Shown here: positions 1 through 64,000 of the stretch, one piece after another
Layout: each line of letters begins with the position of its first letter
Position numbering within the stretch: position 1 is the first letter of the stretch
Assembly (NCBI RefSeq): GCF_006516955.1
Contig: NZ_VHLG01000008.1
Coordinates: 1 to 64,000 of the forward strand
DNA length: 64,000 bases
Reading direction: 5' to 3'
From: Martelella alba
GTDB taxonomy: Bacteria; Pseudomonadota; Alphaproteobacteria; Rhizobiales; Rhizobiaceae
Position numbers and translations under genes: made by a program
The notes under the pieces: model-generated
The model's database searches: none
What the model saw: only the letters and a program-made list of their open reading frames with translations
Told to the model about the DNA's origin: nothing

Positions 1-55
1 GAACATTGCGAAACGCACTCCTTCTCTTCGGATGCGTATCAATTCGCAACGACGC

Positions 56-670
56 CTATCGTCGGCAATGTGGGGCGCAGACAGCGCTTACGGAATGACA
101 GGGTACCTTTGCCATGATCTTCATGAAGAACACATCGCCCGGCCGGGCCTGTTTCGCGTCGATCGCCTCAAAGCCAGCTTCAGTGAAGTGATCGACAAGC
201 AGGTTTTCGCCGTCATTCCACCATTCCCGTGATCGGGCAAAGTCCGGCAGGTGGAATTTTCGGGTCTGCCAGTACCATGAGCGCACAAGCCCGTAGCAAT
301 CAAAAATCCCCGGAATGAAGCTGCGGCCGATCAGATCGGTGTCGAGGATCTGATCACCCCACCAGAGCACCGGTGTCGTTACCTCGCCGTCAGTGCTGAC
401 AATGCCGAAGGGGATAGCAGCGGCGATCTGGCTTTGCATGTCGGCGCCGGACGGCCAGTGCGGATGACGTTTTGCATTGTGGCTATGGATCACCGCTTCG
501 GGTTTCAGCGTCAGCCAGGTATCGGCCGGCATCTCGAAACCGTCTTGCGGGTCTGTGGCAATGTTTTTTACACGGACATAGACGCCCTTCGACACCACGC
601 CGCAGGCCTCTTGCGGCCATACCTCAAGCGCGTGGGCGCGCGCCGCCCCCTCGACTGTTTCGTCAAACAT
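56..670 (-). pseudogene. Truncated tail assembly protein (lambda gpK-like, JAB plus NlpC/P60)
   Basis: Two-domain tail tip assembly protein. The N-terminal JAB/MPN part keeps a JAMM-type pattern (Glu in QEACGVV, then HSH and a following Ser and Asp). The C-terminal NlpC/P60 part keeps the catalytic Cys in FDCYGLV. The reading stays family-like up to MAKVP and then turns into an unrelated 15-residue tail with a stop at 56. The catalytic His segment that normally follows directly (NHA.IY-like) is missing. The start at 670 has an AAGGA box 9 bases upstream. The gene is last in the visible tail operon, 12 bases after L. I infer a deletion or insertion junction near position 104, so the peptidase half should be inactive. 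A sequence or assembly artefact cannot be excluded. Confidence 0.7.
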
Positions 671-682
671 GGTTGTGATCCT

Positions 683-1435
683 TCAGGATGCCCGGCCGAC
701 ACCGGGAAAGGCCCGCGTCGGCAGGCCAGAAGTGCCGAAGCGCTTGACGCAGCCAGACTGTAAGAGCTTGCTGCACTTGTCTTCCGAGACAGAGACGGCA
801 TTGCCCGCCCGGTCAAAGCAGGCCGAGCCGGTATAGGGGCAGGTCACGCCGGCATAATCGAACTGCCCCGTCTCGCTGTTGAAGCGCCGGTAGCTATGCG
901 TGCAGGCGCTTTGCAGCACCTGACGGCCGGGAAGCTGACGGCCCTGCTGATCCATGGCGGCAGCCAGCGTCCACTCGATAAACACGCGGTTCTGGTTGGT
1001 CTTCTGTTCGATCCGATAGGTGTCGATCGGAAAGAAGGCATCCGGGTCCGCATCTTCCATCCCGTCTAGAAAGCGCCGGAAGGTGCGGATCCGGCGAAAG
1101 GTGCAGCCGACCAGATCGCCGAACTCATTGATGACGGCAGACAGTGCGCCATTGACATTGGCGACCTTCAGCGTCGGGCGTGGCATGGTGCCTTGCGAGG
1201 ACATTTCCCAGCCATCCGTCTCGATTGGTGTCGGGGCATAGGGATGACCGCCGAAGGAGACCTGCGCCTCCTCGAAGGCCGAAGAGGTAAAGCGATAGAC
1301 ACCGCCGCCGATCACCGTGGCGTCAAGCTCATAGAGATGGACGATATCATCGGCGACAAGGCCCTGTGCCGTGCCGGTGAGCGAATTGCCGGACTGTTCG
1401 GCAACCAGCATCACGCCAAAATGCGAACCGGTCAT
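683..1435 (-). CDS. Phage minor tail protein L (tail tip, Fe-S)
   Basis: 250 residues (lambda gpL is 232). Tail-tip component that acts between the tape measure and the host-specificity protein. The C-terminal part carries a Cys set (C178, C199, C206, C221, C229) matching the region that binds a 4Fe-4S cluster in lambda gpL. The N-terminal part has the typical beta-rich hub sequence with GWEMSSQG. Its ATG overlaps the upstream stop as ATGA, and it is followed by the K-like gene, as in lambda (M-L-K order, with one extra gene between M and L). Late structural gene of the prophage. Cluster binding is inferred from family knowledge, not shown here. Confidence 0.88.
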   Translation of the reverse strand: MTGSHFGVMLVAEQSGNSLTGTAQGLVADDIVHLYELDATVIGGGVYRFTSSAFEEAQVSFGGHPYAPTPIETDGWEMSSQGTMPRPTLKVANVNGALSAVINEFGDLVGCTFRRIRTFRRFLDGMEDADPDAFFPIDTYRIEQKTNQNRVFIEWTLAAAMDQQGRQLPGRQVLQSACTHSYRRFNSETGQFDYAGVTCPYTGSACFDRAGNAVSVSEDKCSKLLQSGCVKRFGTSGLPTRAFPGVGRAS

Positions 1436-1884
1436 TTGATCAGCGCCACAATCTCGGCAGCCGTAGTGCCGGTCGCCAGAACCTTTTGAGCCTTCACCGG
1501 CAGGACGGTATTGCCCTGAACCAGATAGGAAGCGGTGACGCCATCCATCTCGACCACCACCGCACCGCCCATACCGATATGCAGAGCGACAACGCCGGTC
1601 AGAACCGTCGTATCAGACGGCATGACAGAGGCGTGTTTCGCCGCCGGCGCCATAGCATCGGTCGCCGCCGCGGTCGTCTCACTTGCCGCCCTGATCGCAG
1701 CCGTCGCGGCATTGATCGCTTCCGCCGCCGCGCGTGTAGCCTCACTGGCGACCTTGATTGCCGTCTGCAGTGCCGTTGCCGTATCAGACAGGCCATGACG
1801 CGGGCTCAGCGATCCGTCATCATTGGTTTCTGCCGCAATCGGGCGCTGGACGCCACTGGCGTCGTTGACGTTGAGATTGGTCAT
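1432..1884 (-). CDS. Spike-base-like tail protein with Ala-rich helical N-terminus
   Basis: 150 residues. Residues about 35-90 form a low-complexity Ala/Thr/Glu helix that looks like a coiled stalk. Residues about 95-150 resemble the small beta domain of the RCAP_Rcc01079 spike base family, ending in the typical LATGTTAAEIVAL stretch. The same C-terminal motif occurs in the gene at 5271-5522. It lies between M and L, where lambda has no gene, and overlaps L by 4 bases, so it is translated with the tail genes. A structural or receptor-binding accessory role is inferred. The family name rests on the C-terminal motif only. Confidence 0.6.
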   Translation of the reverse strand: MTNLNVNDASGVQRPIAAETNDDGSLSPRHGLSDTATALQTAIKVASEATRAAAEAINAATAAIRAASETTAAATDAMAPAAKHASVMPSDTTVLTGVVALHIGMGGAVVVEMDGVTASYLVQGNTVLPVKAQKVLATGTTAAEIVALIK

Positions 1885-1893
1885 GCAGTCACC

Positions 1894-2241
1894 TCAGAGA
1901 TCATAAACGCGCTCAATCGACGCTGTGATCGTGTCATGGCCACCACCGGCGCCGGTGCGTGACCATTGTTTGCAGCGGAAGAGCTTTGCCTCGTGCTCGC
2001 GCGGCAGGGTCCATTCAAACGGATGGACACCGCGCAATGATAGAAAGAAGGCTTCAATCTGATCAGCCTGGGAAAGCGTCAGGCCCGGCCAGATAGCGTT
2101 GAACGCAATGCCGGTCGTATTCAGCCCGTCCCCTGCCCGCTGGCTGTATCCGTCACCGAAATTGCTTTCGAGTGTGCGGATCGTAATGTCCTTCGAACTC
2201 TGGATCGAAGGACAGGCTGGAGGCTCAAACTTGTCTGCCAT
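1894..2241 (-). CDS. Phage minor tail protein M
   Basis: 115 residues, close to lambda gpM (109). Distal tail protein of the tail tip complex. The sequence shows the family pattern: NFGDGYSQR near the N-terminus, then HPFEWTLP and a basic FRCKQW segment before the end. It directly follows the tape measure gene, sharing one base with it, and precedes the spike-base-like gene and L. That position is the H-M-L order of lambda. No frameshift or missing segment is visible. Confidence 0.9.
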   Translation of the reverse strand: MADKFEPPACPSIQSSKDITIRTLESNFGDGYSQRAGDGLNTTGIAFNAIWPGLTLSQADQIEAFFLSLRGVHPFEWTLPREHEAKLFRCKQWSRTGAGGGHDTITASIERVYDL

Positions 2242-4187
2242 CAGAAAGCCCCTCCCGCCAGAAGCCCGCGCGGCCGCAGATTATCGCGCAGCCGTGAATC
2301 AACCATCGCCTCAAGCTGCTTTCGGAAGGCCTGCCCCATGGCAGCAGCGTCTTTCGGATCCGTGCCATCCGGCACAGAGACGTTGATATCGCCGAAGGAA
2401 ATGGAATTGCTGACTGCGCCCGAATTTGCAGATGTTTGCACGGAAGCAAGCCTATGATTGGGGATGACCTGACCGCCACGTGGCAGGTTAACAAGCTCAG
2501 GGCCGCGCTCCCCCACCCACGAAAGCCCGCCCTGTGTGAAGTTTGTCCCGGTTGCATGCCCCGGAATCAGACTGGATAGCAGCCCGCCGCCAAACAGCCC
2601 GCCGAGCGGGCCATCACCGAAGAGCGCCGCCTGTGCGGCCGCCTCAACCATCTTGTTGATGAAGGTGTCGAGCGCATCATTGCCCGTCTCAATGGCGGGA
2701 ACCAGCGCCATAAAGCTGTCCTTGGCCGTATCGCGGAAGAATTCGGCGGTGTCGGTCGCCTTCTTTTGCTTGCTATCCTGCGCTTCGATTGCCTTGGTCA
2801 GCTTTTCGATCGCCGCCCGTTCGTCTTCCGTGGCATCGGCACCAGCCCGGCGAAGGTTTGCGAAGACCTTCTTTTGCTCGGCCGACATGGTCGACATGTC
2901 GAGTTCGTCCTGAAGCGCCTGGATCAGGTCTTTGACGGCATCCTTTTCCTTTTTGGTTGAGGCACCGCCGCTCTTGCGGGTTTCGGCAAGCCGGGCCTTC
3001 TTTGCCGCAAGACTGGCCTCAGCTTTGGCCTGAAGCTCCTCTTCCGTCGCGCTGCCGCCGGCCTTGGTATATTGCGCACGGATCCGCTCGATTTCCTGCT
3101 CGAGAGACAGCTGATCGGCTGTCAGGCTGTTCTGGTGGTCAATCTCAGCACTGACCTTGCGGTTTGCAGCAAGCTTGGCTTCCAGTGCCTCGCGCCCGGC
3201 ATTGTAATCATCCAGCTCTGCCATGCGCCGCGCGACGGCGCCATCGGTCGTGACATCCACAGGATCAAGCACCGTATCGTCCTCGGCAGATCCACCATGG
3301 GCCATAGCACCCATTTTCGCGCCGGCGGCCTGCGCCTGGACAACCTTGTCATGCGCACTTTCGACAAGCGCCATGAAGTCCCGCATGCCCTGCAAAAGCT
3401 CGCCGACCTTGGTCGTGACATCGATGACGGCGGATTTGAAGTTGGTGCTGACGATCAGCGCCATGGCTTCCCACTGGGCGTTGATATCCTCTGCCTTCTT
3501 CAGCAATTCCTCATCCATCACCGCGCCCATGTCACGGGCTTCCTGACGGGCATCGGCAATGCTCTGGGCACTGTCATCCATCAGCGAGGAAAACTGCTCG
3601 GCAGCCGTTCCGCCGAACATCTCATCAAGCACACGGATTTGCGCCGCCTTGTCCAGCTGCCGGATTTTTCCGATCAGCGTTTCGAACATCTTTGCCGGAT
3701 CATTGAGCATGCGGGAAAGCTGCCGGGCATTCAGCCCGAGACGCTGGAAGGATTCAGCAGCAGAGCCGCCGCCCGTCTTGACGAATTCATCGGCGCGAAG
3801 CTGCATTTCCTTCAGACCATCCGTCAGCGCATCAACATCGACTTTCGATTTTACCGCGGCGTATCGCAGTTCCTGGAACGCCTCGAAATCGACACCGGCG
3901 GTCTTAGCCGCCTTTCCGAGATCGGTCACAGCATCCACCGTTTCATGCACAGCGGAGACAACTGCGCCAAGGCCGAGCGATGCGGCGATGCCGGCGGGGC
4001 CGGCACTCAGAACGCTGAAGGCCTCGCCAAAGACATTCCCGAGACCGCCGATCTTCGATTTGATCGCCATGAAGGAGCTGGCAGTATCATTCGCCGCCAC
4101 CCGCGCCTGCATGCGGATCCGAGTCATGGCGCTTTTGAATTCGGTATCATCCGCACCAATTTTGACAGGAATATCCGGTCTGCTCAT
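2241..4187 (-). CDS. Tail tape measure protein (lambda gpH-like)
   Basis: 648 residues. Sets tail length and is thought to pass through the tail channel on injection. An N-terminal soluble part is followed by long helical segments rich in Ala, Glu and Lys (about 200-470), a Gly-rich hydrophobic stretch near 520-550, and the typical C-terminal LSWVGERGPEL segment seen in many tape measures. By the ruler rule of about 0.15 nm per residue the tail would be near 100 nm (inference). Its ATG overlaps the stop of the preceding chaperone frame (ATGA at 4184-4187). Long open frames on the opposite strand here are shadows. Confidence 0.93.
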   Translation of the reverse strand: MSRPDIPVKIGADDTEFKSAMTRIRMQARVAANDTASSFMAIKSKIGGLGNVFGEAFSVLSAGPAGIAASLGLGAVVSAVHETVDAVTDLGKAAKTAGVDFEAFQELRYAAVKSKVDVDALTDGLKEMQLRADEFVKTGGGSAAESFQRLGLNARQLSRMLNDPAKMFETLIGKIRQLDKAAQIRVLDEMFGGTAAEQFSSLMDDSAQSIADARQEARDMGAVMDEELLKKAEDINAQWEAMALIVSTNFKSAVIDVTTKVGELLQGMRDFMALVESAHDKVVQAQAAGAKMGAMAHGGSAEDDTVLDPVDVTTDGAVARRMAELDDYNAGREALEAKLAANRKVSAEIDHQNSLTADQLSLEQEIERIRAQYTKAGGSATEEELQAKAEASLAAKKARLAETRKSGGASTKKEKDAVKDLIQALQDELDMSTMSAEQKKVFANLRRAGADATEDERAAIEKLTKAIEAQDSKQKKATDTAEFFRDTAKDSFMALVPAIETGNDALDTFINKMVEAAAQAALFGDGPLGGLFGGGLLSSLIPGHATGTNFTQGGLSWVGERGPELVNLPRGGQVIPNHRLASVQTSANSGAVSNSISFGDINVSVPDGTDPKDAAAMGQAFRKQLEAMVDSRLRDNLRPRGLLAGGAF

Positions 4188-4426
4188 GGAGCCTTCCCCT
4201 TGCGAATGGATTTCTGCGGACCGTGCCCGGCAACGATTGCCCGGATCCGATCACGACTGACCGGACTTGGCGAACTGGCTTTCCCGGTCACGCCATCAAT
4301 GGCCATGACAAGCTCTGCAGGCGTCGCCGCCCAGAATGTCGCCGGCGTCCAGCCGATCTTTTCCGAACCGATCGCAATCTGGAAAAGCGTGCGGATATGA
4401 TCCGCGATCAGGACACCGGCTGGTCT
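4184..4426 (-). CDS. Frameshift extension (T domain) of tail chaperone GT
   Basis: An 80-codon segment in the -1 frame relative to G, running from the A7 slippery run to a TGA that overlaps the tape measure ATG. The sequence (IAIGSEKIGWTPATFWAATP...) matches the small TAC_6 / rcc01693-type chaperone of phages and gene transfer agents. Read backwards, this frame hits a TAG shortly before the slippery run and contains no ATG, GTG or TTG between that stop and codon 41. It therefore cannot be started conventionally as a full domain. Slipping on A-AAA-AAA would give a 211-residue fusion (131 from G plus 80). This parallels lambda gpGT. Efficiency is unknown. Confidence 0.8.
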   Translation of the reverse strand, partial: RPAGVLIADHIRTLFQIAIGSEKIGWTPATFWAATPAELVMAIDGVTGKASSPSPVSRDRIRAIVAGHGPQKSIRKGKAP

Positions 4427-4818
4427 TTTTTTGCCGAGACGGCTGCCTCTACCTGCTCGGAGACAGACACGGTTTCGCGCAAGCTATTGCCCGCCTCGAT
4501 ATGGGCGGTCAACGCCTTCTCGATCGCCTTGCGCCAGTTCGACTGGTCGGCGGCCGAGATGTTTTTGTCGGAGAGCACTTTCGCAGCAAGCTCGGCCGCC
4601 TGTTCATCCGTCTCGGTGACGGCAAGACAGCGGATGGCGCAGGAAACAGCGAAGGGTTCGAAGCCCAGAAGGCGCTGATAGATCTCATCCATCGAGCGGG
4701 CGCCAATCGCCTGTGACAGCCGCATCAGCCCACCAAAGGTGACGGCCACGACAAAGGCCTTGTTGCCAATCGTGACCGCTGCCTCACCGCGCAAAGGGTT
4801 TGCGAAGGCCGTCGTCAT
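4408..4818 (-). CDS. Tail assembly chaperone G (GTA gp10-like)
   Basis: 136 residues, like lambda gpG (140). Chaperone that coats the tape measure and recruits tail tube subunits. The N-terminus (ANPLRGEAAVTIGNK) matches the gene-transfer-agent gp10 / TAC_11-type family. Near the 3' end the message reads GCA AAA AAA GAC, giving a run of seven A at 4426-4432, then stops at 4408. The downstream chaperone domain lies in the -1 frame and has no ATG, GTG or TTG start upstream of it, so this gene is probably also read through by a -1 frameshift to give a G-T fusion. It starts one base inside the stop of the major tail protein. Confidence 0.85.
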   Translation of the reverse strand: MTTAFANPLRGEAAVTIGNKAFVVAVTFGGLMRLSQAIGARSMDEIYQRLLGFEPFAVSCAIRCLAVTETDEQAAELAAKVLSDKNISAADQSNWRKAIEKALTAHIEAGNSLRETVSVSEQVEAAVSAKKDQPVS

Positions 4819-5231
4819 CAGGCCGCCGCCTCAAAGGCGACATCGCCATCGAAGACGCCGGCAAGATCGCAGGTCATTTCGGCGGTCTTGTCGCCCTGGA
4901 AGTTGGCAGAAAGCATCCGCATCGGACCTTCAAACGTCCCGACGCCCGGCACAGTGACCTGATAGTCGTTCAGCGATTGCCCGAGGATATCCTGCAGCAC
5001 CAGCGCCTGCGTTGCCGAAGAGACATAGGCGCCGGATCCTGACCAGCGCACCGACTGGACGCCGCCAATCGAGGAATATTTGAGGACGCCGCCCGGATTG
5101 TCGCAATCCGGCCTGGTCGTATCGACTTCCTCATTGTTGATGTTGAGTGAACGCTGTTCGACTACGCAGACGATATCGAAGGTTTCGGCATCATTCTTGC
5201 GCTTGATAATAAGTTCTCTGCCCAGGGCCAT
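4818..5231 (-). CDS. Major tail tube protein (gpV position)
   Basis: 137 residues. Forms the stacked hexamer tail tube. The sequence (MALGRELIIKRKN at the N-terminus, GGVQSVRWSGSG, FEGPMRM and a Thr/Glu/Asp-rich end) fits the Phage_tail_2 / GTA gp9 type. It is much shorter than lambda gpV (246 residues), consistent with lacking a C-terminal Ig-like domain. It is followed with a one-base overlap by the chaperone G gene. It lies in V position of the lambda-like order, separated from the U-like gene by the inserted diguanylate cyclase and the spike-base-like gene. Confidence 0.85.
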   Translation of the reverse strand: MALGRELIIKRKNDAETFDIVCVVEQRSLNINNEEVDTTRPDCDNPGGVLKYSSIGGVQSVRWSGSGAYVSSATQALVLQDILGQSLNDYQVTVPGVGTFEGPMRMLSANFQGDKTAEMTCDLAGVFDGDVAFEAAA

Positions 5232-5270
5232 ACCCAGGATCCTTTCGAAACAATGATGGAGGGGAAACGC

Positions 5271-5522
5271 TCACCAGAGCGCGACGATATCCGAAGCCGT
5301 GGTGCCGCTCGCCTTCACGCGGGCAAAGACGCCCAGCACATAGCCGGTCGGGTGGTTCTTCAGCGTCACTTCCGTGCCGCCCCTGGTGATGCCGCAGATG
5401 TCACCGCCCTGCCCGAGATAGAGCGTCGAGGCCTGCGGCAAATCGGTATCGTCATCCGGCACGACAGGCGCACCGAACCAGAAGGGCTGGTCAAGACCGC
5501 CCTGTTTGGATGTGGGGTTCAT
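5271..5522 (-). CDS. Small spike-base-like phage protein
   Basis: 83 residues. The ATG at 5522 is preceded by AGGGAGA, which decides this start over the longer open frame. The C-terminal half has the beta-domain pattern of spike base proteins, ending in ASGTTASDIVAL, almost the same ending as the protein at 1432-1884. The N-terminus is Gln/Asp/Pro-rich (DQPFWFGAPV). It lies just upstream of the major tail protein on the same strand and just downstream of the inserted cyclase gene. A head or tail decoration role is likely but unproven. Confidence 0.6.
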   Translation of the reverse strand: MNPTSKQGGLDQPFWFGAPVVPDDDTDLPQASTLYLGQGGDICGITRGGTEVTLKNHPTGYVLGVFARVKASGTTASDIVALW

Positions 5523-5800
5523 GGAGTTTTCTCCCTGGGGACCGGTTCTGAAAACCGGAGAGTGAATGATTGATTTGGCCGTCTTCGTCGCCAGACCGAC
5601 CTTTATCTCGGGCTGTTCGTCGCACTGAAACTTCAAGAAAAAGCTGACATAGACAGACCATCCTAAATAAAAGCAAATAATATCAATTGATTAATCATAA
5701 AACTCTAAAGTCGATATACAAACTCCAGAATTGACGCTATTCAATAAAATTTATCGCACTATATATCTGGTTCTCTGTTTCAACTGGACCCGCCGATGAC
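5523..5800. promoter_or_regulatory. AT-rich promoter region of the moron cyclase
   Basis: About 160 bases (5641-5800) are much richer in A and T than the phage genes on either side. They contain a TTGACG at 5731 and TATATAT at 5760. The 23-base gap between them is longer than usual, so I do not assign an exact promoter. The region lies between the minus-strand spike-base-like gene and the plus-strand cyclase, so it most likely drives the cyclase independently of the late operon. Confidence 0.45.
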
Positions 5801-6751
5801 ATGAGAGAACTCTTTGAACGAGCTCAACATGGAACCCATGCCTCGCAACGTGACCTTCATATTATTCTGGACGCATTGCCAATTCCTATTTCCTGGGCCT
5901 ACACCTCGAGCGGCGAGATCCAATTTGTAAATCTCGCCTTCAAGCAGCTTTTTGGCTACCGCGATGACAGCTTCAAGACGGTCGCTGACTGGATTGAAAA
6001 CAGTTACGTCAAAGAATCGGACAGGAAGCTGACGAGACAGAGATGGCAAGATATCTGGCAGCCAGCGGGCGTTGGAATTTCCGAAGTTCTACCGATTGAA
6101 CTCGATGTTCGCTGTGCAGATGGCTCCATCGTGACGGTCATCCACCGGGGAACGCTCCTTCATGATATCGGGATCGCGATTGCCACGTTTGAGGACTTCA
6201 CTGCTCAGAAGCGAGCAGAAGAAGCACTTCATCGCCTGTCCTTCGAGGACCCGCTTACCGGAGCAGGAAACAGACGCGCCCTCCAGATGCAATGGGAAAA
6301 AGAAACGTCGGCGCGACTGGGAGATCAAACGCTGCCGCTGACAGTGCTGATGCTAGACCTTGACGGTTTCAAAGCGGTCAACGACAGCCTCGGACACGAC
6401 ATTGGCGATTCTATTCTGATTGAAACCGCCAGGCGAATTCAGCAATCCCTTCAAGCCAATGGAGCACTTTTCCGTTTTGGCGGAGACGAATTTGTCGTGC
6501 TGCTTACAGGCTTGGTTACGGCCAAGGAGGTGGAATTTCAGTGCACGCATATAAAGCAAGCGATCAGCGCCCCTTTCAAACACGTTAGTGACCATATTCG
6601 TCTCGGAATGACAATCGGCATTAGTCAATGGCCCGAGGACGGTCCAAATTTAAGCGACGTACTGAAGAAAGCGGACCAAGCGCTTTATAGCATGAAGAAA
6701 ACGAACAAAGGAGGCTGGCAATGGCACGCTCAGCCCCAAAGCAATCATTAA
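5801..6751 (+). CDS. PAS-GGDEF diguanylate cyclase (prophage moron)
   Basis: 316 residues. Predicted to make cyclic di-GMP from two GTP. Residues about 20-135 form a PAS fold (SGEIQFVNLAFKQLFGY) and the rest is a GGDEF domain with the metal site DLDGFKAVND and an intact signature GGDEF at 227-231. The RxxD inhibitory site that normally lies just before the signature is absent (QANG instead), so product feedback should be weak. No signal peptide or membrane segment is visible, so it is cytosolic. The gene is alone on the plus strand within the minus-strand tail operon and is AT-richer than its neighbours. It looks like a lysogen-expressed moron. The start at 5801 has only a weak ribosome binding site. 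Confidence 0.9.
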   Translation: MRELFERAQHGTHASQRDLHIILDALPIPISWAYTSSGEIQFVNLAFKQLFGYRDDSFKTVADWIENSYVKESDRKLTRQRWQDIWQPAGVGISEVLPIELDVRCADGSIVTVIHRGTLLHDIGIAIATFEDFTAQKRAEEALHRLSFEDPLTGAGNRRALQMQWEKETSARLGDQTLPLTVLMLDLDGFKAVNDSLGHDIGDSILIETARRIQQSLQANGALFRFGGDEFVVLLTGLVTAKEVEFQCTHIKQAISAPFKHVSDHIRLGMTIGISQWPEDGPNLSDVLKKADQALYSMKKTNKGGWQWHAQPQSNH

Positions 6752-6794
6752 GGCTATTCGATTTCACGCGATAAAAGATAAGATAGGTCAGTTA

Positions 6795-7259
6795 CTATTC
6801 GGCACTGGCGTCAGCATTGCCCGCCAGCGTCACATAATCCACCACATAAGTCAGCGCCCCAATCCCAAGCGAGATCCCAGTCGCGCGATCGACATAATGC
6901 CGGCTTTCGTCCAGCACCATTTCAATCACCAGACCGTCGAGCTTGATTGCAGCGCCAAGCGCCGTCTCGATCTCGACCGCCAGCCGGTCAAACTCGATAT
7001 CGGGATCTTCGGCCTTGAAGTGGACGATGATATCGATCGGCAGGCGCCGGTCGTAACCATCCTCACCATTCGGCCCGGCACAGGGGCGAATGGTTGCCGT
7101 CTCCTGCTTTTCCGACCATGTGGCGGTCAGCGCCGGAAGAAGGCTTTCGCGGATTGCCTCGGTGCGGGCGCGTTTGACCTTGCCAGCGCCGGAGAATTCC
7201 GGGATGGCCGAAAGCCGGGCGAGAAGCGCGTCAAAAATCTGTGTTCGCATATGCGCCAT
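6795..7259 (-). CDS. Tail terminator / minor tail protein (U-like)
   Basis: 154 residues. Position between FII and V and the overall pattern (an N-terminal helix IFDALLARLSAIP, a central LLPALTAT strand region, PIDIIVHFKA, and a C-terminal YVVDYVT strand) fit tail terminator proteins of the gpU type that cap the tail tube. It shares its first base with the last base of the preceding head-tail gene. Lambda has Z and U here; a Z-like gene in this phage may instead be at 15895-16638. Assignment is by position and fold pattern rather than a strong motif. Confidence 0.65.
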   Translation of the reverse strand: MAHMRTQIFDALLARLSAIPEFSGAGKVKRARTEAIRESLLPALTATWSEKQETATIRPCAGPNGEDGYDRRLPIDIIVHFKAEDPDIEFDRLAVEIETALGAAIKLDGLVIEMVLDESRHYVDRATGISLGIGALTYVVDYVTLAGNADASAE

Positions 7260-7591
7260 CAGACATTGCCTTTCAGGAAGAGCACCTTCATCGCCCGGCC
7301 GTCATCGGCCTGATTGGCGATTTCGAAGGTTTGGCCGTTGATCTGAACGCTGTCGCGCTGGCTTTCGAGATCATCGAGGCCAGTTGCCGGAACGCTGAGC
7401 GTTTGCGTGATGCCCTCAACATCCTGGCCAAATTCGTCACCGAGATCGCGGCCGATTTTCTGCCGCAGGATCCCGCGCACCGGCTTTGCCTGCACGACAC
7501 CGTCGATCGTAAACAGGCAATCGACATTGCCGAATGCCCCGGCAAATTCCTCACCGAGGCCGGCAAACAGCTGTGGCCGGGCGATGCTCAT
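7259..7591 (-). CDS. Head-tail attachment protein (FII-like)
   Basis: 110 residues (lambda gpFII is 117). Completes the DNA-filled head and offers the tail docking surface. The FGNVDCLFTIDG stretch after a short helical N-terminus and the C-terminal beta-rich half fit the Phage_attach family. It overlaps the 3' end of the FI-position gene by 4 bases and the U-like gene by one base, so the three are translationally coupled. The order E-FI-FII is that of lambda. Confidence 0.72.
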   Translation of the reverse strand: MSIARPQLFAGLGEEFAGAFGNVDCLFTIDGVVQAKPVRGILRQKIGRDLGDEFGQDVEGITQTLSVPATGLDDLESQRDSVQINGQTFEIANQADDGRAMKVLFLKGNV

Positions 7592-8022
7592 GTCTTGTCA
7601 CCCGTGTCACCGCTATTTGCGGACTGAAGCTTTTGCAATTCATCGGCAAGCGTGCCGTTATCCTCTTCCAGCTGATCACGCTCGGCCGTCATGGTCTTGA
7701 GATCTGCAGCCAGCTTGTCGCGCTCGGCGGTCAGTGCCGTCAGATCCGCACTGCCACTCTTGCTGGCCCTGGTCAGTGCATCCCGCTCGGCCGTCAGGTT
7801 GGTGACCTGATCGGCAAGACTGTCGCGCTCTTCGGTGAGCGCTGCAATCCGCCGGTCGCTGGTGCTGCCCTCGGCCGAGGTCCTGAACAGGCCGAACACC
7901 TGATCGAGGTTGTCGGCAGCAGCATCACTGAGGCCCTTGTCGGTGATCGGTACATCCTCACCCGGCGCATAGGTCTTGTTGCCAAGCTTCACCGTTGTGT
8001 TGAACTTTCGCGTCTTTGCCAT
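7588..8022 (-). CDS. FI-position protein with coiled coil
   Basis: 144 residues from the ATG at 8022, which has GGAAAC upstream; an in-frame ATG at 8037 lacks a ribosome binding site. Residues 1-45 form a small beta domain (KLGNKTYAPGEDVPITDKG). Residues about 55-135 are a coiled coil built from repeats of LTAERD(A/K/S/Q)L spaced in heptads. The gene lies between the capsid and FII genes, where lambda has FI, a DNA packaging accessory. I infer a packaging or head-completion role. The repeated coiled coil could also serve as an oligomeric stalk. Confidence 0.6.
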   Translation of the reverse strand: MAKTRKFNTTVKLGNKTYAPGEDVPITDKGLSDAAADNLDQVFGLFRTSAEGSTSDRRIAALTEERDSLADQVTNLTAERDALTRASKSGSADLTALTAERDKLAADLKTMTAERDQLEEDNGTLADELQKLQSANSGDTGDKT

Positions 8023-8083
8023 TGTTATCGTTTCCATATTTTGGAAGGGGTGCCGGGCGGATGTTGCCGCCCGGCGATCAGGA

Positions 8084-9115
8084 TCAGCGCACCAGTGCAA
8101 ACAGGCTGGCATTCGGCTCCGGCGCAATCGGCAGCGGGGCGGCCTGCGTCTGGCAGACCGTGCGCGAGGGGTTCTTTTCCGTCCACATGTCGGGGAAACG
8201 GGCCATCGGCAAAAGCGCCTGGTCATCGAGGATGGCGCCATAGCCGAAGTGGCCCATAAAGCCCTGCGGATCCATCACGCCAACGCCATAGCTCGGCCAG
8301 AAGTTGCCCTTCACGCCGCCGGTCGTATAGCCCTGCGAATACTGCACGAAGGTGATCTCGCCGATCACACCGAGAACCGCCGAATACTTTCCCTCAGCCC
8401 CGGTCGAAACAGGGCCGAACTCCATCGAGCCAGACGCCTGACGGCGGTTGTCGAGCATCTTCTGGAACCGCTCGGAACGCTTCAGCAGCGTCGCAGCCCC
8501 CGGCCCCAGCGTCACCTCACGGGCGGTGAAGCCATCAGTCAGCGCCAGCAATTCGATCCAGTCTTCGATATCATCGAAGGGGTCAATGCCACTCTCGCCC
8601 CAGCGGGCCGCAGCTGTCAGTGCGATGGTCAGCGATGCGTCGCGGCCGAAGTCGACCGTCTGCGTCGGATAGTTCTCGCCCTCGACAACCACCTTGCCGG
8701 TGCGCAGGACCGCCGAGCACATTGCCTCTTCGCGCCGGGTGATCCGCATGTCCTGATCGTCGATGATTGCGGCAATGTTATAGGCATAGCGCTCTTCCGG
8801 CGACATGACACCAGCAATTGCTTCACCCGGAACACGGATCAGATTGCCGTTCGGCCGTAGCGTATTCTGCGGCTTGACATAGGCGGGCTTCAGGCTGGTG
8901 GCCTTGAAGCCGCGATTGGCGGCATCCTTGCCCGGCACGTCGGGATGAACGAAGGGAGCAAGCTCACGATCGGGAATGATCTTGTCAAAGACAATTTCTT
9001 CCTGCTCGGAAAGCACGGTGGTCGAGAAATAGCGATTGCGCAGGAAGGCTTCAGGGCGATCGCGCGGCGGCAGAACCGTGACCAGTTCGGCCGTATTGAG
9101 AAGAAAGTTTTCCAT
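8084..9115 (-). CDS. Major capsid protein (gpE-like)
   Basis: 343 residues, nearly the length of lambda gpE (341). Builds the icosahedral shell. The sequence is recognisable as the Phage_cap_E family: VTVLPPRDRPEAFLRNRYF near the N-terminus, then EIVFDKI, the E-loop-like region with NTLRPNGNLIRVPGE, and a C-terminal segment with MDPQGFMGHFGYG. It sits between the decoration protein and the FI-position gene. No truncation is visible, so the head should assemble. Confidence 0.95.
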   Translation of the reverse strand: MENFLLNTAELVTVLPPRDRPEAFLRNRYFSTTVLSEQEEIVFDKIIPDRELAPFVHPDVPGKDAANRGFKATSLKPAYVKPQNTLRPNGNLIRVPGEAIAGVMSPEERYAYNIAAIIDDQDMRITRREEAMCSAVLRTGKVVVEGENYPTQTVDFGRDASLTIALTAAARWGESGIDPFDDIEDWIELLALTDGFTAREVTLGPGAATLLKRSERFQKMLDNRRQASGSMEFGPVSTGAEGKYSAVLGVIGEITFVQYSQGYTTGGVKGNFWPSYGVGVMDPQGFMGHFGYGAILDDQALLPMARFPDMWTEKNPSRTVCQTQAAPLPIAPEPNASLFALVR

Positions 9116-9154
9116 CGGAATTTATCCTGTCGAGAAGAAGGAAGAACGGGGCGC

Positions 9155-9511
9155 TCAGATCAGTGTGCGGACATAGAGGCCCGAGCCGTTGCGGCGGAAT
9201 GCCTGCTCAACGGTCGTCGCATCGTGACCATCGCCAAAGGTGAGCTTGTCGGCAGCGACACCGGCCGAGAAATAGGCCTGCGCCTGGACATCGCCGCCCG
9301 TGGCATCGACATCGAAGGCCAGCACACAATCGGGCGTTTCCGAACCATCGCCGGCCGCTGCGACCGACAGAATGTGCTTGGCCGAAGCGGTGATTTCGCC
9401 GAGAACGGCGCCGCGGTCGAGAACCTGACCGGAAGCAATCGTCACCGTGCGGGTGGTGACCGGAATGTCAGAAACAATCAGGTCGTTGGGGGCATAGCTT
9501 GCCGTATTCAT
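9155..9511 (-). CDS. Head decoration protein (gpD-like)
   Basis: 118 residues from the ATG at 9511, which has GGAG nine bases upstream; an in-frame ATG at 9526 would add five residues. The protein matches the HDPD family that stabilises the expanded lambda head: VTIASGQVLDRGAVLGEIT near the middle and the Ala/Gly-rich second half. It lies between the scaffold and capsid genes, as D does in lambda. Decoration proteins of this type can substitute for reduced genome length by strengthening the shell (family knowledge). Confidence 0.88.
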   Translation of the reverse strand: MNTASYAPNDLIVSDIPVTTRTVTIASGQVLDRGAVLGEITASAKHILSVAAAGDGSETPDCVLAFDVDATGGDVQAQAYFSAGVAADKLTFGDGHDATTVEQAFRRNGSGLYVRTLI

Positions 9512-9571
9512 GGGAGAAGACTCCATTGAGGATTTCCGCCGAAAGAGCGGGAGGTTCAGGATCTGCCGCGA

Positions 9572-10087
9572 TCAGCGGCCGTGACGGGCTTTCATGGCGC
9601 TGCCGACGGCGGCAAGAAGGGATTGCTTTTCGGATGCGGCAGAGGGGGCACCGCCAGCGCCGAGCTTCGGCGTCTTGCCGGCCATCCGGCCCGCAAGGCG
9701 GTTGCCGTTCGACGTTGCAGCCGAGGCGTTCAGAATGGCGCTGGCCTCGGCAAAGCTGTGCGAGGTGCTGAACGCCAGATGCGCTGCAAGGCCTGCATTG
9801 GCCTCGGCCTTCGGGTGCATGAGGATCGCCTGGATCCGCTTGCGCTCGGCCGTCCGCGCCGACATCTGGCTGCCCTCGTCGCCATCAGGTTCGTCTTCCG
9901 GGTTCCCCTCGCCCTCACCTTCAGCACTCGGATCGTCGGAGTTATTGGCGTCGTTGGGATCGTCTTCCAGTTCTGCAGGCGGGTTATCCTTTTCCGGGTC
10001 GGCATTGCCGGGATCGCCTTCCATGCGGTTCTGGCCGCGCACGGCAGCCAGCACGTTCGCGGTAAACCCGCGCGTGATCTGTGACAT
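9572..10087 (-). CDS. Scaffold-like capsid assembly protein
   Basis: 171 residues. A very acidic, disordered N-terminal half (runs of Asp, Glu, Pro and Asn at about 20-70) is followed by an AERKRIQAIL helix and HPKAEANAGLAAHLAF. This helical pattern is common in the scaffold region attached to phage head proteases. In lambda the scaffold Nu3 is the C-terminal part of gene C; here it is a separate gene just after the S49 protease. It should guide procapsid assembly and then be degraded. The function is inferred from position and pattern. Confidence 0.65.
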   Translation of the reverse strand: MSQITRGFTANVLAAVRGQNRMEGDPGNADPEKDNPPAELEDDPNDANNSDDPSAEGEGEGNPEDEPDGDEGSQMSARTAERKRIQAILMHPKAEANAGLAAHLAFSTSHSFAEASAILNASAATSNGNRLAGRMAGKTPKLGAGGAPSAASEKQSLLAAVGSAMKARHGR

Positions 10088-10117
10088 CTGTTTGTCCTCT
10101 TGGGTTTGGTTGGTGGA

Positions 10118-11002
10118 TCAGGCCGCAGGGCCAAGGGCAGCCTCGAAGGCGGCAAGCACCTGCGAGGGGCGTTGAACGGCATCGGCAAGACCAGCCTCAA
10201 CCGCCTTCATGCCGCGATAGACGCCCGCCTCCGTGGCAAGGGCCGCCTCTGTCGTCAGCCGCCCGGCGCGATACCGGGCAACCGTTTCTGCAAATTCGAC
10301 GCGCATCTCTTCCAGTTCGGAAAGCTCGCGCGAAAGCACATCTTCGGGGATGGCCTCATAGGGGTTGAGATCGGCCTTGTGGGCGCCAGCCTTCAGGATG
10401 GTGACCGCAAGGCCTTCTTTCTTCAGCCAGCCGCTGACATCGACATGCATCGAGACAACGCCGATGGAGCCGCAGACACCCGTTGACGGGATCACGATCA
10501 TCCGCGCGGCCGCGGCCAGAAGATAACCGGCCGAACAGGCATGATCGGTCAGAACGGCAATGGTCGGCTTGGCGGTGGAAAGCTCAAAAATCTTTTCGGC
10601 ACAGTCGAAAGCGCCGGTGACCTCACCGCCAAAACTGTCGATTTCGAGAATGACACCCCTGATACTGTCATCGAGGCGGCAGTCATCGGCCTGAATGCCG
10701 ATCCCCTCATAGGAGGTGACACCGCAGGACTTGCCGATGAAGCTGCCCTTGTTGACCAGCGAGCCTTCAATCTCGATCAGGCCAATCCCGTCGCTGGCAC
10801 GGCGCACGCCATTATAGACCTTGTTGCCCCAGCCATCTTTTGCCTCGCGGATCGTCTCGCCGATCAGCCCCATCTGTTCGGATCCCGCCTCAGGCAGGCC
10901 GAGCACGCGTGGGCCAAAGGCCCGGCCGATGGTTTCGGCCTTGCCCGGATGCAGCATCAGCGGGGTGTTGAACATCCGGCTGGCGATTTCGGGATAGTTC
11001 AT
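10118..11002 (-). CDS. S49 family head maturation protease (gpC-like)
   Basis: 294 residues. SppA-like serine protease that processes portal and scaffold during head maturation. The catalytic Ser lies in DHACSAGYLLAAA and the paired Lys in the LKAGAHKADLNPYE segment. The Gly-rich strand IRGVILEIDSFGGEV precedes them. The start codon overlaps the portal stop (ATGA at 10999-11002), and the scaffold gene follows. The protease lacks the C-terminal scaffold extension of lambda gpC, which is encoded separately here. Confidence 0.92.
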   Translation of the reverse strand: MNYPEIASRMFNTPLMLHPGKAETIGRAFGPRVLGLPEAGSEQMGLIGETIREAKDGWGNKVYNGVRRASDGIGLIEIEGSLVNKGSFIGKSCGVTSYEGIGIQADDCRLDDSIRGVILEIDSFGGEVTGAFDCAEKIFELSTAKPTIAVLTDHACSAGYLLAAAARMIVIPSTGVCGSIGVVSMHVDVSGWLKKEGLAVTILKAGAHKADLNPYEAIPEDVLSRELSELEEMRVEFAETVARYRAGRLTTEAALATEAGVYRGMKAVEAGLADAVQRPSQVLAAFEAALGPAA

Positions 11003-12780
11003 TGTCTTGCCCTTCCATGAATGGCGGGGATACCAAGCGGATGACGGCGGGCGCCCCGCCCGCTTCCGCTCGGCTGGCCGCTGCTGCGGCCGTTGACACT
11101 GTCCTCGACCTCGCTGTCCTGATCGGCCTCATCCAGCGACGGCGCCGGGGGATTACCCTCTGCGGGCACAGCCTCAGCCTCGGCCGGATGCGTCAGGCCA
11201 AGGCTGCGATAATAGCGGGCCTCACGTGCCAGCTGATCGGCGTCCATCTTCCAGTCCCGGCCCTGTTCGGCCGATTCCTGCTGCAGCGTCGTCAACCGCC
11301 GGTCAAGCCGCTCACCGGCAGCCTGTGCTTCACGCAGCGGATCAATCCAGCCCCTGCCCGGCCCGATCCAGTCGGCATGGCACCAGGCGGCGGGGTTCTC
11401 TTCAAACGATACCGCCCCCTCAGGCAGTTCGATCAGGCCCTTGTCGAACACCTCTTCAAGCCATGCCCGATAGACCGGCGCCATGAACTGGGCGGCAAAG
11501 CCCGATTTCTTCGCCGTGAAGCCGCGCCAGATCTCCAGCAGTGCCGCACGGGCCGAGGAATAATTGACCTGGCTCCAGTCCATGGTCAGCTGCTCATAGG
11601 TCAGCCCCACGGCCGATGCGATCTTGCGGAGCGCCGCATTGACGAACACCTCAAAATTGGCGTTCGGGTGCTCGGGCTTGGTCAGGTTTGCTTTCTCACC
11701 CGGCAGCAATGTATTGATGCGAACACCGGGCAGGTTGATCGGTGCTGCCCCGTAATAGGCCTTCTGCGCTTCCGACATCTCGCCATAGAGCTTGCCGAGC
11801 GCACCATCACCGCCCTCGGCATCAAGGGCGGCCATCATCTCCTCGGGATCAAATGGCGTCTCGATAAAGGCCGCCATGATGGCGTTCAGCATTGCCGCCT
11901 GGCTTTCAAAATCCTCGTAATCCGTCGATTGCTTGATCGACCGCATGATCGGCGCCCAGTCGGACGCCCCGCGTGTCATTCCCGGCCGCTTCGGATCGAA
12001 GGCATGAACGACAATCGGCCTTCCCCATTCGGTGGCGCGGGCCACATATTCCCATGACCAGAGCTTGGTGTTGCCGGCAAAAAGGTCGCCCGGATGGCTC
12101 TTGCGGAAGTGATAGCCAAGCGGTGCGCCATAATCATCAATCGCAACACCGTCGCGCAGATGTTCACTGTCGAGCGTGCCTTTCGGGTTGGAACACCGGG
12201 CTGGATCGATCATGTGAATGGCGGTCTGGAACAGTGGCGCATCATCCTGCCAGACCACAACACCGAAGGCCTCACCTTCCGGGCCGAAGCGGTTGCGCGC
12301 AGCAAGGCCGAGGATCCCGGCCATGTTCTTGGTGCGCTCGGCATCGCACCACATATCAACGTCCTGGGTATAGTCCCGCCAGAGCCCCTCAATCTGGGTC
12401 GCGATTGCCTCGGCCTGATCAAAGGTCAGCTTCAGCGTCACATGATTGGGACGGGCGGCAAGCTTCCAGCCGGCGCCGATGATGTTATCGACCAGACGCG
12501 ATGTGCCGGCAGCGCCCCAGCCGTCATTGCGGGCAACATCATTCAGCCGGTCCACAAGCGTCGGGCGTGACAGCGACAGCGCCGACTGGCCGGAATAGTT
12601 GCCCGCCTTCCAGCTGGCAAAGCTCGGATGATCAGATGCCGCTCCCTGATAGGGTGCCCGCGTCACCGCAGCACCGGAGACACTCACCATCATCCGGTTC
12701 CGCGTTGCCTGAAGCCGGGCCGACTGCCGGACAGCAGCAGGCAGCGGCTTGTTGTCAGGTCCATAGAGTTCCACTGTCAT
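10999..12780 (-). CDS. Portal protein (gpB-like)
   Basis: 593 residues (lambda gpB is 533). Twelve-subunit ring at the packaging vertex. The Phage_portal_2 pattern is clear: ARNDGWGAAGTSRLVDNIIG early, SHPGDLFAGNTKLWSWEYV in the middle, and a conserved TYEQLTMDWSQVNYSSARA segment followed by WRGF. The C-terminal 40 residues are Gly/Ser/Arg-rich. It overlaps the W gene by 4 bases at its start and the protease by 4 bases at its end. Confidence 0.95.
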   Translation of the reverse strand: MTVELYGPDNKPLPAAVRQSARLQATRNRMMVSVSGAAVTRAPYQGAASDHPSFASWKAGNYSGQSALSLSRPTLVDRLNDVARNDGWGAAGTSRLVDNIIGAGWKLAARPNHVTLKLTFDQAEAIATQIEGLWRDYTQDVDMWCDAERTKNMAGILGLAARNRFGPEGEAFGVVVWQDDAPLFQTAIHMIDPARCSNPKGTLDSEHLRDGVAIDDYGAPLGYHFRKSHPGDLFAGNTKLWSWEYVARATEWGRPIVVHAFDPKRPGMTRGASDWAPIMRSIKQSTDYEDFESQAAMLNAIMAAFIETPFDPEEMMAALDAEGGDGALGKLYGEMSEAQKAYYGAAPINLPGVRINTLLPGEKANLTKPEHPNANFEVFVNAALRKIASAVGLTYEQLTMDWSQVNYSSARAALLEIWRGFTAKKSGFAAQFMAPVYRAWLEEVFDKGLIELPEGAVSFEENPAAWCHADWIGPGRGWIDPLREAQAAGERLDRRLTTLQQESAEQGRDWKMDADQLAREARYYRSLGLTHPAEAEAVPAEGNPPAPSLDEADQDSEVEDSVNGRSSGQPSGSGRGARRHPLGIPAIHGRARQ

Positions 12781-13007
12781 CCGAAGATCACCCCTCGCCC
12801 ACGCGGACGGCTGGAAGAGCGAATGCCAAGCTTTGTCTCGAGGCCGCGGATATAGGCCCGGAGCGACGCCCGGTCGGCGCCGGAATAGGTGACCGTCTCA
12901 CCGTCATAGGAAAGCGTCACCGCACTGCGGCCGGTTTCCAGCTTGTGGAGCGCAAGCCGTGCCTCGGAAAGCTGGCTTTCCAGCGTGATGCGTTCCTCTG
13001 TCGTCAT
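12777..13007 (-). CDS. Head-tail joining protein (gpW-like)
   Basis: 76 residues (lambda gpW is 68). Small alpha/beta protein that plugs the portal after packaging. The pattern of two N-terminal helices (LSEARLALHKLETG), a short hairpin (VTLSYDGETVTYS) and a C-terminal helix ending in Arg-rich residues fits gpW. It is nested between terminase large subunit and portal with 4-base overlaps on both sides, exactly the A-W-B order of lambda. Confidence 0.9.
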   Translation of the reverse strand: MTTEERITLESQLSEARLALHKLETGRSAVTLSYDGETVTYSGADRASLRAYIRGLETKLGIRSSSRPRGRGVIFG

Positions 13008-15079
13008 GGTGTCCTGCCGTTTCTCTGTGCCGCCCGGCCAGCGCGCCGCATGGCTGCGGCAACGCGATCCGGGACGGTTGTTTGTGTAGGTTCAGCCGCT
13101 TCGGCACGTTCTTCCTGCGCCCGGCTGACGGCCTCGGCAACAGCGGCAAGATTGCCGATCAGATCTTCGAGATCGCCCTGCCGTTCCGGCTCAAGCTTCG
13201 CCAGTTCCTCGGCGCGAACATCCCAGGCCTCATCGCTCCAATAGGGAACGCCAAGCCGGATTGCGGCGGCGCGCGACTGGTTCATCATGTCGAGCACTTC
13301 ATTGCGCTGGCCTTCGGGAAGCTTCCAGCGCCAGCGCGGATAACCGCTGCGGTCCTTTTCCTTGACGCGAACCTCAGATGTTGCCTGCTGATAGAAGGCA
13401 TCACCAAGGCCGGTGGCAAAGCGGATATAGCCCGGTGCTTCCGGGTCATCCTTCTTAAAGTCCCGGTAAAGCCCGATCTTCATCACCGAGGCGTTGAAGT
13501 TGAAGAAGCGGGTCGACCACTTCTGTTTCTTCGGCCGGCCGTTCTTGTCATATTCCCGCACCTGGCTCAGCAAAGGCGCTGTATCGCGATTGTCACCGCG
13601 CACCATGATCACCTTCGAGCGCGGATAACCGCGAACCCAGAACCAGACATCTTCGGTATAGGCATTGCCGTCGATGCCGACACGATCAATGCTGCGTGGC
13701 TTGCCATTCTCATCAGGCCAGCGTCTGGCAATCAGCTGATCGAGCGCCTTCATCACCTGCGGCTCTGAGATATGGCCGGAATGCTCACGATAGCCGGCAA
13801 GATGACTGCCCGCCCGGCTGTCGATCACACCGTAATCGATCACCGCGCTGATCTTGTTACGGCCCCATCCGCGCAGCAGCCACTCGACACGATCACCCTG
13901 AACGTCAATGCCCATGGTCAGCGCCAGACTATCGGCCGGAACGATGCCACGTTTAAAGCCGGTCGCATCAGCGCGGTCGCGCAGGTCTTCCCAGTCCACC
14001 GCCTTATTGTCTGCCTCAAAGGCAAGGCCAAGCGTGTCGTTGAAGAATACCTGTTCGGCGCCGGTGCCCTTGTCCTTATCGTCGGCGCCACCGGCCTGAA
14101 CCTTCAGCCAGGCCCGCGCAATTGCCTCCCAGCTTTCAAGCGGCGAATAGGGCACCCAGATATGAAACGAGCGATGGTAACGCGCCCGGTCGGGATATTT
14201 GGCAATCCATTTTGCCCCGTTCTTCGGGTCGACCATCCATGCGCGATGGTGTTCGTGGATCTCGCAGCCGCATGCCGTGCAACAAAAATGCGCAGCCTCC
14301 GGGTGTTCGGGATCGATGTGATCGCGCATATTCTCCCATTCGAGAACCTGCAGTTCTCCGCAATGGGGGCACGGCACATGATAGCGCTCCTGCGTACCAG
14401 CGAGATAGTTCTCGGTGATCCGGCAACCCGGCGCAATCAGCGGGGTCGAGATCTTGAAGACCTTGCGGTTGAAGAAGGCCTTTGACCGGCTATCGGCCTG
14501 CACCTCCGGGTCACCGGCTTCATTCATCCCCCATTTGGCAAGGTCGTCCTGCACCTGGGCGCGCGGCGAGATCATCGACAGGCCGGCGGCCGAATTGGCA
14601 CCCGCCGCCTGCACCGCGCCACGCCCGTCGATCCGTTCCTTGTAAAGGATCGAATTGCCACCGTCGCGGCTGCCATCGGCAAACAGAGCCCTGACCGAGG
14701 TCGTCTCGCGCAACAGCGGCATCAGCTTGGTCTTTGACCAGCGCGAGGCGTTTTCTTCTGTCGGGTGGACATAGAGGAAGTCGCAGGGGTCAAGCTCCAG
14801 CGTGCCGAGCAGGAAGATATTGGCCAGCACCGTGCCACCGACCTGTGCGGATTTGGCCAGCGAGACAATCGAACAGGGATCATCCGGCGAAAGCGCCTTC
14901 AGGATCTCCGAGAAGAATGGAAACATGTCCTCGCGGTAAGGGCCGGGAAAGGCCGAGATCCGCTCGGAGAAGACGATGTTGTCCTTGGCCCAGGCGAGAT
15001 AGTCGACCGGTGGTGGCGGCTCGCAGACTTCCGCCAGCGCCTCATAGATCAGCCGCAGCGGGTTGAACAGGATCGTCAT
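13004..15079 (-). CDS. Terminase large subunit (gpA-like)
   Basis: 691 residues from the ATG at 15079 (lambda gpA is 641). ATPase and nuclease that cuts and packages DNA. The Walker A-like loop is SLAKSAQVGGT in the N-terminal third. A Cys cluster (CPHCGEL ... CCTACGC) forms a zinc-binding insert near residues 240-275. The nuclease part has MGIDVQGDRVEW and later IDGNAYTEDVWFW. The gene overlaps the small subunit by about 38 bases; an upstream in-frame start at 15112 would lengthen it by 11 residues. The lambda-type terminase implies cos packaging. Confidence 0.94.
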   Translation of the reverse strand: MTILFNPLRLIYEALAEVCEPPPPVDYLAWAKDNIVFSERISAFPGPYREDMFPFFSEILKALSPDDPCSIVSLAKSAQVGGTVLANIFLLGTLELDPCDFLYVHPTEENASRWSKTKLMPLLRETTSVRALFADGSRDGGNSILYKERIDGRGAVQAAGANSAAGLSMISPRAQVQDDLAKWGMNEAGDPEVQADSRSKAFFNRKVFKISTPLIAPGCRITENYLAGTQERYHVPCPHCGELQVLEWENMRDHIDPEHPEAAHFCCTACGCEIHEHHRAWMVDPKNGAKWIAKYPDRARYHRSFHIWVPYSPLESWEAIARAWLKVQAGGADDKDKGTGAEQVFFNDTLGLAFEADNKAVDWEDLRDRADATGFKRGIVPADSLALTMGIDVQGDRVEWLLRGWGRNKISAVIDYGVIDSRAGSHLAGYREHSGHISEPQVMKALDQLIARRWPDENGKPRSIDRVGIDGNAYTEDVWFWVRGYPRSKVIMVRGDNRDTAPLLSQVREYDKNGRPKKQKWSTRFFNFNASVMKIGLYRDFKKDDPEAPGYIRFATGLGDAFYQQATSEVRVKEKDRSGYPRWRWKLPEGQRNEVLDMMNQSRAAAIRLGVPYWSDEAWDVRAEELAKLEPERQGDLEDLIGNLAAVAEAVSRAQEERAEAAEPTQTTVPDRVAAAMRRAGRAAQRNGRTP

Positions 15080-15755
15080 GGTCTGGCATGTCCTCGTCAT
15101 CCGGCGCTTCAAGCGTCTCCGGCGTCTTGTCCCTGATGGCGCGAAACGCCTCGGCTGCGGCCTGCCGGATCGACCGCCATTTGCGGGTCAGTGCCTTTTG
15201 CAGGTCCCGCTGCGGCAGGCCGAACTCTTCAGAAAGCGCCGTTGCCAGATCCGGCAGCCCCTGCTCCATCACCTTGAAGGCTTCCGAGATCCCCCGACCG
15301 GTCTCGCGCTTTGCGTCTTCCGTGCGGACATAGATGCCCGCCTCTTCACGTTCCTGCCGCGCCATCTGGGCGGTCTTGTATTTTTGCTGTTGCAGCCGCT
15401 CGCGGGCGAGAAGCTCGGCAAGATCCTCCTCAGGTGACGGCGGGCGGAGCGGCAATTGCCCCGCCCCGCCCGGCCGCGCTTCGGCACGGGGGAAATCAGC
15501 CTGTTTGCGAACTGTGGCTGTCGCTGCTTTCCCGTTGGCGCCAAATCCTTGTGCGGGATCGATTGAAAGACCGAGCTGGGCGATGGCTCGACCAGGACGG
15601 ATCCGGGCAAAGCGCCCCTCGCCCTCGATCGCATCGCCATGGATCTGCCCGGCGCTTAGATATTGCGAGACCCGGCCGGGTGAGACAGCAATCAGCGCTG
15701 CAAAGGCGGCCTTGGTCATGCTCTCAGGCATGGGTTCCATGGTGGCTAAACTCAC
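15042..15755 (-). CDS. Terminase small subunit (Nu1-like)
   Basis: 237 residues. The N-terminal helix-turn-helix region (MTKAAFAALIAVSPGRVSQYLSAG) fits the DNA-binding domain of lambda gpNu1 that recognises cosB. A long helical middle (about 100-150) and an acidic C-terminus that would contact the large subunit follow. It is immediately upstream of the large subunit, as in lambda. Several in-frame Met codons (first, sixth, ninth and thirteenth) make the exact start uncertain. Confidence 0.8.
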   Translation of the reverse strand: MSLATMEPMPESMTKAAFAALIAVSPGRVSQYLSAGQIHGDAIEGEGRFARIRPGRAIAQLGLSIDPAQGFGANGKAATATVRKQADFPRAEARPGGAGQLPLRPPSPEEDLAELLARERLQQQKYKTAQMARQEREEAGIYVRTEDAKRETGRGISEAFKVMEQGLPDLATALSEEFGLPQRDLQKALTRKWRSIRQAAAEAFRAIRDKTPETLEAPDDEDMPDHDDPVQPAAADL

Positions 15756-15894
15756 CCTGTCTTTAGTTTAGGCTTGGACTTTAGGCTCAAAAATCCGGCT
15801 CAGACTGGCCAGACCGCGCGGTGCCAAATACCCGCGTGGCCACCGGCCCCAGGTAGGACCCGCCGAATTTTGCCGAGAGGCTGAAGCCCTGCCG

Positions 15895-16638
15895 TCAGTG
15901 CTTGGCGAAGGTCTTGCGGAACGCCCGTTCAAAGGTACGCTCCTTTTTGGCGCGAACAACCTCGGCCACGATCTCGGCAAGCTTCAGCCGTTCGGTGTAG
16001 GCCGTGGCCGTGACAAACAGGATGACCGGATAGAAGCTGCGATCCGGCGCACGGCCTGAGAACCAGATGCCCCGCGCCAGATCAGACCGCCCCTCAGGCA
16101 CGAAGAACTGATAGGCCCTGGCCTTGCGCTTCCGCCGCTTGCTGTCTTTCGACACACGCGTGGTGCCCGAACCACGATAGTCGATCTTCAGATCACGCAT
16201 GACGCGGTTCAAAAAGCCTTGCGTCATGTTGCCGTATCGGTCGAGCGGCGTCTGCCTTGCTGGCACGGCAACCTCATTGCGCCGCATCAGTCCGCGCCCG
16301 ATCAGCTGTTGTTCAAACGCCTTGTGCCCGCGCATGCCGCCCTGAATTTCCGGGCCGAGGAAGGCCGTGGCCGGAAGCCCGCCTTTCGTACGGTCACCCG
16401 TCGCGACAACAGCGGAGTTCCGGTTCGAAAGCGTCGCATTGTCGTAGACGATGCCGCGCACCGCGTAAGGCGTCGGCCGGTCAAACACCGTCTTCATCCG
16501 GGTCTTCACCTCGCGCATGGCGTCATAGGCCAGCCAGTTCAACGCAAGCACTTCCGCCTTCGGCATAAGCTCGCGTTGCACCGAGGTCATCTTCGCCTCG
16601 AAGCGGGAAAGGTCGATGTCGATGTGGGCTGAAAACAT
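15895..16638 (-). CDS. Possible minor tail protein Z-like, at the head of the late operon
   Basis: 247 residues, basic. An N-terminal helical region (LALNWLAYDAMREVKTRMK) is followed by a strand-rich middle and a C-terminal segment of FYPVILFVTATAYTERL and a Lys/Arg-rich helix. This layout resembles lambda gpZ (tail completion), but sequence match is weak. It is the first gene of the late operon, upstream of the terminase, whereas lambda Z lies between FII and U. An 11-bp hairpin (16648-16673) ends ten bases before its ATG, and no good ribosome binding site is visible. It could instead be an unrelated packaging or host-takeover protein. Confidence 0.4.
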   Translation of the reverse strand: MFSAHIDIDLSRFEAKMTSVQRELMPKAEVLALNWLAYDAMREVKTRMKTVFDRPTPYAVRGIVYDNATLSNRNSAVVATGDRTKGGLPATAFLGPEIQGGMRGHKAFEQQLIGRGLMRRNEVAVPARQTPLDRYGNMTQGFLNRVMRDLKIDYRGSGTTRVSKDSKRRKRKARAYQFFVPEGRSDLARGIWFSGRAPDRSFYPVILFVTATAYTERLKLAEIVAEVVRAKKERTFERAFRKTFAKH

Positions 16639-17272
16639 AAGCGAATAGCCCGTCTGGCAAACGCCAGACGGGCGCCGTCCTAAAAATCAGGGTGCGCCGT
16701 AAGATTTCGTAAAACCATGGCACAACATCAGGTCTCTGCGCCAAGGTCGTCAAATGAATACTGAAATCGAACCCATGGGTACGCCACGACCTACCCAAAG
16801 ACAAGCTGCCGTTGCCCCTCAGTTTGTATTTTAGTAAATCAATATTTAAGGCATCGGCCTAAACTACAAAACCTAAAATGAGAGGCGACCTTGGGGGTAT
16901 GGTCGCATCTCTCAGGGGCCTTCAGAGCACACACACCCATTCGCCGTCATGGGGGCGACGGCGAATTTGGGGACCTCTATCCCAGGCTCAAAAAGGTAGT
17001 GTGAATATAGCGAAGACAACCAATGCAAGCAACAACTAAAGCGATACAAACTTACATGTAATTACATTTAGTTGTTTCGGGAAGACTACGAGTGAACTCG
17101 CAATCACCCATTTTGAGGACGAGGAGTGTTCAATCGTCATCGTCTGAAAGGGAGGCATAGCTCACGCACTGGCCCTGAAGTGGTTCGGCCTCTGTTCGGC
17201 CGTTTCAGGGCTGGGTCCGGGCGTGAGAGCAAGCTCCACTGAGAACCGGATCATCCGTTAGCGCATATAGAT
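16639..17272. promoter_or_regulatory. Hairpin-rich leader of the late operon
   Basis: 634 bases with no convincing gene, between the NusG-like gene and the late operon. It holds five perfect or near-perfect stem-loops: 16648-16673 (11-bp stem, 4-base loop), 16880-16913 (5 plus 6 bp with a 2-base bulge), 16939-16966 (10 bp, 8-base loop), 17031-17076 (10 bp around an AT-rich centre that contains a 12-bp palindrome at 17056-17067), and 17173-17210 (7 plus 5 bp). None has a clear U tract. In lambda this interval holds the late promoter, the Q site, a terminator, lysis genes and cos. No lysis gene is visible here. A late leader, an antitermination site or cos are the main possibilities. Confidence 0.55.
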
Positions 17273-17908
17273 TCACAGTTTCTCGAGGATTGCAAGGGGG
17301 ATCAGCATCGGCGTTTTTCGTCCCATCAGCTCAACCTCCACCACAGCGTCCCCACGACCGTCTGAGCGGGCATTCACGATCTCTCCCGACAGCCCGGCAA
17401 AGACACCATCGCCGATCCGAACAGATTCCCCCGGCTGGAACCGGCTTGCCGCCTGACGCTGCCAGTCATAATCGCCCGTCTGTGAGCGTCGAAGGATTTC
17501 CGTTACCTTCCAGTGCGTTATCGTGAACGGTTTATCCCATCCGCCAAGAAGACCCGACACGTGATCGAAGCCGTAGAAGGCGTTCAGCGCCTCATTCGAG
17601 ACGGCAAATCTGACCAGCAGATAGCCGCCCATCAGCGGCATGTCGCTTGCAGGAATGATCCGTCCACGACGCTTGCGGGCTGGTCCTTTTCGCATCGGCA
17701 GCGCCGTCTGCACACCGGCTGCGATCAGATCTTTTTCCACCGTGCATTCGTGCCCCTGCTGCACCTCGGCAACGAACCACGGTGCATCATCGGCCACCGG
17801 TTCGCGCAATGCCGGACGCTGGCGGATGCTGATCGCCTTCAGCCGCTCCTCGAGCTTCAGGCGCGCATCCCGAATGATCTGCCCGTCGATATCCTGCCGC
17901 ACCATCAT
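17273..17908 (-). CDS. NusG/RfaH-family transcription factor (phage antiterminator candidate)
   Basis: 211 residues. An N-terminal helical extension (1-40) is followed by an NGN domain (about 42-145, PWFVAEVQQGHE to the MPLMGGYLLVRF strand, which corresponds to the FPGYVLV strand of NusG) and a KOW domain (about 158-190, FQPGESVRIGDGVFAGLSGEIV). NusG paralogues such as RfaH, LoaP and UpxY act on single operons by suppressing pauses or termination. Here the gene is the last of the early operon and directly precedes the structured late leader, where lambda has Q. I infer that it controls late transcription. It is coupled to the upstream gene by ATGA. Confidence 0.85.
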   Translation of the reverse strand: MMVRQDIDGQIIRDARLKLEERLKAISIRQRPALREPVADDAPWFVAEVQQGHECTVEKDLIAAGVQTALPMRKGPARKRRGRIIPASDMPLMGGYLLVRFAVSNEALNAFYGFDHVSGLLGGWDKPFTITHWKVTEILRRSQTGDYDWQRQAASRFQPGESVRIGDGVFAGLSGEIVNARSDGRGDAVVEVELMGRKTPMLIPLAILEKL

Positions 17909-18639
17909 GCCACCGCCTCACTTGCCCTTGCCCGTTCGAGCCGTTCGAAGAATGCCTCAAGCGCCACGCTTGGCGCTCCACCCTGAAGCGGCGGAAAGTA
18001 CACCCAGTCCTGCCGCCCCGTATCCGGCAGCCATGGCCAGCCGCGCTTATCGTGCTCTGCCTGCCATACCTGCCAGATCTCGCCATCAACCCGCACAGCC
18101 TCGAAGCCATCGCCGAGCATGGCGATCGCCCGGCTCACCCGAACGCCCTTGGCAGGCTCACGAATGGCCTGCGCATGCATGTCGTTGACTGCAGGCCAGC
18201 CCATCTTGCGCATGCGCTCCAGCTTCACCGCGGCCCCGTCATAAAGCCCTGCCGCGATCTGGCGCTGATAGAAGGCCGAGAGCGGTGGCAGGCGTCGGCA
18301 TGGTGCGGCAAGACGAGCGAAGCGTTCCGCCATCCATGAACGGCCAAAGGTCGAGCCGATCGTCGGGCCATTGGTGGAGGCGACGCGTTCCGGCACCACG
18401 GACCAGCGCTTTTCCTTCAGATAGGTCGAGGCGGCATGTTTCACCTGCCTGCCATTGATCGCCTCAAAGGCCAGATAGGCCTCAAGCTGGCTTGCTGCGG
18501 CCTGTCGGTCTTCCTCGGCAAGCGCCTGCCATTCGGCAAACGCCCGCTCATAGGAATCATCGCCGCAGGCAGGCCAGAGCTTGTAGAACCGCATGAAGGC
18601 CTTGCGCAGCGCCTTCCGGTTTTCAGCATCACCGCGCAT
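17905..18639 (-). CDS. Phage early protein of unknown function
   Basis: 244 residues from the ATG at 18639, which has GGAGG nine bases upstream; the open frame extends further but without a site. I do not recognise the family. The first 70 residues are helical and aromatic (AFMRFYKLWPACGDDSYERAF) with the flavour of phage replication-adjacent proteins. The C-terminal third has many Trp (IWQVWQAEHDKRGWPW). It overlaps the upstream gene by 11 bases and the NusG-like gene by 4, so it belongs to the early operon. Confidence 0.6.
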   Translation of the reverse strand: MRGDAENRKALRKAFMRFYKLWPACGDDSYERAFAEWQALAEEDRQAAASQLEAYLAFEAINGRQVKHAASTYLKEKRWSVVPERVASTNGPTIGSTFGRSWMAERFARLAAPCRRLPPLSAFYQRQIAAGLYDGAAVKLERMRKMGWPAVNDMHAQAIREPAKGVRVSRAIAMLGDGFEAVRVDGEIWQVWQAEHDKRGWPWLPDTGRQDWVYFPPLQGGAPSVALEAFFERLERARASEAVA

Positions 18640-19126
18640 GGGCAGGTTCCTCCAGCGAGCGCCCGGCCGTGATCTGGGCAATCAGCTTGCGCGCCTTCGC
18701 TGCCATTTCCTTCCGGCGTTCCTTCTCCGCCTCGGTCAGTTCCAGCTGCAGCGATTCCCGTTCCTGCGCCGCCTCGAGATCCCGTTTTGCTTTCGCCCGT
18801 GCCCAGCGATCCGCCTTTGCGGCATCGGCAACCAGCACGGCAAGCTCTGCCGGGCGCGGCAGGAACGAGCGGAATTCGGGAAACTGTCCCTGCATCAGGC
18901 CGTTCGCCACATGCTTCAGGGCTTCAAGCGGCGCCGCGTTCAGCGCGATCCGGTAGGCCTTCAGTTCCAGCCCCGGTTTGATCGAGCTTGGCGCGATGAA
19001 GCCGAGATCGATTAGGCTGCCGACGATCTCGCCGGCCTGTTCCGGTGTCGCCGGGGTCAGCCTGTCTTCAAGCGCGGTAATCTCTGCGACCAATGTCGAT
19101 GATTTTGCCACCAGTTCCGTCGTCAT
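18629..19126 (-). CDS. Phage early protein of unknown function
   Basis: 165 residues, mostly helical. The C-terminal half is highly charged (AKAKRDLEAAQERESL onwards), suggesting a coiled coil. The N-terminal half is a small globular region (GSLIDLGFIAPSSIKPGLELKAY). Its start lies 59 bases inside the 3' end of the O-like replication gene, so the two are translated together. In lambda the corresponding position holds P, the helicase loader, but I see no motif that would support that identity here. Confidence 0.6.
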   Translation of the reverse strand: MTTELVAKSSTLVAEITALEDRLTPATPEQAGEIVGSLIDLGFIAPSSIKPGLELKAYRIALNAAPLEALKHVANGLMQGQFPEFRSFLPRPAELAVLVADAAKADRWARAKAKRDLEAAQERESLQLELTEAEKERRKEMAAKARKLIAQITAGRSLEEPAHAR

Positions 19127-19958
19127 CTTCGCCTCTCATGGTTCTGGAAATTCGTTGTTGCCGTTCCTGCAGGTTCTCCCGGAAAGCCGGTGGTGATCGC
19201 GGCATCGGCTGCGGTGCGCTGACCGGCGCATCGTTCCACCGGTCCTGATTGAGCCAGGTCGCCGGATTGCACCACGGCCGGTCATCGCGCTTGGCGACAT
19301 AACGGTTGAGCCCTGCAAGGATCGTCTCGAGATCGGCACGGGTCCGGGCTCTCATGAAGGCCTTGAGCGCTGCGGGCTTGGCCACCTTCTGCGGATAGGC
19401 TGGCCAGAACTGATCATCGAACTCGGCACTGAGCCCTGCGATATCGCCTGCCCTGCGTCTCGCCTCGGAAGCCTCGTTTCCGGCGATGAGGGGAACTTTC
19501 TTTTGGACCCCTTTAGGGGTCTTTTCTTTGAGGGGAGAATTTTTCTCTAGGGGGGTGTGGGGGGCTTTCTCTTTTTGCCCCTCGGCGTAACGCGTTACGT
19601 CACCCGTTACGCCTTGTGACGCCGCGTTACGCCTGTCGTCATTACCGCCATTTGCGAAAAGCCCCGTAAATTCGGGCTCTTTGCCGTTCTGCCACCTGTT
19701 CTCGCCATCCTGCAAAGCGTAACGCGTTACGTCACGCGTTACGCTTTGTGACGCCCTGTTACGCTGCTTCGCCGCCGTCTTGCGGGCACGGTAACGCTCT
19801 TGACGGATTGCCCCCGCCGAACGCGCCTCGTCCTCGAATGCAGCCGGGGCGTCAACCATCACACGACCGGCCAGCGCTTCCGCCGTCCGGCCGATCAGAT
19901 CGGCATCAACCCCTGCCCGCACCATATCCGCAATCAATGTGGCGACGTCGCTGTTCAC
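19068..19958 (-). CDS. O-like replication protein with internal iterons
   Basis: 296 residues from a GTG at 19958 that overlaps the previous stop (GTGA). The N-terminal region is helical and basic. The middle (about 75-165) is hydrophilic and encoded by repeated DNA. The C-terminal third (FWPAYPQKVAKPAALKAF to PATWLNQDRW) is a conserved block seen in many alphaproteobacterial prophage replication-module proteins. Two 48-bp repeats (19585-19632 and 19717-19764) inside the gene encode nearly the same residues and look like iterons, as in lambda O, which contains the origin. DNA binding is inferred; no classical helix-turn-helix is evident to me. Confidence 0.65.
   Translation of the reverse strand: MNSDVATLIADMVRAGVDADLIGRTAEALAGRVMVDAPAAFEDEARSAGAIRQERYRARKTAAKQRNRASQSVTRDVTRYALQDGENRWQNGKEPEFTGLFANGGNDDRRNAASQGVTGDVTRYAEGQKEKAPHTPLEKNSPLKEKTPKGVQKKVPLIAGNEASEARRRAGDIAGLSAEFDDQFWPAYPQKVAKPAALKAFMRARTRADLETILAGLNRYVAKRDDRPWCNPATWLNQDRWNDAPVSAPQPMPRSPPAFRENLQERQQRISRTMRGEDDDGTGGKIIDIGRRDYRA
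19585..19632. repeat. Iteron-like repeat A
   Basis: 48 bp that match repeat B at 44 of 48 positions. It contains a 14-bp perfect palindrome (CGTAACGCGTTACG) followed by two further CGTTAC half sites separated by a TTGTGACG segment. The start-to-start distance to repeat B is 132 bp, exactly 44 codons, so the reading frame is kept. Confidence 0.8.
19717..19764. repeat. Iteron-like repeat B
   Basis: Second 48-bp copy with the same 14-bp palindrome and the same order of half sites as repeat A. The four differences lie outside the palindrome. Together the two copies offer about eight GTAACG-type half sites for an initiator. Confidence 0.8.
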
Positions 19959-20239
19959 CGTACTTGCTCCCTCGCATAGTGCCGGCGCCATGGCGGCAGT
20001 TCGCGCAATGTCTCGAACACCTGTTCCGCGACGGCCGCGCATTTGCGCTTCTGCGGCCAGGACAGTTCGCCCGGCCCGTTGGCATCGGCAGCGCGGCGCT
20101 GATCAATGGCAAAGGCGCGTGCATCGTCGGCGCTGATCCGCTCGCTGCCAGCGCAAACCGTGCAGCGGACGCCATCGGCGAAATAGCCCCTGCCCTGACA
20201 ATGCGGGCAGACAATTCGAATGATACGAGGCCCGCTCAC
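19955..20239 (-). CDS. Small zinc-ribbon phage protein
   Basis: 94 residues. Two CxxC pairs (C11/C14 in CPHCQGRG and C26/C29 in CTVCAGS) form a DnaJ-type zinc ribbon near the N-terminus. The rest is helical and basic. It overlaps the start of the O-like gene by 4 bases (GTGA) and the end of the upstream gene by 4, so it is part of the early operon. Such small zinc proteins often bind nucleic acid or partner proteins; the role here is unknown. Confidence 0.7.
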   Translation of the reverse strand: MSGPRIIRIVCPHCQGRGYFADGVRCTVCAGSERISADDARAFAIDQRRAADANGPGELSWPQKRKCAAVAEQVFETLRELPPWRRHYAREQVR

Positions 20240-20823
20240 CGCTTCACCTCACGCAAAAACTGATTATGAAGCGCACGTAACTCGTCCATCTTCGCCTGAT
20301 GATCGAGCAAGGCGTTGCGCAACATCCTGCCCTGCTCGAAATGGTGAGAGAGTTCCGAACGCAACTTCGCACCCCTTACCTCGGAAGCTTCCATCCCCTC
20401 TCGAATCTTCACCACGAGCGGATTGCCACCTTCCGGGCCAAAGAAGGCTTCGCGCACCTCGCTCACCCAGGCGCGCGGGACCCCGAGGTCCTTGGCAACC
20501 GCCGCGTCCGTCCACGGCTCGACATAGGCGTCCGTGGAATAGACATCGTCCAGCTTGGCCGCGATGATCCGCCGGTCATCGCGTTTCATCACCGGCGGCG
20601 GGTCCGCCTTCACCATGGGTGTCGAAACAGTTGCTGTTGCTGCCTTCTTGGCCATGCGGTCTGTCCTCTTGAGATCGGTTTTGTGATTGCTAGAAGGGCT
20701 CGGCGGCAGGCTGAAATCAGGCTCTGCACAGGCAAAGGGCCGGTCGCCGGGGTAATCGCTGGCCTTGCAGGTGCTGCAGGCATAAAACCCGGCGCCATAA
20801 GAGATCCGGCAAGGCTTGCTCAT
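20236..20823 (-). CDS. Phage early protein, possible two-part gene
   Basis: 195 residues if read from 20823, where the ATG overlaps the previous stop. Residues 1-56 hold a Cys-rich segment (YACSTCKASDYPGDRPFAC). An internal ATG at 20655 (MAKKAATATV) has AAGAGG nine bases upstream and may start a separate 139-residue product. That part has a helix-turn-helix-like stretch (TDAAVAKDLGVPRAWVSEVRE) and a long C-terminal helix, suggesting DNA binding. I cannot decide between one protein and two from sequence alone. Confidence 0.55.
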   Translation of the reverse strand: MSKPCRISYGAGFYACSTCKASDYPGDRPFACAEPDFSLPPSPSSNHKTDLKRTDRMAKKAATATVSTPMVKADPPPVMKRDDRRIIAAKLDDVYSTDAYVEPWTDAAVAKDLGVPRAWVSEVREAFFGPEGGNPLVVKIREGMEASEVRGAKLRSELSHHFEQGRMLRNALLDHQAKMDELRALHNQFLREVKR

Positions 20824-21317
20824 TCCTCGCCCGTCCCAGCGCCACGGCGCGCACTTTCCGCCTTTTGCTGCAAGATCCCGGCATAGCGCAGCAACAGCGC
20901 CACCTTTTCCAGAATGTCGGCGCCCTCGCCGCGGTCGACATGACCGTCGGCAACGGATCGCAGCACGGTCTGGATCACATGATGAGCAGCCTCTTCAAAG
21001 GCGAGCAGATCCTCATGACCAAGCTCGCCGGACGGCCCTGCAAGATCCTCGTCACGCACCAGCCGGTAGCCAAGCTGCCGGGCCATTTCCCCGACGATGA
21101 TCGGCGCGCCCGCTTCCATGTCCGCCTCGATTGCTATGTCGATCGGCATGAAAAGCTGGCTGCGGCGATCCGGGTCAAAGGTCCAGTATTTGGACAGCTG
21201 CCCCTGATTGACCCGCGTGACATACTGGAAGCGCTCAGGCCCGCCGCCCTGCACCACCGAACGCCGCGTCGTCTCACGCAGCCCGTCACATGCCCGCGCA
21301 CCAAGAAGCCGCTGCAT
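20820..21317 (-). CDS. CII-like phage regulatory protein
   Basis: 165 residues from the ATG at 21317, with AGGAG six bases upstream; the open frame continues upstream without a site. The sequence contains QLSKYWTFDPDRRSQLFMPIDIAIEAD and GAPIIVGEMARQLGY, a pattern seen in the phage regulatory CII (CP76-type) family. The C-terminal half is helical. It is the first gene after the tR1-like terminator downstream of cro, the same place as cII in lambda. It may act in the lysis-lysogeny choice or early transcription; that is inference from position. Confidence 0.6.
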   Translation of the reverse strand: MQRLLGARACDGLRETTRRSVVQGGGPERFQYVTRVNQGQLSKYWTFDPDRRSQLFMPIDIAIEADMEAGAPIIVGEMARQLGYRLVRDEDLAGPSGELGHEDLLAFEEAAHHVIQTVLRSVADGHVDRGEGADILEKVALLLRYAGILQQKAESARRGAGTGEE

Positions 21318-21451
21318 CAAATTCTCCTGTCTTGTGAATCGGTTCTGGGGAGGCATTCACTGCGCACGCGAAAACACCGCGCTAAACCGGTGAGGTCTGA
21401 GCCACGGTGTGAAAAAGCGATCAGCAGCAAGGCCGAAAGAAAAATCGAAAT

Positions 21452-21503
21452 GCGCCGGGCAGAAGCGTGGCAAGAGCCCAAAAACCACGCTCCCGCCCGG
21501 CGC
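21452..21503 (-). terminator. tR1-like terminator after cro
   Basis: Two-part stem: 9 bp (21452-21460 with 21495-21503), a 3x3 internal loop, then 7 bp (21464-21470 with 21485-21491) and a 14-base loop. In the minus direction the stem is followed by a U-rich stretch (TTTCGATTTTTC). It lies 65 bases after the cro stop and 135 bases before the cII-like start, as tR1 does in lambda. Confidence 0.65.
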
Positions 21504-21567
21504 TGGCTCAAACCGATCCGGGAGGAAAAGACCGGTGAGCGAGGGGAAACAGTGCATCTGGTGGAAA

Positions 21568-21789
21568 TCATCGGCGCGCCTCAGGCACCAACGCGACAAG
21601 CTCGGCAAGCCGCTCGAATGACACCCCTTCAATCCCACGCCCCTTGGCGGCATCGACCAACCGAACCCAATAGGCCGCAGGAATGGAGCCACGACGACGC
21701 ATTGCCTTTGCCGCCTCATATCGCACGCCAATGTCGCGTGCGAACTCCGAGAGAGACGGCCATCCATTTATGATTTCAACATGTCCCAT
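21568..21789 (-). CDS. Cro-like repressor
   Basis: 73 residues. Small helix-turn-helix protein (SLSEFARDIGVRYEAAKAMRRRG) of the carph-isopro/Cro type. It is divergently transcribed from the CI-like repressor across three shared operators, and its 5' end overlaps the operator zone. It should repress lysogenic transcription during lytic growth. Its own promoter has TTGACG at 21821-21826 on the minus strand, with an operator over the -10 region, so CI binding should silence it. Confidence 0.8.
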   Translation of the reverse strand: MGHVEIINGWPSLSEFARDIGVRYEAAKAMRRRGSIPAAYWVRLVDAAKGRGIEGVSFERLAELVALVPEARR

Positions 21790-21798
21790 GCCGAAACA

Positions 21799-21873
21799 GG
21801 TACAATTAATACCAATTCAACGTCAAGCGAAAAGGTATTATTTATACCTTTCGATATCGGTACAATTTGCACC
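21799..21873. promoter_or_regulatory. oR-like triple operator between cro and cI
   Basis: Three 15-bp sites of form GGTA-N7-TACC or close to it: 21799-21813 (GGTACAATTAATACC), 21834-21848 (GGTATTATTTATACC) and 21859-21873 (GGTACAATTTGCACC). Centres are 35 and 25 bp apart. The third site touches the cI start codon. The minus-strand TTGACG (21821-21826) between the first two forms the cro promoter. The same sites recur at 23504-23553. Confidence 0.88.
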
Positions 21874-22515
21874 ATGAAAAGTCGCCAAGAGCAAATTGAG
21901 AGGGAAGCAAGGGCTGAGCGCCTCAAGGAGGCTCGGCGCATGGCCGGCTTTGGCGGCGTCACTTCGGCAGCCGCTCAATTTGGCTGGAATGAGAACAACT
22001 ACAAGGCCCATGAATCAGGACGTAACGGCTTCACCGTGACCGACGGTCGAAAATATGCCCGCGCCTTCAAGGTCTCGTTTCACTGGCTCTATCTTGGCGA
22101 AGGAAGTCCCACTCCGTCCGACAAGGAAGAGATGATCCCGCTGGTATCGTTCATCAGCGCTGGCAAACTCTCTGAACCCAATGGTCACTCCGAGCCGGAA
22201 AGCCAGACTCTTTTTCCTCGGTGTAACCTCCCTAACGGCGACTGGATCGCCCTGAAGGTCGAGGGGGACTCGATGGACCTCTATTCGCCACCAGGATCGA
22301 TCATCTTCGTCAACAGACTGGAAAAAGACGTCGTTGACGGCGGTCTGTATGTTGTCATGACGGACGACGGCGATGCGACCTACAAGAAATTCCGCACTAA
22401 CCCGGATCGACTGGAGCCGCAGTCGACCAACAAGGACCACGAGACGATATTCCCGCGTGGCCCTGTCAACGTCGTTGGGCGGGTTCACCGAACCTGGCTC
22501 GACTTTTCCAACTAG
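21874..22515 (+). CDS. CI-like repressor, LexA-type self-cleaving (S24)
   Basis: 213 residues from the ATG at 21874; the longer open frame would run through the operators. The N-terminal XRE helix-turn-helix spans about 13-75. The C-terminal S24 domain has the Ala96-Gly97 cleavage site, the nucleophile Ser133 in VEGDSM and Lys171 in ATYKKF. All catalytic parts are intact, so the prophage should be inducible through RecA. The start codon directly follows operator 3, giving no room for a ribosome binding site, so a leaderless message and autoregulation are likely (inference). Confidence 0.92.
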   Translation: MKSRQEQIEREARAERLKEARRMAGFGGVTSAAAQFGWNENNYKAHESGRNGFTVTDGRKYARAFKVSFHWLYLGEGSPTPSDKEEMIPLVSFISAGKLSEPNGHSEPESQTLFPRCNLPNGDWIALKVEGDSMDLYSPPGSIIFVNRLEKDVVDGGLYVVMTDDGDATYKKFRTNPDRLEPQSTNKDHETIFPRGPVNVVGRVHRTWLDFSN

Positions 22516-22756
22516 AGCAGCTGGAATATCGAACTTTTCCGCAGGGCCCGATTGCTCTGACCTGCCCTCCGAAAAAAGCCTACAGCCTTGATGAAGCGGA
22601 CCGGGTTATCCGGCCCCACAAAACCATCTACCGCCTCCGGCAGAAGTAATAGTTGTGAGCGGTCTATTCCAGAATGATGCCCCATGAGGCATCATACCGG
22701 TGAGCGCTTCCGGTTGGAAACCTCCATCTCTCAATTCTCTCCTACCGAGCCAGCTA

Positions 22757-23278
22757 ATGATCAATCATCACAATCCCTTAATCTCAGTAGCCCGACACAC
22801 CGAACGCCTAAAGCTGCGCCCTCCGGGCGTGGGCGATCTTCCATTTCTAACGGCGTTATTTGCAAAGCCTGAGATGGTTGCTCATCGTCCAACTCCTCAG
22901 CCCGATAGTGCGGATGAATGCGCTGCCAGGCTGAAGAAAGACATGGCGCACTGGCAGGAACACGGCTTTGGGCGATGGGCAGTTATCGCGAACGGAAACC
23001 TGATCGGCTTCGGCGGCCTCACAGTTTCGAAAGAGTTCGATGGCCTGAACCTGTCCTACCACCTCGACCCTCAAAGCTGGGGAAATGGATATGCAACAGA
23101 GCTCGTTCGCGAGCTCTTGTCATTCGCGTTCAAAGAACTGAAAGCCCGTCGCATTATCGGACTGGTGCGCTCCGCAAATCCGGCATCCAGGAAAGTGCTG
23201 GAAAAGTGTGGGCTCAGCTTCGAATGCGAGGTGATGCTCCACGGTGCGCCCACAAATCTCTATACCATCACTCGCTAG
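22757..23278 (+). CDS. GNAT acetyltransferase, RimJ/RimL type (probable moron)
   Basis: 173 residues from the ATG at 22757. GNAT fold with ARHTERLKLRPPGVGDLPFL at the N-terminus, strand FGRWAVIANGNLIGFGGL, the acetyl-CoA loop LDPQSWGNGYATELV, and LVRSANPASRKVLEKCGL near the end, as in RimL-like enzymes that acetylate protein N-termini or small amines. It lies between cI and the oL-like operators on the plus strand, a place where lysogenic conversion genes often sit. Function in the phage is unknown; it could modify a host target or be a passenger. Confidence 0.8.
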   Translation: MINHHNPLISVARHTERLKLRPPGVGDLPFLTALFAKPEMVAHRPTPQPDSADECAARLKKDMAHWQEHGFGRWAVIANGNLIGFGGLTVSKEFDGLNLSYHLDPQSWGNGYATELVRELLSFAFKELKARRIIGLVRSANPASRKVLEKCGLSFECEVMLHGAPTNLYTITR

Positions 23279-23665
23279 AATTTTGGGACGGCCTCCCCAC
23301 TAGGATCCTTAGCGCCTCATCGAAAACGCTTGCTCAATGCGTTCGCTGTCGCGACGAATAGACCAAATTGCCGTTGCATTATCTCGAGGTCCCTAAGGAG
23401 CTCACTCCATACGGGGAGAGCGGAATTCGACATTAGCGACGCCATCAAACCGCTTCGGGACGCCTGCCACTGGAACAGCCCCGACGCCGATCGAAAGTAG
23501 AATGGTATATTTTATACCATTTCCGCTTGACCCAGATTGGTACATTTAATACCTTTCCATTTGTCGGGCGGCCCCTCTGTTGCCCGATTGACCCCAGCAC
23601 CCGCCGCAGCACTCACGATCCAAGCATGAGCCTGCGGCGGGAGATTGATCCGGGAAGGGAAACTC
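23279..23665. promoter_or_regulatory. oL/pL-like control region
   Basis: 387 bases without a gene. The key parts are two operators (23504-23553), a TTGACC at 23527 between them as a -35 element, and a 10-bp stem-loop in the leader (23600-23609 with 23632-23641, with an inner CTCA/TGAG pairing). Transcription should run right into the small membrane protein, the xis-position gene and the integrase. I see nothing else in 23279-23500. Confidence 0.7.
23504..23553. promoter_or_regulatory. oL-like double operator
   Basis: Two 15-bp sites, 23504-23518 (GGTATATTTTATACC) and 23539-23553 (GGTACATTTAATACC), match the three sites at 21799-21873. Their centres are 35 bp apart, the same as the first pair in the oR region, and the CGCTTGAC -35 element between them is also shared. 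CI should therefore control both regions. Confidence 0.87.
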
Positions 23666-23806
23666 ATGAAGCATCAGATCCGCACTTTTGCCGTCGCGAC
23701 GCGAACCGCTGACGATATGCGCGAGGCTTTGGTGACCGGCCTGCTCGCCGGCTTCTGCCTCGGCCTCGGCGCCGTTGGCATGCTCGCCTACCTGTTCATC
23801 GTTTGA
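23666..23806 (+). CDS. Small single-span membrane protein under the pL-like promoter
   Basis: 46 residues. GGAAGGG lies seven bases before the ATG. The first 23 residues are polar and basic; the last 23 are hydrophobic (VTGLLAGFCLGLGAVGMLAYLFIV), giving one membrane helix with a cytoplasmic N-terminus. It is the first gene after the oL-like operators and a leader hairpin. Phage proteins of this size and place can be superinfection exclusion, lysis-timing or host-interaction factors, but nothing in the sequence decides which. Confidence 0.65.
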   Translation: MKHQIRTFAVATRTADDMREALVTGLLAGFCLGLGAVGMLAYLFIV

Positions 23807-23819
23807 AAGGCGCCCCTCA

Positions 23820-24053
23820 ATGGCACGCAGAGTAATACCGTTTACCGCAGATTCCGTGCGGCGCGTGATCAAGGCGGTGAAGTCCGCCGGCGTCGAGATC
23901 AGGACCGTCAGCGTCCGCCAGGACGGCACGGTTGTGATTAATGGGGATAACGGGGAAAACCAGCAGAATGAGCTTGTCGACCGTTCCCAGCCTGAAAACC
24001 TTTCCAGCTTCGATGATTATCGGGCCTGGAGGGATCGTGAGTGCGCGTCGTGA
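23820..24053 (+). CDS. Small protein upstream of the integrase (xis position)
   Basis: 77 residues. MARRVIPFTADSVRRVIKAVKSAG begins a short helix-rich domain with a following EIRTVSVRQDGTVVING hairpin. Similar short proteins are very often found directly before tyrosine integrases in alphaproteobacterial prophages. Its 3' end overlaps the integrase start by 13 bases. The position fits an excisionase or recombination directionality factor, but this is inference. Confidence 0.65.
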   Translation: MARRVIPFTADSVRRVIKAVKSAGVEIRTVSVRQDGTVVINGDNGENQQNELVDRSQPENLSSFDDYRAWRDRECAS

Positions 24054-25120
24054 CGGAGTTGAAGGGCGTGCACCGCGTAAGAAAGACGCTCGCCAGCGGC
24101 AAGGTGGTCTACTACCACTACGCCTGGCGCGGTGGTCCGCGGATCATGGCCGATCCAAAGAAGGACAAGGACGCCTTCATTGCCGAGTTTCGTTACCTGA
24201 CGATGACGGCAAAGACCGAGGGTGTGCTGACGCTTGAAGGTCTGATCGAGGTCTTCACCGGAACGAATGACAAGCCCAATCCCGATTTCCTCGCTCTGTC
24301 CGAAAGCACCCAGCGCGATCACCTTTATGCCTTTCGCCTGATTCGTGAGAAATGGCCGCGCCTGCCGGCAAGGCTGACGCAGCAGCGCGGCATGAAGCGC
24401 GATATCATCGCGTGGCACCGGTCATTTGCCGAACACCCACGCAAGGCCGACAAGCTGCTGTTCTCGCTCTCCAAGGTGTTTTCCTACGCGATCAAGAACG
24501 AATATGTCGAAAAGAACCCCTGCACCGGCATCGATCGGCTTTATCGCGGGTCGCGCCGCGAATTCGTCTGGACGGACGACTTCATCGCCCGCGTGCGCTC
24601 CAGGGGAAAGCCCCACATTGTCGCCGCCCTCGAGGTCGCGGTCTATACCGGACAGCGCCAGGGCGACATTCTGGCCCTGACCTGGCCCCAATATGACGGC
24701 CAGCACCTGCTGATCAGGCAGGGAAAGACGGGCAAGCGGGTCAAGATCCGCGTGCACAAGGAACTCAAGAAACTGATCGACCGTCTCAAGAGCGAGGCCG
24801 AGAACCGCAAGATACGTTCCGCCTATATCCTGACCAACAGCCGGGGCCGGCCGTGGACCAAGGATGGCTTCAAGACGTCATGGGGAAAGCAGATGCGCGA
24901 TCTCGGCATTGAAGGCGTCACATTCCATGATCTGCGCGGCACCTTCATCACCGACCGCCGCCGTGAAGGCTCGACCGTCGAACAGATCGCCAGCATATCG
25001 GGACACTCGATTTCCGAGGTCAGTTCGGTGCTGGAAAAGCACTATCTGGCAGACGATCAGCAGGCCAGCGATGCGGTGATTACGAGGATGGAAAGAACAC
25101 AGCGGAAACGAAAACCGTAA
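24041..25120 (+). CDS. int: Tyrosine-family site-specific integrase
   Basis: 359 residues. Catalyses prophage integration and excision. The catalytic set is complete: Arg206 (TGQRQGD), Lys229, His296 and Arg299 (HDLR), His322 (GHS) and Tyr335 (KHYL). The N-terminal part carries a core-binding region with a short N-terminal arm-binding stretch. The GTG start at 24041 has GGAGGG eight to nine bases upstream. The gene ends 61 bases from the 3' end of tRNA-Arg, the usual layout for integration into a tRNA gene. Confidence 0.95.
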   Translation: MRVVTELKGVHRVRKTLASGKVVYYHYAWRGGPRIMADPKKDKDAFIAEFRYLTMTAKTEGVLTLEGLIEVFTGTNDKPNPDFLALSESTQRDHLYAFRLIREKWPRLPARLTQQRGMKRDIIAWHRSFAEHPRKADKLLFSLSKVFSYAIKNEYVEKNPCTGIDRLYRGSRREFVWTDDFIARVRSRGKPHIVAALEVAVYTGQRQGDILALTWPQYDGQHLLIRQGKTGKRVKIRVHKELKKLIDRLKSEAENRKIRSAYILTNSRGRPWTKDGFKTSWGKQMRDLGIEGVTFHDLRGTFITDRRREGSTVEQIASISGHSISEVSSVLEKHYLADDQQASDAVITRMERTQRKRKP

Positions 25121-25181
25121 ACCGATGTGTAAACCGGCCTGTGTTTGGCCTATCGGCCATAGGCTAAGTTATTGAAAAGAA

Positions 25182-25215
25182 TGGCGACCCCTGCAGGATT
25201 CGAACCTGCGACCGT
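25182..25215. other. Probable right attachment site (tRNA 3' end)
   Basis: The 3' part of the tRNA-Arg gene, with its encoded CCA, faces the integrase gene across 61 bases. Integrases of this class cross over in the tRNA 3' half and leave the gene intact. A second copy of this segment should mark the other prophage end; none is present in 1-25000. The exact core cannot be set from one end. Confidence 0.55.
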
Positions 25216-25258
25216 CGGCTTAGAAGGCCGGTGCTCTATCCAGCTGAGCTAAGGGGCC
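25182..25258 (-). tRNA. tRNA-Arg(TCT)
   Basis: 77 bases with encoded CCA. The acceptor stem GGCCCCT pairs with AGGGGTC (one G-U). The anticodon loop CTTCTAA has TCT, reading AGA. D and T arms (GGTTCGAATCC) are regular. It is the insertion target of the prophage. Confidence 0.95.
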
Positions 25259-25388
25259 GTATCCATGAGAAACGGGACGTCAATGCCTTATTCGGGCAAG
25301 AAATACAACACCGAAGCGCTTTGCCCGAACATTTCGTCCATTTGTCGGCACGCCAAAGCGGCCTTCACACAAAAGATCGCGGTTGCTT

Positions 25389-25694
25389 TCAGTGCGTCCA
25401 GGGCTGAGCCCGGTCGGAACGGAAATTGTCCGAATAGGAGACCGCCTTGCGTGTCGTCTCCTTTGGCTGCATGACCCGATAGGCAATCCCGTGGCGACGG
25501 GCATAATCCTCGGCTTCTTCCTGTGTTTCGAATCTCAGCTTCACCTGTTGAAGTGTATCCGTCGAAGAGGTGTAACCGAAAACGGGATCAATCTTGCGCG
25601 GCGCAGCCTGCTCAAACTCGAGGACCCATTCATGGGTCTTTGCCTGTCCTTGCTGCATCGCCGTTCTGGCAGGACGGTAAATCTTTGCCGGCAT
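25389..25694 (-). CDS. Complex I accessory subunit NDUFS4-like (ETC complex I subunit)
   Basis: 101 residues from the ATG at 25694; the open frame extends upstream without support. The sequence (AKIYRPARTAMQQGQAK, WVLEFE, FGYTSS, QVKLRF, YSDNFR, PWTH at the end) is the alphaproteobacterial homologue of the mitochondrial 18-kDa accessory subunit of NADH:ubiquinone oxidoreductase. It acts on the matrix-equivalent (cytoplasmic) side of the peripheral arm. It stands alone here, away from the nuo operon, as is usual in this class. Confidence 0.93.
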   Translation of the reverse strand: MPAKIYRPARTAMQQGQAKTHEWVLEFEQAAPRKIDPVFGYTSSTDTLQQVKLRFETQEEAEDYARRHGIAYRVMQPKETTRKAVSYSDNFRSDRAQPWTH

Positions 25695-25848
25695 CGCGCA
25701 TCTGCTCCCGAAATGTAAAAATTCTGTCTCGGCACCGGTCACCGGCGCATATCTGCTTATGCCGCGATTTTTGCCGATCGGCAACCCAAAAGCCCTTCCC
25801 GGCAATCTTGAACATGCCGCCTTCGCGCTGCCCCGCCCTTCATCGCCT

Positions 25849-26793
25849 TCAGCCAGACGGTTTCTCCACAAGCGTTGCTAGAACGTCTGCAAGGTGCCAA
25901 CGCGCAGCAAGCAGAGCCTCCTCGGCAAGCGCCTGCGATATGCGTGAAAAGCGGAACGGCTTTGAAGACGGCAATTGTGCCAGTCGCGGCAGGTCCGCGG
26001 ACGCCACCGTTGCGATCTTGGGATAGCCGCCCGTCGTCTGTCGCTCCGCCGTCAGCACATAGGGACGGCCAGAGCCTGGCACCTGAATCGAGCCAAGCGG
26101 CGTCGCATCGGAAATGATGTCATGGCCGCGAAAGGCGTGAAGCAGGGGGCCGTCAAGACGGCTCGCCATCCGGTCCCGGCTGTTCGAGACGGTAAAGTCG
26201 CTGCCAAGAAACAAGGCCCATGCATCATCATCAAAATAATCATCCTGCGGACCGGCAATCACCCGAACCGGCCCCGAAAACCGGAGAACAGGCAGTCCCA
26301 GACAAAGACACGGCGCCTCATTCGTAACGCCAAGCGGCATCTGGTCGCCGTCACGAAGCGCCCTGCCCGCAAAACCACCAATGGCACTGCGCAGATGGGT
26401 CGCCCGCGAGCCAAGCACCTCAGGCACATCAATCCCGCCAGAAAAGGCGACGTAGCCCCAGATCGCATCCCTTAGATAACCGACCGTTAGCGTTTCTCCC
26501 GGCATCAGCATATGGCTTTCCCAGGCAGCAACCGGACGCGCATCAATGCGGATATCAACGGCGCCGCCGGTGACGGCAAAGCGTAACGGCTCTTCCGCCC
26601 GGTAGCGCCCGCCAGACTGGGCAAATTCAAGCCCGGCCGCCGCATGATCGTTTCCAACCAGCGCCTGGGCAATGGCAAAAGCGTCCGGATCCATCGGACC
26701 GGCGGGTGATATGCCCTGACGCATATGGCCAAGTCTCGCTTTCGCCTGGACCGTGGACAACAGTCCGGCCGTGATGACAGTGAGGCCGTTCAT
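25849..26793 (-). CDS. pxpC: 5-oxoprolinase subunit C
   Basis: 314 residues. Biotin-dependent-carboxyltransferase-like fold (KipA/PxpC family). With PxpA and PxpB it hydrolyses 5-oxoproline to glutamate using ATP. The start (GLLSTVQAKARLGHMRQGISPAGPMD) and the later LEFAQSGGRYR and PGSGRPYVLTAERQTTGGYPKIA are typical. It overlaps pxpB by 4 bases. The pxpA gene is not in this window. Confidence 0.9.
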   Translation of the reverse strand: MNGLTVITAGLLSTVQAKARLGHMRQGISPAGPMDPDAFAIAQALVGNDHAAAGLEFAQSGGRYRAEEPLRFAVTGGAVDIRIDARPVAAWESHMLMPGETLTVGYLRDAIWGYVAFSGGIDVPEVLGSRATHLRSAIGGFAGRALRDGDQMPLGVTNEAPCLCLGLPVLRFSGPVRVIAGPQDDYFDDDAWALFLGSDFTVSNSRDRMASRLDGPLLHAFRGHDIISDATPLGSIQVPGSGRPYVLTAERQTTGGYPKIATVASADLPRLAQLPSSKPFRFSRISQALAEEALLAARWHLADVLATLVEKPSG

Positions 26794-27503
26794 GCGTAAC
26801 AGGGCTCCACAAGTGCCTCACCTGCGGCGGCGCGGCGGTCAAGCGCGTCAGCCTCATCCGGGCCGATGCGATTGAATGTGACGCGATCCCCCGGCGCCAG
26901 AAGGCTTGCTTCACGACGGCGAATATCAAACAGACGAACAGGCGTTCGCCCGAGATAGCGCCAGCCACTCGGCCCGGCAAAGGACGTGATACAGGCCTGC
27001 TGTCCGCCCACCCCGACGGAACCGGCAGCAACCAGCGGACGCGGCACATCGAGACGCGGCGTGAAAAGCGCCTCGGGCAAGCCACCAAGATAGGCAAAAC
27101 CCGGCATGAAACCAATCATGTAAACGCGATATTCGGCACCGCCATGCAGAGCAATCAGCGCTTCGGGATCCAGTTTCTTCATCTCGGCCAGCCAGGCGAC
27201 ATCAAGCGCCGCCTCCCCTTCATAACAAACGGGAACGCTAAAGCGACGTGTGGCGGCAGCCGTTGCCTTGACGGATGAAAGACGCGCACGCAGATCATTT
27301 GCCAGTTCAGCACCCCGCCGCACCGCCGGATCATACATCACCAGAAGCGAACGATAGGTCGGAACTACCTCGACAATGCCAGGCATCGGATCCGCTTCAA
27401 GCTGGCAGGAAAAGGCAATCACGCGCCGGCTCACCGCCTCGCTTACCTGATCGCCAAATTCGACACTCAATGCCTGGTCACCCGCCGGCAATATGCGCAG
27501 CAT
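26790..27503 (-). CDS. pxpB: 5-oxoprolinase subunit B
   Basis: 237 residues from the ATG at 27503 (AGGGGG upstream). KipI/PxpB family, partner of PxpC. The N-terminus is ILPAGDQALSVEFG and the C-terminal half holds YMIGFMPGFAYLGGLP and VGVGGQQACITSFAGPSGW, both family hallmarks. It forms a two-gene operon with pxpC, downstream and overlapping by ATGA. Without pxpA nearby, either PxpA is encoded elsewhere or the pair has another role. Confidence 0.9.
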   Translation of the reverse strand: MLRILPAGDQALSVEFGDQVSEAVSRRVIAFSCQLEADPMPGIVEVVPTYRSLLVMYDPAVRRGAELANDLRARLSSVKATAAATRRFSVPVCYEGEAALDVAWLAEMKKLDPEALIALHGGAEYRVYMIGFMPGFAYLGGLPEALFTPRLDVPRPLVAAGSVGVGGQQACITSFAGPSGWRYLGRTPVRLFDIRRREASLLAPGDRVTFNRIGPDEADALDRRAAAGEALVEPCYA

Positions 27504-27760
27504 GAACGCGCCCCCTGTTCCTGCCGCAAAGTGTAGTGCGGCCCGATACGCATATTGGCGCGTAACGCAAAGCCAATCCAGCCTCAAGGCCCGTTTTCCC
27601 CGGCTGGCCCGCCCGGAGCAGTTTCCCACCTGCCATCACTTGTGATTTATTTGCCAAAAGCACATTCTCACCCTACCCACAGCCATGACACGGCACATAT
27701 AGTGCTAATATAATGGCGGCAGTTGCGGCAGAATGAATTTGAACGGCACAGGACTGAAAC

Positions 27761-30700
27761 GTGGAAGAATCCGAAAGGCTGGAAGAAAAGCGCCTCAAGG
27801 CGCTCTATGATCTGAAAGTCCTGGATTCAGCGCCGGAACCGGAATTTGAAGCGCTGGTTCAGGCCGCAGCCATTGTGTGCGGAACGCCCATGTCGCTGAT
27901 CACCTTGATTGAGCGCGACAGGCAATGGTTCAAGGCCAATGTCGGCCTTGGTGAAATGACCGAAACGCCCCGTTCTGTCTCATTTTGTGCCCACGCCATC
28001 AAGGATGACAGCTTGATGGAGGTGCAGGACGCGACACGGGATCCGCGTTTCAGCGACAATCCTCTGGTGACCGGATCACCGGAAATCCGCTTTTACGCCG
28101 GCGTCCCCCTGACCCTTTCAAGCGGAGAAAATGTCGGCACACTCTGTGTCATCGATACGCAAGTGAAGGCGCTCAGCGAAGAACAGAAAGCGATCCTCAG
28201 CCATCTGGCCACCGCAGCGGTGCGCGCACTCGAAATCCGCATGGCAGCGCTTCATGAGAAAGAACTGATCTCACTTGAATGGCGGGCGCAGTCGATCCTC
28301 GAAAACAGCTTTGACGCGGTTCTCAGCATGGATTGCAGCGGTCACATCCAGCATTGGAACCGTGCAGCCGAACGGCTGTTCGGTTACTCCACCGCGCAGG
28401 CAGAAGGGCAGCTGCTGGATCTGATCCTGACACCGGAAAATCGTGAGAGCGAGCGCAATCTGCGCAAGCGTCTCAGTGGCGACCAGACCAGCCGGTCGCT
28501 TAGAACAGAACGGCGGCGCAAGGATGGAACGCGCCTGCCCGTTTCGGTCTCCATCGGCCCTGTGCTTGATTCGGAAGGTGCGATGGTCGGCGCGACCGAA
28601 ATCATTCGCGACATATCCGATATCGTGAAGTCCAGTCGCGAGCTTGAGGACGCAGAGCGCCGGGTTCGCCGGCTCTATCAGTCAACGCCTGCCATGCTGC
28701 ATTCGATCGATCCACAGGGCAGACTGCTGAGCGTTTCCGATCGCTGGCTGGAAGTCATGGGCTATACGCGCGATGAAGTCATCGGCCGGCTTTCCTCGTC
28801 CTTCATGACTGAAGAATCGCACATCAAGTCAACGACAGAGATGCTTCCGGCCTTCCTCAGGGACGGCCATTGTGAGGATATCGAATATCAGATGGTTACC
28901 CGCGCTGGCAACGTGATTGACGTTCTGCTGTCGGCCATTCTGGAACGTGATGGCGAAGGTAAACCGCTGCGCAGCATGGCCATCATCGAAAACATCACCG
29001 CGCGGCGCAAAGCGGAAAAAGCCCTGCGCACAGAAAGACGCCGGCTGGCCCAGATCATCCAGACCACCCAGGCAGGCACCTGGGAATGGAACGTCGAAAC
29101 GGGTGAATTACGCCTCAACAGGCAATGGGCGGCCATCATCGGTGAAACACCGGAAGGCCTCGGCAATATTACCATCCAGACCTGGCTCGAACGACTGCAC
29201 CCCGATGATGATCAGCCAAGCCGGGACCGGCTGTCGGAGCATTTTTCCGGCAAGACGGACAGCTATGAATGCGAGGTGCGCCTGAAGCATCGTGACGGCC
29301 ACTGGGTCTGGGTCCTTGGCCGTGGAAGGGTCATCTCAAGAACCCATGACGGAAAGCCGGAATGGATGTTCGGCACGCATCAGGATATCAGCCAGCGCAA
29401 GGCCGAAGAACAGGAATTGCGCAAGAGCCGCGAGTTTCTTGATCGCACCGGACGGCTGGCCGGCGTTGGCGGTTGGGAGCTTAATCTTGAGACCGAAGAC
29501 CTGTTCTGGTCTGACGAGACTTGCCGCATCCATGGTGTTGCACCGGGGTACAAGCCAGCTCTGGCGGAGGCTATCGGCTATTATGCGCCGGAAGCCCGCG
29601 AGGCCGTCGATGCAGCGGTGACACGCAGCATCGCCACCGGTGAGAGCTTTGATATCGAACTGCCGCTGATCAAGGCGAATGGCGAACATATCTTCGTCCG
29701 TTCAGTTGGCTCGACCCAGTTTGAAAATGGCAAACCCGTTCGCATGGCGGGCGCCTTTCAGGACATCACGGACCGCGTAACCCAGCGCAAGGCTCTGGAA
29801 GAGGTCAATGAACGCATCGCCGTCGCCACCGAAAACGGCCGGATCGGTATATGGGATGCCAATCTGGTCACGGGCAAAACCCTTTATTCAGAGATCTGGT
29901 GTTCCCTGATCGGTTATCGGCAGGATGAAGTTCCGGACAACGGGTTTGAATGGCTGAATTTCATCCACCCCGACGACATGGAGCGGGCCAAGAACTCCGA
30001 TGTCGCCCATATCAGGGGTGAGGCCCCCTATTTCGAAGAACAGTTCCGCATGCGCCACAAGGATGGCCACTGGGTCTGGATCCTTGATCGCGGACGCGTG
30101 ACAGCACGCGACGAAGATGGCAATCCCACCCGGATGATCGGCACCCATACCGACATCACCCGCCAGAAGCAGGAGGAGGAAGAGCGCTTTCTGCTCGGCG
30201 AACGCATGGCGATTGCCACGACGAGTGGCGGAATTGGCATATGGGAGCTCAATATCGAGACGGGCGAACCCGGCTGGGACCCGATCATGTATGAGCTTTA
30301 CGGCCATTCCGGTGTCGCTGACGAAAGCGTCGCTGCGATCTGGCAGCGCCAGGTCCACCTGGAAGATCGCGAAAGGGTTCGCCAAGCAGTGGCAACCGCC
30401 ATTGCCGAAGAATCACTGCTGGACGAGGAATACCGCGTCGTCTGGGCGGATGGATCGGTCCACCATCTACACATAGCAGCACGTGTTGTGGTGGAGGAAC
30501 AACAAGGGCCTGGCCGGATGATCGGCGCGGCCTGGGACGTAACGGAAGAGCGGCAACTGGCGCTGGAGCTTGCAGAACAGCACGAATTGATGCGGGTGAC
30601 GCTGCATTCCATCGGTGACGCGGTGATCACCACCAATGCCGACGGCGTGGTGCAATGGCTGAACCCCGTTGCCGAGCGCATGACCGGCTGGTCACTGGCC

Positions 30701-32245
30701 GAAGCCCGTGACATGGCCTCAAGCCGGGTGTTCAACATCGTCCACGAGGAAACCAGGCAACAGGCGCCGGATCCGATCCGCGCCTGCCTTGAGCTGGCCT
30801 CTGTCGTCGGCCTTCAGGAAGACACTTTGCTGCTGGCGCGTGACGGCATCGAATATGGCATTGAGGATTCCGCCGCGCCGATCCGCAGCAAGGATGGTGA
30901 GGTGCTGGGAGCCGTCCTCGTGTTCCACGACGTCAGCGAGCAAAGACGCCTGTCTCGTGAAATGTCCTATCGGGCAAGCCATGATCAGCTCACCGGCCTG
31001 ATCAACCGCTCGGAGTTCGACCGCCGCCTGACCCGCCTGTTCGACAAGACCATGGACGGTCGCGGCGAACACGTGCTGCTGTTCATCGATCTCGACCAGT
31101 TCAAGATCGTCAATGATAGCTGCGGCCATTCTGTCGGCGATGATCTCCTGCGCAAGGTCAGCGCCCTGATGATCGAGACCGTTCGCGCGGAAGATACTGT
31201 GGCGCGGCTTGGCGGCGATGAATTTGCCATTCTGCTCGAATATTGCACGCCCGAGGTTGCAACCGCGATTGCCCAGGCCATCTGTGACAAGATGAACGAC
31301 TTCCGCTTTGTTCACGACGGGAGAGCTTTCAGGGTCGGCACCAGTATCGGACTTGTTCCGATCACCGCTGCCTCACTCAGCGTGCCCGCAATCCTGCAGG
31401 CGGCCGATGCCGCTTGCTACGCCGCCAAGGAAGCTGGCCGGAACCGGGTCGAGATCTGGAGCCCCGAAAATGACAGCAAGCAGAGTGAACGGGGTGAAAC
31501 CCGCTGGTCTGCCCGGCTTGAACAGGCCCTCGAACAGGAGGGTTTCGAACTGCATGTGCAGAATATCTTCGGCCTGCCAGAGGAGAACACGCCGAAATAT
31601 GCTGAGGTTCTGCTGCGGCTGAAAGGCGAAAATGGCGAGATCATCCGGCCCAATGCCTTCCTGTCATCTGCCGAACGCTTCAACCTGATCACCCGGATCG
31701 ATCGCTGGGTCGTTACCCATGTCATCAGCTATCTGGAGCAGCATGATTCTGCTGAAAAGGCGGCAATAGAGCGCTATTTCGTAAATATTTCAGCCCGTGC
31801 CATCGGCGACCGCGCCTTTCACCGTTTCGTCATTGAAGTACTCGAACACACAACCCAAACTGTGCGGGAACGGCTCTGCTTCGAAATCACCGAGCAGGCC
31901 GCAATCTCAAACATGACGGATGTCGCCGCCTTCGCAGAGGCCGCGCGCGCCCTGGGCGTCGCCATCGCACTCGATGATTTTGGCGCCGGAGGATCCTCGT
32001 TCGGCTATCTCAAGCGGCTGCCGGTCGACTTCCTCAAATTCGAGGGCCGATTCGCGCAGGGGCTGGAGGAAGATCCCCTCAATGCCGCAACGATCCGCTC
32101 CTTCGTCGAAGTCACTGCGATTCTCGGTTTGAAGTGCATTGCAAAATTCGTCCCCGACACGAAAACGGCGATAAGGCTGGCCGATCTCGGAGTTGGTTTT
32201 GGACAGAGTTATCTCTTTCACAAACCTGAACCGTTACAGAACTGA
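27761..32245 (+). CDS. GAF / multi-PAS / GGDEF / degenerate EAL signalling protein
   Basis: 1494 residues from a GTG with AGGA seven bases upstream. Order: GAF (about 20-165), then seven PAS units up to about 1070, GGDEF (1070-1235) and EAL-type (1245-1494). The cyclase signature GGDEF is intact at 1151-1155 and the RxxD inhibitory site (RAED, 1142-1145) is present. The EAL domain is degenerate: EVL at 1282-1284, LKFE with Glu1428 where Asp is usual, and Lys1462 in place of the metal-linked Glu of the AEGVE motif. It should make cyclic di-GMP but probably not degrade it. No membrane segment is visible, so it is a cytosolic multi-input sensor. Confidence 0.93.
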   Translation: MEESERLEEKRLKALYDLKVLDSAPEPEFEALVQAAAIVCGTPMSLITLIERDRQWFKANVGLGEMTETPRSVSFCAHAIKDDSLMEVQDATRDPRFSDNPLVTGSPEIRFYAGVPLTLSSGENVGTLCVIDTQVKALSEEQKAILSHLATAAVRALEIRMAALHEKELISLEWRAQSILENSFDAVLSMDCSGHIQHWNRAAERLFGYSTAQAEGQLLDLILTPENRESERNLRKRLSGDQTSRSLRTERRRKDGTRLPVSVSIGPVLDSEGAMVGATEIIRDISDIVKSSRELEDAERRVRRLYQSTPAMLHSIDPQGRLLSVSDRWLEVMGYTRDEVIGRLSSSFMTEESHIKSTTEMLPAFLRDGHCEDIEYQMVTRAGNVIDVLLSAILERDGEGKPLRSMAIIENITARRKAEKALRTERRRLAQIIQTTQAGTWEWNVETGELRLNRQWAAIIGETPEGLGNITIQTWLERLHPDDDQPSRDRLSEHFSGKTDSYECEVRLKHRDGHWVWVLGRGRVISRTHDGKPEWMFGTHQDISQRKAEEQELRKSREFLDRTGRLAGVGGWELNLETEDLFWSDETCRIHGVAPGYKPALAEAIGYYAPEAREAVDAAVTRSIATGESFDIELPLIKANGEHIFVRSVGSTQFENGKPVRMAGAFQDITDRVTQRKALEEVNERIAVATENGRIGIWDANLVTGKTLYSEIWCSLIGYRQDEVPDNGFEWLNFIHPDDMERAKNSDVAHIRGEAPYFEEQFRMRHKDGHWVWILDRGRVTARDEDGNPTRMIGTHTDITRQKQEEEERFLLGERMAIATTSGGIGIWELNIETGEPGWDPIMYELYGHSGVADESVAAIWQRQVHLEDRERVRQAVATAIAEESLLDEEYRVVWADGSVHHLHIAARVVVEEQQGPGRMIGAAWDVTEERQLALELAEQHELMRVTLHSIGDAVITTNADGVVQWLNPVAERMTGWSLAEARDMASSRVFNIVHEETRQQAPDPIRACLELASVVGLQEDTLLLARDGIEYGIEDSAAPIRSKDGEVLGAVLVFHDVSEQRRLSREMSYRASHDQLTGLINRSEFDRRLTRLFDKTMDGRGEHVLLFIDLDQFKIVNDSCGHSVGDDLLRKVSALMIETVRAEDTVARLGGDEFAILLEYCTPEVATAIAQAICDKMNDFRFVHDGRAFRVGTSIGLVPITAASLSVPAILQAADAACYAAKEAGRNRVEIWSPENDSKQSERGETRWSARLEQALEQEGFELHVQNIFGLPEENTPKYAEVLLRLKGENGEIIRPNAFLSSAERFNLITRIDRWVVTHVISYLEQHDSAEKAAIERYFVNISARAIGDRAFHRFVIEVLEHTTQTVRERLCFEITEQAAISNMTDVAAFAEAARALGVAIALDDFGAGGSSFGYLKRLPVDFLKFEGRFAQGLEEDPLNAATIRSFVEVTAILGLKCIAKFVPDTKTAIRLADLGVGFGQSYLFHKPEPLQN

Positions 32246-32832
32246 CCCACGACATTCCGGCAGTAGTGAGCATTTTTACGGAAACGTGAAATCGCCTTGC
32301 TGTGACGTGTTAGCACACAACTTTCGTTAGAGTTGACATTTATCATTTCTGCAACCCTAAGATCGCAATTAAAAAGTACTTACTATTCACATCTACAATC
32401 CAAGGCAGCACTAGAACCGCAGATGTCCTTGATAAAATCTCTATATTTCAATATCTTAATCTATCAACCTCATTCAGCAAATGTCCCACACCTAAAGCAG
32501 CAACCCTGAGCAAACCTTCAAAACTAATATGCTAGCATACATTTGTTGCGGCTTTTTCCCGATCAGCGTATCCATAGGTCACGAGCTAGTGAGGTACGTA
32601 AATCAAAATGACCTCGCATCGGGGCTCGGTAGAAAAATCGGGAGGTATTTCGGTCTGGGGAGAGCGCTGCGCTGAAACAATTTCACGTCGGATCGCACAG
32701 ATTACAAATCATCGATCACACGCTGAAGTCACGGCTTCTTCGCAAGTGCACACAGCCAAGGGCACCGCTAGTGCCCGGCCAAATATCCCGGTTTCGATTG
32801 AAACATCGGCAACCAGTTTTCTGGGAGGTTTT
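32246..32832. promoter_or_regulatory. Upstream region of the TRAP/GH4 operon
   Basis: 587 bases without a supported gene, AT-rich in 32330-32550. It contains a TTGACA at 32333-32338 with no convincing -10 partner, and a perfect 12-bp palindrome TATGCTAGCATA at 32528-32539 that could be a regulator site. An open frame leads into the transporter gene from 32608 but lacks the signal peptide pattern, so I do not use it. Confidence 0.4.
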
Positions 32833-33816
32833 ATGTACAGATACAGCAAGCTCGGCCTTGGCATCGCAACGGCCCTCGCATTTGGCGCACTCGCCAGCTC
32901 GGCTTCGGCCCTCACACTGCGCGTCTCCGATTCGCACAATGCCGACCACTCCACCGTGGTTGCCCTTGAGGAAATGGGTCAGCATCTCGATGAACGCACC
33001 AATGGCGAAGTCAAGTTCAAGGTGTTCCCGAACGGCGTTCTCGGCACCGAAGCGGAAATGATCAACCAGCTGCGCACCGGCATTCTGGATATTGTGCGCA
33101 CCAATCCGGCCGACCTGGAAAAGTTCAACCCGGTCTACAGCGCCTTCCTGCTTCCCTACCTGTTTAACGACGATGCAAGCGCAACCGTCGCCATGAATGC
33201 GGTCAAGGACGAGGTCTTCCAGACCCATCTCGACACCGGCTTCATGGGCGTCGCCTGGAACATCGCCCCCTCGCGCAGCTTCTACACCGTTAACAAGCAG
33301 ATCAACACGCCCGAGGATCTCGCAGGCCTGAAGATCCGCGTTCCCAACAGCCGTTCCATGGCCGACGCCGTGCAGCTTCTGGGCGCAACCCCGACGCCGA
33401 TCCCCTTTGGCGACGCCTACACCGCCCTGCAGCAGGGTATTGTCGATGGCGCGGAAGGCAGCCCCGCTGCCCTGATCGATTCCAAACAGGTCGAGATCGT
33501 CAAATATTTCAGCTATGACCGCCACTTCCTCATCCCGGACGTCATGATCATCTCGACCAAGAGCTGGGACAAGCTGACGGATGAGCAGAAGGCCATCTTC
33601 GAAGACGAAGCAGCAATCTACACCAAGCGTGTTGACGAGCTGGAAGCTGCCAAGAACGCAAAGTCATTGCAGGAATGCAAAGACGCCGGCGTCGTCTTCA
33701 CCGATGTCGACATGACGCCGTTCAAGGAACGCGTTCAGCCGCTCTATGACGAAATCGCCGCCTCCAATCCGGAAGCTTCGGCCATCGTCGACAAGATCAT
33801 CGCTGCCCAGCAGTAA
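32833..33816 (+). CDS. TRAP transporter substrate-binding protein (DctP family)
   Basis: 327 residues from the ATG at 32833 (GGGAGG four bases upstream). A Sec signal peptide spans about 1-26 and ends ASA. The mature protein has the DctP pattern: EVKFKVFPNGVLGTEAEM, PSRSFYTVNKQINTPEDLAGLKIRVP with the substrate-binding Arg, and FGDAYTALQQGIVDGAEGSP. It captures a carboxylate in the periplasm for the two membrane subunits that follow. Linkage with a GH4 glycosidase carrying a CHEV motif suggests a uronate or galacturonide ligand (inference). Confidence 0.94.
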   Translation: MYRYSKLGLGIATALAFGALASSASALTLRVSDSHNADHSTVVALEEMGQHLDERTNGEVKFKVFPNGVLGTEAEMINQLRTGILDIVRTNPADLEKFNPVYSAFLLPYLFNDDASATVAMNAVKDEVFQTHLDTGFMGVAWNIAPSRSFYTVNKQINTPEDLAGLKIRVPNSRSMADAVQLLGATPTPIPFGDAYTALQQGIVDGAEGSPAALIDSKQVEIVKYFSYDRHFLIPDVMIISTKSWDKLTDEQKAIFEDEAAIYTKRVDELEAAKNAKSLQECKDAGVVFTDVDMTPFKERVQPLYDEIAASNPEASAIVDKIIAAQQ

Positions 33817-33844
33817 AGCTTTCGCCTGACGGCGCAGACAAGCG

Positions 33845-33871
33845 ACATCGCCCCGCCACAAGGGGCGATGT
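33845..33871. other. Intercistronic hairpin between SBP and small subunit
   Basis: Perfect 10-bp stem (ACATCGCCCC with GGGGCGATGT) and a 7-base loop, no U tract. It lies between the binding protein and membrane subunit genes. Such hairpins often raise binding-protein mRNA stability relative to the downstream genes. Confidence 0.6.
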
Positions 33872-33919
33872 TGAGAAGCCAGGTCTTCTCCAGCCTTCCA
33901 CTATCACTGAGGTTTCCTC

Positions 33920-34411
33920 ATGAATAACATAAGAACCATACTGGAAAGGACGGTCCTCACTCTCATCACCGTCTTTCTGGCCCTGCTGGTGATCATGGCG
34001 ACATGGCAGGTCATCGCCCGCTACCTGCTCAACTCACCCTCCCAATTCACCGATGAAGCCCTGCGCTACACCATGATCTGGTCGGTTTATCTCGGCGCGT
34101 CCTACGCCTTCGGCCTGACCGATCGCCATATGTCGCTCGGCCTGATCAAGGAAATGTTCAAGGGCAACAAGCGCCTTGCGCTCGAAGCTTTCAATTACAT
34201 CGCCGTGATGCTGTTCATCGTGCTGGTGCTGATCAAGGGCGGCTTCAGTCTCGTATCGATGGGCGTCGGTCAGCATTCCGACAGCCTCGATCTGCCAATG
34301 AACCTCGTCTACTCGATCATTCCGATTGCGGGTTTTCTGTCCCTCTTCTTCAAGACGCTCAATTTCCGCGACGTCGTGAAGGAAATCAGGAGCGAAGAAA
34401 ATGGATACTGA
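33920..34411 (+). CDS. TRAP transporter small membrane subunit (DctQ family)
   Basis: 163 residues with four hydrophobic helices and the DctQ pattern RYLLNSPSQFTDEALRY near residue 35. It pairs with the large subunit to form the inner-membrane, sodium-driven uptake unit. Its 3' end overlaps the large subunit start by 11 bases. It lies 103 bases after the binding protein gene, across the intercistronic hairpin. Confidence 0.92.
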   Translation: MNNIRTILERTVLTLITVFLALLVIMATWQVIARYLLNSPSQFTDEALRYTMIWSVYLGASYAFGLTDRHMSLGLIKEMFKGNKRLALEAFNYIAVMLFIVLVLIKGGFSLVSMGVGQHSDSLDLPMNLVYSIIPIAGFLSLFFKTLNFRDVVKEIRSEENGY

Positions 34412-35705
34412 AATCGTCGCCGCCATTCTCATACCCCTGTTCCTGATCTTCCTGCTCTGTGGCATGCCGATCGCGATTGGTATCGGCCTTTCCTCCCTTG
34501 CCGCGATTGCCGTCATCCTGCCGGTTGACCAGATCTTCTTCCAGGGCGCGCAGAAGATGTTCGGCGGTATCGACAGCTTCTCCATGCTGGCCGTGCCCTT
34601 CTTCATGCTGGCCGGCAACATCATGAACCATGGCGGCATTGCGCGAAAGTTGATCAACCTCGCACTGATGGTCGGCGGACGTATGCCGGGTGCACTGGCC
34701 CACGCCAACGTCATGGGCAACATGCTGTTCGGCACGCTGTCCGGCTCAGGCATGGCCTGTGCGGCTGCCATTGGCGGCACCATGGCGCCGATCCAGCGCG
34801 AAAAGGGCTATGACCCCGCCTTTTCGGCCGCCATCAATGTCGCATCCGGCCCGGTCGGCATGCTGATCCCGCCAAGCGGCCTTTTGATCCTGTTCTCGAT
34901 CGTCTCGGGCGGTGTTTCGGTTGCCGGCCTGTTCATGGGCGGCTGGATCCCCGGCATCCTGTGGGGCCTGGCTGTCATGGCTGTCGCCTATGTCATGGCC
35001 AAGAAATACAATCTTCCGACCGAAAAATCGACGCTGACAGGTGGCCAGAAGTTCCGTCTGGTGCTCGACTCGATCCCGGCACTGATGCTGATCGTCGTCG
35101 TCATGGGCGGCATTGTCGGCGGCGTCTTCACCGCGACGGAAGGTGCAGCCGTTGCCGTGGTCTACAGCCTCGGCCTGTCCTTCTACTACGGCAACATCAA
35201 TCGCAAGATGCTGATCTCGACGTTGATGGACACAGCTGTCACCACCGGTGTCATCCTGTTCCTGGTCGCGGTATCGAGCCTGATGAGCTGGATCATGGCC
35301 TATGCGCAGATCCCGCAGATGATCGGCGATTTCCTGCTGAACGTAACCGACAACAAGATTGTTCTGCTGCTGATCATCAATGTCGCGCTGCTGATCCTCG
35401 GCACTTTCATGGATGCAACACCGGCGATCCTGATCTTCACCCCGATCCTGATGCCGATCTGCACCCAGATGTTCGGCATGGACCCGATCCAGTTCGGCGT
35501 GATGATGATCTTCAACCTCGGTATCGGCAATATCACCCCGCCGGTCGGTTGCGTGCTCTTCGTTGGCGCCGCCGTTGGCGAGGTCAAGATCGAAAAGGTC
35601 GTTCCCTTCCTCATTCCCGTCTTCTTCGCGCTGGTCGGCGTGCTGATGCTGGTCACCTATATCCCCGCAGTCAGCCTGTTCCTGCCGCGTCTCTTCGGGC
35701 TTTGA
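34401..35705 (+). CDS. TRAP transporter large permease (DctM family)
   Basis: 434 residues, strongly hydrophobic with about twelve membrane segments. Typical signatures: MLAVPFFMLAGNIMNHGGIA, GSGMACAAAIGGTMAPI, PSGLLILFSIVSGGVSVAGLF and the C-terminal GIGNITPPVGCVLFVG. It is the transport channel of the TRAP system. The 362-residue frame on the opposite strand is a shadow of it. Confidence 0.95.
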   Translation: MDTEIVAAILIPLFLIFLLCGMPIAIGIGLSSLAAIAVILPVDQIFFQGAQKMFGGIDSFSMLAVPFFMLAGNIMNHGGIARKLINLALMVGGRMPGALAHANVMGNMLFGTLSGSGMACAAAIGGTMAPIQREKGYDPAFSAAINVASGPVGMLIPPSGLLILFSIVSGGVSVAGLFMGGWIPGILWGLAVMAVAYVMAKKYNLPTEKSTLTGGQKFRLVLDSIPALMLIVVVMGGIVGGVFTATEGAAVAVVYSLGLSFYYGNINRKMLISTLMDTAVTTGVILFLVAVSSLMSWIMAYAQIPQMIGDFLLNVTDNKIVLLLIINVALLILGTFMDATPAILIFTPILMPICTQMFGMDPIQFGVMMIFNLGIGNITPPVGCVLFVGAAVGEVKIEKVVPFLIPVFFALVGVLMLVTYIPAVSLFLPRLFGL

Positions 35706-35717
35706 GATGAAACTCGC

Positions 35718-35741
35718 TCGGCCCCGCCCTCCCGGGGCCGA
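35718..35741. other. Intercistronic hairpin before the GH4 gene
   Basis: Perfect 9-bp GC-rich stem (TCGGCCCCG with CGGGGCCGA) and a 6-base loop, no U tract, 13 bases after the permease stop. It may stop 3' exonucleases or act as a partial terminator before the glycosidase gene. Confidence 0.55.
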
Positions 35742-35872
35742 CAAGAAGGCCGCAGTGTTCCCGTCTTTCTCCACCGGGATCTCCCAACCTGCGACCGCAA
35801 GGCACGGATGGCCGGGCCTACTCACCCCGGCCATCCGTAAACTCTGATCAGAAAAACAAAGGAATTGATGTG

Positions 35873-37222
35873 ATGAAGGACATCAAGATCACGTATATCG
35901 GTGGCGGAAGCCAGCAATGGGCTTTGCACCTGATGGCCGATCTCGCGCTTTCGAAGTCGCTTTCGGGTGTTCTGACGCTCTACGACATCGATAATGCCGC
36001 AGCCCTGAAAAACCAGGAAATCAGCAAGAATATCTTCGGCCGCCCGGAAGCCACCGGCAAGTTCACCGTGGAAGTCGAGGCCGATCTCGATACCGCCCTC
36101 AAGGGTTCCGATTTCGTCGTCATTTCCATCGAACCCGGTCCGATTGAAAAGCGCTTCATCGACCTCAAGATCCCGGAAAAATACGGCATTTATCAAAGCG
36201 TCGGTGACACGACCGGCCCCGGTGGCATTGCCCGCGCCATCCGCTCGGTTCCTGTCATGGCCGATTTCGCCCACCACATCATGGCTGTCTGCCCCGATGC
36301 CTGGGTGATCAACTACACCAACCCGATGGCATGGTGCACCGGTGCGCTGTTTGCCGCCGAGCCCGATATCAAGGCTGTCGGCTGCTGCCATGAAGTCTTC
36401 CATACCCAGGAAATGCTTTGCCGCTGGGTACGCGACACCTACAAGGTCGATCTGCCGAAGCGTCATGATATCGTGCTTGACATCTCCGGCGTCAACCACT
36501 TCACCTTCGCCACCGAAGCCATGTGGAACGGCAAGAGCATTCTGGCCGAATTCAAGGACAAACAGCCGGCCAACGACCGCGAACAGTTGAAGAAAAACGC
36601 ACTGGCGCGCGAAGCTGAAGAAAACTGGTTCGATTGCGACTTCCGCGTTGCCACCGATTTCCTCAACCGCTTCGGCGTTTTGGGTGCTGCTGGCGACCGG
36701 CATCTCGCCGAATTCGTGCCCTTCTATCTGACGTCCAAGGAAGAGTTGAACAGCTGGGGCGTTGCCATGACGCCTTATGAATGGCGCGTCCGCCGCACCA
36801 AGGAGCAGGACAAGGCACGCCAGGCCTTCCTCGACGCCGACCTGAAGCCTTCCGGTGAAGAAGGCGTACTGATGATCGAAGCGCTGGCCGGAGCTGAGGG
36901 TGCCGTATGCCGCACACAATGCAACCTGCCCAACAAGGGTCAGAACCGTGACGCTGAAGTCGGCGCCATCGTCGAAAGCTACGGCCGCGTCTCTTTCAAC
37001 AAGATCGAACCGATCGCCTGCGGCGTTCTGCCGGCTGCCGTTCAGTCACTCGAAGACCGCAACCTCACGATCCAGAAAATCGTGCTTGATGGCATCATGG
37101 CCGAAGACAAGGCCAAGATCTACGAAGGCTTCGCCATCGATCCGCTGGTCTCGCTGTCCTCGGCTGGCAATGCCCAACTTTTCGAGGAACTGTGGACCGC
37201 ACTCGAAGTGCCGTTCAACTAA
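35873..37222 (+). CDS. GH4 family glycosidase, probable alpha-galacturonidase
   Basis: 449 residues from the ATG at 35873 (AAAGGA upstream); a GTG directly before it is possible. GH4 enzymes use NAD and a divalent metal in an elimination mechanism. The NAD loop is ITYIGGGSQQW, then NYTNPM, the metal-binding CHEV (about residues 172-175), and GVNHF. The CHEV motif is reported as typical of GH4 alpha-galacturonidases, whereas other GH4 members differ here. The protein is cytosolic, with no signal peptide. Next to the TRAP operon it should cleave an imported galacturonide. An alpha-glucosidase or alpha-galactosidase activity is the main alternative. Confidence 0.88.
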   Translation: MKDIKITYIGGGSQQWALHLMADLALSKSLSGVLTLYDIDNAAALKNQEISKNIFGRPEATGKFTVEVEADLDTALKGSDFVVISIEPGPIEKRFIDLKIPEKYGIYQSVGDTTGPGGIARAIRSVPVMADFAHHIMAVCPDAWVINYTNPMAWCTGALFAAEPDIKAVGCCHEVFHTQEMLCRWVRDTYKVDLPKRHDIVLDISGVNHFTFATEAMWNGKSILAEFKDKQPANDREQLKKNALAREAEENWFDCDFRVATDFLNRFGVLGAAGDRHLAEFVPFYLTSKEELNSWGVAMTPYEWRVRRTKEQDKARQAFLDADLKPSGEEGVLMIEALAGAEGAVCRTQCNLPNKGQNRDAEVGAIVESYGRVSFNKIEPIACGVLPAAVQSLEDRNLTIQKIVLDGIMAEDKAKIYEGFAIDPLVSLSSAGNAQLFEELWTALEVPFN

Positions 37223-37270
37223 GCAGATTCGACATTTTCAACCGGACGGGCGCCGCCATCCGGTTTTTGA

Positions 37271-37298
37271 GGCCCTGCAGAAATGCAGGGCCTTTTTT
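37271..37298 (+). terminator. Rho-independent terminator of the TRAP/GH4 operon
   Basis: Perfect stem GGCCCTGCA with TGCAGGGCC, a GAAA-type loop and six T at 37293-37298, located 48 bases after the glycosidase stop. Confidence 0.93.
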
Positions 37299-37469
37299 CG
37301 CTCGTTTTGATAATACGACCGAACCCTCAGGCACCATGACCAGTCCATTCGCAGGCCATCACTATACTTTCGAGAGCGTGCCAGAGCCTTCTGCGCCAAA
37401 CCGGACAAGGGGCGATCTGCTATCAGAAGATCACGCAATCAACGGCACGCTTCGCAAGGGAGGGAACAT

Positions 37470-37601
37470 ATGTCTCAGGAATTTATCATCGCCATTGCCA
37501 ATATCGGTGTTGCTCTCGTCATCTTCAACGTCGCTCGCAACTACATGAAACTTCATCGCAATGAAGCTGCAGCGAAGGAGCGTTTGGGGCCAGCGCGGTA
37601 A
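37470..37601 (+). CDS. Small single-span membrane protein A
   Basis: 43 residues. AGGGAGG precedes the ATG. One hydrophobic segment (IIAIANIGVALVIFNVA) is followed by a basic tail RNYMKLHRNEAAAKER. Its layout and tail resemble the 41-residue protein at 38911-39036 (RGYMNIARREDQIRTR), so the two look like paralogues. It lies between the operon terminator and the convergent YrhK-like gene. Function is unknown. Confidence 0.6.
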   Translation: MSQEFIIAIANIGVALVIFNVARNYMKLHRNEAAAKERLGPAR

Positions 37602-37652
37602 GGAAGCATGACGGCCGTCATATCCAGAAATTTGCCAAATCAACTTCGGGGC

Positions 37653-38417
37653 TCAGGACCTTGTCCGGCGTCGCGCAAGCGGTTCTATCGGCATTGAGGC
37701 GATTGGCGTCGGCTTGCCCAGCGCAGTGGCAACAACGCGATAGGCACGGCGGTAATTCATAAGCCCGCCCACAAAGAACAGCCCACTGCCAAACAGATAT
37801 TGCCACGCCAGAAAGCCATCCAGCCTGGTTTCATCTGCCGTGCTGGCGAATTCCCACAGATAGGGGATCGAGGCGACTGCAAACAGTACCGACCCGACGA
37901 CGAATGTCAGCGCGGTGAGGTTCATCATCTGCAGGGTCACCAGATCATCGGCCTCAACGATCTGCAGGACATTGATAACCGCACCGACGACAAACAGAAC
38001 GCTGCCGACAATAAAGCACCAGGCGCCTGCTGTGTAAAACCCAATTGCAGACAGGAAGAATAGGCTGCCCGCGACAAAGAGCAGTGTGCCTACAACATAG
38101 GTCCAGGCAGCCCAGAACTCCAGCCTGTCCCATAGCGTAGCAGAACCGTCACGCTGTCTGGCATGCTTGAAAACTTCGAGCAGATCGTGACCGGTGACGA
38201 GGAGATAGAGCAGCGATCCAAAAAAGAAAATCCAGGCACCGATATCGGCGAATGCAGACAGAGACGGAAAGAAGCAGATGCTGCCGAAAATGAAAGTCAA
38301 CCCGCCTGTCTGGTAGGCAAGCGCGTTAATCGTCTCCCAGCGAAAATGTTTCCGTGTATCAGGGTCATCGGAAATCACATCATGCAGGCGAGGACGATTG
38401 ACGAACATATGCGGCAT
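37653..38417 (-). CDS. YrhK-like multi-pass membrane protein
   Basis: 254 residues with about seven hydrophobic segments in repeated units of the type FVVGSVLFVVGA. This alternation of Gly-rich helices is that of the YrhK domain, apparently repeated three times. The N-terminal 30 residues and the Arg-rich end are cytoplasmic by charge. No enzyme motif is visible. Its flanking genes on both sides are the paralogous small membrane proteins. The role is unknown; a stress or envelope function is often suggested for the family. Confidence 0.75.
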   Translation of the reverse strand: MPHMFVNRPRLHDVISDDPDTRKHFRWETINALAYQTGGLTFIFGSICFFPSLSAFADIGAWIFFFGSLLYLLVTGHDLLEVFKHARQRDGSATLWDRLEFWAAWTYVVGTLLFVAGSLFFLSAIGFYTAGAWCFIVGSVLFVVGAVINVLQIVEADDLVTLQMMNLTALTFVVGSVLFAVASIPYLWEFASTADETRLDGFLAWQYLFGSGLFFVGGLMNYRRAYRVVATALGKPTPIASMPIEPLARRRTRS

Positions 38418-38910
38418 AAGAGCGGGCTCCTTCTGTCGCCCTCAATGATGCCGGGTCCGGTCCTTTCGAGATACCCCCGGGAACGGAAAAAGACGCGCCC
38501 TATCCCAAAATGCACGGCTTTCTCGGCCGGGACAGGCGGAAACAAACCGGAAATTATTCATCAGTGACACATCGAATGTGCTCGCATTTCAGCTGTGAGC
38601 GACGATTTCAGCGCTCCCAACATCGCCAGGCTGGGTCACAAGCCGGTATTCCCGTTTTCCGGCTTCCATCTCTGTTTATCCGTATTCTGCGGGAATTCTT
38701 CTCATAAATTTCAAAATGAAAGTCTGGCGCAGAATTTCGTTCCGCTATGGTAGGAACATATTTATATTCAACAATTTCAATATATTAGATAGAAAACACT
38801 GGTTCGATTTTCGCCACATTTGAGAAATAGGACGGCGTTTAGAAGTTAAGTTTCGGCCGACCCATCAGCGTTACGCCAGCAAACTGGCAAGAAGCGAAAA
38901 GGAGCAGAAA
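38418..38910. other. Intergenic region with no supported gene
   Basis: 493 bases between the divergent YrhK-like gene and the second small membrane protein. The stretch 38700-38820 is AT-rich and may hold the promoter of the small gene. I see no RNA gene or repeat. Confidence 0.5.
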
Positions 38911-39036
38911 ATGACCTTCGTTTTGTCTATCGTTGCAGGAACCGTCGTCTATAGCGGTGTTCGTGGCTACATGAACATCGCCCGTCGGGAGGATCAGATC
39001 CGCACGCGCATGGCACCCCCGGATCAACAGCACTAA
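38911..39036 (+). CDS. Small single-span membrane protein B
   Basis: 41 residues. AAGGAG lies seven bases before the ATG. A hydrophobic N-terminal segment (FVLSIVAGTVVYSGV) is followed by RGYMNIARREDQIRTR, similar to the tail of the protein at 37470. The gene ends in a terminator, so it is a single-gene unit. It is unlisted in many gene sets because of its size. Function is unknown. Confidence 0.6.
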   Translation: MTFVLSIVAGTVVYSGVRGYMNIARREDQIRTRMAPPDQQH

Positions 39037-39045
39037 GTGCTGTTT

Positions 39046-39069
39046 GCCCGTCAAGGATGCGGGCTTTTT
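39046..39069 (+). terminator. Terminator of the small membrane gene B
   Basis: Stem GCCCG with CGGGC, 9-base loop, then five T (39065-39069), starting 9 bases after the stop codon. A second short palindrome overlaps the stop codon. Confidence 0.75.
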
Positions 39070-39242
39070 CAATCAGCAAACTGCGGCTGATCTTTATTGC
39101 CGGGCACCTCCCCCGCTTAGTCATCGGCCGCAGTCAGCACTGGCCTTCATTGCGTCAGATCTGTTTTCGAACTACGCGCCATGCCATAACAGGTCACAAT
39201 CCGCGAAAACCAGGCTTCCAGCTGCCTGTCCGTGATGTAAAG

Positions 39243-39620
39243 ATGACCACTATGCGCAATCGACCCGTCACATGTGAAGTTCGCTATCTTATCGATCAAA
39301 GCCGGATTTCCGAGTTCGAGGCCTATGCCCAGACCTGGATTGAACTCATCGAACGCCATGGTGGAACCCATCACGGCTATTTCATTCCGCGCGACAAGCC
39401 CGAAGAGGCTGGCGTGAGCTTTTCCGGTCTGGGCAAGGACGGCTCCGCTTCAGTGGCGATCGCTCTGTTCACCTTTCCGGATGAGGATTCCTACCTGCAA
39501 TATCGTGAGCGGGTTGCGAAGGACCCGGATGGCATGGCTGCAAACGCACGTTTCAAGGCAAGCCCTCCATTCATCAGCTATGAGCGCTTCTTCCTGACGC
39601 CAATTCCAAGAGCCGGATGA
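39243..39620 (+). CDS. NIPSNAP family protein
   Basis: 125 residues from the ATG at 39243; the open frame upstream has no family match. The ferredoxin-like NIPSNAP fold is seen in VRYLIDQSRISEFEAYAQTW, HHGYFIPRD and FTFPDEDSYLQYRERV. Members bind small molecules or act in oligomeric complexes; the substrate is unknown. The gene stands alone on the plus strand before the convergent cupin cluster. Confidence 0.85.
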   Translation: MTTMRNRPVTCEVRYLIDQSRISEFEAYAQTWIELIERHGGTHHGYFIPRDKPEEAGVSFSGLGKDGSASVAIALFTFPDEDSYLQYRERVAKDPDGMAANARFKASPPFISYERFFLTPIPRAG

Positions 39621-39697
39621 CTGATACCAAGAAATGCAGAGCCCATGACGACAGGCTCCGCAATCATCCAGAAACAGCGCCAGACTTCAGGCGGCGT

Positions 39698-40402
39698 TCA
39701 GCACCACTCGCCAAGGATGGCGACGAATTCGGTTTCCCCGACATTGGTCAGCATCTGTGTCACCGGCCCGTCGTGCCAGACATGGCTTCCGGGGGAAAAG
39801 GAAAGAACACGGCTGCTACCGCCAGGCTCTGCCACGGCTACACTGGCATCAGAGATCGAAACCGTGAGCCCGGAAAAGCCGTAGGTGATTTCACCGGTTG
39901 TTTCGCCCGGTTGCAGCGCTATGCGGTAGAACCGCAGCCGTTCGGCGCCCGAGAGGTTGTCGAGCTGGGTGTGGCAGGGCGCTGAAAGTGGCTTTTCGGA
40001 AACAAGATCCGGCAGCTTCAGCACTTCCGCACCAATCATGTGCATCAGCCCGTCGCCATCATTGCGAACCTTGTGGATCAGCGGATCACTGCCATGCGGG
40101 CGGCACATGGACAGCCCCGCCGTCAGGTGATGGGTCTTGGCTGTCGTCTCATCCGACTGGAATGTGTGATCATAGACCTCGGCATCATTCACAGTCACAT
40201 ACATGGTATCGATGTTATGGCGATGATAGAGCGATGTCTCGCCCGGACCGAAACGAACGTCATAAACACGAACATAGTCGTTCTGAAACCGGTGAAAGTG
40301 CCGGGGTTCGTTCAAAACCTCGACAAAGCCGGTCGCCGGCTCCGTCGTACAGGAACACATCTGAAACAGCCGGCTGGGGGCCTGTTGATTTTGCGTTGTC
40401 AT
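39698..40402 (-). CDS. Bicupin-like protein of unknown function
   Basis: 234 residues with two cupin-type halves. The first has the metal-ligand-like YHRHNIDTMYV segment followed by DHTF. The second has LQPGETTGEITYGFSGLTV and SHVWHDGPV. GGGAGCGG precedes the ATG at 40402. It is the last gene of a four-gene minus-strand cluster with a dehydrogenase, a transporter and an amidohydrolase. An isomerase or dioxygenase role in a catabolic route is possible, but the metal site in the second half is weak and the reaction is not deduced. Confidence 0.65.
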   Translation of the reverse strand: MTTQNQQAPSRLFQMCSCTTEPATGFVEVLNEPRHFHRFQNDYVRVYDVRFGPGETSLYHRHNIDTMYVTVNDAEVYDHTFQSDETTAKTHHLTAGLSMCRPHGSDPLIHKVRNDGDGLMHMIGAEVLKLPDLVSEKPLSAPCHTQLDNLSGAERLRFYRIALQPGETTGEITYGFSGLTVSISDASVAVAEPGGSSRVLSFSPGSHVWHDGPVTQMLTNVGETEFVAILGEWC

Positions 40403-40414
40403 GAGCCGCTCCCT

Positions 40415-41344
40415 TCAATCAACCTTCGGCAAGGGCGTTTCATCCTGCACGGCAATGACCTTTGACTGGCGGACGTCGCGCACTGCGCCAAATTCAGCGA
40501 TCCGGTCGAGCGGATAGGTCACACTTGCCTGCGAATCGAGCAACGCGACAGTCTCGGCATCAACCGGAGGCAGATTAAGCGCGGCCACCAGTCCGGCGAG
40601 GATTTTCTCGACCATCTCCTTCAGCCCGCCAGCGCCACCACCTAGTTGTGCTGTCAACATTGGACCGATCGAGGCATAGCGGACGCCGAGCGAGTTGACG
40701 ACGATCTTGTCCAGCCCTTCAACATCAACCACACCTTCGGAAATGATGTGAATGGCTTCACGCACCAGTGCCACCTGCAGACGGTTGACGACAAAGCCGG
40801 GAATTGGCTTGTTGAGGCGGACCGAAACACGGCCGCAATCCTCGTAAAACGCCATCAACCTTTCAACGACGGCATCATCGGCGCCGCTCGCACCGCAAAT
40901 CTCCACCAGCCGCACCATATGCGGCGGGTTCAGCGGATGGCCGATCATCACCCGGGCCGAATTTTTCATCTGTGCACCGATGACATCCGGTGTGATGCCG
41001 GATGATGATGACACCAGCATCGTATCGGCACTGGTCATCGCCTCGAGATCGGCAAACATCTTCTGCTTAAAGGCGGGGTTTTCCGGCCCGTTTTCCTGAA
41101 CCAGCATCGAGCCTTCAAGCGCTTCGGCCAGATCGGTATGGAAACTGATCCGTCCGAAAGCCGCGTCCGGGTCATCACTGATCTGGGCAATCATGTCCTT
41201 CAGCTTGCCGGTAATGGCCGCGGCAAAATCCGGGCGAACGTCATTGAGACGGACATGATAGCCATTGGTGGCAAACAGAGCTGCCCAAGACATGCCGATG
41301 GTGCCTGAACCTATGACGGTGACGATGATTTTCTTGTCTGACAT
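40415..41344 (-). CDS. 3-hydroxyacyl-CoA dehydrogenase family enzyme
   Basis: 309 residues. N-terminal Rossmann domain with VIGSGTIGMSWA and the family SSSSGI and GHPLNPPH motifs, then a C-terminal helical domain with PGFVVNRLQVALVREA. The short single-domain form is that of L-gulonate 3-dehydrogenase, L-carnitine dehydrogenase and 3-hydroxybutyryl-CoA dehydrogenase. It oxidises a 3-hydroxy acid or its CoA ester with NAD. GGAG precedes the ATG. It lies 12 bases upstream of the cupin gene in the same cluster, so a 3-hydroxy acid intermediate is likely in the pathway. Confidence 0.87.
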   Translation of the reverse strand: MSDKKIIVTVIGSGTIGMSWAALFATNGYHVRLNDVRPDFAAAITGKLKDMIAQISDDPDAAFGRISFHTDLAEALEGSMLVQENGPENPAFKQKMFADLEAMTSADTMLVSSSSGITPDVIGAQMKNSARVMIGHPLNPPHMVRLVEICGASGADDAVVERLMAFYEDCGRVSVRLNKPIPGFVVNRLQVALVREAIHIISEGVVDVEGLDKIVVNSLGVRYASIGPMLTAQLGGGAGGLKEMVEKILAGLVAALNLPPVDAETVALLDSQASVTYPLDRIAEFGAVRDVRQSKVIAVQDETPLPKVD

Positions 41345-41378
41345 TCTTATCTCCCGATGTTTGGATCGATCATGGGCT

Positions 41379-43004
41379 TCATATGGCGGAGGTCTCGCCC
41401 TCTGACGTCTGTTTATCCTGCATCAGAGAATGCTTCGGAACAGAGCGGGTCAGCAGCGGAATTGAAATCAGGATCAACAGCGCAAGAACCAGCCAGGACA
41501 TATGGGCCGCGTCATAGCGGGCATCGCGATTGATGGCGAGGAAGGTCGACCGGTCATCTTCAGGAATTTTGAAACGGGTCATCGCGTCGCCGAAATCATC
41601 ATTCGACATCAAGGGGATGGCCGCAACTTCCGAAAGGTCACTGAGGACCGAGGCACTGATGTTCTGGTTCAGTCGGGCATCGCTTTTGAAATCATCAGTA
41701 AGAGAGAACATCAGCAGCCAGGCAATCAGGGCCACACCAATGGCCTGACCGATATTGCGCGCGGCAGCCTGAACAGCGCCCGACTGACTGGCCAGCTTCT
41801 GGTCGACCGCCTCTGTGACGATAATCGATGCCTGCGATGCGATCAGACCGGTCCCGAGGCCAATCAGGAACGTTGCCGGGAAATAAAGCAGGCCAATGCC
41901 ATCACGGGTAATGCCGAAGGCTCCGACCAGGCAGGCAAGCGCCGACAGCACCATGCCAAGGCGGCAGATCATCTGCGATGACAGGTGTGAAAAGAGGATG
42001 GGTGTGCCCAGCGAGGAGAGCACCATGCCGACGGGGAAAAAGACCAGAACCAGCGAGGTTTCAAAAGCGGAATAGCCGGCAACCATCTGCAGATAGGGAA
42101 TACCGAGAATGGTGAAAGCACCCAGCACAAAAAACATGACGGCGCACATATAAACGCCGGCCCGGATTTGCGGGCTCGTAAAGAAGGAAACGGGGACAAG
42201 GCAGCTCTGCCCGGTTGCCGAGCGGCGGACCTCAAACCGCCAGAAGCCAGCGAGAACCAGAAGGCCAGCGATCATCAGCGGCAGGCAAGGGCTGATGCCG
42301 AAGAGCGTGACGGGCGCGTTGATCGGATGAACGAGACCCCAGCTGCTGGTCTGCATCAAACCGCCGGAAAAGAGCAGCAATCCAAGCGAGACCAGAACGG
42401 CACCGCCGCGATCATAGGTTTTCAGATCCTCTTTGTGGGCTTCCCCCGGCAGCAGCAGGCTCGCGGCCAGAAGCAGGATGAAAAAACCACAGAGGCTCAG
42501 GAAGGCGACCCGGTAGCTGAAAGCATCAATGATGAAGCCGAAGATCATCGGCGCAATGATATTGGCGATGCCGACAACAGCACCAATAGCGCCAAAGGCG
42601 ACCACGCGGTCGCGGCCGGAATAAAGCACCGAGACAAGGCCGAGCACTGACGGGATGAGGAAACTGGCGCCAAAACCGGCAAGGCTTCGGGCTCCGAAAT
42701 TGAAGATTGCGATCTCATGGGTGGTTGCCGCAATCAGCTCGGCCAGGATCAGCAGGGCAACACCGATCTGGAAGGTGCGGGTCCACCCTAAAAACAGCCC
42801 CAGCGTGCCGATGCTGACCATGAATGAACCGGCAATCAGCGGATACATGGCATTCGCCACAGCAATCTGCGACATTTGCGCATGAAGCGCCAGCGCCAGC
42901 GACGTTGCCGACACCGAAACACCGGCATTATCGGCCATGGTGCCAAACTGTGCCAGCAGCAGAATGATCAATCCCTGCCATTTCAGGGTGGATTTAAACG
43001 ACAT
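41379..43004 (-). CDS. MFS transporter (DHA2/14-span type)
   Basis: 541 residues with about fourteen hydrophobic segments. Family signatures: the early QFGTMADNAGVSVSA region and the GWTRTFQIGVALL motif A area. The size and extra two segments fit the DHA2 drug-proton antiporter group, although some members import aromatic or other acids. GGGGG precedes the ATG at 43004. It is placed between the amidohydrolase and the dehydrogenase genes, which suggests it moves their substrate or product. Confidence 0.88.
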   Translation of the reverse strand: MSFKSTLKWQGLIILLLAQFGTMADNAGVSVSATSLALALHAQMSQIAVANAMYPLIAGSFMVSIGTLGLFLGWTRTFQIGVALLILAELIAATTHEIAIFNFGARSLAGFGASFLIPSVLGLVSVLYSGRDRVVAFGAIGAVVGIANIIAPMIFGFIIDAFSYRVAFLSLCGFFILLLAASLLLPGEAHKEDLKTYDRGGAVLVSLGLLLFSGGLMQTSSWGLVHPINAPVTLFGISPCLPLMIAGLLVLAGFWRFEVRRSATGQSCLVPVSFFTSPQIRAGVYMCAVMFFVLGAFTILGIPYLQMVAGYSAFETSLVLVFFPVGMVLSSLGTPILFSHLSSQMICRLGMVLSALACLVGAFGITRDGIGLLYFPATFLIGLGTGLIASQASIIVTEAVDQKLASQSGAVQAAARNIGQAIGVALIAWLLMFSLTDDFKSDARLNQNISASVLSDLSEVAAIPLMSNDDFGDAMTRFKIPEDDRSTFLAINRDARYDAAHMSWLVLALLILISIPLLTRSVPKHSLMQDKQTSEGETSAI

Positions 43005-43092
43005 GGTTACCCCCGATAGCGGGTTGAAACGATGGCCCAGACAAGAAGCGGTTCAGGCAGTGCCGCAGCAGCTTTGCCTGCCGCCCTGAATA

Positions 43093-44850
43093 TCAGGCTG
43101 CATAGACCCTTTGCCCCCCCATCCACGTTTCAAGAACCTTGATATCCTTGATCGTATCGGGATCGACCTTGCGGGGATCTTCTTCGAGAATGACCATATC
43201 GGCGAACTTGCCCGTTTCGAGGCTCCCGATTTCATGCTCGGAACTCAGCTGCCATGCGGCCTCCGATGTCATCGCCCGGATCGCCGTTTCAACGCTGACA
43301 CGCTCGTCGGGATTGACGACAAAATCCGGTTCCTTCCAGGTCTTGCGCGTCACCGCGGTCTGGATCATGAGCAGCGGATCTGGATCGGTGACCAGAAAGT
43401 CGGAATGAATGGTGAAGCCGATGCCCGCATCCTCAACGCTTTTGCAGCGATCGAGAAGCTGAACCTTTTCCGCACCAAACAGAAGATCGCGCATGGCGAC
43501 CCCCCAGTAATAGACATGGCCGATGAGAAAGCTCGGCGAAACGCCCAATGCCTTCAATCGGTCAATCTGATCATCATGCAGAATTGAGCAATGCTCAATG
43601 CGCGGGCGCAACTCCGCAACCTGAACACCTGCCGCCTGCGCTGCTTCAAGCGAATCGAGAATATTGTCGATCGCCCGGTCGCCATTGCCATGGACGGATA
43701 TCTGGAAGCCCTGACCGCCACGCTTGATCATCAGAGCGGTCATTTCTTCTGGTGACATATAGGCAAGACCACGGGTCTCGCTATGCAGATAGGGATCGCG
43801 CTGAAGACCTGTGAAGCCCTGATTGGAGCCATCCGCAATCAGCTTGTATCCGGCAACACGGACATGAGGATTGCCTGCACCGGGCAGCAGCCCCGCATCA
43901 TCCCAGGCCTTGTCCTGCGTGTAGAAGGGGTAGACCCGCATACGGGCATGGAGTTTGCCCGAGGCGGCTGCCTTCAGAAAGGCATTCCAGTCTTCGATAC
44001 CGGCAAGACCGCCCATACCAAGATCACTGAGCGTTGTCAGACCGAGTTTGGAAAAGGCATCGGTTTGCCGTATCAGGGCTTCAGCGGGATCTGCCGTCCG
44101 GAAGGCTGGATAGTGGCTCAGGATCTTCAGATAGGCGACATTGTTCTTGATCGTGCCGGTCAGCCGGCCGTCGCCGTCGCGGACAAATTCAGCCCCTTGC
44201 GGGTTTTCGACATCTTCGCCAAGCCCAGCAGCGGCAAAGGCTGCGCGATTGGCATAGGCCAGATGCAGGGACGAATTGAGAATGAAGATCGGGTGTCGGG
44301 TCGAAACCGCATCAAGCTCGGCAAAGGTCAGGGCTTCGGGCCCCTCCTGCAGCGAGGGATCGAAATTGCGGGCGACAATCCACTCTCCTGGCGCCGTCTG
44401 GCTGGCAACCTGCTTCAGATGATCAAGAACATCCGACGTCCTGGCAAATTTCGAAGCGCCGACATATATGGTGAGGTCGGCAATCAGCGACCCCGTCATC
44501 ATGTGGGTGTGCGGCTCCACGAAACCCGGCAGCATCACATGGCCTTCGAGATCAATGCGCTCGGCCTGCGGACCGGCGGCGGCTTGAACATCAGCAAGTT
44601 TTCCAACGGCGATAATCCGGTCCCCTTTGACGGCGATGGCCTCAGCCTCGGAGAACGCGGCATTCACTGTCAGGATCGTTCCACCGTGAAACAATCGGAT
44701 GCGATCCGGACTGCCGGCGACTGTCGCACCTGTCGTCTCTGCCGCGCAGAATAGTCCGCTGGCAGAGCCGGTTGCATTGCCGCGGACCATGGAAAACAGG
44801 TTGAAAAGAACAGGGCTGCAGCACGGGCAGTCAAAACGAGCGTCAAGCAT
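43093..44850 (-). CDS. Amidohydrolase (YtcJ-like, Amidohydro_3)
   Basis: 585 residues from the ATG at 44850 with GGGAGG six bases upstream. Metal-dependent hydrolase: the HxH pair in PGFVEPHTHMM, HGNGDRAID, RIEHCSILHDDQ and the HSDFLVTDPDPL Asp segment are all present. The N-terminal 35 residues hold CPCC and a further Cys, an unusual extension. Substrate is unknown; family members act on amides, formamides and cyclic imides. It is the first gene of the minus-strand cluster and may start the pathway. Confidence 0.87.
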   Translation of the reverse strand: MLDARFDCPCCSPVLFNLFSMVRGNATGSASGLFCAAETTGATVAGSPDRIRLFHGGTILTVNAAFSEAEAIAVKGDRIIAVGKLADVQAAAGPQAERIDLEGHVMLPGFVEPHTHMMTGSLIADLTIYVGASKFARTSDVLDHLKQVASQTAPGEWIVARNFDPSLQEGPEALTFAELDAVSTRHPIFILNSSLHLAYANRAAFAAAGLGEDVENPQGAEFVRDGDGRLTGTIKNNVAYLKILSHYPAFRTADPAEALIRQTDAFSKLGLTTLSDLGMGGLAGIEDWNAFLKAAASGKLHARMRVYPFYTQDKAWDDAGLLPGAGNPHVRVAGYKLIADGSNQGFTGLQRDPYLHSETRGLAYMSPEEMTALMIKRGGQGFQISVHGNGDRAIDNILDSLEAAQAAGVQVAELRPRIEHCSILHDDQIDRLKALGVSPSFLIGHVYYWGVAMRDLLFGAEKVQLLDRCKSVEDAGIGFTIHSDFLVTDPDPLLMIQTAVTRKTWKEPDFVVNPDERVSVETAIRAMTSEAAWQLSSEHEIGSLETGKFADMVILEEDPRKVDPDTIKDIKVLETWMGGQRVYAA

Positions 44851-45301
44851 CAATCGCCTCCCAGATATGATGTTGCAGAGATGAACGCCAGGGAGGTTAT
44901 TGAGTCAACCGAGGTAGCTATGTAAATGACGGCGGACATATAAAACACCAGAAATAGTCCGGCAGAATCGACCGCGATTTCGCCCTATTTATCTGAATCG
45001 AAAAACCTATTTCATAGAAATCCCGAATAGATGCGCTGATCGCGCATGAATGGCATCACGCCCGGACCGATGCGCCGGTGTTGAAAAAGCAAGAAAAAGG
45101 CGAGGCCATGTTGAAGCAAAAGATCCAGAGCAGCCGACTGATATAAAAAGCTTGATCCTGGCTCTTCCGAAAACCGATGCGCACCACCGCATCGATCGCC
45201 GAGAATCTGGAGACAGCCTCTGGAAATGCCTCATCGCCCCACGGAAATGGCATCCCGTAGTGACGGGGCGAAAAACGGCTATCGATTTCAAATGATAAAA
45301 A
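44851..45301. other. Intergenic region with no supported gene
   Basis: 451 bases between the amidohydrolase start and the tRNA-Pro gene. The part near 44900-45000 is AT-rich and probably holds the cluster promoter. No repeat or RNA structure stands out. Confidence 0.5.
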
Positions 45302-45378
<77 letters not shown>

Positions 45379-45455
45379 CCAAAGACGTGGCCCGGATACA
45401 CTGAACGACCGAGGATCGCAACAGGAAAAATGAACCAGACTGATTGATACCCGTT

Positions 45456-45917
45456 CTATTTGCTGCCGATGTCGGCGCCGCTGACCGTATCGCCGACGAC
45501 AACGCTATAGGCGCCGGCGTCACCGCCAGGCAATTCCAGCACGTAAGCCACCGGGCCGCCCGACGAAATGATCCGTTTGGAATAGGGCTCAGCGCCAGCA
45601 TAGATCGAAGCAACAACCCCGTCCCTGTCGATGAAGAGCATATCGAGTGGGATCCGGGTATTGGCCATCCACATCGAAACGTTCCGCGTCCCACCAAAAT
45701 CAAACAGCATGCCATAACCGGCATCCAGGCTATCGCGATACATCAACCCGCGTTCGCGCTGCTTCTCAGTCCTGGCGAGTTCGATATTCAGGGCGTGATC
45801 ACCGCTCATCGTGTGCAAAATCAGGGTCGATTTCTCGAAACTGACAGGCTCCTGTGCCGAAGCCACCGCGCAAAACGACAGGAATGCGGCCATCGAAACC
45901 GCTACAAAACGCAACAT
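45456..45917 (-). CDS. DUF192 family exported protein
   Basis: 153 residues from the ATG at 45917 (AAAGG seven bases upstream). A signal peptide (MLRFVAVSMAAFLSFCAVASA) is followed by the DUF192 domain: RGLMYRDSLDAGYGMLFDF, VSMWMANTRIPLDMLFID and the AYVLELPGG segment. The family forms a small beta-barrel; its biochemical role is not established. It lies downstream of the cold-shock-domain gene on the same strand with a 170-base gap. Confidence 0.88.
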   Translation of the reverse strand: MLRFVAVSMAAFLSFCAVASAQEPVSFEKSTLILHTMSGDHALNIELARTEKQRERGLMYRDSLDAGYGMLFDFGGTRNVSMWMANTRIPLDMLFIDRDGVVASIYAGAEPYSKRIISSGGPVAYVLELPGGDAGAYSVVVGDTVSGADIGSK

Positions 45918-46086
45918 CCGGCAACCTTTCAGGCAAAAAATGAAAATATGCAACGCGAAGTGTTCATATCAGACCAGGAGAGCACCGCTCAGCCCATCAG
46001 ACCAGCCCAAAACAGGGCCGTCTGCCATCAACACGATCAAAGCCTACAGCATCGTGCCATGTGCATCCGAATGGATGCACGGCGCG

Positions 46087-46665
46087 CTAGTGTGAACGCA
46101 CGATATCGGTCGGATTGTCGGGATGGATCTCAGCAGCCATCAAACCCTTGGCACCATCACCGAAGCGCACCAGCACACTCTGTCCCTGGCGAAGTTCCGT
46201 GATACCAAAGCGGCGCAGCGTTTCCATGTGGATAAAGATATCTTCCGTGCCCTCGCCGCGCGTCAAGAAGCCAAAGCCCTTTTCGCGGTTGAACCATTTG
46301 ACGATGACACGCTCAAGCCCGCTGGTGGCCTCCACCTGAACATGGGTTCTGACCGGCGGCAATTGCGAGGGATGAACCGCCGTCGACTGATCCATGGACA
46401 GAATGCGGAACGCCTGAAAACCGCGCTCACGGCGATGGATCAGCGCGACGACGCGCGTTCCCTCCAGAATGGTCTGATAGCCATCACGCCTGAGGCAGGT
46501 GATATGAAGAAGCACGTCGCCCCTACCATTGTCAGGCACGATAAAACCGAAGCCCTTGCCGACATCGAACCATTTGACGACGCCTGTGATCTCAATCAGA
46601 TCAGTCGGCTCGAAAGCTTCTTCCCGGGCTTCTAAGCCTTTATCTGATGAAGACCGCTCGGCCAT
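46087..46665 (-). CDS. Double cold-shock-domain protein
   Basis: 192 residues. Two cold-shock domains: residues about 26-90 (GVVKWFDVGKGFGFI, DVLLHITCL) and about 118-185 (VIVKWFNREKGFGFL, DIFIHMETL), joined by a Pro-rich linker. The RNP1-like KGFGFI/L is complete in both. Tandem CSD proteins of this size are typical of Hyphomicrobiales; they bind single-stranded RNA or DNA. GGAGCGGGG precedes the start. Confidence 0.9.
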   Translation of the reverse strand: MAERSSSDKGLEAREEAFEPTDLIEITGVVKWFDVGKGFGFIVPDNGRGDVLLHITCLRRDGYQTILEGTRVVALIHRRERGFQAFRILSMDQSTAVHPSQLPPVRTHVQVEATSGLERVIVKWFNREKGFGFLTRGEGTEDIFIHMETLRRFGITELRQGQSVLVRFGDGAKGLMAAEIHPDNPTDIVRSH

Positions 46666-46815
46666 TCTTGCCCCGCTCCTTGAAAAAGATCACGATCAGG
46701 TTAGCTGATTCCCTCTACGAGGAAAACATCTAGCACCCAGCATCATTGATGCAAGGCCGCATTGATCAGCACCATCAAAACCGTTCAACGAAGCTGACCA
46801 CAACTGGAAGACCCG

Positions 46816-47256
46816 ATGCAATATCTTCACACCATGGTCCGAATCACGGATATCGACGCCTCACTTCACTTTTATTGCGAGCTCCTCGGACTGAAGGAAG
46901 TCCGCCGCATCGAAAATGAGAAGGGCCGCTATACGCTGATCTTCCTCGCCGCACCTGCCGATATGGAGGATGCGGACGGTGACCGCGTCCCCAAGATCGA
47001 GCTTACCTATAACTGGGATCCGGAAGAATACGGCGGCGGCCGCAATTTCGGCCATCTCGCCTTCGGCACGAAGGATATCCATGCGCTTTGCCAGAAGCTT
47101 TCCGATAGTGGCGTCATCATCAACCGGCCACCACGCGATGGCCATATGGCTTTTGTCCGTTCACCGGACGGAATCTCCATCGAGCTGATCCAGAAAGGTG
47201 GCGATCTCGAGCCGAAAGAGCCCTGGATATCGATGGGCAATAGCGGCAGCTGGTAA
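46816..47256 (+). CDS. gloA: Lactoylglutathione lyase (glyoxalase I)
   Basis: 146 residues. Converts the methylglyoxal-glutathione hemithioacetal to S-lactoylglutathione. Metal ligands are visible as His in LHTMVRI, Glu in KIELTYNW, His in FGHLAFG and Glu in SIELIQ. The helix DIDASLHFYCELLGL is typical. It is a single-gene unit upstream of the tRNA-Glu group. Confidence 0.93.
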   Translation: MQYLHTMVRITDIDASLHFYCELLGLKEVRRIENEKGRYTLIFLAAPADMEDADGDRVPKIELTYNWDPEEYGGGRNFGHLAFGTKDIHALCQKLSDSGVIINRPPRDGHMAFVRSPDGISIELIQKGGDLEPKEPWISMGNSGSW

Positions 47257-47385
47257 AACATAAAGACCGGCGCGCGGCACAGCGTCGTCCCGCGCGTCAT
47301 TTCCTCTTTCAAATCAAACGATTAAGGCCAGTTGAAAGATTTTCTTCACACATGTCATTTTTTTGAAGAAAGTGACTTTTTGCGC

Positions 47386-47414
47386 TTGCAGCACCGCGCA
47401 GGCCTGATTATAAG
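47386..47414 (+). promoter_or_regulatory. Promoter of first tRNA-Glu
   Basis: TTGCAG at 47386-47391 and TATAAG at 47409-47414 with a 17-base spacer, followed by a GC-rich discriminator (GGCGCCC), as expected for a stringently controlled stable RNA promoter. Confidence 0.75.
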
Positions 47415-47433
47415 GGCGCCCAGCGAGACGCAC

Positions 47434-47508
47434 GCGCCCTTCGTCTATCGGTTAGGACGCCAGATTTTCATTCTGGAAAGAGGGGTTCGACTCCCCTAGG
47501 GCGTGCCA
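47434..47508 (+). tRNA. tRNA-Glu(TTC), copy 1
   Basis: 75 bases with CCA. Anticodon TTC in loop TTTTCAT, acceptor GCGCCCT with AGGGCGT. Identical to copy 2. Confidence 0.96.
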
Positions 47509-47574
47509 TTTCGACTGGTATTTCGGTACCGGAAAAAATGGCTTGAAGGATTTCCTTCAAAGTGAAGTTTTCGC

Positions 47575-47603
47575 TTGCTGGACGGCTTAAGGTTCACTAT
47601 AAG
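47575..47603 (+). promoter_or_regulatory. Promoter of second tRNA-Glu
   Basis: TTGCTG at 47575-47580 and TATAAG at 47598-47603 with a 17-base spacer, and a GC-rich discriminator. It matches the first promoter closely and should also drive copy 3. Confidence 0.75.
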
Positions 47604-47621
47604 CCGCCCTGCACAAGGCAT

Positions 47622-47696
47622 GCGCCCTTCGTCTATCGGTTAGGACGCCAGATTTTCATTCTGGAAAGAGGGGTTCGACTCCCCTAGGGCGTGCCA
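47622..47696 (+). tRNA. tRNA-Glu(TTC), copy 2
   Basis: 75 bases with CCA, the same sequence as copy 1 with its own upstream promoter. Confidence 0.96.
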
Positions 47697-47772
47697 CTTG
47701 TCTCCCGACGCCAACCTCCTCCCTCGAAAAATCGAGGCGGCTGACGCCACGCCGCAGCGCGGATCCCGCGAT

Positions 47773-47847
47773 GCGCCCTTCGTCTATCGGTTAGGACGCC
47801 AGATTCTCATTCTGGAAAGAGGGGTTCGATTCCCCTAGGGCGTACCA
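47773..47847 (+). tRNA. tRNA-Glu(CTC)
   Basis: 75 bases with CCA. It differs from the TTC copies mainly at the anticodon (CTC), one T-loop base and the discriminator (A instead of G). No separate promoter is visible, so it is probably cotranscribed with copy 2, 76 bases upstream. Confidence 0.95.
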
Positions 47848-47905
47848 GCAACGCCGGCCCGGACATCGGCCCATACTCATCTTGAGCCTCCGCCCCCAAG
47901 AAACG

Positions 47906-49720
47906 TTATCGTGGTATGGCCGCATCCGTTACGCGCAGCTGAATCCGGCGCGATCCCTGCCAGTAATCGCCCGAAAACGAACCCGCGACGTGAAGGCGTT
48001 GCCCGCGCGACGACAAAAGCAGTTCTCCAAGCGGCTTTTCCGCCGCGCGGAAGGCAATCCCGTCGAGGTGGCGGCCATCAAGCGATTCGAGGCTTATCTT
48101 CACATGGCCGCCTGCCCCGATCACACGGGCATCGCGGAGTTTGTGGTCTGGAACAGCGAAGACCGGCTGCGGATGGCCGGCTCCATAGGGTCCGGCCTGC
48201 TCGAGCCGGTCGACGAACTCAAGGGTCGCACCTGAGGCGCTTACGGCACCATCAAGCTTGAGCGTTGCATTGGAGGCCAGTTTGAGCACCTGGTCATGGG
48301 CCTCGGCCTCAAAAAAGCCCCTGAGCGCACCAAGCTTGGCCTTGTCCACGGTCAGCCCGGCCGCCATGGCATGACCGCCGCCCTTCACCAGCAGCCCGGC
48401 TTCAACGGCCTTTCGCACCATCCGTCCGAGATCAAAACCGGCAATGGAGCGTCCTGAGCCGGTTCCCCGGCCGAAAGCATCAAAGGCAATGGCAAAAGCC
48501 GGACGCTGGAAGCGATCTTTCAGTCGCGAGGCCAGAAGACCAACCACACCCGGATGCCATCCCTGACGCGCTGTGATGATCACACCAGCCCCCTCGCCCG
48601 TCCCGAATTCGGCAATTGCCTCGGCCTCCGCCTCGGCCAGCATGGCGGCTTCAATGGCCTGCCGCTGCCGATTGAGATCATCCAGCTGTGCGGCGATCTC
48701 GCCAGCCTCATCCTCGGAACTGATGGTCAAAAGGCGGCTGCCGAGCGCAGCATCGCCAATCCGTCCACCAGCGTTGATACGCGGCCCGACCAGGAAACCG
48801 AAATGATAGGGCGTCACCGGTCCACTCAGCCCGGCCACACGAAACAGCGCCGCAAGACCGGCATTGGATTGACTGCGCGCCACGATCAGGCCCTTGACCA
48901 CATAGGCCCGGTTGAGCCCTTTCAGCGGCACGACATCACAAACCGTGGCAAGCGCGACAAGATCCAGCCAGGCAAGAAGGTCAAGCGTCTGCGCCCGCCG
49001 GTCACCCGCCTGGCGCAGCGCCCGCAGCGTGGCAACCATGACAAGATAGACAACACCGGCCGCACAGAGATGTCCCTGACCTGAAAGGTCATCATCGCGA
49101 TTTGGGTTGACCAGCGCGCGGCAGGCCGGCAGCTCGGAACCGACCTGATGATGATCAATGACCACGACATCGATGCCAAGTTCAGCCGCGCGCGCCAGTG
49201 AATCATGACTTGTAGAGCCGCAATCAACGGTCACGATCAGCTGCGCACCGCCCGCGATGAGCTTTTCAATCGCCGCCGGATTGGGACCGTAACCTTCGAA
49301 AATGCGGTCAGGGATGTAGATTTCCGCCTCGAGATCGAAGTGACGCAGAAACCGGTAAAGCAAGGCCGACGAACAGGCTCCGTCCACGTCGTAATCGCCG
49401 AAGATGGCCACCTTTTGACGCTCCCGCACGGCTGCGACAAGCCGCTCCACGGCCGCATCGCAATCCGTCAACGTCGAGGGGTCAGGCATCAGCTGGCGCA
49501 GCGTCGGATTGAGAAAATCCTGCGCGGTTTCAATCGCCACATCCCGCCCCGCAAGGACGCGGGCAATCAGCTCCGAAATGCCCTGATTCTGGGCAATCGC
49601 CAGCGCCCTGTTCTCGCCTGCAGCGTCAAGGCGCGCAACCCAGCGGAAGCCGGCCGCCGATTGCTCAACGCCCAGAAAAGCCCGCTGCTTCTTCACGATC
49701 TTGTCGGTGCTGTCCGTCAC
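47906..49720 (-). CDS. recJ: Single-stranded-DNA-specific exonuclease RecJ
   Basis: 604 residues from a GTG at 49720 with GGGGAG upstream; an ATG at 49771 is in frame but the family N-terminus (RAFLGVEQSAAGFRW) begins near the GTG. The DHH domain has FGDYDVDGACSSALL, VDCGSTSHD and VIDHHQ; the DHHA1 part has GGGHAMAAGLTV. It degrades single-stranded DNA 5' to 3' in repair and recombination. The gene ends close to the tRNA-Glu group, convergent with it. Confidence 0.95.
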   Translation of the reverse strand: MTDSTDKIVKKQRAFLGVEQSAAGFRWVARLDAAGENRALAIAQNQGISELIARVLAGRDVAIETAQDFLNPTLRQLMPDPSTLTDCDAAVERLVAAVRERQKVAIFGDYDVDGACSSALLYRFLRHFDLEAEIYIPDRIFEGYGPNPAAIEKLIAGGAQLIVTVDCGSTSHDSLARAAELGIDVVVIDHHQVGSELPACRALVNPNRDDDLSGQGHLCAAGVVYLVMVATLRALRQAGDRRAQTLDLLAWLDLVALATVCDVVPLKGLNRAYVVKGLIVARSQSNAGLAALFRVAGLSGPVTPYHFGFLVGPRINAGGRIGDAALGSRLLTISSEDEAGEIAAQLDDLNRQRQAIEAAMLAEAEAEAIAEFGTGEGAGVIITARQGWHPGVVGLLASRLKDRFQRPAFAIAFDAFGRGTGSGRSIAGFDLGRMVRKAVEAGLLVKGGGHAMAAGLTVDKAKLGALRGFFEAEAHDQVLKLASNATLKLDGAVSASGATLEFVDRLEQAGPYGAGHPQPVFAVPDHKLRDARVIGAGGHVKISLESLDGRHLDGIAFRAAEKPLGELLLSSRGQRLHVAGSFSGDYWQGSRRIQLRVTDAAIPR

Positions 49721-49806
49721 GATGGCTCCCCGCTTCCAAAATAGGGAAATAAGGCCATGGTTTAACGTCATTTTGCGGCAAAAGTAACCCGCTTTGCTGC
49801 TCTCGG

Positions 49807-49896
49807 CTAAATCAGCAGAACCGCGATGGCACCGATGACGACAAGATTGCCGGCTATCGTCAGGATCACCGCCCAGTTCCGGTCAAACAGGCCCAT
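49807..49896 (-). CDS. Possible very small membrane protein
   Basis: 29 residues (GLFDRNWAVILT, then a hydrophobic helix). The start region lacks a clear ribosome binding site. The motif LLDRNWA or LFDRNWA is shared with the protein at 50093-50266, so it may be a short paralogue or a decaying copy. Confidence 0.3.
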   Translation of the reverse strand: MGLFDRNWAVILTIAGNLVVIGAIAVLLI

Positions 49897-50092
49897 GGCG
49901 CCACATAGTCGCTGACAACATAGCGATAGAAATCGATATGTTAGCGCAACAATTGTGTAAATTCCGACCAATTCAACCAGCTCCGTTTGATCTTGCTGAC
50001 ATGCGTGTTGCCACCAACATTCCATTATCACAAGTCCGGCAAGGTTCAAGCTGATCCTTGACATGACTGCGACAGGTCACGCGACCCGTCCG

Positions 50093-50266
50093 CTATAGCC
50101 ACCGGATGAGTTCGACCATTGCCGACACAAAAAAGACAGTGCTGCCGAGAAGGATCAACAACAGCGCCCAGTTCCGATCAAGAAGACCTCGTTCGCTTGC
50201 CTGGCGCCTTGTGCGATTTTCAATTTCGATCCTGACTATTTCGCCTAATGAGGGAAATTCCCGCAT
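50093..50266 (-). CDS. Small membrane protein with DRNWA motif
   Basis: 57 residues from the ATG at 50266. A basic amphipathic N-terminus (IVRIEIENRTRRQASERG) is followed by LLDRNWALLLILLG and a hydrophobic segment to the end. Only a weak GGGG precedes the start. No family is recognised. It sits between hom and recJ together with a shorter relative. Confidence 0.4.
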   Translation of the reverse strand: MREFPSLGEIVRIEIENRTRRQASERGLLDRNWALLLILLGSTVFFVSAMVELIRWL

Positions 50267-50351
50267 GATCAACCCCACGGTCAATTAAATTGACTGAAAG
50301 CTACCCCCCACTGCATGAATGTAATGTGAATGCCGCAAGCGCCCCGACAGA

Positions 50352-50388
50352 CACAAGGGCCGGAGACGTTACATCCCCGGCCCTTGTG
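50352..50388 (-). terminator. Possible terminator hairpin after hom
   Basis: Perfect 12-bp stem (CACAAGGGCCGG with CCGGCCCTTGTG), 13-base loop, 84 bases after the hom stop. There is no T tract on either side in the right direction, so it may only protect the 3' end. Confidence 0.4.
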
Positions 50389-50471
50389 AAAAATAGCCCC
50401 GGCCCATCCAGAAAGCCGGTATTCACCCTGCCTGCCCCTTGCAGAGCAACCGGCGCAGAAGACGGAATTCG

Positions 50472-51785
50472 TCAGGGCTTCTCGATTCGGATGACCTGCG
50501 GCTGGGCCACCGTATAGCCCTCGCCCTCAATGGCACTGACGGCCTGGCGAACCGACTGCTCGGTCGTGGCATGGGTCACGAGGATGATGGTCTTGATCGG
50601 CTGGTCGAGATCACCATTGGTCGAATGCTGAACGATTGATTCGAGCGAGATCTGGTTTTCCGCCATCTGCCTTGCAATGGCGGCGATCACACCGATGCGG
50701 TCGACCACGCGCAGGCGGATGAAATAGCCGCCCTCATGGCTACGCATGCGGGCGCGGCGATAGGGCTCCAGCGATCGCGCCGGGCGGCCTAGTGCCGGAA
50801 CGCTCTGCGTGCCAGGGCGGCTCTTGGCAATATCGGCGATGTCACCAAGCACTGCGGAAGCCGTCGCATTGCCGCCGGCACCGGGCCCGACCATCAACAG
50901 GTCACCGAGCACATCTGATTCGAGAGCCACGGCATTCGTTACGCCATCCACCTGGGCAATCACCGTGTCATGCGGCACCATGGTCGGGTGAACACGCTGC
51001 TCGATACCGCCTTCGGTACGCTGGGCAACACCCAGAAGCTTGATTCGGTAGCCAAGCTCGGACGCCGCCTGAATATCCTCGAGCGTGATATTCGAGATCC
51101 CCTCGAGATAGATGTCATCGGCAGAGATCTGGCAACCAAAGGCAAGCGACGTCAGGATCGCCAGCTTATGTGCCGTATCATTGCCCTCGATATCGAAGGT
51201 CGGATCAGCCTCGGCATAGCCGAGACGCTGCGCTTCTTTCAGGCAGGCATCAAAGGACAGACCCTCGCGTTCCATCCTGGTCAGGATGTAGTTGCAGGTG
51301 CCGTTCATGATGCCGTAAACGCGGGAAATATTGTTTCCGGTCAGCGATTCGCGGATAGCCTTGATCACCGGAATACCGCCGGCAACGGCGGCTTCGAAAT
51401 TCAAAAGCACGCCCTTGTCTTCCGCCAGCGATGCCAGTTCGACACCACAATCGGCAAGCAGCGCCTTGTTGGCCGTCACCACGTGCAGGCCGCGCTCTAG
51501 TGCCGCCTCGACAGCCTCGCGGGCAATCCCGGACGCGCCGCCGACAAGCTCCACCAGCACGTCAATATCGGCAAGACGGGCCATCTCAGCTGCGCTGTCA
51601 TACCATGTCATGCCTGTCAGATCGGCGCCGCGATCCTTTGTCCGGTCGCGTGCCGACACCGCCACGACGGTAATCGGGCGTCCGCAGGCCACAGCGAGGC
51701 TGTTCTGCCGTTCATGGATAATACGCACAAGCGCAGCGCCGACGGTCCCCAGACCGGCGACGCCAATTTTCAAGGCATCTGCCAT
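50472..51785 (-). CDS. hom: Homoserine dehydrogenase
   Basis: 437 residues. Reduces aspartate semialdehyde to homoserine for Thr and Met synthesis. The NAD(P) loop is GVAGLGTVGAALVRI, the catalytic region holds MNGTCNYILTRM and AEADPTFDIEGND, and a C-terminal ACT domain (YFIRLRVVDRIGVIAAIA) should give feedback control by threonine. TAGGA precedes the ATG. The aminotransferase gene lies 56 bases upstream on the same strand, so the two probably form an operon. Confidence 0.96.
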   Translation of the reverse strand: MADALKIGVAGLGTVGAALVRIIHERQNSLAVACGRPITVVAVSARDRTKDRGADLTGMTWYDSAAEMARLADIDVLVELVGGASGIAREAVEAALERGLHVVTANKALLADCGVELASLAEDKGVLLNFEAAVAGGIPVIKAIRESLTGNNISRVYGIMNGTCNYILTRMEREGLSFDACLKEAQRLGYAEADPTFDIEGNDTAHKLAILTSLAFGCQISADDIYLEGISNITLEDIQAASELGYRIKLLGVAQRTEGGIEQRVHPTMVPHDTVIAQVDGVTNAVALESDVLGDLLMVGPGAGGNATASAVLGDIADIAKSRPGTQSVPALGRPARSLEPYRRARMRSHEGGYFIRLRVVDRIGVIAAIARQMAENQISLESIVQHSTNGDLDQPIKTIILVTHATTEQSVRQAVSAIEGEGYTVAQPQVIRIEKP

Positions 51786-51841
51786 CAGTCAATCCTACTG
51801 GCCGAAGTTTCATGGCGGCCGCTCTTGCGACCGCCACCCTT

Positions 51842-53059
51842 TTAGCGATGTGCGCCAAGAGACACAATATTATGTGTGTCGCTATCGTTCGAAGCCAGGA
51901 ATCGTTTCAGGTTGCGGGCGGCCTGGCGGATGCGATGTTCGTTTTCCACAAGCGCGATACGAACATAATCATCGCCCTGCTCACCAAAACCAACACCCGG
52001 AGCAACCGCAATATCGGCCTTTTCCACCAGGAGCTTGGAAAATTCGAGCGATCCAAGATGGGCAAAGGCTTCCGGTATCTTCGCCCAGGCAAACATGGTC
52101 GCCTCAGGCGCGGTTACATCCCAGCCAGCCTTGGAGAAGCTGTCAAGCATCACATCGCGGCGATGCTTGTAGATCGAGCGCACTTCGGCAATGTCCGAGC
52201 CATCACCGTTGAGCGCCTGGGTCGCGGCCACCTGGATCGGCGTGAAGGCGCCGTAATCGAGATAGGATTTCACCCGCGTCAGAGCCGAAATCAACCGCTC
52301 ATTGCCAACGGCAAAACCGATGCGCCAGCCCGGCATGGAGAAGGTCTTGGACATGGAAGTAAATTCCACAGCGACATCCTTCGCGCCATTGACCTGCAGC
52401 ACCGAGGGTGGCGGCTCATTGCCGAAATAGATTTCCGCATAGGCCAGATCCGAGAGCACGATGATCTCGTGCTTGCGGGCAAAGGCGATGACTTCCTTAT
52501 AGAAATCAAGCGATGCGACATGCGCCGTCGGATTTGACGGATAGTTGATAATCAACGCCAACGGCTTGGGGATCGAATGGCGTACCGCGCGCTCCAGCGG
52601 CGGAAAGAAACTGTCATCCGGCTCCACCGACATGGAGCGGATCACGCCACCCGCCATCAAAAAGCCGAAAGCATGGATCGGATAGGTCGGATTGGGACAC
52701 AGAACCACATCACCCGGCGCCGTAATCGCCTGCGCCATATTGGCAAAGCCTTCCTTCGAACCGAGCGTCGCCACAACCTCGGTGTCGGGATCGAGCTTCA
52801 CACCGAACCGGCGGGCATAATAATTCGCCTGAGCCTTGCGCAGGCCCGGAATGCCTTTCGAAGATGAATAGCGGTGGGTACGCGGATCACGCACGACCTC
52901 GCAGAGCTTGTCGACGATCGACTGCGGAGTGGGTAAATCGGGATTGCCCATGCCAAGGTCGATGATGTCGGCCCCGGCGGCGCGCGCGCTCGCTTTCAAA
53001 CGGTTGACCTGTTCGAAAACGTAGGGCGGCAAACGCCGAACCTTATGAAACTCTTCCAT
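51842..53059 (-). CDS. Class I aminotransferase, DapL/alanine-type
   Basis: 405 residues from the ATG at 53059 (AGG seven bases upstream). PLP-dependent aminotransferase. The PLP Lys is in SMSKTFSMPGWRIGF, with the YPSNPT and SDLAYAEIYF motifs before it. Relatives of this kind are annotated as LL-diaminopimelate or alanine/aspartate aminotransferases. The link to hom points to aspartate-family or alanine metabolism; sequence alone does not decide the substrate. Confidence 0.88.
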   Translation of the reverse strand: MEEFHKVRRLPPYVFEQVNRLKASARAAGADIIDLGMGNPDLPTPQSIVDKLCEVVRDPRTHRYSSSKGIPGLRKAQANYYARRFGVKLDPDTEVVATLGSKEGFANMAQAITAPGDVVLCPNPTYPIHAFGFLMAGGVIRSMSVEPDDSFFPPLERAVRHSIPKPLALIINYPSNPTAHVASLDFYKEVIAFARKHEIIVLSDLAYAEIYFGNEPPPSVLQVNGAKDVAVEFTSMSKTFSMPGWRIGFAVGNERLISALTRVKSYLDYGAFTPIQVAATQALNGDGSDIAEVRSIYKHRRDVMLDSFSKAGWDVTAPEATMFAWAKIPEAFAHLGSLEFSKLLVEKADIAVAPGVGFGEQGDDYVRIALVENEHRIRQAARNLKRFLASNDSDTHNIVSLGAHR

Positions 53060-53260
53060 CGTCGTCCTCATGAGAACTATGTTGCGATCCTTTTCGCAGG
53101 ATCATCGAAAGCGGAGCATTCTGGCATGCCCTGACGCAAGAATTCTTCGCACTTGCGTCCATTTTGGGGCAAAAATCCAAAAATTCCGTTTCTCTTTACG
53201 CCTCACCGGTAACGATGCGCAAGTTTTCTTTGACGAAGATGAAATGACGAATGGCAAGCG

Positions 53261-53473
53261 CTATTGCGCGCTGTCGCCAGCGAGCGCACCGAGATCGTCC
53301 TGCATCTGGGTCACCTGCTCATCCGTCAGCTGCGGAAGTGCGCCCTCAGCCTTGTCGCATATGTCCGGCTGATCACATGGCGGCGTTGCGCAAGCGGCAA
53401 GCCCGAAAGGCATCGCCAGAACAAGGGCCAGAACCGGGGTCATGGCCAATTTATGCCGCATCGCAGCCATCAT
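53261..53473 (-). CDS. Small lipoprotein
   Basis: 70 residues from the ATG at 53473 (AAGGAG upstream). A signal peptide ends in the lipobox LAAC. The mature part (CATPPCDQPDICDKAEG) is short and acidic with two further Cys close together. It is just downstream of the DUF2202 gene on the same strand and may form a transcription unit with it. Function is unknown. Confidence 0.65.
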   Translation of the reverse strand: MMAAMRHKLAMTPVLALVLAMPFGLAACATPPCDQPDICDKAEGALPQLTDEQVTQMQDDLGALAGDSAQ

Positions 53474-53566
53474 GCGTCTCGCTCCTTGCAAATCCAGTGC
53501 GGGAGCGACAGCACAGCCGCTCCCGCGCCAGAGATTGCCTGCTTTGGCTGCGTTAGGCAAGAACCC

Positions 53567-54079
53567 CTACCGCTGAGCACAGCGGGTAAATGCCGGCAAA
53601 TGCTTGGTCTGCGAAGCATCGCGCAAAGACGTCAGCACCGTCGTGATATCGGGATAGCTGGCAACGGAGGGCAGAAGATCATTGTCATAAAGTGCGGCAT
53701 TGTCGATTTCGGCCTGCACGCCGGCGGCACAGGCGGCGGCAAGACTTGCCGGGACAGCCGAAACAATGTCTTCAGCACCGATCTGGTCATTTTCGGGAAC
53801 CGGAATGCCATAGGCCTCCATCAGCGCGGCCACTTCTGCCGAATGGGTGCGTTCAGCCTCGATGATATTGGTAAAGGGACGCACCGGGCCGTAAGCTTCA
53901 ATGACCGCCGCATAGAAGGCTTCGGCATGATATTCATCGGCCAGAGCGCGATTGAGCGCCTCGACGGCGGCGGGTGTCAGGGTCTCGGCCGAAGCCGTGA
54001 GGGGCGCTGCCGTCAGGGCCGAAAAGGCCAGCAGGCCGCCAGCAAATGCAATCGTCAGCTTTTTAGCAATCTGGGACAT
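53567..54079 (-). CDS. DUF2202 ferritin-like exported protein
   Basis: 170 residues from the ATG at 54079 with GGAGGAG upstream. A signal peptide of about 30 residues is followed by a four-helix ferritin-like domain: ALADEYHAEAFYAAVIEAYG, FTNIIEAERTHSAEVAALM, and later AGVQAEIDNAALYD. Glu and His residues in these helices fit a metal site. Periplasmic metal binding or redox protection is likely, but no substrate is known. Confidence 0.8.
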   Translation of the reverse strand: MSQIAKKLTIAFAGGLLAFSALTAAPLTASAETLTPAAVEALNRALADEYHAEAFYAAVIEAYGPVRPFTNIIEAERTHSAEVAALMEAYGIPVPENDQIGAEDIVSAVPASLAAACAAGVQAEIDNAALYDNDLLPSVASYPDITTVLTSLRDASQTKHLPAFTRCAQR

Positions 54080-54212
54080 GGTCGTCTCCTCCAAAACCGG
54101 CCTGCGATATTTACCGGACTATTTATATACTAATATTCGTATTTTCGAATACAAGTTACAATTTCGTGATCTTTTGCTTTTCGTCCTGCCGCGAAACCGC
54201 TAAAGCGGAAGC

Positions 54213-54944
54213 ATGATCTTTGATCCGCCCCTGTTCCCCGCACGCCTCGTGCGGCGCTATAAGCGCTTTCTGTTTGACGCCGTTCTTGAAGCGGATGGCA
54301 GCGCAATAACCGGCTCCTGCCCCAATACCGGCTCAATGGCCGGGCTGAGCGAACCGGGATCACGCATCTGGCTCTCGCGCGATGATATGGCCAAGCGCAA
54401 ATATCCTTACCGCCTGGAACTGGTTGAAGCGGACAGCACCATAGTCGGCATCAATACCGGCTTGCCAAACCGCCTTGCCGAGGAGGCCATCGCTGCAGGG
54501 CTTGTTTCGGATTTTGCCACCTATCCGACGACACGGCGTGAACAGAAATATGGCCTTAAGAGCCGAATTGACCTTTTGTTGAGCGGGCCGGATCGCCCGG
54601 ACCTTTACGTCGAAGTGAAGAATGTCCATTTCATCCGGCAGAAAGGCCTGGCCGAGTTTCCCGATACACCGACAGAGCGCGGGGCAAGGCATCTTGCGGA
54701 ACTTTCGTCCATGGTGGCATCAGGCAAGCGTGCAGCAATGCTATATCTCATCCAAAGGGATGATTGCAGCATGTTCAAAATTGCAACCGACATGGACCCG
54801 GCCTATGCTCGGGCTTTCGCGGTCGCGCTTGACGCTGGCGTTGAGGTCTATGCCATTAAATGCCGCGTAAGGCGTGACAGCATCACTGCGCATGCTACAG
54901 TCGGGCTGGAATTGGATGCGGTGCAAAGCCGCGTGATTGGATAG
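54213..54944 (+). CDS. sfsA: SfsA family protein
   Basis: 243 residues, the usual length. The pattern includes YKRFLFDAVLEADGS, CPNTGSM, YPYRLELVE, DLYVEVKNVHF and KRAAMLYLIQRDDC. The protein has a nuclease-like fold with a putative acidic metal site; its effect on sugar fermentation in E. coli gave the name, and its true reaction is unclear. It is four bases from map, so the two are likely cotranscribed. Confidence 0.94.
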   Translation: MIFDPPLFPARLVRRYKRFLFDAVLEADGSAITGSCPNTGSMAGLSEPGSRIWLSRDDMAKRKYPYRLELVEADSTIVGINTGLPNRLAEEAIAAGLVSDFATYPTTRREQKYGLKSRIDLLLSGPDRPDLYVEVKNVHFIRQKGLAEFPDTPTERGARHLAELSSMVASGKRAAMLYLIQRDDCSMFKIATDMDPAYARAFAVALDAGVEVYAIKCRVRRDSITAHATVGLELDAVQSRVIG

Positions 54945-54948
54945 TGAA

Positions 54949-55782
54949 ATGGTGACTTATGTTGACGCGGCGACAGCGCCGCTGAAAAATGACGGCTCGA
55001 TCAGACTTTATAACGAAGAGGCTTTTGCCGCGATGCGCGCGGTCTGCGCCATCACATCGGCCTGCCTTGATGGATTGGCCGATCTGGTAAAGCCGGGTGT
55101 AACCACAGCCGAAATCGATCGTTTCGTCCTGGAATTTGGCCTCGACCACGGGGTCGTCCCCGCCACGCTCAATTATCGCGGTTATAAATATTCCAGCTGC
55201 ACATCTATCAACCATGTCGTCTGCCATGGGATGCCCAACGACAAGCCTCTGCGTGAAGGCGATATCGTCAATGTGGATGTCACCTATTACCAGGACGGCT
55301 GGCATGGCGATTCGAGCCGCATGTATCCGGTTGGCACGATCAAGCGCAATGCCGAGCGTTTGCTCGAAGTGACATACGAATCGCTGCTGCGCGGCATTGC
55401 TGCCGTAAAGCCCGGTGCGCGCACCGGTGCGATCGGCGCGGCGATCCAGACCTATGCCGAGGCCGAGCGCTGCTCTGTGGTTCGTGATTTCTGCGGCCAC
55501 GGCGTCGGAAGGCTTTTCCATGACACACCCAATATCCTGCATTACGGCCACCCCGAAGACGGTCCGGTTCTCAAGGAGGGCATGATCTTCACCATTGAAC
55601 CGATGCTTAATCTCGGCAAACCGCATGTAAAGGTTCTGAATGATGGCTGGACGGCAGTGACGCGGGATCGTTCGCTGACGGCCCAATATGAGCACTGCGT
55701 CGGTGTAACAGCCGATGGCTGTGAAATCTTCACCCTTTCCGCTGCAGGCCAGGACCGGCCGGGCCTGCCGCCGCTATCCTGA
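54949..55782 (+). CDS. map: Type I methionine aminopeptidase
   Basis: 277 residues from the ATG at 54949. Removes the initiator Met from nascent proteins. The metal ligands are visible: [17 protein letters not shown] (Asp pair), [11 protein letters not shown] (His), FTIEPML (Glu) and [11 protein letters not shown] (Glu). It lies four bases after sfsA and 13 bases before radC, forming a compact plus-strand unit. Confidence 0.96.
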
Positions 55783-55795
55783 GGGATCGCCTTTC

Positions 55796-56623
55796 ATGGT
55801 CAAACGACCTGAGAAACAGCATGGCGGAGCATTTTCGGAACCCTCCTCGCTCGAAAGCGAGGAGCAGGACGAGCGTAGCTTTTTCGCTGAGCAACCGGCT
55901 GAAAAACCGCATGCCCAGCAAAGGGCGACGGCTGCCTTGCAGGCGGCGGCCGGAAACCACTATCACGGCCACCGCGACCGGCTGCGCAACCGCTTCCGCG
56001 AACGCGGCGCCGATTCTCTGGCTGATTACGAGATCCTCGAACTGCTGCTGTTCCGGCTGATTCCACGGCGCGACACCAAGCCAATCGCCAAGGCTCTTCT
56101 TGATCGGTTCGGCTCGCTGGCCGGCGTTTTCGGTGCCCCGGCCGAGCTGCTTCAGGAAGTGAGCGGCATTGGCGAGACGGTGGCCACCGATCTGAAACTG
56201 ATTTCGGCGCTTGCCCAGCGCTCGCTCAAGAGCACGCTGAAGGAACGGCCTATCCTCGCATCGTGGTCATCGGTGATCGACTACTGCACCGCCGCCATGG
56301 CGCATGAGACGCGCGAGCAGTTCCGCATCCTGTTTCTCGACAAGCGCAACAAACTCATTGCCGACGAAATCCAGGGGATCGGGACGGTCGATCATACGCC
56401 GGTCTATCCGCGTGAAGTGGTGAAACGCGCGCTTGATCTTTCCGCAACCGCCATCATCCTCGTCCACAATCATCCGTCCGGCGACCCGACGCCATCGCGC
56501 GCCGATATCGACATGACGCAGACCATCATCAACAGTGCCAAGCCGCTCGGTATCACCATTCACGACCACATTATCATCGGCAAGGATGGTCATGTCAGCT
56601 TTAGAGGTCTGCGGCTGATCTAG
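55796..56623 (+). CDS. radC: RadC family JAB/MPN protein
   Basis: 275 residues from the ATG at 55796. An N-terminal helix-hairpin-helix region ([18 protein letters not shown]) and a C-terminal JAMM domain with [18 protein letters not shown] and [23 protein letters not shown], the complete metal site. The first 60 residues are hydrophilic and poorly conserved. A role in repair is not proven for the family. It follows map directly. Confidence 0.94.
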
Positions 56624-56746
56624 ACCGCAGCGCCTGCACCTGTCAGAACCGTTTAATGAAACCATTAAATTAGAGGACTATCTGTGCAATAATCAAAACT
56701 GGGGCAGTCCTATTCCATTCCTTTTCAAATTCACCGGGGTAGTTTT

Positions 56747-58156
56747 ATGGATTCTTACGATCTGGTCGTGATTGGCAGCGGACCTGCGGGCCGTCGCGGC
56801 GCCATCCAGGCTTCCAAGCTTGGCAAGAAGACGCTTGTCATCGACAAGGGCACGCAGATCGGTGGGGTTTCGGTGCATACCGGAACAATCCCGTCGAAGA
56901 CGATGCGTGAAACAGTGCTGAACCTGACGGGCTGGCGCGAGCGCGGCTTTTACGGCCGCTCCTACCGCGTCAAGCACAATATCACCGCCGATGATCTACG
57001 CGCGCGTCTGCTCAAGACGCTCGACTATGAAATCGATGTTCTTGAATGGCAGTTCGAGCGCAATCGCGTTGATCAGGTCCGTGGCTTTGCCCATTTCATC
57101 GATGCCAACACGATCGAGATCGAAAAGGATACCGGTGAGATCCAGCGTGTGCATGCCAAATCGGTTCTGGTCTCTGTCGGCACTCGCCCCTATCGGCCGC
57201 CGCATATCCCCTTTGACGGCCAGAAAGTGCTCGACAGCGACGAACTGCTCAACATCAAGCAGATCCCGCGCTCCATGGTGGTGGTCGGCGCCGGTGTTAT
57301 CGGCATCGAATATGCCACCATCTTTTCCGCTCTCGATACGCTGGTGACGGTGGTTGAGCCGCGCGATACCATGCTGGACTTCATTGACAGTGAGATCCGC
57401 TTCAACTTCACCGCCCAGCTGCGCGACCGCAATATCAAGCTGCTGTTCGGTCAGGGTGCCGAAGGCGTTGAAATCGATCCTTCGGGAAAATGCCGCGTCA
57501 CCTTGCAGGGCGGACGTACGCTGCTGGCCGAATCGGTGCTGTTTGCCGCCGGACGCCAGGGGGCTACCGACACGCTCAATCTGGCCGCCGTCGGCCTGGA
57601 AGCAGACCATCGCGGACGGCTGAAGGTTGATCCAATCACCTTCCAGACCGCCGTTCCCAACATCTATGCCGCCGGGGACGTGATCGGCTTTCCGGCCCTC
57701 GCCTCCACCTCGATGGAACAGGGCCGTATCGCTGCCCGCCACGCTGTCGGCGCACCGGCAGAAGAACCGCCGCAATATTTCCCCTATGGCATCTATGCCG
57801 TTCCGGAAATGTCGACCTGCGGCATGACGGAAGAGGAAGTGCAGCAGCGCGGCATTCCCTATGAATGCGGTGTGGCCTTTTTCCGCGAGACCTCACGCGG
57901 CCACATCATGGGACTGCAGAACGGTCTTTTGAAGATGATCTTCTCGCTGAAGACCCATCGCCTGCTCGGCATCCACATTGTCGGCGAAGGCGCAACCGAG
58001 CTGATCCATATCGGTCAGGCGGTTTTGAACCTGAAGGGCACGGTCGAATATTTCGTCGAAAACACCTTCAATTACCCGACCCTCGCCGAAGCCTACAAGA
58101 TCGCCGGCCTTGATGCATGGAACCGCATGGTGCAGCTGAAGGGCGATGACGGCTGA
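56747..58156 (+). CDS. sthA: Soluble pyridine nucleotide transhydrogenase
   Basis: 469 residues. Flavoprotein that exchanges electrons between NADPH and NAD. FAD loop LVVIGSGPAGRRGAIQASKLG, the CxxxxC position reads VSVHTGTIPSKTMRET (no redox disulfide, as in this family), the NAD(P) loop VVGAGVIGIEYATIF, and the C-terminal dimer domain with YGIYAVPEMSTCG. The missing Cys pair separates it from lipoamide dehydrogenases. Confidence 0.95.
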   Translation: MDSYDLVVIGSGPAGRRGAIQASKLGKKTLVIDKGTQIGGVSVHTGTIPSKTMRETVLNLTGWRERGFYGRSYRVKHNITADDLRARLLKTLDYEIDVLEWQFERNRVDQVRGFAHFIDANTIEIEKDTGEIQRVHAKSVLVSVGTRPYRPPHIPFDGQKVLDSDELLNIKQIPRSMVVVGAGVIGIEYATIFSALDTLVTVVEPRDTMLDFIDSEIRFNFTAQLRDRNIKLLFGQGAEGVEIDPSGKCRVTLQGGRTLLAESVLFAAGRQGATDTLNLAAVGLEADHRGRLKVDPITFQTAVPNIYAAGDVIGFPALASTSMEQGRIAARHAVGAPAEEPPQYFPYGIYAVPEMSTCGMTEEEVQQRGIPYECGVAFFRETSRGHIMGLQNGLLKMIFSLKTHRLLGIHIVGEGATELIHIGQAVLNLKGTVEYFVENTFNYPTLAEAYKIAGLDAWNRMVQLKGDDG

Positions 58157-58180
58157 CTGAACGGCCGGGGAAGAGCGATA

Positions 58181-58999
58181 TTGCACGAACTCGAGTTCTA
58201 CCTTCGCGCCTGGTGTCTGAAGCCCGATGGGGAACCGTTTGAAACCCATACGGCAACGCTCCTTCCCGTAACATCCCCCCAGGGCCCGGCAATGCTCAAA
58301 TACGCTGGCGCCCTGGAGGAGGAATTTGGTTTCGATCTCCTTGAGGCCTGGAACGGAAACGGTGCCGCGCGCATCCTCGCACGTAAGGGCGCTGTGGTGC
58401 TGATGGAACGCGCCACGGGATCGCGCTCGCTCGGCAGAATGGCAACTGCAGGCGCAGACAAGGCGGCCACCACTATCCTCTGCAACACCGCAAGACGCCT
58501 TCACGCCGGTCCGGATGTCCCTCCTGCGAGGCTCATTCCACTCGATCGATGGTTCGCGGCACTTGAACCCGCAGCCGATCGGCATGGCGGACTGTTTTCG
58601 ACAGCGCATCGTTTTAGCCGCAGCCTCATCGCAACCAGCCAGGATGTCCTGCCGCTGCACGGCGACCTGCACCACGAGAATGTTCTTGATTTCGGCGAAC
58701 GCGGTTTTCTCGCAATCGATCCCAAGGGCCTGATCGGCGAACGCTATTTCGAATATTGCTGCCTGTTCACCAATCCGGACATGGCTGATCCCGACATCGC
58801 CATCGCCAGAGCACCGGAACGCTTCGCCGCCAGACTGCAAGCCGTTTGTGAGGGCGCCAATCTTGATCCGATGCGCCTTTTGCAGTGGCTCGTCGCATGG
58901 TGTGGCCTCTCGGCTGTCTGGTTTACCGGAGAGGACGCACAGAGAACCCGCATTGATCTCGACATAGCTGCAATGGCGCTCGGCCAGCTGCAAAACTGA
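58181..58999 (+). CDS. APH(6)-like small-molecule kinase
   Basis: 272 residues from a TTG at 58181, preceded by GGGGAAG. The kinase core has LHGDLHHENVL (catalytic Asp, Asn) and LAIDPKGLIGE (metal Asp), as in the streptomycin 6-kinase / hydroxyurea phosphotransferase family. It ends 13 bases before a strong terminator and may be coexpressed with sthA, 24 bases upstream. Whether it gives resistance or has a metabolic substrate is unknown. Confidence 0.85.
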   Translation: MHELEFYLRAWCLKPDGEPFETHTATLLPVTSPQGPAMLKYAGALEEEFGFDLLEAWNGNGAARILARKGAVVLMERATGSRSLGRMATAGADKAATTILCNTARRLHAGPDVPPARLIPLDRWFAALEPAADRHGGLFSTAHRFSRSLIATSQDVLPLHGDLHHENVLDFGERGFLAIDPKGLIGERYFEYCCLFTNPDMADPDIAIARAPERFAARLQAVCEGANLDPMRLLQWLVAWCGLSAVWFTGEDAQRTRIDLDIAAMALGQLQN

Positions 59000-59011
59000 A
59001 CCCAAACGCAA

Positions 59012-59036
59012 AAAGGCCGCCTCAGGGGCGGCCTTT
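59012..59036. terminator. Bidirectional terminator between kinase and tig
   Basis: Perfect 10-bp stem AAAGGCCGCC with GGCGGCCTTT and a 5-base loop, with A on the left and T on the right, so it serves the convergent genes on both strands. Confidence 0.88.
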
Positions 59037-59059
59037 CGCAACTAATAAAGCAGAGTGCC

Positions 59060-60604
59060 TTATTCTTCAGAAGCGGCGTCGTCAGCCTTGGGAGCCGCCT
59101 TCTTCTTGGCAGGTGCCTTCTTCTTCGGTGCAGGCTTCTTTTCAGCAGCCTCGGCAGCGGGTGCTTCTTCAGCCGCCGCAGCCTTGGGAGCAGCCTTCTT
59201 CTTGGCAGGCGCCTTCTTCTTTTCGGCAGGCTTTTCCTCGGACTTGGCTTCTTCAGCCTCGTCCTCGTCATCCGCCATCAGTTCTTCCTTGGAAACGACC
59301 ACGTCGGTGACGTCAATCGTTTCGAGCAGATGGTCAACGACCTTCTCTTCGAAGATCGGGGCACGCAGCGAAGCAGCAGCACCGGGCGTTTCACGGAAGA
59401 ACTTCAGAATTTCCTGCTCCTGACCGGGATACTGGCGCATCTGGTCGTAAAGGGCACGCTGCAACTCGTCATCCTTGACTTCAACACCAACCTTCTCGCC
59501 GATTTCGGAGAGAACCAGGCCGAGACGGACGCGACGTTCAGCAAGCTTGCGATATTCTTCGCGGGCTTCCTCTTCAGTCGTGTCTTCATCTTCGAAGGTC
59601 TTGCCTGACTGCTGAAGGTCGGCATTGACCTGACGCCAGATGTTTTCAAACTCAGCTTCAACCAGCGTGCTCGGCGCTTCAAAGGAATACTGACCGTCGA
59701 GCTGATCGAGCAGCTGACGCTTGACCTTCTGGCGGGTGAACTGGGTGTACTGGCCCTGGATCTGCTCGCGAACGATTTCGCGCAGACGCTCGGCACTTTC
59801 CAGACCCAGCTTTTCAGCAAGTTCGTCGTTGATTTCCAGTTCACCGGCGCTTGCGACTTCCTTAACGGTTACGTCAAAAGTGGCTTCCTTGCCGGCCAGG
59901 TGTGCTGCCGGATATTCCTCCGGGAAGGTGACCTTGACCTGCTTTTCGTCGCCAGCCTTGGCGCCAACGAGCTGTTCTTCAAAGCCCGGGATGAAACGAT
60001 TCGAGCCGAGAACCAGCTGGCTATCGCTGTCGGTACCGCCCTCAAAGGCTTCACCGTCGATCTTGCCGACATAGTCCATGGTGACGCGGTCGCCATCTTC
60101 GGCAGCACCGTCCTTGGTCTCATAGGAACGGGCGCTTTCAGCCACGGCCTTGACCTGCTCCTCGACTTCCTCTTCGGAAATCTCGACAACCTGACGGGTG
60201 ACCTTGAAGCCATCGGTCGGCTGAACTTCGAAGCTCGGCAGAACTTCATAGGCAACCGTGAATTCGAAATCGGCTTCGCCGGCGAGAACCTTCTCAGCCT
60301 CAGCCTCATCCTCGGTCATGTCAATCTTCGGCTGACCGGCAGCACGTTCACCACGCTCGGTGATGACTTCCTGCGGCTTCTGGTTCAAAAGCTCGTTGAC
60401 GAGCTCGGCCATGATTGACTTGCCGTACAGCTTCTTCAGATGCGCGACCGGCACTTTACCCGGACGAAAGCCATTGATGCGAACCTTGTCCTTAGCCTCG
60501 GCCAGACGCTCGTTCATCCGCGCCTTCAGATCATCAGCCGGAACGACGACCTTGATTTCGCGCTTCAGCCCTTCAGCGAGCGTTTCGGTTACCTGCATAT
60601 TCAT
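59060..60604 (-). CDS. tig: Trigger factor with Lys/Ala/Pro-rich C-terminal tail
   Basis: 514 residues. Ribosome-bound chaperone. The N-terminal ribosome-binding loop (residues about 40-55, GFRPGKVPV) is intact; the FKBP-type PPIase domain (about 160-245) and the helical C-domain follow. After about residue 440 comes a roughly 70-residue tail: an acidic stretch, then repeats of the type [13 protein letters not shown] separated by an Ala/Glu segment. E. coli trigger factor has 432 residues and no such tail. The tail may bind RNA, DNA or the ribosome (inference). Confidence 0.95.
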
Positions 60605-60795
60605 ACCTTCAATTCATCTCGGCCGTTCTTCACGGGCCGTTGGGTTTAATGCGCACAAGCGTCGGCGCCAGCCGGGCGTGACTTCATGCAATTGTCTCGG
60701 CATTTTGGCAAGCAACGGCGCTTGGGCAAAATGGCGCACGGGCGTATCACTTCGAAGCGCGGCAAACGCGTAAAAAGCGCGCCCAGTCGCGGCTT

Positions 60796-60871
60796 TGGTG
60801 CCCCCGGCAGGATTCGAACCCGCGACCCTCTGATTACAAATCAGATGCTCTACCAACTGAGCTACAAGGGC
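60796..60871 (-). tRNA. tRNA-Thr(TGT)
   Basis: 76 bases with CCA. Acceptor GCCCTTG with CGGGGGC (two G-U pairs), anticodon loop TTTGTAA with TGT, T arm GGGTTCGAATCC. Confidence 0.95.
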
Positions 60872-61038
60872 ATTGGCCATGCCCACTAGCAGATTTGCCG
60901 CTGCTGTAAAACGAAAAAATTAAACCTTTCGCCTGTATTTTCGTATGAAACGGCAATATCCCTTCGCTATACGACCGAAGGATGGCATTGAAGACCCGTT
61001 ATTCAGGCCCCGCCGAAACGCGACGCGAAGAGAGATAC

Positions 61039-61812
61039 ATGCCCGATCATAGCCCCGCGCTCTGTTTCCTCGCCTCCCATGCTGAAGACGCCCAGAAGGC
61101 GTTGAGTGAGCTTGAGACCCTTTACGGAAACGTCCCCGTCCAGCAGGCCGATTATATCGTCGCCCTTGGCGGCGACGGTTTCATGCTGCAGGTGCTGCAT
61201 GACACCATGAATTCCGGCAAGCTGGTCTATGGCATGAATCGCGGCTCGGTCGGCTTTCTGATGAATGATTATGCCACCGACAATCTGTTTGAGCGCCTGT
61301 CGGTTGCCGATATCAACACGCTGTGCCCATTGCGAATGACGACCACCAATGCCGACGGCACGACGTCCATTGCGCTGGCCATCAATGAGGTCTCGATGAT
61401 CCGTCAGTCTTATCAGGCCGCCAAGCTGAAGATCGAGATCGACGGCAAGGAACGGCTGGGCGAACTCGCCTGCGACGGCATTCTGGTAGCAACACCGGCG
61501 GGCTCAACAGCCTATAACCTGTCCGTCCACGGCCCGATCATTCCGCTGGAAGCCCCGCTTCTGGCGATCACGCCGATCAGCGCCTTCAGGCCGCGGCGCT
61601 GGCGCGGTGCACTGCTGCCGGACAATTCAGTGGTCGACATTCATGTGCTGGAGCCGCAGAAGCGGCCGGTCAACGCTGTAGCCGACCACACGGAAGTCAA
61701 GAGTGTGCTTCATGTGCGGATCGAACAGGACGCCCACACACGCGCCAAAGTGCTCTCCGACCCCAACCGGTCATGGTCGGAACGTATTCTGGCAGAGCAG
61801 TTTTCAGACTGA
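61039..61812 (+). CDS. nadK: NAD kinase
   Basis: 257 residues from the ATG at 61039; an upstream in-frame ATG at 60982 has no family match. Phosphorylates NAD to NADP. GGDGFMLQVLHD is the nucleotide loop, GMNRGSVGFLMN binds NAD, and VATPAGSTAYNLSVHGPI is the conserved C-terminal part. It is a single gene on the plus strand between tRNA-Thr and the convergent hypothetical gene. Confidence 0.95.
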   Translation: MPDHSPALCFLASHAEDAQKALSELETLYGNVPVQQADYIVALGGDGFMLQVLHDTMNSGKLVYGMNRGSVGFLMNDYATDNLFERLSVADINTLCPLRMTTTNADGTTSIALAINEVSMIRQSYQAAKLKIEIDGKERLGELACDGILVATPAGSTAYNLSVHGPIIPLEAPLLAITPISAFRPRRWRGALLPDNSVVDIHVLEPQKRPVNAVADHTEVKSVLHVRIEQDAHTRAKVLSDPNRSWSERILAEQFSD

Positions 61813-61848
61813 GGCAAAGCACGCCCCATTTCCCCAAGCCCCGGACCT

Positions 61849-62319
61849 TTACCGACCACCGCTTTGGCGCATTGGCTCATTGCTTGAAGCCGGGTCCGAT
61901 GCATACGAGGCAGTGGCACCTTGGGAAATGTTCGGCTGAGGCTCTGCCGCAGAGGTTGATGGGCCGTCATCCGCCTTCGCCCCTGCCCCGCAGGCCGCGC
62001 TGCCTTCCTGCTGACGCGGCTGAGAACCTGCCCCGCCAGACGTCATTTTCATGTCTGAATCGCGGTCTATCTGCTCTAGAATCAGCCTCAGGTCTGGCGA
62101 TAGCGACATCAGACTGCGCATGCGTTTGATGTCGCGATTGCGCACAGAAGCGAAGACTTCCCGCCAGAAATCACCGCGCTCGGCAAATTCATTCCGCCAC
62201 CTCACATTGCGTTCTTCAATCTTGCGCCGCCGCTCAGCGGCAGCGTCTGTTTCTGGCACCGGCTCGCTGGTCGAAGACCGGGCTGCGGACGCGGCTGTGT
62301 GTTCATTATTGGCTCTCAT
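61849..62319 (-). CDS. Hypothetical protein, disordered flanks
   Basis: 156 residues from the ATG at 62319 with GGGGAG upstream. The first 35 residues and the last 60 are rich in Ser, Ala, Gln, Gly and Pro and look disordered. The middle (about 38-95) is a charged helical domain (RRKIEERNVRWRNEFAERGDFWREVFASVRN). No family recognised. It lies between the nadK and Nudix genes and may follow the Nudix gene in one transcript. Confidence 0.6.
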   Translation of the reverse strand: MRANNEHTAASAARSSTSEPVPETDAAAERRRKIEERNVRWRNEFAERGDFWREVFASVRNRDIKRMRSLMSLSPDLRLILEQIDRDSDMKMTSGGAGSQPRQQEGSAACGAGAKADDGPSTSAAEPQPNISQGATASYASDPASSNEPMRQSGGR

Positions 62320-62423
62320 ACTCAACTCCCCCTGATCGCTCGGCATGGTTTGCCGATGGGAAGAAAGTAATAAAAGGGAAAATGAACTAAAATTCGTGTT
62401 TTTCGATAGTCCGGAGATCCAGC

Positions 62424-63026
62424 CTAAAGCCCGAAGAAGCTCCGGTTCATCGCCGCCCATTGCAGCAGGATCACGGTCTTGGCATCGACAATTTCGCCGG
62501 AAACGACCATGGCAATTGCCTCATCAAAACCGATGGTGACAATCTCCAGATCCTCGTTTTCCTCGTCGAGCCCACCGCCTTCGGCGACCCGCATGCCAGC
62601 ATCGACAATAGTGGCATAACAGTGGATATGTTCCGTCATCAGGCCAGGCGCGGTAAGGGTCGTGAGCACGTGGTGGAGTGCCTCAACACGAAAGCCCGTT
62701 TCCTCCAGAACTTCCCGCTGCGCCGCTTTCAGCGGCACTTCGCCATCATCGATCAGACCGGCCGCCACCTCAAGCATGAAACCATCGCCATCCATGCTCA
62801 GATAGGCCGGCATGCGAAACTGCCGCACGAATACAAACTTGCCGAGATCTCGATCAAATACCAGAACCGCAGCGGCTTCGGGCCGCATGCAGACTTCCCA
62901 AGTCACCTCATAGGCTTCACCATTCGCCTTTGCATAGGAGAAACGATAGGCATTGAGTGTCGTCCAGCCGCTATAGATCTGTTTCGTCTCAAGAATACTG
63001 ACACGGTCTGATGTCTTATCGGTCAT
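62424..63026 (-). CDS. Nudix hydrolase, NDP-sugar/ADP-ribose type
   Basis: 200 residues from the ATG at 63026. The Nudix box (GLIDDGEVPLKAAQREVLEE followed by TGF) is complete, so the metal-dependent cleavage of a nucleoside-diphosphate derivative should work. The N-terminal YSGWTTLNAYRFSY and the GLDEENEDLEIV segment near the end resemble NudK/GDP-mannose or ADP-ribose pyrophosphatases. The exact substrate is not set by sequence alone. Confidence 0.88.
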   Translation of the reverse strand: MTDKTSDRVSILETKQIYSGWTTLNAYRFSYAKANGEAYEVTWEVCMRPEAAAVLVFDRDLGKFVFVRQFRMPAYLSMDGDGFMLEVAAGLIDDGEVPLKAAQREVLEETGFRVEALHHVLTTLTAPGLMTEHIHCYATIVDAGMRVAEGGGLDEENEDLEIVTIGFDEAIAMVVSGEIVDAKTVILLQWAAMNRSFFGL

Positions 63027-63230
63027 TCCCAATCCATTTCCGGCCTCAGTCAGGCCCGTTTCTCGCACGGCACTGCAAAATCGCACTGCAACCGCTCTTA
63101 GCAATGCGGCGCGCCCGTGTCACCAGTCCCGCCGCCACTCCACTTGTCTTTCACCGGCCACACACCTAAGAACTATCCGAAGGCGCGGCGAGCCATATCA
63201 GCGTCGCGCGATGCGAGAAGCGAGCCATCT

Positions 63231-64000
63231 ATGAATTATCGCCACATCTACCACGCCGGAAATTTCGCTGATGTGTTCAAACACGCAATCTTTGCGCGGA
63301 TGATCACCTATTTTCAGCGCAAGGAGGCCGCCTTTCGCATCCTTGACACCCATGCCGGGATCGGCCTTTACGACCTGACCTCAGACGAAGCACAGAAGAC
63401 CGGCGAATGGCGCGAGGGCATTGCCCGCCTGCTGGAGGCGGATCTCTCCCCCGTGACCGCCGATCTGCTGGCGCCTTATCTTCAAAGCGTCAGAACACTC
63501 AATCCCGAAGGCGGCATCAATCGCTATCCAGGCTCCCCCATGCTCGCCCGCCACCTGATGCGGCCACAGGACCGGCTTTCGGCCATCGAGCTCCACCCGG
63601 AAGATGCCGGGCACCTGCACGCCCTGTTTTCCGGCGACCATCAGGTTCGCGTGACCGAGCTTGACGGCTGGCTGTCGCTCGGCAGCCATCTGCCGCCGAA
63701 AGAACGTCGCGGCCTCGTTCTTGTCGATCCGCCCTTCGAGCGCGACGGCGAGTTCGACCGCATGGTTGTCGGCCTTGCCCGGGCCTGGCGGCGTTTTGCC
63801 ACCGGCACCTACTGCTTCTGGTATCCGCTGAAAAAGGGCGCACCGGTCAAGGAATTTCATGGTGCGCTCGAAGCGCTGAAAATCCCGAAAGTCCTCTGCG
63901 CCGAAATGTCGGTCAAAAGCGACCGCAACACGACCGGGCTGACAGGAACCGGCATGATCATCGTCAATCCGCCCTTCACACTGAAACAGGAACTGCATGC
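63231..64000 (+). CDS. rlmJ: 23S rRNA (adenine(2030)-N6)-methyltransferase, partial
   Basis: 256 codons to the window edge; the gene runs on. Methylates A2030 of 23S rRNA. MNYRHIYHAGNFADVFKH at the N-terminus is the RlmJ signature; ILDTHAGIGLYDL binds SAM, and LVDPPFE is the NPPY-like catalytic segment. Typical length is about 280 residues, so only the last few are missing. It is divergent from the Nudix gene. Confidence 0.94.
   Translation, partial: MNYRHIYHAGNFADVFKHAIFARMITYFQRKEAAFRILDTHAGIGLYDLTSDEAQKTGEWREGIARLLEADLSPVTADLLAPYLQSVRTLNPEGGINRYPGSPMLARHLMRPQDRLSAIELHPEDAGHLHALFSGDHQVRVTELDGWLSLGSHLPPKERRGLVLVDPPFERDGEFDRMVVGLARAWRRFATGTYCFWYPLKKGAPVKEFHGALEALKIPKVLCAEMSVKSDRNTTGLTGTGMIIVNPPFTLKQELH

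Follow-up and report, generated by a model that had tools for sequence, protein, structure and literature searches.

A NusG paralogue and an adjoining structured element as a candidate late-gene switch in temperate phages of the Rhizobiales

Temperate phages of the Rhizobiales probably switch on their late genes by antitermination, through a NusG paralogue, here named NusGp, working with a promoter, a conserved structured element and a terminator placed directly beyond its gene. This looks like an apparently undescribed way of switching on phage late genes. The system came to light in a prophage of Martelella alba, within a stretch of 64,000 nucleotides (the whole stretch of DNA that was analysed, called the window here), and comparison among relatives strongly supports, at the level of sequence, the suggestion of a preliminary description that late antitermination in this phage may rely on a NusG paralogue and a nearby structured site. 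What the comparison yields is a protein family, an element with its stems, the pairing of this element with NusGp, a terminator in most relatives, a gene order and a constrained TTGC; from these we infer promoter activity, binding, docking on the RNA rather than the DNA form of the element, participation of Nus factors and antitermination itself.

Early transcription would produce NusGp last. From a promoter that overlaps the 3' end of the NusGp gene, a transcript would start with the element in its 5' portion and then run into an intrinsic terminator. RNA polymerase lacking NusGp would halt at this terminator, and the product would be a short leader RNA. NusGp, probably assisted by Nus factors of the host, would dock on the element as it emerges from the polymerase, and by remaining there would allow passage through the terminator or terminators into the late operon. 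The succession of regulator, promoter, structured site, terminator and late genes follows the logic of lambda Q with a NusG paralogue in its place. The evidence leans slightly toward a broader proposal, that these phages represent a third class of phage late switch which replaces Q across Rhizobiales phages, with the NusG paralogue loading on a large RNA that lies next to the promoter and starts where transcription does, and with uninduced lysogens making a short terminated leader RNA. Counting against the switch, the window has no strong terminator near the element and carries a second promoter-like sequence downstream, and a replication initiator is linked as tightly as NusGp.

The NusG-type protein and its place in the phage genome

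The prophage has its genes in lambda order and includes a CI-like repressor, a CII-like gene and an integrase. NusGp is the final gene of the early block, and the late genes lie on the same strand after a gap of 634 bases. The junction between the two blocks is arranged as follows, in window coordinates.

17905-18681, (-): replication-initiator-like gene, directly upstream of the NusGp gene and overlapping it
17273-17908, (-): NusGp gene, encoding a 211-aa NusG-type protein with NGN and KOW regions
15895-16638, (-): first late gene, minor tail type (PHROG 1924)
15042-15755, (-): terminase small subunit (profile matches)
13004-15112, (-): terminase large subunit (profile matches)

Late genes do follow the gap, as had been described, but the length of about 17 kb given for their operon does not stand: the window begins at the first base of its contig, so that the operon is truncated and the remainder, to its left, must be on another contig, and a GGDEF gene on the (+) strand lies inside it. 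This gene (5801-6751, (+)) encodes a PAS-GGDEF diguanylate cyclase on the opposite strand within the head/tail region and is possible cargo. A GNAT acetyltransferase gene (22700-23278, (+)) sits between the prophage repressor and the integrase, and the tyrosine integrase gene itself (24041-25258) adjoins tRNA-Arg(tct), the likely attachment site.

The identification of a NusG-type protein as the last early gene is borne out by matches to Pfam NusG (2.6e-12; 47.5 bits against a cut-off of 22.2), which place NusGp in the NusG/Spt5 superfamily, and to PHROG 6386, 'transcription antiterminator' (1.4e-34), with late genes next in line; at that place, then, the gene is indeed NusG-type and not of the Q family. 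A profile built from 74 NusGp relatives matches E. coli NusG across NGN and KOW (6.4e-34), and in a search of the PDB the family profile finds NusG far better than RfaH (6e-34 vs 9e-15). NusGp falls below every curated NCBIfam cut-off applied, those for housekeeping NusG (TIGR00922, 51.4 of 135.7 bits), RfaH (TIGR01955, 35.8 of 144.5 bits), LoaP (NF033641, 28.3 of 125 bits) and UpxY (NF033644, 43.8 of 100 bits), and is thus regarded as a separate family. The earlier label 'RfaH-like' is accordingly not retained as a statement of membership, and the layout fits LoaP better than RfaH and ops. A housekeeping NusG of the host is encoded on a different contig and is 32% identical to NusGp over the match. 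PHROG 6386 was dropped as a marker for NusGp because it also finds housekeeping NusG (363/397 genomes and 10/14 controls), and a Salmonella match (H6) was discarded as a phage case, being a chromosomal nusG in a bacterial contig.

Relatives of NusGp occur in 21 of 297 genomes of the family, at 25 places including the window, and also in named phages. The surrounding gene order is well kept. A relative of the replication initiator lies directly upstream in all 84 viral or named records with at least 2 kb of upstream sequence, its match ending 596-746 nt before the NusGp stop. Of the 43 records with at least 5 kb, 41 have a terminase relative downstream in the same orientation, beginning 1.05-3.25 kb after NusGp. 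The complete lambda-like order can be seen in Agrobacterium phage Rivra and Sinorhizobium phage phi3LM21. Between the NusGp stop and the next ORF of at least 80 aa the median distance is 211 nt (n=88). NusG-type matches were also found in phages of Microcystis, Acinetobacter, Enterococcus, Listeria and Staphylococcus, in Bacillus phage G and in uncultured records. A phage recorded from Nostoc (L030, PP395642.1) has a rhizobial-type NusGp, 40.6% identical to that of the window, together with the element; the Nostoc label may stem from a bacterium living alongside the cultured organism.

The conserved structured element

The element was first recognised by reading the DNA 3' of NusGp in 31 relatives, most of which have it. 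The window copy is of a short form.

17156-17256, (-): the whole element, short form, directly 3' of the NusGp gene (62.6 bits with model R1)
17246-17250, (-): 5' strand of stem P1, TCCGG (stem parse)
17216-17220, (-): 3' strand of stem P1, CCGGA (stem parse)
17172-17211, (-): P2/P3 hairpin (folding, covariation)
17156-17171, (-): P4, CAGTGC-NNNN-GCTATG, strongly conserved (alignment)

A covariance model, R1, was built from 28 copies, all beside NusGp, and was then run on whole genomes. Among 33 sources R1 recovers its 28 copies and that of the window, and finds no element after NusGp at L005, L021, L023 and L027. Within the family, 22 of the 25 NusGp places have the element, L021, L023 and L027 being without a detectable one; L021 and L023 retain a GGACGA-like start and other hairpins, and their sites may have diverged or decayed. 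When the 297 family genomes were searched with R1 alone, 33 matches were obtained, 22 of them at places already known from the protein (the window included) and 11 elsewhere. Ten of these 11 adjoin a NusGp relative, and the exception is the weakest match, at 28.1 bits and noise level, so that 32 of the 33 lie beside NusGp. Across the class, 385 genomes yielded just three matches in addition to the window copy, all of about 27 bits.

An exact pattern for the element extends this association, and the preliminary description had pointed to co-occurrence of protein and hairpins among relatives as a check on its proposal. In viral contigs the pattern occurs in at least 120 stretches; among the viral matches listed, NusGp ends 91-158 nt upstream in 112/120, and the remaining eight have just 37-188 nt of upstream sequence. 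The same pattern occurs in 80 stretches of bacterial and archaeal genomes. Sixty-one have NusGp, and two, both from Neorhizobium, have too little upstream DNA (56 and 273 nt). The other 17 have neither NusGp nor the structure and serve as a natural control for chance matches; they come from clearly unrelated taxa, apart from one unplaced alphaproteobacterial MAG. R1 separates the two groups, giving at most 25 bits to 16 of the 17 and no score to the last, and at least 41.7 bits to the other 63. Protein and element thus do go together across relatives, the element lying beside NusGp in 112/120 of the viral matches listed and in 61/63 genome stretches, and the converse finding, a leader with some other regulator in place of NusGp, was met in none of the element copies with enough upstream DNA, bar the one 28-bit match.

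All six named phages examined carry the element (Nsp-JY10, Rivra, phi2LM21, phi3LM21, PPF1 and vB_MseS-P1). In the last of these, a Mesorhizobium phage (L301), the annotated start of an HNH gene (6762-7097) falls inside the element (6711-6775), which makes that start doubtful. The element is a structured site outside all Rfam 15 families: of 4227 models only tRNAs reach their gathering score in the window, and relaxed limits bring up nothing credible at the element in seven relatives or in the window leader.

The anatomy of the element was derived from 129 distinct copies. GGAYGA usually comes first, followed by the 5' strand of P1, an inner part, the 3' strand of P1, CCC, P2 enclosing the hairpin P3, and finally P4. 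The inner part is short in 24 of the 124 copies in the NusGp tree set, those of the window type included, and long in the other 100. The anchors and patterns used required a four-base loop in P4, whose length therefore carries no evidential weight. P1 was read by a strict parse in 88 copies, with 41 left unread, and is fully paired in 67 of the 88; permutation of its strands gave 15.9 on average and at most 27 (200 permutations). A looser parse covering 115 copies gives Watson-Crick pairs in 537/575 cells, with 35 different stems. P2 and P4 were examined in 89 distinct rows drawn from 100 of the 120 viral stretches listed; the alignment had been fitted to the structure of the model. With this fitting, the covariation score is 0.141 vs 0.099 +/- 0.006 in shuffles, with 0/500 as high, and 22 cells are changed on both sides vs 7.8, again with 0/500. 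Pairs changed on both sides number 2 vs 1.9, not clearly above shuffles, and the same is true of further pair types (42/500). By these parses and this alignment, stems P1 and P2 covary. The segment within P2 folds at -2 kcal/mol or below in 128/129 copies, a few of which are read in the wrong register.

It is at this point that the form in which the element is recognised has to be considered. NusGp might be recruited through DNA, as RfaH is, with hairpins of the non-template strand read in a paused complex. The kinds of mismatch are compatible with such a reading: G-U cells balance A-C cells in P2 (36:36) and come close to doing so in P1 (18:14), which leaves no overall bias toward the RNA strand, and because the element begins at the predicted transcription start, promoter-proximal pausing is plausible. 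The element is nevertheless far larger than ops, with the long-range stem P1 in addition to inner hairpins, and at three inner pairs of P2 (columns 18-20 of A3) G-U outnumbers unpaired cells by 15 to 2, at positions picked post hoc. Recruitment through DNA therefore seems unlikely, and docking on the RNA is the form preferred here.

Signals around the element and the rest of the leader

A candidate promoter is found where the NusGp gene ends.

17265-17295, (-): predicted promoter over the 3' end of the NusGp gene (family-wide codon constraint)
17290-17295, (-): -35 sequence TTGCAA, part of the predicted promoter
17265-17271, (-): A/T-rich -10 region, part of the predicted promoter

Third codon positions of the NusGp gene are under little constraint except over roughly the last ten codons, where constraint sets in. 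At one fixed site near the end of the gene, leucine is written CTT in 101/101 copies (background 362/1837), isoleucine ATT in 17/17 and valine GTT in 5/5, with another residue in 6/129; since CTT, ATT and GTT are all kept, what is conserved is TTG, whatever the residue, within a promoter-like TTGC. The distance from TTG to the GGAYGA of the element is 37-39 nt in 110 of the 123 copies that have both (the script chose the pair nearest 38), and it is kept in L012, where the NusGp stop codon has moved. Codon and spacing counts alike come from related copies and hence are not independent. An A/T-rich hexamer stands 18 nt after TTG, its fit to TATAAT being modest (3.46/6 vs 2.94 in shuffled sequence, with a maximum of 3.14 in 100). 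A scan with the E. coli consensus does not find the window promoter, and a general promoter scan of the family gives slight enrichment only. TTGC and the hexamer are read as a putative promoter whose transcript would begin at the element, in the window near 17258. A boxA-like sequence is present in 18/129 copies, compared with a shuffled mean of 5.9 and maximum of 15; it is not conserved, and terminator stems may confound the count.

On the far side of the element a terminator is expected, and in most relatives one is seen. A stem of six or more uninterrupted pairs, G-T included, with a T-rich tail, no more than 150 nt after the element, is present in 112 of 126 distinct copies, at a median of 14 nt past the element, vs 7.2 in shuffled sequence and 11 on the opposite strand. 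Fourteen copies, that of the window being one, have no such hairpin within 150 nt. The window leader has the following features.

17004-17032, (-): second promoter-like sequence, TTGCTT-N17-TATATT, downstream of the element (seen by eye)
16939-16966, (-): strong hairpin of the distal leader, outside the conserved element
16867-16913, (-): best terminator-like hairpin of the window leader, its stem (16880-16913) imperfect and its T tract interrupted
16648-16673, (-): hairpin before the first late gene, in the distal leader and outside the conserved element

The hairpin at 16867-16913 is weaker than its counterparts in most relatives, lies further from the element and was missed by automated terminator scans. 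The 634 bases between NusGp and the first late gene (16639-17272) contain no credible gene, in agreement with the preliminary description, and as RNA they fold better than 20/20 dinucleotide shuffles (z -6.7). All five strong stem-loops described there are present (17172-17211, 17032-17075, 16939-16966, 16880-16913 and 16648-16673), but only that at 17172-17211 belongs to the conserved element. For the window, the stretch of the element taken by itself (17150-17265) shows no unusual stability (z -0.87).

The nature of the distal leader is illuminated by a congener (G1060), one of whose prophages (L303) has NusGp, the element and the distal leader. A second locus in this genome, L306 (G1060:C2:203000-214322), has the same late module, the tail protein matching at 96%, the terminase small subunit at 98% over 205 aa and the distal leader at 93% over 400 nt. 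In the 11.3 kb of L306 examined there is no NusGp and no element. Upstream of the late module are a primase, a 295-aa protein and a terminator-like sequence noted by eye, and the early region is unrelated. The 295-aa protein (ORF 7694-8581, (+)) belongs to PHROG 9306, of unknown function, and occupies the place of NusGp before the terminator-like sequence; it is a candidate for an unrelated late regulator. In this one case NusGp and the element are both absent and the late module is kept, which indicates that the two were gained or lost together. A leader without NusGp thus does occur, in respect of its distal part only, the conserved element being absent there, and since the distal leader persists where NusGp and the element do not, the site for NusGp does not lie in the distal hairpins of the window. 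A search of plasmids for the distal leader gave no match.

The promoter-like sequence at 17004-17032 is part of this shared late module, so that the late genes of the window may have a second promoter. An alternative built on this holds that NusGp tunes the elongation of early genes or host transcription, and that the late genes are expressed independently, in the window by way of 17004-17032, a sequence which lies in a module common to the sibling prophage without NusGp and element. Most relatives leave little room for such an arrangement, their median gap of 211 nt being largely filled by element and terminator, and we judge it distinctly unlikely as a general account when set beside the proposed switch.

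Further evidence that protein and element belong together comes from their inheritance. On a tree of 124 NusGp proteins the short and long forms of the element require 4 changes vs 22.4 for shuffled labels, with 0/500 shuffles as low, a result to which near-copies contribute. The NusGp tree requires 2 changes and the terminase tree 4, in 40 records, too few to weigh. These data bear on whether the element could act alone on RNA polymerase, as the put RNA of HK022 does, with NusGp accessory or otherwise employed. A compact folded element directly upstream of a terminator would suit such a role, and put RNA is described as performing its function alone (PMC9378689). Here every scoring element with enough upstream sequence adjoins NusGp, bar one 28-bit match, and the form of the element tracks the NusGp tree, which makes autonomous action improbable. 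That the element is a DNA site (a replication origin, primosome or packaging site beside the initiator or terminase gene) is very improbable: the initiator is adjacent in 84/84 records, terminase is near in 41/43 and hairpins occur in single-strand DNA sites too, but the terminator-like hairpin lies close by on the transcribed strand (112/126, vs 11 on the other) and promoter-like constraint is found just upstream.

Relation to known systems

In phage lambda, Q is the last early gene and is followed by the promoter pR', the loading site qut, the terminator tR' and the late operon, the pR' transcript starting before tR'. The proposed switch has the same order of last early gene, promoter, site, terminator and late operon; it differs in that its regulator is a NusG homologue and its site a covarying structured element. 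The short terminated leader RNA predicted for lysogens would be comparable to the 6S RNA of lambda. Most known specialised NusG paralogues serve host operons that make antibiotics, capsules or lipopolysaccharide. RfaH resembles NusGp as an operon-specific NusG paralogue that resists termination, an activity predicted for NusGp; its ops site is a short DNA signal, whereas the NusGp element is large.

The closest known mechanism, by analogy, appears to be that of LoaP, which is reported to bind a leader RNA hairpin and to promote read-through of intrinsic terminators in the dfn and mln operons of Bacillus velezensis, the hairpin being required in vivo and in vitro (PMC12691694). A NusG paralogue and a leader hairpin before a long operon are common to both, and a hairpin resembling an intrinsic terminator follows in most NusGp relatives, though not close to the element in the window; for NusGp, binding is predicted. 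The NusGp system differs in that it would serve phage late genes and in that its element is larger (P1, P2/P3 and P4) and starts where transcription is predicted to start. Another alphaproteobacterial protein, GafZ of the gene transfer agent of Caulobacter, likewise concerns a phage-like late cluster and is described as antiterminating over a terminator; its predicted structures are said to lack similarity to known antiterminators, and a putative site has been assigned to it between -35 and -10 (PMC11150451). A possibly related 'transcription antiterminator' is placed at the end of the early region in all phiLM21-like Sinorhizobium meliloti prophages compared in one report, whose main text does not use the word 'NusG' and whose passages on this protein mention no RNA site (PMC12429752). 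The occurrence of rfaH-like genes on prophages has also been mentioned (PMC7593976). Among the papers listed by searches of mostly open-access literature, none was seen to describe a NusG-based phage late switch, and searches of the same scope on rhizobial phages and RNA motifs listed no account of one.

If the proposed switch is correct, a phage late switch with a compact, clonable site and terminator would provide a simple system in which to study how NusG paralogues choose their targets, and it would explain late control in phages of soil- and plant-associated bacteria, the genes of which at present bear just generic antitermination labels.
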